Below, piece after piece: positions 1 to 23,388 of a DNA stretch of 23,388 nt; within the stretch, counting starts at the first letter, position 1; every line of letters starts with the position of its first letter. This stretch comes from a virus. The translations under genes and the position numbers were made by a program. Location of the stretch: positions 1 to 23,388 of the IMG/VR virus record IMGVR_UViG_3300042261_000312. One strand, written 5' to 3'. A model generated the notes under the pieces. It was not told where the DNA came from. It made no database searches and saw only the letters and a program-made list of their open reading frames with translations.

Positions 1-1556
1 TCTATGTTCAGGGTGATGTAAGAATTACTGGTGACCTTGCTGTTGATGATATTAGTTTTGATCAAGCCACATTAACAGATATTAATGTAACTGGCATTGC
101 TACTGTTGCAACTTTAGGTGTATCTGGCGTCACCACCACACAACACTTAAGAGTTACTGGTGTTTCTACATTAGGAACAGTTCAAGTTTCTTCTGGTATT
201 GTAACAGCAACATCAGGAATTGTTACTTATTATGGAGATACATCAAATGCTGCAGATGGTAGATGGATATTAGGTGCTAATGGATCTTCTGATTATACCT
301 TTACTGGAATTGGATTTACTGCAGTATTAAATGATCCAACTCTATATTTGACCAGAGGAAGAGTTTATGAATTTGTCAACACTATGGGTGCTCACCCATT
401 TAGAATTCAGAGCACTGCTAATGGATCAGTTGGCACTCAATTTAATAGAGGTGTAACTAATAATGATGTTTCTAATGGAACTTTAAGATTTGAAGTTCCA
501 ATGGATGCGCCATCCACTCTTTATTATCAGTGTACTGCTCATGCTGCAATGGGTGGCGTAATCAGTATTATTGATGGTGTAAATCTTTCCCCATCTCAGA
601 TCAATGTCTCTGGTATTAGTACATTAGGAACAGTTCAAGTTTCTTCTGGCATCATCACTGCAACATCAGGTATTGTAACTTACTATGGTGATGGTTCATA
701 TCTCACTGGAAATGCAAGAAATCTAACTGCAACTATTGGTATTGGAACGTCTGGTGTTGCTGTTGGATATGGAGTTTCATTCCTTGATTTAAGAGGACCA
801 GGACTTTCTACTGTTTTCTATAATAATGATGTAGGTATTGCAACGATCTTCTTCCAAGGTGGTGGAAGTGGTAGTGCATCTATTGGTATAGGAACAACTC
901 CAGGGGATGCATTTGTTGGTGTTATTACCGCAGGTAATCTTTGGTATAACAGCAATTTAGGAAGACTGTTCATCTATTATCAAGATAATGATAGTGCTCA
1001 ATGGGTAGATGCTGCACCATTTAATGTTGGTATAATTACTTCACTTGATAATGCAACTGTTTCTTTTGCTCCAGGTTCTGCATCATCTCCATCAATGCAC
1101 TTTGTTGGGGATATTCAGACTGGTTTCTTCTCTCCAGGAGCAGGTGAATTTACTGTTGTATCATTGGGATCATCAATACTGAATATCAATCCAAGTGGTA
1201 TTAATGTTACTGGTATCATAACTTCTACTAGATTATCAACAGGTAATGTTGTTTCATCTGGTATTGTAACTGCACAGGATTTTGATGCATTATCTGACCA
1301 AAATTACAAAGAAAACGTCACCACAGTTAACAATGCATTACTTAAGGTAGAACAACTTCGTGGCGTTAAGTTTGATTGGAAAGAAAGTGGTCTTCCTTCT
1401 TATGGTGTCATCGCACAAGAACTACAAGAAGTCCTACCAGAACTGGTTCACGGCAATGATCCAAAGACTGTAAATTACAATGGTATCATTGGTGTCCTGA
1501 TTGAAGCAATCAAAGAACTGAAAGCAGAAGTAGAAGAACTTAAAAACGCTAAATAG
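1..1556 (+). CDS. Tail fibre protein with cupredoxin-like domain and C-terminal S74 chaperone (5' end outside window)
   Basis: The frame is open from base 3 with no start codon of its own, so the gene begins upstream; the TTG near 348 is internal. Order of modules: beta-rich VTGI/VTAT repeats; a cupredoxin-like domain (about 288-578) with His at 393, Cys at 531, His at 540 and Met at 549, a C-x2-H-x2-M copper-site pattern; a NLWYNSNLGRLFIYY module near 940-1025; and a peptidase S74 intramolecular chaperone. In the S74 domain Ser (1293) and Lys five residues later match the Ser-Lys dyad of endosialidase-type chaperones, which trimerise a fibre and then cut themselves off. A predicted coiled coil (EAIKELKAEVEELKNAK) ends the protein. 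It is probably a virion fibre subunit. The S74 call is firm, the cupredoxin call good, copper binding unproven. Confidence 0.9.
   Translation, partial: YVQGDVRITGDLAVDDISFDQATLTDINVTGIATVATLGVSGVTTTQHLRVTGVSTLGTVQVSSGIVTATSGIVTYYGDTSNAADGRWILGANGSSDYTFTGIGFTAVLNDPTLYLTRGRVYEFVNTMGAHPFRIQSTANGSVGTQFNRGVTNNDVSNGTLRFEVPMDAPSTLYYQCTAHAAMGGVISIIDGVNLSPSQINVSGISTLGTVQVSSGIITATSGIVTYYGDGSYLTGNARNLTATIGIGTSGVAVGYGVSFLDLRGPGLSTVFYNNDVGIATIFFQGGGSGSASIGIGTTPGDAFVGVITAGNLWYNSNLGRLFIYYQDNDSAQWVDAAPFNVGIITSLDNATVSFAPGSASSPSMHFVGDIQTGFFSPGAGEFTVVSLGSSILNINPSGINVTGIITSTRLSTGNVVSSGIVTAQDFDALSDQNYKENVTTVNNALLKVEQLRGVKFDWKESGLPSYGVIAQELQEVLPELVHGNDPKTVNYNGIIGVLIEAIKELKAEVEELKNAK
168..239 (+). repeat. 72-bp direct repeat, copy 1 (upstream of cupredoxin domain)
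   Basis: It encodes STLGTVQVSSGIVTATSGIV followed by TYYGD. A near-identical block of the same length lies at 621-692, so the two copies bracket the cupredoxin-like domain. The first 29 bases of the two copies are identical; later differences are mostly silent. Confidence 0.8.
621..692 (+). repeat. 72-bp direct repeat, copy 2 (downstream of cupredoxin domain)
   Basis: Partner of the repeat at 168-239, encoding STLGTVQVSSGIITATSGIV followed by TYYGD. Its position right after the cupredoxin domain suggests that the domain was gained, or can be lost, by recombination between the two copies. Confidence 0.8.
1548..1555 (+). promoter_or_regulatory. Late promoter (GCTAAATA) overlapping a stop codon
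   Basis: T4-type late -10 octamer variant. It overlaps the TAG stop (1554-1556) of the S74 fibre gene. Counting six bases past the octamer puts +1 near 1561, inside an A6 run (1558-1563). It would drive the gene at 1584. Confidence 0.7.
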
Positions 1557-1583
1557 TAAAAAACGCCGAGTGGTAACACGAAG

Positions 1584-1982
1584 ATGGCAATTAAGATTTC
1601 AGGAACTACTGTTATTGATGACAGTAGGAATATACAGAACATTGGAGTTGCTACTGCTACAACGTTTAGTGGTAACCTGACAGGTAATGTAACTGGAAAC
1701 GCAACAGGTCTTTCTGGTACACCAAACTTAAATGTTGGTATTGTTACCGCAACAAGTTTTAGTGGTTCTGGATCTGGTTTAAGTGGTGTCAGCACCAGTT
1801 TCGTAGCATCAATCGGTATTCAGTCCGCAGGAACTGTAATCGGTGCTGGTATTACACAACTGAACTTTATCGGTGCAGGTAATACGTTTGCAGTTAATGG
1901 AACAACGGTAAATATTAGCATCGCTGGTGGTGGCGGTGGAGGTGTTACATCCCTTGATATCACTTCTAACCTATTCTTCTAA
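1584..1982 (+). CDS. Short tail-fibre-like structural protein (132 aa)
   Basis: The N-terminus MAIKISGTTVIDDSRNIQNI is a type often seen at the start of T4-like cyanophage fibre proteins. Beta repeats follow (NLTGNVTGNATGLSGTPN, VGIVTATSFSGSG), then a GAGITQLNFIGAGNTFAVNG stretch and a Gly6 run before the end. No enzyme motif is visible. It follows the S74 fibre by 27 bases and has a late promoter of its own; the Shine-Dalgarno is weak. The central repeats resemble those in the 339-aa protein at 13261, which holds the same place in the second cassette. Its role is inferred as a fibre or fibre-adaptor subunit. Confidence 0.85.
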   Translation: MAIKISGTTVIDDSRNIQNIGVATATTFSGNLTGNVTGNATGLSGTPNLNVGIVTATSFSGSGSGLSGVSTSFVASIGIQSAGTVIGAGITQLNFIGAGNTFAVNGTTVNISIAGGGGGGVTSLDITSNLFF

Positions 1983-1985
1983 ATA
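1978..1985 (+). promoter_or_regulatory. Late promoter (TCTAAATA) overlapping a stop codon
   Basis: The octamer contains the TAA stop (1980-1982) of the preceding gene. Predicted +1 near 1991 falls in an A6 run (1987-1992), which is followed directly by the GGA of the ribosome binding site for the gene at 2003. Confidence 0.7.
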
Positions 1986-2002
1986 CAAAAAAGGATAAGA
2001 CA

Positions 2003-2404
2003 ATGACACTCAAGAAGACTAAACTACTCAATGTAACTTCAGTCACAGGTATTGCAACGGTTGGTATCTTAACTGTAGGAACAACTTCCACTGGTGGTGG
2101 TGTTGGTATTGCATCAACGACTTATATCCGTAGTGTTGTAATGCATAACACTGGTCTAGGAACTGCAAGAACGTCACTTTACATCTATCCAGATGGTGTT
2201 GCTGCAACTGGAGCAGCACAGACATCATATAGAATTTTGAGAGTTGATTTAGCACCAAGCGAAACAACATTCTTTGAAACAAACTATCCAATCACACTAA
2301 CTGGTTCAGACAAGTTAGTTGTAGAAGTCAATGCACCTGATAGTGGTGGTACTGGTATTGGATCTGCTGTTAATTTCCTAGTCAATGGCGATACTGATAT
2401 CTAA
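2003..2404 (+). CDS. Small beta-rich virion protein (133 aa), paralogue of 14308-14715
   Basis: No named family is recognised. The protein starts with LKKTKLLNVTSVTGIATVG and has a predicted beta-sandwich pattern (VVMHNTGLGTARTSLYIYP, then VDLAPSETTFFETNYPITL), ending in GDTDI. The gene at 14308 encodes a clearly homologous protein, over half identical by eye, in the same order beside a glycine-rich adhesin. This suggests the protein works with that adhesin, for example as a connector or cap. A good Shine-Dalgarno (AAGGA, 1991-1995) supports the ATG. The next gene starts two bases after its stop, so translation is probably coupled. Confidence 0.85.
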   Translation: MTLKKTKLLNVTSVTGIATVGILTVGTTSTGGGVGIASTTYIRSVVMHNTGLGTARTSLYIYPDGVAATGAAQTSYRILRVDLAPSETTFFETNYPITLTGSDKLVVEVNAPDSGGTGIGSAVNFLVNGDTDI

Positions 2405-2406
2405 TT

Positions 2407-3342
2407 ATGGTCGTAAGAGCACTAGGAAATTCTGCAGCAAGTTTTAGAGATCGGTTCAATAGAACTGGAAATAGGGCTTCAAATCCTTATGTAGTTTCTA
2501 CTATTTTAACAGTTACAAAACCAGATACAACAACTACAACAATAAATTTAGCAACAACAGATTTTAATTTTGCTGTAGCAGGACCCTATACAGTAACAAT
2601 TGATAATCCAGCATCAGTTTTATTAAAAACTTGGGGTGCAGGTGGACAAAATGCGTATATTAACCATCAAAGTGGTGGAGGTGGATACGCAGAGGGTACA
2701 ATGACTTTGCAATCTGGAACAACATATTATGTTGTTGTTGGATCAGGTGGAGGAACTGCTCCAACATATGCTCCTGGAAACGCTCCTATTCCTTATGGTG
2801 GTGGAGGATCTAATAATAATCCACTTGGAGGAACCGGTGGCGGATTTTCAGGATTGTTCATATCTTCTGTTTCTCAAGCAAATTCCATTTTAATTGCTGG
2901 TGCTGGTGGTGGATGTTATGGTAATGGGAATGGTGGTGGAGGAGGAGGCACAACGGGGCAAAATGGGGGTGGTTATGGCACTGCTGGCGGTGGAACCCAA
3001 AGTGCCGGAGGAGCTGGTGGTATTGGTGGTGGATCAACTGGAACTGCTGGATCTGCATTAACTGGTGGAAAAGGAGGAACAACACCTGGTGCATCTGGTG
3101 GTGGAGGAGGATATTATGGTGGCGGCGGCGGTGGTGGTGGAACTGGTTCTGGTGATTATGGTGCAGGTGGTGGTGGTTCTGGATATACAAATCCAACATA
3201 CATTTCTTCACCGGTATTAACACAAGCAACTAGTTATCTGGCAGCAAATAATTCATCTCCCGATAATGGAGGTTCTGGAAACGGACTTAATGCAACTCCA
3301 GGTAATGGACAACCTGGTAGATTTATCATTAGAAAATCATAA
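2407..3342 (+). CDS. Glycine-rich adhesin-like protein (311 aa)
   Basis: The N-terminal section (VVRALGNSAASFRDRFNRTG) resembles the starts of the 635- and 651-aa proteins downstream and may anchor the protein to the virion. A beta segment (PYTVTIDNPASVLLKTWGAG) leads into a long domain of Gly3-Gly9 runs split by short linkers, closing with GQPGRFIIRKS. Such multiple glycine runs recall the polyglycine-II bundles in gp38-type adhesins of T-even phages. This protein has one Gly-rich domain; the larger paralogues have two. It starts two bases after the preceding stop (TAATTATGG) without a Shine-Dalgarno, so it likely depends on coupled translation. A role in receptor binding is inferred. Confidence 0.85.
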   Translation: MVVRALGNSAASFRDRFNRTGNRASNPYVVSTILTVTKPDTTTTTINLATTDFNFAVAGPYTVTIDNPASVLLKTWGAGGQNAYINHQSGGGGYAEGTMTLQSGTTYYVVVGSGGGTAPTYAPGNAPIPYGGGGSNNNPLGGTGGGFSGLFISSVSQANSILIAGAGGGCYGNGNGGGGGGTTGQNGGGYGTAGGGTQSAGGAGGIGGGSTGTAGSALTGGKGGTTPGASGGGGGYYGGGGGGGGTGSGDYGAGGGGSGYTNPTYISSPVLTQATSYLAANNSSPDNGGSGNGLNATPGNGQPGRFIIRKS

Positions 3343-3345
3343 ATA
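3338..3345 (+). promoter_or_regulatory. Late promoter (CATAAATA) overlapping a stop codon
   Basis: The octamer contains the TAA stop (3340-3342) of the 311-aa gene. Predicted +1 near 3351 is inside an A6 run (3349-3354). It drives the gene at 3364. Confidence 0.78.
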
Positions 3346-3363
3346 TTCAAAAAACGCTATAAG

Positions 3364-5271
3364 ATGTCTCTTCGTTCCTTAAATAATCCAATAGCATCGT
3401 TTATAGATTATCTTTCCAAGACTGGAACGGATGCTTCTGTGCCTTATACTGCACCATCAGGACTAACAGCGACTGGTGGTGTGATTAGTGATTATACGGA
3501 CCCAGGACCAGGAGCAGTTTATAGAGCACACATCTTTACTTCATCAGGAACTTTTACAGTAAGTTCTATTGGAACTTTTGGATCTAATGTAGAATATCTT
3601 GTAGTTGCTGGTGGTGGTGGAGCAGGAAGAGTTGGAGGCGGTGGTGGCGCGGGTGGATTTAGAACAAATGTTCCAGGTCATCCATTAGCATCACCATCAC
3701 CACTTCCTGTTTCAATATCACCTGGTTCTTACACAGTTACTGTTGGTAGCGGCGGCGCAGGTGCGACGCCTAGTAGCCCTGAGGGTTCTTCTGGAAATCC
3801 ATCAGTATTTTCTACTATAACTTCTACTGGTGGAGGAGGTGGTGGTGGCAGCTCTCCGGGTTTTGGTCAATCTGGTGGTTCTGGAGGAGGCACGGGATCA
3901 GTGGCGGGGCCGCTGGCACCAGGATCTGGAGGAACTGGTAATACCCCACCTACATCTCCATCACAAGGAAATCCTGGCGGAGCCGGCGCAGGATCTATAG
4001 GATACACTGCTGGTGGAGGAGGAGGAGGAGCTTCTCAGGCAGGTTCATCCGGTGGACCTGCCGCAGGACCTGGAGGAAATGGATCGCCAATATCAATAAC
4101 AGGTATTACAACTCACTATGCAGGTGGTGGCGGAGGAGCAACAAATGGTGTTGGATCTGGTGCTCCTCCTGCTCCTGGTACTGGAGGTTTAGGTGGTGGA
4201 GGAGATGGAGTAGCGTTTGCATTCCCCGCTCCCCCAACAGCTAGTGGAACTAGCGGAACTTACTCCACAGGCGGAGGTGGTGGTGCTGGAGGTAATAATA
4301 GTGCTAATTTTAGTGGTAGTGGTGGTTCCGGTATCGTAGTAGTCCGTTACCAAATCGCACAACTCGCAGCAACCGCAAAAGCAACTGGTGGTTTTATAAG
4401 TTATTATGGTGGTAAGACTATTCATACCTTTACGAGCACTGGTACTTTTACTGCAGATCAAGCTTTAACTATTGATTATTTTGTTGTTGCCGGTGGAGGA
4501 GGTGGTGGTTCGGGCACAGGATCTGCTGGCGGCGGTGGCGGTGCTGGTGGATTCATATATGCCACAAATCAACCAATATCTTCAGGACCATTTACAGTTC
4601 AAGTTGGAAGTGGAGGTGCCGGTTCTACAGGAGTATATCCATCTCCAAGCTTAGGTGCCAATGGAGTTAATTCTGTTATTTCTGGTCCTGGATTTACAAC
4701 TGTAACTGCTATTGGAGGAGGTGGCGGTGCGGGCAATGAATCTCCAGCTAGTCCTGGTGGTAGTGGAGGTGGTGGAGGATGTAATGGAACTACAGCAGGT
4801 ACAGGAACTCCCGGACAAGGAACTCCTGGTGGTACTGGACAAGCAAGTTCAAATCGTGCCGGCGGCGGTGGAGGCGGTGCTGGCAATTCAGGACAAAATG
4901 CAAATACTACACCAGGTCAAGGTGGTAATGGAGGAATTGGAATACAAATACCATCAATATTCCAAAACCCAGTTTCTCAACCAACAGCCTCAACTGGTGG
5001 TGGACTAGGGACACCTGGACCAGGAAGCACTTATTTCTGGGTTGCCGGTGGTGGTGGAGGAGGAGATGATTCACGAGAATCCCCCGCTGTTGGTGGCACT
5101 GGGGGAGTTGGCGGAGGTGGTAATGGGTCAAATACTGCACCTGTTCGCGGAAGTTCAGCTATAGTAAATACCGGTAGTGGTGGCGGTGGTGGAAGTTACG
5201 GTCCATCTGACGCCACTGGATTTGGAGGAAACGGTGGTTCCGGTATCGTTCTCATCGCATATCCTTCATAA
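3364..5271 (+). CDS. Glycine-rich adhesin-like protein with two Gly-rich domains (635 aa)
   Basis: The N-terminus (LRSLNNPIASFIDYLSKTGT) matches the paralogues at 5290 and 14731. Domain 1 opens with VYRAHIFTSSGTFTV and VEYLVVAGGGG and ends with GGSGIVVVRYQI near residue 330. Domain 2 opens with ISYYGGKTIHTFTSTGTF and FVVAGGGG and ends with GPGSTYFWVAGGGG and GGSGIVLIAYPS at the stop. Both hold many runs of 3-6 glycines with Pro-, Ser- and Thr-rich linkers. No signal peptide or membrane segment is seen. It is probably a virion adhesin whose glycine runs pack as polyglycine-II helices with variable loops exposed. The reading-frame assignment is certain; the function is inferred from composition and context. 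Confidence 0.87.
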   Translation: MSLRSLNNPIASFIDYLSKTGTDASVPYTAPSGLTATGGVISDYTDPGPGAVYRAHIFTSSGTFTVSSIGTFGSNVEYLVVAGGGGAGRVGGGGGAGGFRTNVPGHPLASPSPLPVSISPGSYTVTVGSGGAGATPSSPEGSSGNPSVFSTITSTGGGGGGGSSPGFGQSGGSGGGTGSVAGPLAPGSGGTGNTPPTSPSQGNPGGAGAGSIGYTAGGGGGGASQAGSSGGPAAGPGGNGSPISITGITTHYAGGGGGATNGVGSGAPPAPGTGGLGGGGDGVAFAFPAPPTASGTSGTYSTGGGGGAGGNNSANFSGSGGSGIVVVRYQIAQLAATAKATGGFISYYGGKTIHTFTSTGTFTADQALTIDYFVVAGGGGGGSGTGSAGGGGGAGGFIYATNQPISSGPFTVQVGSGGAGSTGVYPSPSLGANGVNSVISGPGFTTVTAIGGGGGAGNESPASPGGSGGGGGCNGTTAGTGTPGQGTPGGTGQASSNRAGGGGGGAGNSGQNANTTPGQGGNGGIGIQIPSIFQNPVSQPTASTGGGLGTPGPGSTYFWVAGGGGGGDDSRESPAVGGTGGVGGGGNGSNTAPVRGSSAIVNTGSGGGGGSYGPSDATGFGGNGGSGIVLIAYPS

Positions 5272-5274
5272 ATA
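5267..5274 (+). promoter_or_regulatory. Late promoter (CATAAATA) overlapping a stop codon
   Basis: The octamer contains the TAA stop (5269-5271). Predicted +1 near 5280 lies in an A6 run (5278-5283). The leader to the ATG at 5290 is only about ten bases, with an A-rich sequence and no clear Shine-Dalgarno. Confidence 0.78.
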
Positions 5275-5289
5275 CTCAAAAAACAGAAA

Positions 5290-7245
5290 ATGGGCGTAAG
5301 ATCGGTCAATAATTCACTACAACAGTTTTTAGACACCTTCGTAAGAAGTGGTACTGATGCTGTAACTCCTTATAGAGAACCACAAGGATTAACAGCAACT
5401 GGTGGCGTGATTAGTGATTATGTTTCTGGACCTACTGTTTATAGGGCTCATATTTTTACTTCATCAGGCACTTTTAGTGTTAGTGCATTAGCAACTGACC
5501 CCAACATTCCAAACAATGTAGAGTATCTTGTAGTTGCTGGTGGTGGTGGCGGCGGACTTGGTGGTGATAATTCATCCTATCAAGCTGGTGGTGGAGGAGG
5601 TGGTGCTGGAGGATTATTATCAACCCACCCAGATGTTCCTGCTCCATTAAGACAAACTGCAGTTCCTATTTCTGGTCCATTTCCAGCACCTTTTACAATC
5701 ACTATTGGAGCAGGTGGCGCTGGTGGTGTTCAAGGAACTAAAGGAGGGCAACAAGGCACTACATCATCAATCGCATTTCCATCACCAGTATCAACCACTG
5801 GCGGCGGTGGTGGTTCGGGCAATCCATCACCAGCACCACAAAGAAATGGTGGTTCTGGAGGCGGCGGTGAAGGCGCATATTCTCCCGCACCACAAAACTC
5901 TGCAGGAACAGCAACGCCAGGTCAAGGAAGTGCGGGTGGTGCCGGTTCCACTGTCCCAGAAAGTCCAGATGCAAGATATGGTGGTGGAGGAGGTGGTGCA
6001 GGTGGAGTAGGAACCCCTGGCGTTCAACCAAATCCAACTAAAGGTGTTGGTGGAGTAGGATTTAATATTTCAATCACCGGAACATCAACTGGTTATGCTG
6101 GTGGTGGTAGTGCAGGTGCATATAATGTTGCAGTTTCTGGAAGTAATCCAGCACCTCCTATAGGGGGCGGGGGTACGGGAGGATTAAATAGTACTCCTGG
6201 TGGAAATGCAACTTACTCTACCGGAGGAGGTGGAGGTGGTGCAAATAGTATTAGTGCTAGTACAATATATTATGGAGGCAACGGTGGTTCCGGAATCGTA
6301 GTCGTCCGTTATCAAATCGGCACAGTTCAAACAGGAACAGCAAGAGCAACTGGTGGTGCTATAAGCTATTATGGTGGTAAGACGATTCATACCTTTACAA
6401 GTTCTGGTACTTTTGCAACTGCGCCAAACTGGACTGCGACTAATGTAGAGTATGTTGTTGTTGCAGGCGGCGGGGGAGGACAGACTGGTGGAGGTGGTGC
6501 TGGCGGAATTTTAACAGGCACCACTCCAATAGGAGCACATCCAGTATCAACGTCTATTCAAGTTGGTGCTGGTGGAATTGGTGGAAGATGGGTTGCAGCC
6601 GCATCTGCAAATGGCACCGATTCATTCTTTGGACCGCCAATAACTGCTACTGGTGGTGGTAGAGGTGGTGGTTGGAATGATGGTGGAAATACAGCATCTC
6701 CTGGTGGATCCGGTGGAGGAGGTGCTGGTGGAACAGGACCAACACCAGGAGGAACAGGTGTTGCTGGACCACCTAGACAAGGTTATAATGGTGGAAATGG
6801 ATTACAAGATCCCGGAGGAAATCAGGTTGCTGGTGCAGGAGGTGGTGGTGCTGGTGGCCAAGGATCAAATGGATCTGGACCACCAAACATTGGAGGACAC
6901 GGTGGTATTGGTGTTCAACTTCCAGCGACATTCCAAAATCCAACATCGCAATCTGGTCCAAATGGTGGTGGTTTAGGGTTTCCTGGACCTGGAAGCACTT
7001 ATTTCTGGATTGCTGGAGGCGGTGGAGGATCCGTAAATAATGCCGGAACCGCAGGATCTGGTGGAGGACCTGGAGGACCATATGCGGGTGCGGGTCCTGG
7101 AAATGTTGGCCCAACTACAACCGCAGGAATTCCTGGTGCTACAAACAGTGGCAGTGGTGGAGGATCAGTCTGGGATTCATCTGCTGCTTATACGCAAGCA
7201 GGTTCCGGTGGTTCCGGAATAGTCCTAATTGCCTATCCATCATAA
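5290..7245 (+). CDS. Glycine-rich adhesin-like protein with two Gly-rich domains (651 aa)
   Basis: A close paralogue of the 635-aa protein upstream, with the same plan: N-terminal VRSVNNSLQQFLDTFVRSGT, a first domain from VYRAHIFTSSGTF to GGSGIVVVRYQI, and a second from ISYYGGKTIHTFTSSGTF to GGSGIVLIAYPS. The frames, domain borders and closing motifs are conserved, while the lengths and order of the glycine runs and loops differ. That is what diversifying receptor-binding surfaces would show. It is transcribed from its own late promoter 20 bases upstream. Two tandem genes of this type plus a third at 14731 suggest gene duplication, with alternative adhesins or heteromeric assembly. The function is inferred. 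Confidence 0.87.
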   Translation: MGVRSVNNSLQQFLDTFVRSGTDAVTPYREPQGLTATGGVISDYVSGPTVYRAHIFTSSGTFSVSALATDPNIPNNVEYLVVAGGGGGGLGGDNSSYQAGGGGGGAGGLLSTHPDVPAPLRQTAVPISGPFPAPFTITIGAGGAGGVQGTKGGQQGTTSSIAFPSPVSTTGGGGGSGNPSPAPQRNGGSGGGGEGAYSPAPQNSAGTATPGQGSAGGAGSTVPESPDARYGGGGGGAGGVGTPGVQPNPTKGVGGVGFNISITGTSTGYAGGGSAGAYNVAVSGSNPAPPIGGGGTGGLNSTPGGNATYSTGGGGGGANSISASTIYYGGNGGSGIVVVRYQIGTVQTGTARATGGAISYYGGKTIHTFTSSGTFATAPNWTATNVEYVVVAGGGGGQTGGGGAGGILTGTTPIGAHPVSTSIQVGAGGIGGRWVAAASANGTDSFFGPPITATGGGRGGGWNDGGNTASPGGSGGGGAGGTGPTPGGTGVAGPPRQGYNGGNGLQDPGGNQVAGAGGGGAGGQGSNGSGPPNIGGHGGIGVQLPATFQNPTSQSGPNGGGLGFPGPGSTYFWIAGGGGGSVNNAGTAGSGGGPGGPYAGAGPGNVGPTTTAGIPGATNSGSGGGSVWDSSAAYTQAGSGGSGIVLIAYPS

Positions 7246-7248
7246 ATA
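7241..7248 (+). promoter_or_regulatory. Late promoter (CATAAATA) overlapping a stop codon
   Basis: The octamer contains the TAA stop (7243-7245). Predicted +1 near 7254 falls on an A in CTAGAAAG; here the A-run is broken by a G, unlike most of the other structural late promoters. It drives the gene at 7266. Confidence 0.75.
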
Positions 7249-7265
7249 ACTAGAAAGACCATACA

Positions 7266-8114
7266 ATGAGCCAGTCAAAAGTTCAACTAGTCAGTAATAT
7301 CGTAGGAAATGTATCAGGTGGTGCAAGTTTTACTGGCATCGTTACTGCAGCAGGTGGTTTTAGTGGAAGTATTACTGGAACTGCATCCACTGCAAGTTTT
7401 GCAACAACTTCTTTTGGACTCTCTGGAAGTCCTAATATTGCAATAGGAAATATTACTGGTGTTGCTGCTACATTCACTGGTAATGTATCAATCGCAGGAA
7501 CATTAACTTATGAAGATGTAACCAATGTAGATTCTGTTGGTGTTGTAACAGCAAGAAGTGGTATTAGAGTTGGTGCAGGAGGATTGGTTGTAACTGCTGG
7601 TGTTTCTACTTTTGCAAATAAATTAGGTGTAACTGCAGGTGGTATTGATATTACCTCTGGTGGTCTTAATGTAACTGCTGGTGTTTCTACTATTTCAGGA
7701 GCATTAAAAGTTGCAACTGGAATGGAGAAAGTTCATAGACAGTCAGGAAATACTGTTACATTAACTTATAATTCAACATCAAGTTCTAATGTTGGTTATA
7801 CAACGAATCCAAGTGGTGATATTACAGTTAATGTTGTAGATATTCCAACATCAAGTGATTATGATGATCATTCAATTACTTTTGCAGTCATTGTAAACAA
7901 CACTGGAACTGCAAGAACTTGCACTGCTGTTAATTTGAATGGTGTAGCAGAAACCATTCGTTGGGCAGGTGGTTCATTAGCAGCGGCACTTTCTGGTGTA
8001 ACAACCACAACAGGTCATACAATCTTTACTTTCACGGGTATTAATACTGTTGGATCTGCAAGCACAGCAGCAAATTATCAAGTTCTTGGAACTGTTAGTG
8101 GAGGTTTCTGGTAA
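7266..8114 (+). CDS. Tail-fibre-like structural protein (282 aa)
   Basis: The N-terminal half is a beta-repeat shaft with FTGIVTAAGGFSGSITGTA, then SIAGTLTYEDVTNVDSVGVV and ARSGIRVGAGG, a segment I remember as typical of cyanophage virion proteins. VTAGVSTFANKLG and VTAGVSTISGALK form an internal repeat. The C-terminal part (about residue 155 on) looks like a compact beta domain with VNVVDIPTSSDYDDHSITFA and VNLNGVAETIRWAGGS, ending in GGFW. It is probably a fibre with a globular tip. The following gene starts two bases after the stop in the same TAATTATGG context seen at 2402-2410, so this pair may also be translationally coupled. Confidence 0.86.
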   Translation: MSQSKVQLVSNIVGNVSGGASFTGIVTAAGGFSGSITGTASTASFATTSFGLSGSPNIAIGNITGVAATFTGNVSIAGTLTYEDVTNVDSVGVVTARSGIRVGAGGLVVTAGVSTFANKLGVTAGGIDITSGGLNVTAGVSTISGALKVATGMEKVHRQSGNTVTLTYNSTSSSNVGYTTNPSGDITVNVVDIPTSSDYDDHSITFAVIVNNTGTARTCTAVNLNGVAETIRWAGGSLAAALSGVTTTTGHTIFTFTGINTVGSASTAANYQVLGTVSGGFW

Positions 8115-8116
8115 TT

Positions 8117-9163
8117 ATGGCACCTTTATTATCGAGACTTGGTAATGGTGGTGGAAGTAGTTTTGGGTTCAATAAAAAAAGTAGGCCTACCTCTGGATCT
8201 GGAGGAAACACATCAGGTATTTCGGCAACAGGCGGAAATATAGAAACAAGTCCATATCCAGGAGGAGATGGTTTTACGTATAAATCTCACATATTTACAA
8301 GTAATGGCACTTTTGCTGTAAGTTCTGTTTCTGGACCGGGATTAATACAATATCTTGTTGTAGGTGGAGGCGCCGGCGGTGCTGGTGTTTATGGCGGGGG
8401 CGGGGGCGCTGGTGGTTTAAGATCTAATCATCCAGATATGCCAGCACCATTAATTGGAGCTCCATTTACAGTATCTGCTACTCCATATTCAGTAACAGTT
8501 GGTCCAGGTGGTTCTGCTGGCCCACAAACACCATCTGGTAATTATGGCGGAAATGGAAGTTCATCTAGTTTTGGACCAATAACATCAGAAGGTGGTGGCG
8601 GTGGTGCCGGAATGTGGCCATCTGCTCCACAAGCTATTGGTGTTAATGGTGGTTCTGGTGGAGGTGGTGGTACAGTACAGAATCAAGTATCAAATAATGC
8701 TGGAGGAAGTGGAAATAGAGTAGCAGGAACATCAACACCCGTTCCATCTCAAGGAAATAGTGGGGGAGCAGGTAGGGGCGACAATGCTAGTTATAGAAAT
8801 GGCGGCGGTGGCGGTGGTGCTGGTGGCGCCGGTAGTGAAAGTACAGGTGGAATAGGTGGAGCTGGTGGAATAGGACTTCAAATTCGCATTTCTGGACCAC
8901 CAGCAAGTCCACAACCACAAGGAACAACTGGTCCAAATCCAGGCGGTGGATATTTTGCTGGCGGCGGCGGAGGCGGTGCCGTTGAAGCTTTTAGTCATCC
9001 GGGAGGAGCGGGTGGATCTGGTGGAGGTGGAAAAGGAGGACCAGCTACTGGCACTCCAGGAAGCACAAATACTGGAGGCGGCGGTGGTGGCGGCGGTGGT
9101 GCCAGTGACTACGCAGGAGGTTCCGGTGGATCTGGTATAGTAATTATACGTTATACTGTATAA
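8117..9163 (+). CDS. Glycine-rich adhesin-like protein, single Gly-rich domain (348 aa)
   Basis: The N-terminus (APLLSRLGNGGGSSFGFNKK) is unlike the other glycine-rich paralogues, but from ISATGGNIETSPYPGGDGFT the shared plan appears: YKSHIFTSNGTFAVSS, then LIQYLVVGGG, a long Gly-rich domain, and GGSGGSGIVIIRYTV at the end. It corresponds to one domain of the 635- and 651-aa proteins. It has no promoter or Shine-Dalgarno and lies two bases after the 282-aa gene, suggesting coupled translation and joint assembly. A receptor-binding or fibre-tip role is inferred. About 60 bases after its stop hold only AT-rich sequence before the next late promoter. Confidence 0.85.
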   Translation: MAPLLSRLGNGGGSSFGFNKKSRPTSGSGGNTSGISATGGNIETSPYPGGDGFTYKSHIFTSNGTFAVSSVSGPGLIQYLVVGGGAGGAGVYGGGGGAGGLRSNHPDMPAPLIGAPFTVSATPYSVTVGPGGSAGPQTPSGNYGGNGSSSSFGPITSEGGGGGAGMWPSAPQAIGVNGGSGGGGGTVQNQVSNNAGGSGNRVAGTSTPVPSQGNSGGAGRGDNASYRNGGGGGGAGGAGSESTGGIGGAGGIGLQIRISGPPASPQPQGTTGPNPGGGYFAGGGGGGAVEAFSHPGGAGGSGGGGKGGPATGTPGSTNTGGGGGGGGGASDYAGGSGGSGIVIIRYTV

Positions 9164-9196
9164 TTTTTGTTTTATTCAATCATCTAACATAAAAAT

Positions 9197-9204
9197 CATA
9201 AATA
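9197..9204 (+). promoter_or_regulatory. Late promoter (CATAAATA) of a truncated gene
   Basis: The octamer is followed by ACTAAAAAAG, the same downstream sequence as at 14283. Predicted +1 near 9210 is in an A6 run (9208-9213). It now drives only the 17-codon remnant at 9225 and whatever reads on into the endonuclease leader. Confidence 0.75.
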
Positions 9205-9224
9205 ACTAAAAAAGTATCAATAAG

Positions 9225-9278
9225 ATGTCGCAGATAAATGTAGATACTATTAAAAGCAGAACAGGTGGAGCACGATAA
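9225..9278 (+). pseudogene. 17-codon remnant of a fibre gene cut off at the endonuclease cassette
   Basis: The reading frame MSQINVDTIKSRTGGAR has a full late promoter, the usual A-run and a normally spaced ATG. Its sequence resembles the first residues of T4-like cyanophage fibre proteins. It stops inside GATAAATA, which is the left edge of the endonuclease leader shared with 11461 and 16708. The likely reading is that arrival of the GIY-YIG cassette removed or displaced the rest of the gene. An alternative is a genuine short peptide gene, which seems less likely. Confidence 0.6.
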
Positions 9279-9281
9279 ATA
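9274..9281 (+). promoter_or_regulatory. Outer late promoter of endonuclease leader 1
   Basis: Octamer GATAAATA, overlapping the stop of the 17-codon remnant. Predicted +1 is the A at 9287, giving an RNA that starts ACCTGATTGGG. There is no A-run at the start site, unlike structural late promoters. Exactly seven bases separate it from the stem arm, as in leaders 2 and 3. Confidence 0.65.
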
Positions 9282-9311
9282 ATAATACCTGATTGGGTGG
9301 TACTTTTCAGG

Positions 9312-9336
9312 AGGAGGGTGAAAGTCCCTCCTTTTT
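9312..9336 (+). terminator. Terminator hairpin in endonuclease leader 1
   Basis: The stem AGGAGGG (9312-9318) pairs with CCCTCCT (9326-9332), with loop TGAAAGT and a T-run to 9336. A 37-base stretch around it is nearly identical to 11487-11523. It would end the RNA begun at 9287 after about 50 nt, as well as read-through from upstream. Confidence 0.75.
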
Positions 9337-9338
9337 AG

Positions 9339-9346
9339 TATAAATA
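9339..9346 (+). promoter_or_regulatory. Inner late promoter of the GIY-YIG endonuclease
   Basis: Perfect TATAAATA octamer just after the terminator. Predicted +1 near 9352 gives a 20-nt leader made mostly of the 3' stem arm. An endonuclease mRNA from here lacks the 5' arm. Confidence 0.8.
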
Positions 9347-9371
9347 GTATTACCACCCGATTAGAGTAGAA

Positions 9372-10052
9372 ATGTATTACGTTTATTCTTACTTAAGAGA
9401 GGATCATAGTCCTTATTATATTGGTAAAGGTTCTGGTAAAAGAGCATATACAAAAGGACCAAAAGAAGTTAAACCACCAAGAGATAAATCAAGAGTTAAG
9501 ATTATAAAAGCAGATTTAACAGAAGAAGAAGCATTCCTGTTAGAAAAACTTTATATCTTAATGTTTGGTAGAGTTGATTTAGGTACTGGTATTTTAAGAA
9601 ATAAGAGTGATGGTGGTGATGGTGCTTCTGGAGCAGTAAGAAGTGAAGAAACCAGAGAAAAACTTCGTCAAGCAAATCTTGGAAAGAAAAGACCGCAGTG
9701 GATTTATGATAAAATTGCTGCAAGTAATAGAGGTAAGAAAGCAAGTGCAGAAACTAGAGCAAAACAAAGTGCTGCTAGAAAAGGTAGAAAATGTACTGAA
9801 GAACATAAAAGAAAAGTAAGTGAAGCAAAGAAAGGATTTAAGCATACTGATGAAGCAAAAAGATTAATGGGAATTAATCAGCGTAAAAAAGCAAAACCAC
9901 ACAAACTTACTTTTGCTGATGGAAGAGAAATAATCGTTGATAATATTATGGAATGGTGTGAAAATAATCCATATTCTGCAAGTCCAGTATACAAAGTTAA
10001 AAACAAAGGTATTCCTCATAAAGACATCATAAAAGTAGAACTTATGGGATAG
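9372..10052 (+). CDS. GIY-YIG homing endonuclease with NUMOD3 DNA-binding motifs (226 aa)
   Basis: The N-terminal GIY-YIG nuclease domain shows YVYSYL (3-8) and YYIGKG (15-20), the family's two signature strands, then Arg24, the likely catalytic Glu58 and Asn77 in LRNKSDGG. NUMOD3-type basic repeats follow (SEETREKL near 91, ASAETRAK near 124, CTEEHKRK near 141, KHTDEAKR near 157). The C-terminal segment (IIVDNIMEWCENN) resembles the helical DNA-binding modules of such enzymes. It is a free-standing mobile endonuclease, expected to cut an allele lacking it. It is A-rich compared with its neighbours. Its expression is probably late and controlled by the leader at 9287-9364. The insertion site seems to be inside a former fibre gene. 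Confidence 0.92.
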   Translation: MYYVYSYLREDHSPYYIGKGSGKRAYTKGPKEVKPPRDKSRVKIIKADLTEEEAFLLEKLYILMFGRVDLGTGILRNKSDGGDGASGAVRSEETREKLRQANLGKKRPQWIYDKIAASNRGKKASAETRAKQSAARKGRKCTEEHKRKVSEAKKGFKHTDEAKRLMGINQRKKAKPHKLTFADGREIIVDNIMEWCENNPYSASPVYKVKNKGIPHKDIIKVELMG

Positions 10053-10078
10053 ACATTTCTAAAAAACTGATATATAAT
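10050..10078 (+). promoter_or_regulatory. Sigma-70-type (probable early) promoter
   Basis: TAGACA (10050-10055) and a perfect TATAAT (10073-10078) are separated by 17 bases, the ideal spacing. It begins at the end of the endonuclease gene and lies about 30 bases before the start of the first oxygenase. It differs from the late octamers around it and implies transcription by unmodified host polymerase. Confidence 0.7.
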
Positions 10079-10108
10079 AGCGTTGAACACATAATAGGAG
10101 ATTGAAAG

Positions 10109-10735
10109 TTGGCGTATCAGTCAGTTTGGTATCAGTCTGAAATTGCACCAGAACTTGTAGATATTTTAGAAAGAGATGCAGTAGAGCATTTTGATGAACA
10201 GATGGGTGATAGTCGGTTACACGGCGATGCCCTAAACAGAGATAAAAGAAACTCCCAGAATGCTTGGATTCCCACTACTCATTGGATTGGTGGTTTCCTG
10301 TGGCATTATATTGAAAGAGCAAATCGGGAAAACTTCCTCTATGATATTCGTAATATTGATGGAGAAAGTATTCAGTTTACCAAATATACAGAAGGACAGT
10401 TTTATTCTTGGCATAATGATGCTGGTCTAGCAACGCATTACAAACCAGTATCAGTTGGTAATCGTGGTAATGGTCAGGAAATTGCACAGGATTTTATTAA
10501 TGAAAACTGTGAACTGATCCGAAAGCTTAGCGTAGTAGTTCAGCTCAGCGACCCCGATGATTACGAAGGTGGCAACCTACAAATATTAGATGAAGCAAAC
10601 AATAGCTATATCGTTCCAAGAAAGCGTGGAACTGTGATTGTATTTGATTCAAGAGCGCAGCATCGTGTTCTTAAAGTAACTAAAGGCACTCGTCGTTCTT
10701 TAGTCGCGTGGGTCGTGGGTAAGAGGTGGCGCTGA
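10109..10735 (+). CDS. 2OG-Fe(II) oxygenase, prolyl 4-hydroxylase-like (208 aa)
   Basis: The start is TTG at 10109, chosen because AGGAG (10096-10100) sits eight bases upstream and homologues, as far as I recall, begin AYQSVWYQSEI. The double-stranded beta-helix iron site is visible: His102 and Asp104 in YSWHNDAG, distal His185 in AQHRVLKV, and Arg195 in KGTRRSLVAW to hold 2-oxoglutarate. The arrangement matches the P4H/PKHD-type group, which hydroxylates prolines in proteins, but the substrate here is unknown. It follows a sigma-70-like promoter, so it may be made early. The next gene, another 2OG oxygenase, starts one base after its stop, so the two form an operon. Confidence 0.88.
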   Translation: MAYQSVWYQSEIAPELVDILERDAVEHFDEQMGDSRLHGDALNRDKRNSQNAWIPTTHWIGGFLWHYIERANRENFLYDIRNIDGESIQFTKYTEGQFYSWHNDAGLATHYKPVSVGNRGNGQEIAQDFINENCELIRKLSVVVQLSDPDDYEGGNLQILDEANNSYIVPRKRGTVIVFDSRAQHRVLKVTKGTRRSLVAWVVGKRWR

Positions 10736-10736
10736 T

Positions 10737-11459
10737 ATGGCAGAACAAATGACAGAACTGCAACTGATGATGCAGGAAAGGATGAATACGGGAACTGCTT
10801 GGACTCGTAATGAATCCTTTGAGAAAAATGGATATTTGGTGATTAAAAATCTGTGGGACCCAGAAGAACTTTACCATCCTCTGCCACCAGAACGTGGACA
10901 GATGAACTGGTGGGGTAAAAAAATGGACCAGTTCACCCACAGTGAAGTAGAAATGCAGGTTGAAGGTTCACTTGCACGTTATTGGCACCCACAATATCGT
11001 CAGATTCATTGCGGTATTCGTATGAAACTGGAAGAAGCACTGGGACGGAAACTTTATAATACTTATTATTACGACAGATACTATTTTCCAGGGCAGGAAC
11101 TAACCCGTCACGCAGACCGTGATGCCTGTGAGATTTCTGTGACGGTTCATATTAGCACGAATCTAACTGGTGATGATGCTGATTGGCCCATCTGGATTAA
11201 AACTCCCGATACTTATGCAGATAAAAAGAAGACACAAGTATTAGTTCCTGGTGAGAATCGTTCTGTGATTCTGAAACCTGGTGATGGAATGGTTTATAAA
11301 GGAACGGAAAGGCCCCATTGGCGGGATCCAATGCCTGGTGCAAAGAAGAGTAAGAAACTGTTTGGTAAGACTGGTGAACTTTATTTTCATCAGATCTTTT
11401 TTCATTACGTGCTTCAAGATGGGCAGAGGGCACATTGCTATATGGATAGGTCCCGTTAG
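10737..11459 (+). CDS. 2OG-Fe(II) oxygenase family protein (240 aa)
   Basis: The iron-binding HxD is His125-Asp127 in ELTRHADRDACEISVTVHIS, a classic beta-strand context. The distal His is probably His194 in GTERPHWRDPMPG, preceded by LKPGDGMVYKG. The 2-oxoglutarate-binding basic residue is less clear, possibly Arg231. The N-terminal part (SFEKNGYLVIKNLWDPEEL) is the usual opening of phytanoyl-CoA/prolyl hydroxylase-like folds. It is co-transcribed with the preceding oxygenase, with a one-base gap and AGAGG upstream. No substrate can be deduced. It ends directly before the second endonuclease leader, so the cassette there follows an intact gene. Confidence 0.82.
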   Translation: MAEQMTELQLMMQERMNTGTAWTRNESFEKNGYLVIKNLWDPEELYHPLPPERGQMNWWGKKMDQFTHSEVEMQVEGSLARYWHPQYRQIHCGIRMKLEEALGRKLYNTYYYDRYYFPGQELTRHADRDACEISVTVHISTNLTGDDADWPIWIKTPDTYADKKKTQVLVPGENRSVILKPGDGMVYKGTERPHWRDPMPGAKKSKKLFGKTGELYFHQIFFHYVLQDGQRAHCYMDRSR

Positions 11460-11460
11460 A

Positions 11461-11468
11461 GATAAATA
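11461..11468 (+). promoter_or_regulatory. Outer late promoter of endonuclease leader 2
   Basis: Octamer GATAAATA two bases past the TAG stop of the oxygenase. Predicted +1 is the A at 11474, again starting ACCTGATTGGG. It lies exactly seven bases before the stem arm, and there is no A-run. Confidence 0.65.
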
Positions 11469-11498
11469 ACAATACCTGATTGGGTTGCACTTTTCAGG

Positions 11499-11523
11499 AG
11501 GAGGGTGGAAGTCCCTCCTTTTT
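11499..11523 (+). terminator. Terminator hairpin in endonuclease leader 2
   Basis: AGGAGGG (11499-11505) pairs with CCCTCCT (11513-11519), with loop TGGAAGT and T-run to 11523. From the 5' arm to the end of the T-run is 48 bases, identical in length to leader 1. Confidence 0.75.
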
Positions 11524-11537
11524 AATGCTATAATATG

Positions 11538-11545
11538 AATAAATA
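11538..11545 (+). promoter_or_regulatory. Inner late promoter of the second endonuclease
   Basis: Octamer AATAAATA. Predicted +1 near 11551 is the first base of the 3' arm, giving a 20-nt leader. A TATAAT at 11529-11534 lies just upstream but has no recognisable -35 at the right distance. Confidence 0.7.
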
Positions 11546-11570
11546 GTAACGCAACCCAAATCAGTAAAAA

Positions 11571-12476
11571 ATGTCTAGCAAGAAGTATCACTATACCTAC
11601 TATTCTTATGAAGAATGGGGTATGGGTTATTTTGGTAGCAGAAGCTGTGATTGCTTACCGGAAGAAGATGTAAATTATTTTGGAAGTTTTAGTAATAAAA
11701 ACTTTAATCCAACTCATAAGATTATTTTAAAAAGTGATTATGAAACTAGGGAAGAAGCGGTAGCAGATGAAATACTTCTTCACGAATTTTATGAAGTAGG
11801 AAAAAATCCTCACTTTGCAAATAAAGCAAAGCAAACTTCTAAAAAGTTTATCTTTTATGATATGGTTGGAGAAAAAAATCCATTTTATGGAAAAGAACAT
11901 TCGCCAGAAACAAAAGAACTTTTAAAACAAAGAACAACAGAAACTTGGAAAAATAAACCACATCCTTGGATTGGAAAATCTCACAGTGAAGAAACAAAAA
12001 ATAAATTAAGAGAAAAGAATGCAGGTCAAGTTCCTTGGAATAAAGGTATTCCTAGGACAGAAGAAGAAAAGATAAAAATGCGTCTGGGTCACAAAGAATG
12101 GCATAAAAACAATGTTGTTTGGAATAAAGGAAAAACTGGAATATTTTCCCAAGAAGCCTTACAATCTATGAGTGAAAAAAGAAAAGGCGTTGTTCCTTGG
12201 AATAAAGGAATTGCCAGAACCCCAGAAGAAAAGAAAAAAATAAGTGAAAATAATCCTATGAAAAGGGACGAAGTTAAACAAAAAATGATAGACAGTTTAT
12301 GTAAAACCACATATGAGTTTACTGACCCAGAAGGAAATATTCATATCACTAAAAATATGACACAGTTTTGTTTGGATAAAAAATTAAATAGGAATTGTAT
12401 CGCTCTTGTTATAAAAGGAAAACAAAAGCATCATAAGAGCTGGACTTGCAAAATTCTTGGGAGGATTGAAAAATGA
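11571..12476 (+). CDS. GIY-YIG-like homing endonuclease with multiple NUMOD3 motifs (301 aa)
   Basis: The N-terminal domain is a divergent GIY-YIG fold: YHYTYYSYEEW and GYFGSRS (about 6-25) stand for the two signature strands, with acidic residues in ETREEAVADEILL and Asn84 in HFANKAKQTS. At least five NUMOD3-like repeats follow, for example NPFYGKEHSPETKELL (103-118), HPWIGKSHSEETKNKL, and three PWNKG or VWNKG units. The C-terminus (ITKNMTQFCLDKKLNRNCIA then HHKSWTC) is a helix-turn-helix-like module often ending such enzymes. It overlaps the next gene by four bases (ATGA), so the third oxygenase may be translated from the same mRNA. The gene is A-rich and bears its own gated leader, both signs of mobility. 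Confidence 0.88.
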   Translation: MSSKKYHYTYYSYEEWGMGYFGSRSCDCLPEEDVNYFGSFSNKNFNPTHKIILKSDYETREEAVADEILLHEFYEVGKNPHFANKAKQTSKKFIFYDMVGEKNPFYGKEHSPETKELLKQRTTETWKNKPHPWIGKSHSEETKNKLREKNAGQVPWNKGIPRTEEEKIKMRLGHKEWHKNNVVWNKGKTGIFSQEALQSMSEKRKGVVPWNKGIARTPEEKKKISENNPMKRDEVKQKMIDSLCKTTYEFTDPEGNIHITKNMTQFCLDKKLNRNCIALVIKGKQKHHKSWTCKILGRIEK

Positions 12477-13027
12477 AAACCCCACTCTTTGAATATCCAT
12501 CATACCAATACCAGATTGATGATTGGGACTTCAAAAAACGCGGCTTACTTAACAGAATCAACTCTCAAAAATTCATCCGCACCAGTCTCCAAACATTCGA
12601 AACAGATCGTCAAACAAATCGCAAAAGTTATCTACATTACTTCCAAGACCTTATCAAACCTCAACTGTTTGAATTCTGTCAGGAAGCACAAGTGACGTGT
12701 AGTATGACTGATTGTTGGTCCGTAAGATACAAACAAGGAGACCACCAGACGATTCACAACCATAAAAGTTGGGGATTCTCTGGTGTTCTTTATGTGGAGT
12801 ATGACCCCAAACATCATACTCCGACTTGTTTTGTTGCACCGTGGCAAGACCCTAGAACTGATACAACAACTCTGGCATATCCACAAAATGTAAGAGAGGG
12901 GACATTAGTGATTGTACCTTCTTATACATTACACTTTGTTCATCCAAATCAATCAAGAAAGCAAAGAACGATTATATCTTTTGATTTACTTCCTAAACTT
13001 CCAGATCATCAAGCAATAAATACTTAA
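12473..13027 (+). CDS. Putative 2OG-Fe(II) oxygenase, PF13759-like (184 aa)
   Basis: The protein resembles the putative 2OG-Fe(II) oxygenase family PF13759: DHQTIHNHKSWGFSGVLYVE (90-109) is its characteristic H-x-H plus SGVLYV block, and VREGTLVIVPSYTLHFVHPN with SRKQRTIISFDL supplies the distal His154 and Arg165. The acidic residue of a standard HxD motif is replaced by His97, as I recall for this family, so the exact iron ligands are uncertain. It overlaps the endonuclease upstream by ATGA, with GGGAGG as ribosome binding site, and its 3' end contains the late promoter of the next gene. The substrate is unknown. Confidence 0.78.
   Translation: MKTPLFEYPSYQYQIDDWDFKKRGLLNRINSQKFIRTSLQTFETDRQTNRKSYLHYFQDLIKPQLFEFCQEAQVTCSMTDCWSVRYKQGDHQTIHNHKSWGFSGVLYVEYDPKHHTPTCFVAPWQDPRTDTTTLAYPQNVREGTLVIVPSYTLHFVHPNQSRKQRTIISFDLLPKLPDHQAINT
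13015..13022 (+). promoter_or_regulatory. Late promoter (AATAAATA) inside the end of an oxygenase gene
   Basis: The octamer lies in the last codons of the oxygenase. Predicted +1 near 13028 falls in an A5 run (13026-13030). It drives the 63-aa gene at 13042. Confidence 0.7.
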
Positions 13028-13041
13028 AAAGTATTTTAGAA

Positions 13042-13233
13042 ATGGCATACTACATCTCCAAACCAAGTCGTATTGATCCAAATCTCACTGTTTATTATGC
13101 TGGTGATAATAGATGGACTGATGATGCATCACAAAAAGCAACGTTTTCAACCAAAAGTGCAGCAACAAAATTAATTGCTAATCCTGATGGTACAAATGGT
13201 GGGTGGACAGGTAGCACTGTCGTGGCTGAATAA
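13042..13233 (+). CDS. Hypothetical small protein (63 aa)
   Basis: No family is recognised with certainty. The sequence (AYYISKPSRIDPNLTVYYAG, then DNRWTDDASQKATFSTKSAA) looks globular with a short beta hairpin and one helix, and has no membrane segment. It has its own late promoter with the structural-type A-run, and the next late promoter overlaps its stop. I infer late expression and a virion or assembly role. I recall similar small proteins in other T4-like cyanophages but cannot verify that here. Confidence 0.75.
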   Translation: MAYYISKPSRIDPNLTVYYAGDNRWTDDASQKATFSTKSAATKLIANPDGTNGGWTGSTVVAE

Positions 13234-13236
13234 ATA
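13229..13236 (+). promoter_or_regulatory. Late promoter (AATAAATA) overlapping a stop codon
   Basis: The octamer contains the TAA stop (13231-13233). Predicted +1 near 13242 lies in an A4 run (13240-13243). It drives the GTG-started gene at 13261. Confidence 0.75.
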
Positions 13237-13260
13237 AACAAAAGAGCATAGAAGAGAGAA

Positions 13261-14280
13261 GTGGCACTTAATTTCCCTAATTCTCCTACGGTAGGTCAGG
13301 TTTATACTGATACAACATCTGGGTTTTCCTACGAGTGGGATGGTACAGTATGGAAGAGTTATAGTCCAGCAAGTGCATCAAACATTAAGATTCTTGATGA
13401 TATTAGTGGAAGTTTTAATGGAAGCACCACACAGTTTGCATTAACCTCTGGTGGTGTTTCACTGACTCCTGCAAATGCTCAATCACTGATTATTACGATT
13501 GGTGGTGTAGTACAAGAACCTGGTACTGATTATACAGTATCAACAACAAATATTAACTTTACAACAGCACCAGTTGCCGAACTTTCATTCTCTGGTATTT
13601 CTCTTGGACCTGCTGTTCCTATTACCTATGCAAATGATGGTGTTATCTACATTCGTAACACCTACGTAGGTTCTGGAACAACAGGTCCTTTTAGTTTTCC
13701 AGAAGGTTATGCAATTGGTTATCTGGATGTTTATCGTAATGGTGTTCGTTTAAGTTCTGGTACTGACTTTGTTGGAACCAGCGGAACGAACTTCTTCTTA
13801 ACTGATGCTGCTGCAGTCAGTGATGAAATTGAAGCAATTGGTTATACCATTACATCTATTATCAATGCATCAACCAGTTTTGATAATATTAATGTCACTG
13901 GTATTACCACCACTGGAAGATTACAAGTTTCATCCAATACAAATATTGTTGGTATTGTAACTGCATCAAGTTTTGTTGGTACTTTAACTGGTACTGCAAC
14001 AGGACTTTCTGGTACACCAAACATTACTGTTGGATCTGTTACATCAGGTAATATTAATTCTTCTGGTATTGTTACCGCTACAACTTTCAGTGGAGCATTA
14101 ACTGGTAATGCTACTGGTTTATCTGGCACACCTAATATCACGGTAGGAAGCATTACATCAGGTAATATTAACTCCAGTGGTATTGTTACTGCAACATCAT
14201 TCACTGGTAATGGTGCAAACCTCACAGGATTAAACATTCCAGCAGGTTATACAGAACTTGATGGTATGCTTTTCGGTTGA
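13261..14280 (+). CDS. Tail-fibre-like structural protein (339 aa)
   Basis: The start is GTG at 13261, supported by GAAGAG just upstream and by the N-terminus ALNFPNSPTVGQVYTDTTSG with FSYEWDGTVW, a form I remember as a common opening of cyanophage fibre proteins. Residues 150-200 hold GYLDVYRNGVRLSSGTDF, a beta module similar to one in the 802-aa fibre (VEVYLNGIRLSSSEYTA). From about residue 225 there is a beta-repeat shaft with two tandem 38-residue units (TATGLSGTPNITVGS and SGNINSSGIVTAT), then a short tip. It precedes the 135-aa protein and a glycine-rich adhesin, mirroring 1584-3342. It is probably the fibre of that second cassette. Confidence 0.87.
   Translation: MALNFPNSPTVGQVYTDTTSGFSYEWDGTVWKSYSPASASNIKILDDISGSFNGSTTQFALTSGGVSLTPANAQSLIITIGGVVQEPGTDYTVSTTNINFTTAPVAELSFSGISLGPAVPITYANDGVIYIRNTYVGSGTTGPFSFPEGYAIGYLDVYRNGVRLSSGTDFVGTSGTNFFLTDAAAVSDEIEAIGYTITSIINASTSFDNINVTGITTTGRLQVSSNTNIVGIVTASSFVGTLTGTATGLSGTPNITVGSVTSGNINSSGIVTATTFSGALTGNATGLSGTPNITVGSITSGNINSSGIVTATSFTGNGANLTGLNIPAGYTELDGMLFG
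13987..14214 (+). repeat. Two tandem 114-bp repeats inside a fibre gene
   Basis: Units 13987-14100 and 14101-14214 each encode 38 residues containing ATGLSGTPNITVGS and TSGNINSSGIVTAT. They are much closer in protein than in DNA because many codons differ silently. This suggests an old duplication kept for structural reasons. Confidence 0.8.
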
Positions 14281-14282
14281 TA

Positions 14283-14290
14283 CATAAATA
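14283..14290 (+). promoter_or_regulatory. Late promoter (CATAAATA)
   Basis: The octamer follows the TGA stop of the 339-aa gene by two bases. Predicted +1 near 14296 lies in an A6 run (14294-14299). The 18 bases from the octamer on are identical to those at 9197. Confidence 0.78.
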
Positions 14291-14307
14291 ACTAAAAAAG
14301 AAGTAAG

Positions 14308-14715
14308 ATGGCACTTAAGAGAACTAAATTATTAGGTATTCAAGCAGTTACTGGTATTAATACAGTAGGCATCTTAACTGTTGGAACCACACAAACTGCT
14401 GGTGGAGTTGGTATTGCATCAACCACTTATCTTCGTGGTGTGGTGATGCATAATACTGGACTTGCAACCGCTACTTCATCTCTCTACGTTTATCCAAGTA
14501 CTGTTGCAGTTTCTGGTGTTGGACAGACTGCTTATCGTTTAGCAAGAGTAGACCTAAACGCAAATGAAACTTTCTTCTTTGAAATGAATTATCCATTGGT
14601 TCTCACAAACCAAGAAAAGATTGTTGTAGAAGTTACTCAACCAGCAACAAGTGTTGGTGGAGCAGGTATCGGTAGTGTAGTAAACTATCAAATTCTTGGT
14701 GATACTGACATCTGA
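14308..14715 (+). CDS. Small beta-rich virion protein (135 aa), paralogue of 2003-2404
   Basis: Aligned by eye with the 133-aa protein, it shares LKRTKLL, TVGILTVGTT, GGVGIASTTYLR, VVMHNTGL, the ETFFFEMNYP strand and the ending GDTDI. Insertions are confined to a short loop before the C-terminus. No known family is recognised. It sits between a fibre gene and a two-domain glycine-rich adhesin, the same place as its paralogue, which argues for a specific partnership with those proteins. It has a late promoter with the A-run, and its ATG is preceded by GAAGTAAG as a weak ribosome binding site. Confidence 0.85.
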   Translation: MALKRTKLLGIQAVTGINTVGILTVGTTQTAGGVGIASTTYLRGVVMHNTGLATATSSLYVYPSTVAVSGVGQTAYRLARVDLNANETFFFEMNYPLVLTNQEKIVVEVTQPATSVGGAGIGSVVNYQILGDTDI

Positions 14716-14730
14716 TAAGAGGTAAGTAGA

Positions 14731-16698
14731 ATGGGTGCGAAGAGTTCTAGGAATACAACACAGAATAATCGTAGTGACGGTCACTTATTAGAGTATTTCC
14801 GTAATACTTTTGTTCGTGGTGGTGGTGGAACTAATACTAGTCCAAGATTTGGTGGTCCATTAGGTCTTTCTGCAACTGGTGGTGTAGTTAGTGATTATAC
14901 TGATCCTGGTCCAGGTGCAATTTATAGAGCACATATTTTTACTTCATCGGGCACTTTTGCAGTCAGTTCTATTGGATCTTATGGATCTAATATAGAATAT
15001 CTTGTTGTTGCTGGAGGTGGCGGAGGAGGAGGTGCCTCTGGTGGATATGGCCCTGGTGGCGGCGGTGGCGCAGGAGGGTTTAGAACTGGTACTAGTTTTC
15101 CAATAAGTACGTCTCCTGGTTCTTATACAGTAACTGTTGGCGGTGGCGGCGGCGGAGGAGCTCCTGCAAATGGTACTGGAGACACTGCAACTATTGGTGG
15201 AAATGGTAATGACTCTTCTTTAGTATCTCCAACTGGACCACAGACAATAACCTCTTCTGGTGGTGGAGGTGGTGGTAGGGCAGGTACAACTAGAAATGGT
15301 GCTAATGGTGGTTCTGGTGGTGGTGGTGGTGGCGGTAACCCTGCACCAGGATCTGGCGGTACAGGAAATACACCACCATTTTCACCAGCACAGGGATATA
15401 ATGGTAATAATGCTGGATCTGCAACTTACGATGGTGGTGGCGGCGGCGGTGCCGGAGGTTCTAATGTAGGAACTTCTTCGGTGAATGGTGGAACTGCCGC
15501 TACTTCCTCTATCACAGGTTCTACTGTTTATTATGCTGGAGGTGGTGGAGGTGGAACAAATAGTGGATCTGGGGGTTTAGGTGGAAATACATCTACATTG
15601 TCACAAAAAGGTGGAGCAGGTGATGGTGGTCCTGGAGATGTGTCAGGAACTGCTGGAACTTATTCAACAGGTGGTGGTGGCGGTGCTGGTGGAAATAGCG
15701 GTGTTGGCGGTAGTGGAGGCGCCGGTGGTTCCGGAATCGTAGTCGTCCGTTACCAAATAGGACAACTAACAGCATCTGCAAAAGCAACTGGTGGCGCTAT
15801 TAGTTATTATGGCGGTAAGACTATTCACACCTTTACAAGTTCTGGTACTTTTGCAACAGCACCTAATTGGTCTGCAACTAATGTAGAATATGTAATCGTT
15901 GCTGGTGGCGGTGGTGGTGGAAATGTTGGTGGAAACTCTGGCACTGGCGGCGGTGCCGGTGGAGCAGGTGGATTTATAACTGGCACTACACCAATTGGAG
16001 CACATCCTGTTTCCACAACCATTCAAGTTGGTGCTGGTGGTGCAAAAGGAGCACTTGATCAAAGAGGAGCAAAGGGTATTGATTCGTTTTTTGGTGCTCC
16101 ATTAACTGCAACAGGTGGTGGTGGTGGTGGATCTGCTAATGCACCAACAAGAGCAGGTGAACCTGGTGGATCTGGTGGTGGTTCTGCAGAAAATCAACCG
16201 GCAGGTACAGGAAATACTCCACCAACATCACCACCACAAGGAAATCCTGGTGGAGTTGGTACTTCTCCTGGTGGTGGAGGAGGTGGTGGTGGAGCAAATC
16301 CAAGTGCTCCTGCTGGAACTGGTGCCGGTTCTGGTGGATCTGCTAATGGTGGTGCTGGTGGTCTTGGCGTACAAGTTCCTTCAACATTCCAAAATCCAGC
16401 GTCACAACCAACAGCAGCAACTGGTGGTGGTTTAGGAACACCTGGACCTGGAAGCACTTATTTCTGGGTTGCTGGAGGAGGAGGTGGTGGTAATTCTCCA
16501 GGACCTTCAACGGCACCAGCTGGTGGAGCAGGTGGTGGTGGTAGTGGACAAACAGTTCCTGGAATTGCGACACCTGCTGGAAATGGAATTGTGAACACTG
16601 GTGGTGGTGGAGGTGGTGCAGCTGCTGGACCTACAAGTACAGATGGAGATGCTGGTTTTGGTGGTTCCGGTATCGTCCTTATCGCATATCCTTCATAA
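14731..16698 (+). CDS. Glycine-rich adhesin-like protein with two Gly-rich domains (655 aa)
   Basis: Third member of the two-domain group. After a longer and different N-terminus (GAKSSRNTTQNNRSDGHLLE) comes LSATGGVVSDYTDPGPGAIY, then RAHIFTSSGTFAVSS, the first Gly-rich domain, GGSGIVVVRYQI, ISYYGGKTIHTFTSSGTF, the second domain, GPGSTYFWVAGGGG and the same GGSGIVLIAYPS ending. Domain-border DNA (15724-15759 and 16660-16698) is almost the same as in the 635- and 651-aa genes, while the inner parts differ. It has AGAGG at 14717-14721 but no separate late promoter, so it is probably co-transcribed with the 135-aa gene. A receptor-binding role is inferred. Confidence 0.87.
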   Translation: MGAKSSRNTTQNNRSDGHLLEYFRNTFVRGGGGTNTSPRFGGPLGLSATGGVVSDYTDPGPGAIYRAHIFTSSGTFAVSSIGSYGSNIEYLVVAGGGGGGGASGGYGPGGGGGAGGFRTGTSFPISTSPGSYTVTVGGGGGGGAPANGTGDTATIGGNGNDSSLVSPTGPQTITSSGGGGGGRAGTTRNGANGGSGGGGGGGNPAPGSGGTGNTPPFSPAQGYNGNNAGSATYDGGGGGGAGGSNVGTSSVNGGTAATSSITGSTVYYAGGGGGGTNSGSGGLGGNTSTLSQKGGAGDGGPGDVSGTAGTYSTGGGGGAGGNSGVGGSGGAGGSGIVVVRYQIGQLTASAKATGGAISYYGGKTIHTFTSSGTFATAPNWSATNVEYVIVAGGGGGGNVGGNSGTGGGAGGAGGFITGTTPIGAHPVSTTIQVGAGGAKGALDQRGAKGIDSFFGAPLTATGGGGGGSANAPTRAGEPGGSGGGSAENQPAGTGNTPPTSPPQGNPGGVGTSPGGGGGGGGANPSAPAGTGAGSGGSANGGAGGLGVQVPSTFQNPASQPTAATGGGLGTPGPGSTYFWVAGGGGGGNSPGPSTAPAGGAGGGGSGQTVPGIATPAGNGIVNTGGGGGGAAAGPTSTDGDAGFGGSGIVLIAYPS

Positions 16699-16707
16699 GA
16701 CGCCCAG

Positions 16708-16715
16708 CATAAATA
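16708..16715 (+). promoter_or_regulatory. Outer late promoter of endonuclease leader 3
   Basis: Octamer CATAAATA ten bases after the adhesin stop. Predicted +1 is the A at 16721, the start of ACCTAAACATT. It lies seven bases from the stem arm, as in leaders 1 and 2, and lacks the A-run. Confidence 0.65.
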
Positions 16716-16746
16716 ACATTACCTAAACATTCGCAACTTTAGGTGG

Positions 16747-16772
16747 GGAGAGTAGAAATACTCTCCTTTGTT
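16747..16772 (+). terminator. Terminator-like hairpin in endonuclease leader 3
   Basis: GGAGAGTA (16747-16754) pairs perfectly with TACTCTCC (16759-16766) around a stable GAAA tetraloop, followed by TTTGTT. The T-run is interrupted by one G, so termination may be less complete than in leaders 1 and 2. Confidence 0.68.
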
Positions 16773-16773
16773 A

Positions 16774-16781
16774 TATAAATA
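16774..16781 (+). promoter_or_regulatory. Inner late promoter of the HNH endonuclease
   Basis: Perfect TATAAATA octamer in the loop between the stem arms. Predicted +1 near 16787 leaves an 18-nt leader consisting mostly of the 3' arm. Confidence 0.8.
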
Positions 16782-16804
16782 CATATGCGAATGTTTAGAG
16801 TAGT

Positions 16805-17290
16805 ATGAAACGATTAGAGGTCTCTCAAGAGAGAGTACTGGAACTTTTTAAGTATGAAGATGGAAAGTTATTCCGTAGAAGTGATAATAAAGAAATGGGT
16901 ATCTATTCCACAAAACATCATAGATATGCTAGAATAGTGATTGATGGAAAAGATCATAAACTCCATCGTATTATCTTCTTATATCATCACGGGTATCTTC
17001 CAGATATCATAGATCACATTAATGGTGATTGTTATGATAACCGAATAGAAAACTTAAGAGAAGCAAACACACACCAAAACCGACAAAATAGTAGAATATA
17101 CTCTACAAGTAAGTCCGGTGTAAAGAATGTTTATTGGGAACAAGGGTGTAAAAAATGGAGAGTTACTTTTACTATTAATTACAAAAGAAAAACATTTGGT
17201 TATTACACGGATTTAGAAGAAGCAAAACAAGTTGCAACTTCTATGCGTGATAAATATTTCAAAGAATTTGCAAATCACGGTTCTTATTAA
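16805..17290 (+). CDS. HNH homing endonuclease with AP2 DNA-binding domain (161 aa)
   Basis: The HNH core is clear: KLHRIIFLYHHGYLP (52-66), then IDHINGDCYDNRIENLR (69-85) with catalytic-type His71 and Asn/Asp residues, the HNH_3 pattern of phage free-standing endonucleases. Residues 104-157 (SGVKNVYWEQGCKKWRVTF, then FGYYTDLEEA) form an AP2-like domain that binds DNA. It stands between the 655-aa adhesin and the conserved 137-aa gene, with a gated leader upstream. The stop lies just before the ribosome binding site of the next gene. It belongs to a different nuclease family from the two GIY-YIG enzymes but is regulated in the same apparent way. Confidence 0.92.
   Translation: MKRLEVSQERVLELFKYEDGKLFRRSDNKEMGIYSTKHHRYARIVIDGKDHKLHRIIFLYHHGYLPDIIDHINGDCYDNRIENLREANTHQNRQNSRIYSTSKSGVKNVYWEQGCKKWRVTFTINYKRKTFGYYTDLEEAKQVATSMRDKYFKEFANHGSY
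17249..17256 (+). promoter_or_regulatory. Possible late promoter (GATAAATA) inside the HNH gene
   Basis: This octamer occurs in the coding sequence about 50 bases before the 137-aa gene, which otherwise has no late promoter of its own. It has no A-run at the predicted start, so it may be chance. Confidence 0.3.
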
Positions 17291-17307
17291 TAAAGGAGGA
17301 TAGGACT

Positions 17308-17721
17308 TTGGCACATTTTGCTTGCTTAGATGAAAACAACGTAGTTACACAAGTCATCGTCGTGTCAAACGATGATTGTTCTGATGTAAATGGGAACGAA
17401 GTCGAAGAAATCGGTGTAGCATTCTGTAAGAAACTTCTGGGTGCTGATACCAACTGGAAGCAGACGAGTTATAATAATAACTTTAGAGTACGCTACGCAG
17501 GAATTGGCTACAGTTTTTCAGAAGAACTTAATGCCTTCATCCCCCCACGTCCATTTGATTCGTGGATTTTGAATGAAGAAACTGCTGACTGGGAATCACC
17601 AGTTGGTCCTGCTCCTACACTGACAGAAGCAGAGATTGAAGCACGTTCATTCTATCAATGGGACGAAGAGAATGGTGAATGGGATCTTGTAACTCCTGAA
17701 CCACCAGCAGAGGAAGAGTGA
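17308..17721 (+). CDS. Small conserved cyanophage protein, probable virion component (137 aa)
   Basis: The start is TTG at 17308, supported by AGGAGGA seven bases upstream and by the N-terminus AHFACLDENNVVTQVIVVSN. From memory this sequence type (AFCKKLLGADTNWKQTSYNN, then FRVRYAGIGYSF) is found in nearly all T4-like cyanophages, where it is annotated only as hypothetical or structural. The body is beta-rich and the C-terminus acidic and Pro-rich (PEPPAEEE), possibly a flexible tail. Its position in the structural cluster supports a virion role. The gene ends in a strong terminator. The HNH cassette lies immediately upstream. Confidence 0.88.
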   Translation: MAHFACLDENNVVTQVIVVSNDDCSDVNGNEVEEIGVAFCKKLLGADTNWKQTSYNNNFRVRYAGIGYSFSEELNAFIPPRPFDSWILNEETADWESPVGPAPTLTEAEIEARSFYQWDEENGEWDLVTPEPPAEEE

Positions 17722-17724
17722 TAT

Positions 17725-17752
17725 AAAAGGGAGGATAAAACCTCCTTTTTTT
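17725..17752 (+). terminator. Rho-independent terminator after the 137-aa gene
   Basis: GGAGG (17730-17734) pairs with CCTCC (17741-17745) around an ATAAAA loop, with A-T pairs extending the stem outward, and a T7 run to 17752. The next late promoter begins nine bases later. Confidence 0.85.
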
Positions 17753-17760
17753 ATGTCTGG

Positions 17761-17768
17761 AATAAATA
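17761..17768 (+). promoter_or_regulatory. Late promoter (AATAAATA)
   Basis: Lies right after the terminator. Predicted +1 near 17774 is in an A6 run (17772-17777). It drives the small-gene operon 17783-18689. Confidence 0.78.
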
Positions 17769-17782
17769 ATTAAAAAAGACAA

Positions 17783-18118
17783 ATGGCATCCAATCCAGTC
17801 ATTAATATATCCATACCGCAAGGAGCAGACTTTACAGAGACTTTTCTCTCTAAAGAATCAAATGGTGCTGCATCTAACTTAGCTGGATACACTGGAATTG
17901 CTAAAATCAAAAAACATTCTGGTGCTACCACATCAAAATCTTTTAGTGTAACAATCACTGGAGCAACAGGTGAAGTTTCTATTGCAATGACATCTGGTGC
18001 GACAGTAACACTAGAACCAGGACGTTATTATTATGATGTAAGATTAACTTCTGGAAGTGGAGCAGTTTCCAGATTAGTAGAAGGTATGGCACTTGTAACA
18101 GCAGGCATTAGCACGTAA
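17783..18118 (+). CDS. Small beta-sandwich virion protein (111 aa)
   Basis: No firm family is assigned. Features are NISIPQGADFTETFLSKESN, then NLAGYTGIAKIKKHSG and VTLEPGRYYYDVRLTSGSGA, ending with VEGMALVTAGIST. This order (a field-like beta strand, a per-residue modification strand, and a YYYDVRL strand) resembles the N-terminal Ig-like domain of baseplate or upper fibre proteins such as BppU. The similarity is by pattern only. It is followed five bases later by the 107-aa gene. A role as a fibre or baseplate adaptor is inferred. Confidence 0.82.
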   Translation: MASNPVINISIPQGADFTETFLSKESNGAASNLAGYTGIAKIKKHSGATTSKSFSVTITGATGEVSIAMTSGATVTLEPGRYYYDVRLTSGSGAVSRLVEGMALVTAGIST

Positions 18119-18123
18119 AAACT

Positions 18124-18447
18124 ATGGCTACCGTCACAAAAGCATCTTCATCGGCTGTATCCGTTACAAAAAAGGCAGTAGCAAAGAAAAAAGTTGAGTC
18201 ACAACGACCAATATCCACATTAGAAGAACTTGGAGATGTCAATGTTGGCACTCCTGGTTCTGGACAAGATGGATATTTACTTGCTTATGATTCTGCCACA
18301 GATACCTTTAATCTTATATCACCAGACACTTACTTAAGTTCTGCGGTAGAAGATAGTGATCTTCCAGATAATTTCATTACACAACTAGAGAACGAACTTG
18401 ATCTTGGTAGTATTCAAGTTGATAGTGTTGATGGAGGTGGATTCTGA
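18124..18447 (+). CDS. Small structural protein ending in DGGGF (107 aa)
   Basis: The N-terminus is Ser-, Ala- and Lys-rich (KASSSAVSVTKKAVAKKKVE), probably flexible. The core (TLEELGDVNVGTPGSGQDGY, then LLAYDSATDTFNLISPD) has a beta-repeat look, and the end carries LPDNFITQLENELDLGS and DGGGF. Its core and C-terminal half are paralogous to the next gene's 80-aa product. It overlaps that gene by one base (TGATG), implying coupled translation and joint assembly. No known domain is recognised. Confidence 0.82.
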   Translation: MATVTKASSSAVSVTKKAVAKKKVESQRPISTLEELGDVNVGTPGSGQDGYLLAYDSATDTFNLISPDTYLSSAVEDSDLPDNFITQLENELDLGSIQVDSVDGGGF

Positions 18448-18689
18448 TGGCAGTCAATCTTAGAGATTTAGAGAATGTTAGTTTTGGAACACTGAATAGT
18501 TCTAAAAACAAGCACGTTATAAAATATGTTGCATCATCTGATACTTATGAATTAGTAAGTGCAGATTCTGTTTTATCTTCTTCTAATGTTTTGGATGGCA
18601 ACTTACCTGATGATTTTGTAGATCAAATAGAAATCGAAATTGATCCAGATAATCTTGAAATACTTGGTTATGATGGTGGGGGATTTTAA
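18447..18689 (+). CDS. Small structural protein ending in DGGGF (80 aa)
   Basis: A shorter paralogue of the preceding protein, without the basic N-terminal tail: LRDLENVSFGTLNSSKNKHV, YVASSDTYELVSADSVL, LPDDFVDQIEIEIDPDNLEI and the terminal DGGGF. The matching LPD-F-Q-E-D-DGGGF ending in both, and DGGAF at the end of the next gene's 624-aa product, suggests a shared C-terminal signal. It starts on the stop codon of its neighbour (ATG within TGATG). Function unknown, likely virion. Confidence 0.82.
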   Translation: MAVNLRDLENVSFGTLNSSKNKHVIKYVASSDTYELVSADSVLSSSNVLDGNLPDDFVDQIEIEIDPDNLEILGYDGGGF

Positions 18690-18693
18690 ATAC

Positions 18694-18701
18694 AATAAAT
18701 A
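18694..18701 (+). promoter_or_regulatory. Late promoter (AATAAATA)
   Basis: Predicted +1 near 18707 is in an A6 run (18704-18709). A weaker TTAAATAC directly upstream overlaps the TAA stop of the 80-aa gene. It drives the 624-aa fibre gene. Confidence 0.75.
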
Positions 18702-18723
18702 ATAAAAAAGTGTATAAAAAGAG

Positions 18724-20598
18724 ATGGCAGCTCCTGTAATTCAGTTTAAGAGAGGTCTTCTTGCTAATCTCCCTGGATTAAGGGCTGGTGAACCTGGTTT
18801 TACAACCGACTCTTACGACCTTTATGTTGGTCTTACCTCTGATACTTCCACAAATAAATTCTTTGGTTCGCATAGATACTGGACGAAAGGAACTGCATCA
18901 ACTGGTAGTGGTGTAAACTTTGTAGAAGGTACTACAAACGGGACGCAATATGTAACTCTTAAAGCACCTGATAGTCTTTCTGGAATTACGACCTTTACAC
19001 TTCCTGGTGCTGATGGAAGTAATGGTCAGTTTCTGAAGACGAATGGTTCTGGTACATTATCGTTTGCCGATGTATCAACCAACTTAAGTATTGCTGGCGG
19101 AACTGGAACAGATACTGTATCATTACTTACAGATACTCTTACATTTGCAGGAACTGCAAATGAGATTGAAACAACCGTAACCAATAATCAAGTTCAGATT
19201 GGTCTTCCTAATGATGTCATTGTTGGCAATGCTCTGACTGTTACAGGTCCTGCACAATTCAATGGCACCGTCAATCTTGGCAATGCAACTGGAGATACTG
19301 TTACTGTTGTAGGTCTCACAACATTTACAACAAGTGATGTTTATATAAGTAACTCACTCTATGTTGGTGGTTTACAAGTCACTGGTGGTGGATCTGCAAT
19401 TGGACAAGATATTACCACCAGAAACTTCAAAGCAACTGGAGTATCAACCTTTGTAGGTGCAGTTACATTTGAAGGTGGTACAATTACTCTTGGTGATGCT
19501 GCAACTGATAACGTTGTATTTGCTGCAGATGTTAACTCCAATATTGTTCCAAATACCGATGCAGCATATGATTTTGGAACTGGATCTCAAAGATGGAGAA
19601 ATGGATCATTTTCTGGCATTGTAACTGCAACGACCTTTGTTGGTGCTTTAACAGGAACTGCAACATCAACAACAAATATTCCAAACCTGACAGGTGCTAT
19701 TACTTCTAATAACACTACAACATCATTAGGATCTTTTAGTTCTTCCGATTTAGCAACAGCACTCACAGATGAAACTGGTTCTGGAGCTGCAGTATTTGCG
19801 AATACTCCTACACTTGTAACTCCTGTTCTCGGAACTCCAACATCAGGTACACTCACTAACTGTACTGGTCTTCCAGTATCAACGGGTATCAGTGGTCTTG
19901 GTGCCAATGTTGCCACATTCCTTGCAACCCCTTCATCAGCAAACCTAGCATCTGCAGTCACTGATGAAACTGGTTCTGGTTCTCTTGTATTTGCAACATC
20001 ACCAACACTTGTAACTCCTGTTCTTGGTGCTGCAAGTGCAACAAGTATTGAAGTATCTGGATCAGTTAATGTTGGAACTGCATTAAGTGCTCCTACTGTT
20101 AAGACTGCTACAGTTCAGCATTCAAACGGAACACAAGCAGCAACGATTGATTCTTCAGGTAATATCACAGCATCACAAAGTCTGACTGTTACTGGAGATC
20201 TGATTGTTCAGGGATCAACAACTCGTGTAGATTCTACAGCATTAACCGTTGAAGATCGTACCATTGAACTTGGAAAAGTTGATGGTGCAGTAACCACAAC
20301 AACAACTTGGGACCTTGGTGTTCTGTTTAACTATGGTGATGCAGGAACTGCAAGAAAATCTGCTGTTATTTGGGAACATGCTGACTCAAGATTTAAGTTT
20401 GCAAAAATTCTTGATTCAGATACTGATGGAACAAACGCAAATACTCCACAACTTACAATTACTGGTGCTTCCAATTATGCAGCAATTGAAATCAATGCAC
20501 TGTGGATTAATGACTGTGCAGGACAATCACAAGTCATTAACTGTTCTGGTTCCACAAGAACATTAGAGAATATCACGATTGATGGCGGGGCATTTTGA
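18724..20598 (+). CDS. Tail fibre-like structural protein (624 aa)
   Basis: The N-terminus (APVIQFKRGLLANLPGLRAG, EPGFTTDSYDLYVGL) is the virion-attachment type found in many phage fibres, including major tropism determinant-like proteins. A beta shaft follows, then AYDFGTGSQRWRNGSFSGIV (about 280-300). Two repeats of TDETGSG-VFA-PTLVTPVLG lie between 19765 and 20040. The distal part has LTVTGDLIVQGSTTRVDS, LTVEDRTIELGKVDG and a globular end with LWINDCAGQSQVINCSGS, finishing DGGAF. No S74 domain is present, so it is not self-processed that way. It has its own promoter upstream and a terminator after it, forming a single-gene unit. Confidence 0.88.
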   Translation: MAAPVIQFKRGLLANLPGLRAGEPGFTTDSYDLYVGLTSDTSTNKFFGSHRYWTKGTASTGSGVNFVEGTTNGTQYVTLKAPDSLSGITTFTLPGADGSNGQFLKTNGSGTLSFADVSTNLSIAGGTGTDTVSLLTDTLTFAGTANEIETTVTNNQVQIGLPNDVIVGNALTVTGPAQFNGTVNLGNATGDTVTVVGLTTFTTSDVYISNSLYVGGLQVTGGGSAIGQDITTRNFKATGVSTFVGAVTFEGGTITLGDAATDNVVFAADVNSNIVPNTDAAYDFGTGSQRWRNGSFSGIVTATTFVGALTGTATSTTNIPNLTGAITSNNTTTSLGSFSSSDLATALTDETGSGAAVFANTPTLVTPVLGTPTSGTLTNCTGLPVSTGISGLGANVATFLATPSSANLASAVTDETGSGSLVFATSPTLVTPVLGAASATSIEVSGSVNVGTALSAPTVKTATVQHSNGTQAATIDSSGNITASQSLTVTGDLIVQGSTTRVDSTALTVEDRTIELGKVDGAVTTTTTWDLGVLFNYGDAGTARKSAVIWEHADSRFKFAKILDSDTDGTNANTPQLTITGASNYAAIEINALWINDCAGQSQVINCSGSTRTLENITIDGGAF

Positions 20599-20620
20599 AC
20601 CCTAAACCCATAATCTAAAT

Positions 20621-20649
20621 AGAGGGAGTTTATATCTCCCTCTTTTTTT
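20621..20649 (+). terminator. Rho-independent terminator after the 624-aa fibre gene
   Basis: AGAGGGAG (20621-20628) pairs perfectly with CTCCCTCT (20636-20643) around TTTATAT, with a T7 run to 20649. The ATG of the next small gene begins on the base after the T-run. Confidence 0.87.
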
Positions 20650-20817
20650 ATGACTGATGATGACCTAAAAGCAGTTCTTGCAAAATATCAACAGAAAGCA
20701 TTTGAGTTATACAATCAAAATATTGTATTAGAAACACAAGTAGAGCAGTTGAATAAAACAATTGAACAGTTAAAGAAACCTAAAAGATCCACAACCAAGG
20801 AAGATGACTTCCAATAA
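20650..20817 (+). CDS. Small coiled-coil protein (55 aa)
   Basis: The frame starts MTDDDLKAVLAKYQQKAFEL and continues as a single predicted helix with heptad-like spacing (YNQNIVLETQVEQLNKTIEQ) and a charged tail ending KEDDFQ. It is likely a trimeric or dimeric coiled coil. Its ATG follows the T-run of the terminator with no ribosome binding site between, so the stem-loop itself occupies the leader. Expression would need read-through, and the start could be affected by the hairpin. The end overlaps the late promoter of the next gene. I recall similar 50-60-aa proteins at this place in other cyanophages. Confidence 0.72.
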   Translation: MTDDDLKAVLAKYQQKAFELYNQNIVLETQVEQLNKTIEQLKKPKRSTTKEDDFQ

Positions 20818-20820
20818 ATA
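20813..20820 (+). promoter_or_regulatory. Late promoter (AATAAATA) overlapping a stop codon
   Basis: The octamer contains the TAA stop (20815-20817). Predicted +1 near 20826 lies in an A5 run (20823-20827), directly at the start of an 18-bp palindrome. Confidence 0.75.
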
Positions 20821-20825
20821 ATAAA

Positions 20826-20843
20826 AACCCTTATATAAGGGTT
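20826..20843 (+). promoter_or_regulatory. Palindrome / 5'-terminal hairpin of the 802-aa fibre mRNA
   Basis: AACCCTTATATAAGGGTT is a perfect 18-bp palindrome that begins at the predicted transcription start. In RNA it could form a hairpin at the very 5' end, which in other bacterial and phage mRNAs protects against decay. It has no T-run, so it is not a terminator. Confidence 0.5.
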
Positions 20844-20872
20844 CTACGGTTTATACCAACATATGGAGTTGA

Positions 20873-23281
20873 ATGGCTAATCCAATTATTAAGATTAAAA
20901 GATCGGCTGTTGCCGGTAAGATCCCAACAACTACTGATCTACAGTTGGGTGAATTAGCTATCAACACATATGATGGTAAAGTTTATATCGAACAAGATCA
21001 AGGTGGTGTTGGTGTAGGAACTACTGTTATTGTTATCAATCCTTGGTCTGTTGGAACGGGAACAAATACATATAATACTTACTTTACTGCTGGCTCTGTT
21101 GGTATTGGAACTACACAACCAACATCAAAACTATCCGTTGTAGGTGATGCGGTAATTACGGGTGTAATCACTGCAACTGATGCTGAATTATACACAAACT
21201 TTACTGTTACGAATAGTGGAGCAAGTGCATATCAGTTTGCATCCACCGGAATTGGATTTACTCAGAGCACAAATAATCCAACTTTATATTTAATTAGAGG
21301 AAAAAAATATCAGTTTAGTGTGAGTGCATCTGGACATCCTTTTTGGATTAAAACGGCACAAACCACAGGAACCGGTGATCAATATAATGATGGTGTTACC
21401 AACAATGGTGTTGACTCTGGAACCATAACTTTTAAAGTTCCGTTTAATGCACCGAGTTTACTTTATTATATTTGCCAATACCATTCTGGAATGAATGGAA
21501 AAATTTATGTGATTGATGCTGGAATTGGTCCAGACGTAAATATAAACACAACGGGCATTATCACTGCATCTAGTTTTGTAAAATCCGGAGGAACCTCAAG
21601 TCAATTCTTAAAGGCAGACGGTTCTGTTGATAGTTCTACATATGCAACACAAACTTACGTTGGTCTTGCAACAGTTGGTCTTGCATCAGTTTCCTATGTT
21701 GATACCCAAGTTGGTCTTGCTACTGTAGGATTAGCATCAGTTTCCTATGTTGATACCCAAGTTGGTCTTGCTACTGTAGGATTAGCATCAGTTTCCTATG
21801 TTGACACCCAGGTAGGATTATCAACTGTAGGATTAGCATCGGTTTCTTATGTTGACAACAAAGTTGGTCTTGCAACAGTTGGTCTTGCATCGGTTTCTTA
21901 TGTTGATACTAAGGTAGGATTAGCAACTGTAGGACTTCTAAGTCTAACAGGAAATGGAAGTAGTTTAACTGGAATAGTAACGTCTATTGTTGCTGGAACA
22001 AACATTACAATTTCTGGAGCAACGGGACAAGTTACAATTAACTCAACTGCTTCTGGTGGTGGAAGTGGAAGTCAATGGGTCACAACATCTGCTGGTATTC
22101 ATACACTTTCTGCTGTTGGAATTGGAACAACCAATCCAAGTGCAGCAGTTACCTCAGCAAATACAACAGTTCTTGCTGCTGGTATTGTAACAGCATACAA
22201 GTTTTATGGTGATGGAACTGGTATCACTGGCATCAGTGCTGTTGCAAGAGTTACTGTTCAGTCTGGTGCTCCATCATCACCAACAGATGGTGATTTATGG
22301 TATCATACAACACTTGGAAGACTTTTTGTTTATTATGATGACAACACCAGTTCACAATGGGTTGATGCATCACCATTTAATCTAGCAGGTGGTGATGGAG
22401 CAAACGTATCAGTTGGAGCAACAGCACCCAATGCTCCTATTGAGGGTGACTTGTGGTATAACTCTAACTATGGTCGTCTGTTTGTTTATTATAGTGATGA
22501 AGATAGTGACCAATGGGTTGATGCTGCGCCATTCAATATGTCTGGTCTTACAACATCAACGACTTATACAGAAAATTCATTTGTAGCAACATCAGGGCAG
22601 ACTACATTTTCTGTGACTTATGATGTTGGATATGTAGAAGTTTACTTAAATGGTATTCGTTTAAGTTCAAGTGAATACACTGCAACATCAGGTAATTCGA
22701 TTGTATTGAATGAAGCAGCAGCAGAAGGTGATGTTGTTGATATTATTGAAGTTGTAACCAACAGAGGTCCTACAGGTCCCACTGGTCCAGCAGGTCCATT
22801 ATCAGGTATTGGAACAACAGCAGGAAGCACAACACATTATCCAATCATTGTAAGTGGAACTGGTGACCAAGATGCATATATTACAACCACATCTAACTAC
22901 TTCAGTTTTATTCCATCATCAGGAACATTATCCGTTAATCAATTGAATGTTGTTGGTGTTGTTACTGCGACTGACTTTAACTCCACATCTGATGTTTATC
23001 TTAAAACAAACATCAAAAAGATTGATGACCCACTTGCAAAAGTATTGCAACTCAATGGAGTATCCTTTGATTGGAAATACACACAACAAAGTTCTGCTGG
23101 TGTGATTGCACAAGATGTAGAAAAGGTCCTACCAGAAATTGTTAAAGATGCAGAAGATGGACACAAAACACTGAACTACAATGGTTTGATTGGATTGTTG
23201 ATTGAAGCAATCAAAGAGCAGAATGAAACGATTAAATCATTAGAACAAAAAATAAATACTCTTGAAGAGAGGTTAGGTTAA
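20873..23281 (+). CDS. Tail fibre with cupredoxin-like, tandem-repeat, collagen-like and S74 domains (802 aa)
   Basis: Order of parts: attachment-type N-terminus (IIKIKRSAVAGKIPTTTDLQ, then LGELAINTYDGKVYIEQD); SVGIGTTQPTSKLSVVG; a cupredoxin-like domain (about 108-225) with His155, Cys201, His204 and Met207; five tandem 17-residue repeats (263-347); two GDLWY modules (near 471 and 523) ending QWVDASPFN and QWVDAAPFN; a beta module with YVEVYLNGIRLSSSEYTA; collagen-like GPTGPTGPAGPL (632-643); and an S74 chaperone with Ser706 and Lys711 as the self-cleaving dyad and a coiled-coil end. It would fold as a trimer and release its C-terminus. The ending resembles the first gene of the window. GGAG lies eight bases before the ATG, and its stop overlaps the next ATG. 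Confidence 0.93.
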   Translation: MANPIIKIKRSAVAGKIPTTTDLQLGELAINTYDGKVYIEQDQGGVGVGTTVIVINPWSVGTGTNTYNTYFTAGSVGIGTTQPTSKLSVVGDAVITGVITATDAELYTNFTVTNSGASAYQFASTGIGFTQSTNNPTLYLIRGKKYQFSVSASGHPFWIKTAQTTGTGDQYNDGVTNNGVDSGTITFKVPFNAPSLLYYICQYHSGMNGKIYVIDAGIGPDVNINTTGIITASSFVKSGGTSSQFLKADGSVDSSTYATQTYVGLATVGLASVSYVDTQVGLATVGLASVSYVDTQVGLATVGLASVSYVDTQVGLSTVGLASVSYVDNKVGLATVGLASVSYVDTKVGLATVGLLSLTGNGSSLTGIVTSIVAGTNITISGATGQVTINSTASGGGSGSQWVTTSAGIHTLSAVGIGTTNPSAAVTSANTTVLAAGIVTAYKFYGDGTGITGISAVARVTVQSGAPSSPTDGDLWYHTTLGRLFVYYDDNTSSQWVDASPFNLAGGDGANVSVGATAPNAPIEGDLWYNSNYGRLFVYYSDEDSDQWVDAAPFNMSGLTTSTTYTENSFVATSGQTTFSVTYDVGYVEVYLNGIRLSSSEYTATSGNSIVLNEAAAEGDVVDIIEVVTNRGPTGPTGPAGPLSGIGTTAGSTTHYPIIVSGTGDQDAYITTTSNYFSFIPSSGTLSVNQLNVVGVVTATDFNSTSDVYLKTNIKKIDDPLAKVLQLNGVSFDWKYTQQSSAGVIAQDVEKVLPEIVKDAEDGHKTLNYNGLIGLLIEAIKEQNETIKSLEQKINTLEERLG
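21659..21940 (+). repeat. Tandem 51-bp repeats (five full units plus part)
   Basis: Units start at 21659, 21710, 21761, 21812 and 21863, with a partial unit from 21914. Each encodes VGLATVGLASVSYVDTQ or a close variant (residues 263-347). Units 2 and 3 are almost identical in DNA, while others differ by silent changes, a sign of recent unit duplication. The repeat probably forms a coiled or beta shaft segment whose length can change by unequal recombination. Confidence 0.9.
23251..23258 (+). promoter_or_regulatory. Probable late promoter (AATAAATA) inside the end of the 802-aa gene
   Basis: The octamer lies 22 bases before the next ATG. Predicted +1 near 23264 would leave a 17-nt leader containing GAGAGG as ribosome binding site. 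It has no A-run after it, so it may be weaker or incidental. Confidence 0.42.
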
Positions 23282-23388
23282 TGGCAAACAAGACACGCCT
23301 ACACGCAAACTTTGCAACAGGGAATAATATCTTTGTTGATACCACAAATGGTCGTGTGGGTGTAGGCACAACAGTTCCATCCACAACT
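23281..23388 (+). CDS. Start of a further fibre-like structural gene (3' end outside window)
   Basis: The frame begins at an ATG that overlaps the TAA stop of the 802-aa gene (TAATG) and stays open to the window end, giving ANKTRLHANFATGNNIFVDT and then GRVGVGTTVPSTT. The VGVGTT-P motif matches VGIGTTQPTSKL in the preceding fibre, a usual element near the N-terminus of these fibres. GAGAGG upstream supports the start. Only 36 residues are visible. Confidence 0.8.
   Translation, partial: MANKTRLHANFATGNNIFVDTTNGRVGVGTTVPSTT

Follow-up and report, generated by a model that had tools for sequence, protein, structure and literature searches.

The stretch of DNA analysed here (the window; 23,388 nt, positions 1 to 23,388 of the IMG/VR virus record IMGVR_UViG_3300042261_000312) carries three endonuclease genes, each preceded by a leader in which the same parts follow one another: a late octamer, a 5′ arm, a terminator, a second late octamer, a complementary arm and the ATG. 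A sequence-only reading had described this arrangement in front of the first gene and claimed the same plan for all three. Every element it named in leader 1 is present at the position it gave, and the plan recurs before the 226-aa, 301-aa and 161-aa genes alike. A feature absent from that reading is a second hairpin (CCTGA/TCAGG; ACCTAAA/TTTAGGT in leader 3), which holds the 5′ arm in its loop. The arms of the three leaders are unlike in sequence (TTGGGTGGTA, TTGGGTTGC and AAACATTCGCA), with complementarity kept in each. The features are listed below, with the evidence for each in brackets.

9274-9281, + strand: leader 1 outer late octamer GATAAATA, predicted sRNA promoter (sequence)
9287-9336, + strand: leader 1 predicted antisense sRNA of ~50 nt, made up of the 5′ hairpin and the terminator (folding, family folds)
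9288-9311, + strand: leader 1 hairpin CCTGA/TCAGG, stem 9288-9292/9307-9311, antisense arm in the loop (compensatory stems in relatives)
9289-9302, + strand: leader 1 5′ (antisense) arm CTGATTGGGTGGTA (complementarity, covariation)
9312-9336, + strand: leader 1 intrinsic terminator, AGGAGGG-loop-CCCTCCT and T-run, stem ~9312-9318/9326-9332 (sequence, folding)
9339-9346, + strand: leader 1 inner late octamer TATAAATA, putative endonuclease mRNA promoter (sequence; common in the family)
9351-9364, + strand: leader 1 3′ (target) arm TACCACCCGATTAG, predicted mRNA +1 at ~9352 (complementarity, pairing profile)
9372-10052, + strand: GIY-YIG-like/NUMOD3 homing endonuclease, 226 aa, ATG at 9372 (ORF, Pfam, relatives)
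11461-11468, + strand: leader 2 outer late octamer GATAAATA (sequence; missing from the empty sites of relatives)
11474-11523, + strand: leader 2 predicted sRNA, CCTGA/TCAGG hairpin 11475-11498 and terminator 11499-11523 (sequence, folding)
11480-11488, + strand: leader 2 5′ arm TTGGGTTGC (complementarity)
11538-11545, + strand: leader 2 inner octamer AATAAATA (sequence)
11551-11559, + strand: leader 2 3′ arm GCAACCCAA, predicted mRNA +1 at ~11551 (complementarity, pairing profile)
11571-12476, + strand: NUMOD3 (GIY-YIG-like) endonuclease, 301 aa, ATG at 11571 (ORF, Pfam)
16708-16715, + strand: leader 3 outer octamer CATAAATA (sequence)
16721-16769, + strand: leader 3 predicted sRNA, ACCTAAA/TTTAGGT hairpin and terminator (sequence, folding)
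16723-16735, + strand: leader 3 5′ arm CTAAACATTCGCA (complementarity)
16774-16781, + strand: leader 3 inner octamer TATAAATA (sequence)
16786-16798, + strand: leader 3 3′ arm TGCGAATGTTTAG, predicted mRNA +1 at ~16787 (complementarity, pairing profile)
16805-17290, + strand: HNH_3 endonuclease, 161 aa, ATG at 16805 (ORF, Pfam)

Pfam searches identified NUMOD3 in endonucleases 1 and 2 and HNH_3 in endonuclease 3; the first two are probably GIY-YIG-like, judging from their YxxY...YYIGKG-like starts and their relatives and without a Pfam GIY-YIG match. Within the window the outer motif ATAAATANNNNTACCT has three occurrences, all of them in the leaders, and none in the reversed reading. No clear Shine-Dalgarno sequence was found in leader 2. 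Two neighbouring features were also noted. A short ORF, MSQINVDTIKSRTGGAR (9225-9278), has its TAA stop within the outer octamer of leader 1 and presumably resembles the start of a tail-fibre-like gene truncated by the insert. A sigma-70-like promoter match (TAGACA-17-TATAAT, 11/12; 10050-10078) starts at the endonuclease 1 stop codon and precedes a 2OG-Fe(II) oxygenase gene.

The octamers belong to the T4-type late promoter motif NATAAATA known from cyanophages (PMC2984593), which was found upstream of genes here. Both are followed by NNNN-T-purine, a spacing consistent with T4-type late starts. A purine stands 6 nt downstream of the outer octamer; the first base of the 5′ hairpin is either this purine or its neighbour on the 3′ side, and the hairpin is followed by the terminator. 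The inner octamer is TATAAATA in 107 of the 112 leaders with arms described below, and in these as in the three window leaders it is placed such that a self-started mRNA would lack the 5′ arm, as had been proposed.

A protein search with endonuclease 1 returned 20 IMG/VR loci, with the leader present at L001-L010 and L019. IMG/VR was also searched with a pattern built solely from a CCTR...YAGG stem and the outer and inner octamers, with arms, terminator and gene left unspecified. This pattern was found in at least 120 stretches, nearly all of them before selfish nucleases, which bears out the earlier suggestion of a general device of cyanophage homing genes. Arms of at least 9 contiguous pairs were present in 112 of the 130 pattern matches in the collected loci, forming helices of 9-17 bp from 67 different arm sequences, and shuffled partners, same-family partners included, reached 9 pairs in ~7%; the claim that the arms are complementary thus stands, with strong covariation. 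With 49 whole records the pattern matched 45, against 0 in the reversed control. In bacterial genomes, which served as a control, it gave 114 scattered stretches, and arms of at least 9 pairs in only 4 of 108 distinct matches; these were rejected as chance occurrences.

Several sequenced isolates carry the leader: S-SRM01 (NC_070963) has six full copies and one compact variant, B23 has three, and S-B68 and S-CREM2 have leaders with other stem sequences. The S-B68 leader escaped the whole-genome arm scan because its helix is bulged, and is recognizable by eye. The same scan found no leader in Syn9 or S-PM2, so work on these two phages cannot settle the question of its function. A BLASTN search of the leader against named phages gave only one convincing match, S-SRM01, the short matches in Klebsiella, Staphylococcus and similar phages being terminator-like fragments. 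A near-exact 22-mer of leaders 1 and 2 had no match in IMG/VR because the arms vary. Rfam 15 gave no match at the gathering threshold in the window and none at E ≤ 1 over 9260-9400, and no description of the leader was found in the open-access literature searched; the family seems to be undescribed.

Because the outer octamer and some of the stem are built into the search pattern, both were tested where they were not required. The regions upstream of protein-selected homologues comprised 43 distinct sequences, 36 of them with arms, and the outer octamer stood at its standard place in 35 of these 36, L284 being the sole exception. A scan that required only the inner octamer and arms of at least 10 pairs, run over 2 Mb of sequence from complete phage genomes and from loci selected by protein, found arms at 61 of 1760 octamers (4 of 2283 in the reversed control). 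The outer octamer lay 5-12 nt before the arm in 55 of these 61 leaders, and a stem enclosed the 5′ arm in 53 of 55, compared with 39% in shuffled sequence. The terminator that had been placed between the arms was likewise recovered, as a terminator-like hairpin in 56 of the 61 (19% in shuffles). The stem itself shows compensation at the fourth pair (94/95, 82.6 expected) and the fifth (70, 54.9 expected), and its compensating classes are CCTG/CAGG, CCTA/TAGG, TCTG/CAGA, CTTAA/TTAAG (B23), GTCT/AGAC (S-B68) and GCTT/AAGC (S-SRM01). The seven members of the TCTG/CAGA class came from a separate scan and have 12-15-bp arms and the full architecture. An extension of the stem to the +1 base was rejected for want of covariation (60/95, null 60.7).

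The genes downstream of the leader are nearly all selfish nucleases. PHROG homing-endonuclease families account for 78 of 104 downstream proteins, and NUMOD3 is present in 56; the others include GIY-YIG, I-HmuI-type and HNH proteins, one endonuclease VII-like protein (L035) and two TnpB/OrfB proteins (L110, L123), and a few had no informative Pfam match in single tests. The TnpB/OrfB_IS605 genes (L110 245-1438 and L123 3958-5151) are those of a 243-kb phage contig and bear a leader of the homing-endonuclease type. A compact second class was seen at L568 ~18229 (S-SRM01 ~77630), L152 (Sf-CH5 ~156270) and L278 960. It has a single GGG...CCC hairpin with an internal GCAACTT/AAGTTGC-like stem and the arm in the loop; this hairpin precedes a T-rich stretch and may act as the terminator itself, and further downstream come the inner octamer, the arm's complement and the gene. 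In the S-SRM01 compact variant a degenerate outer octamer, TGTAAATA, lies upstream.

The borders of the cassette can be read from empty sites. The gene preceding leader 2 has close relatives whose stop codon overlaps the next start (GCACGATGAAGG) and which lack the octamer, while the window, L323, L325, L306 and L309 have endonucleases with differing arms at this junction, each with its own outer octamer. The outer promoter is therefore part of the insert. The junction, which follows homologues of window gene 10737-11459, is an insertion hot spot (L306, L309, L323, L325 and window 11461-12476) and is empty in many relatives.

Measured against the predicted inner +1, arm complementarity is 99-100% from +1 to +9 and above background to +12, and falls to or below background at -2 and from ~+13, with the ATG at ~+20; because the longest helix was used to fix the register, the boundary is sharp partly by construction, its position with respect to the octamer alone being unconstrained. 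On this profile, the helix matches the start of the self-started mRNA and ends before the start codon. The Shine-Dalgarno and start region are not sequestered: in leader 1, the arm ends at 9364 and the ATG is at 9372. Predicted folds of the sRNA have energies of -20.8 kcal/mol (z -2.4) in leader 1 and -18.6 kcal/mol (z -3.9) in leader 3, and two hairpins are predicted in 100 of 109 leaders (stem probability >0.5). The predicted pairing between the sRNA and the mRNA start has a median net energy of -15.2 kcal/mol for cognate and -2.8 kcal/mol for non-cognate pairs.

We propose, with a probability of roughly 0.6, that the leader equips the endonuclease cassette with an antisense brake built from two promoters, in which an sRNA pairs with the 5′ end of the endonuclease mRNA and represses it. 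The outer promoter, the loop-displayed arm and the terminator have the makings of a complete transcription unit of ~50 nt. Transcription from the outer late promoter would start at the purine directly before CCTG and end at the terminator, giving an RNA in which the ~16-nt loop of the 5′ hairpin exposes the antisense arm. From the near-perfect inner late promoter, the endonuclease mRNA would begin at the complementary arm; the sRNA could then pair with the first ~9-14 nt of this mRNA, just upstream of the start region, and lower its translation or stability. A strong late promoter would in this way yield little nuclease while downstream late genes were still transcribed. In upstream RNA that reads through the terminator, the same arms may pair in cis and silence the read-through as well, as a second lock. 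What the sequences themselves show is the anatomy of the leader, its covariation and spacing, the borders of the cassette and its distribution; the start and end sites, the sRNA itself, its pairing in trans and the repression are predictions.

The earlier reading had drawn its logic from the td intron and I-TevI, with arms that silence read-through RNA only, an inner promoter whose RNA is translated and a terminator that merely reduces read-through. Part of this stands. Hairpins combined with late promoters precede I-TevI, I-TevII, I-TevIII, T4 segB and Aeh1 mobE (PMC2988022), the inner promoter lies between the arms, most of the 112 leaders follow a co-directional gene, and a td-like effect in cis is possible, since folding predictions for the whole leader RNA pair the two arms in 109 of 109 cases. 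As the whole story, however, it is doubtful, though by no means far-fetched: the helix misses the ribosome binding and start region, and such a gate leaves unexplained why the cassette contains a spaced outer promoter, why a covarying hairpin encloses the 5′ arm and why the pairing has its boundary at the inner +1. Nor does it account for three intact leaders (L043, L059 and L094) after a divergently oriented structural gene, where no read-through from upstream would need silencing. Action in cis and action in trans cannot be told apart by covariation alone, because the same arms would pair in cis; an antisense RNA acting in trans is favoured because a purely cis-acting gate has no use for the outer promoter, the 5′-arm hairpin and the +1 boundary. 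An insulator for the insertion, whose terminator would block upstream structural transcription and whose inner promoter would restore that of the next late gene, with the arms secondary, fits the near universal terminator and TATAAATA and the empty site, where the overlap of stop and start means that an insert would otherwise disturb the downstream gene. It is improbable nonetheless, as it leaves the covarying 9-17-bp arms, the outer promoter and the 5′ hairpin unexplained. Very improbable, in our view, is a role at the DNA level, with the inverted repeat as a recombination end or as an operator or recognition site of the endonuclease, even though the arms overlap the inner start site and I-TevI binds an operator and represses its own late promoter (PMC2988022). 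Even closely related endonucleases have different arm sequences in front of them, with pairing preserved, the same arm families precede different nuclease families, and the order of promoter, hairpin and terminator is RNA-like.

Other observations count against the proposed antisense RNA. Arms within a genome are no more orthogonal than arms between genomes, with no sign of cross-talk avoidance (mean best cross-helix 6.38 within and 6.39 between genomes), and YUNR, a loop motif shared by many antisense RNAs, shows no enrichment in the leaders (77/95, shuffle mean 75.2). Moreover, L284 (1468) and L285 lack an outer octamer at the standard spacing and yet have the hairpin, terminator, inner octamer and arms intact. 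Their leader is a naturally occurring variant with which action in cis could be distinguished from action in trans.

Same-strand antisense RNAs encoded upstream of their target include the c4 RNA of phages P1 and P7 and the CI RNA of P4. They resemble the predicted leader sRNA in strand and position and in their short, loop-like complementary segments; they differ in being processed from a common transcript and in controlling immunity or antirepressor genes, whereas the predicted leader sRNA is bounded by a dedicated promoter and terminator and its target is a selfish nuclease. The c4 antisense RNA is cited in PMC12197685. RNA-OUT of IS10 is a hairpin-loop antisense RNA that acts on the 5′ end of the mRNA (RNA-IN) of a mobile-element nuclease or transposase (PMC5006887). 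By sequence, the predicted leader sRNA shares with it a promoter and a terminator of its own and a hairpin loop able to base-pair with the 5′ end of the mRNA that it would target. RNA-OUT, however, is encoded on the opposite strand and pairs more extensively, whereas the predicted leader sRNA lies on the same strand as its target, in tandem and under a separate late promoter, so that complementarity has to be maintained as an inverted repeat. Like the leaders of I-TevI, segB and mobE, those described here combine a homing endonuclease, complementary arms, a T4-type late motif and a self-started RNA without one arm. The hairpins of that group hide the ribosome binding site, which is their defining feature and is unlike the cyanophage leaders, and PMC2988022 describes no outer late promoter, inter-arm terminator or separate 5′-arm hairpin for them; seg43 of Aeromonas phage 25, with a hairpin just upstream of the ribosome binding site, is nearer in placement (PMC2988022). 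CfrI of cyanophage S-PM2 is likewise a cyanophage RNA tied to a homing endonuclease gene, but is described as a ~225-nt antisense transcript of the opposite strand across psbA and the endonuclease gene, with an unrelated architecture (Millard 2010, via PMC2984593 and PMC12197685). The leader may thus be seen as a td/I-TevI-type order of parts with additions and an IS10 RNA-OUT-like logic.

At a few loci, the endonuclease or its start has been lost (L085 7542, L088 14206, L140 4074 and, on the reverse strand, L116 1931), and the outer octamer, the arm hairpin and mostly the terminator are retained. In L085, the retained arm is a perfect antisense match to the start of the endonuclease mRNA in L284/L285; the HNH protein of L284/L285 shares 81% identity with window endonuclease 3.

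How free-standing endonucleases, numerous as they are, are controlled and tolerated by their phages, and how they restrain themselves, is known for a few T4-type genes. We give about even odds to the wider reading that the leaders constitute a widespread family of antisense sRNAs, in tandem on the strand of their target, that sets nuclease dose in trans in cyanophage GIY-YIG, HNH, endonuclease VII-like and TnpB cassettes. The question of cis or trans action is testable in the sequenced isolates S-SRM01, B23, S-B68 and S-CREM2, and the leader can be used as a sequence signature for finding mobile nucleases. If the antisense reading is true, a portable promoter-antisense-terminator-promoter module occurs in unrelated nuclease families, TnpB included, which would point to convergence on, or exchange of, one cassette, and abundant environmental viruses would hold a new class of antisense RNA. 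Phages that have lost the nuclease and kept the RNA gene (L085, L116, L140 and partly L088) could then silence an incoming nuclease copy.
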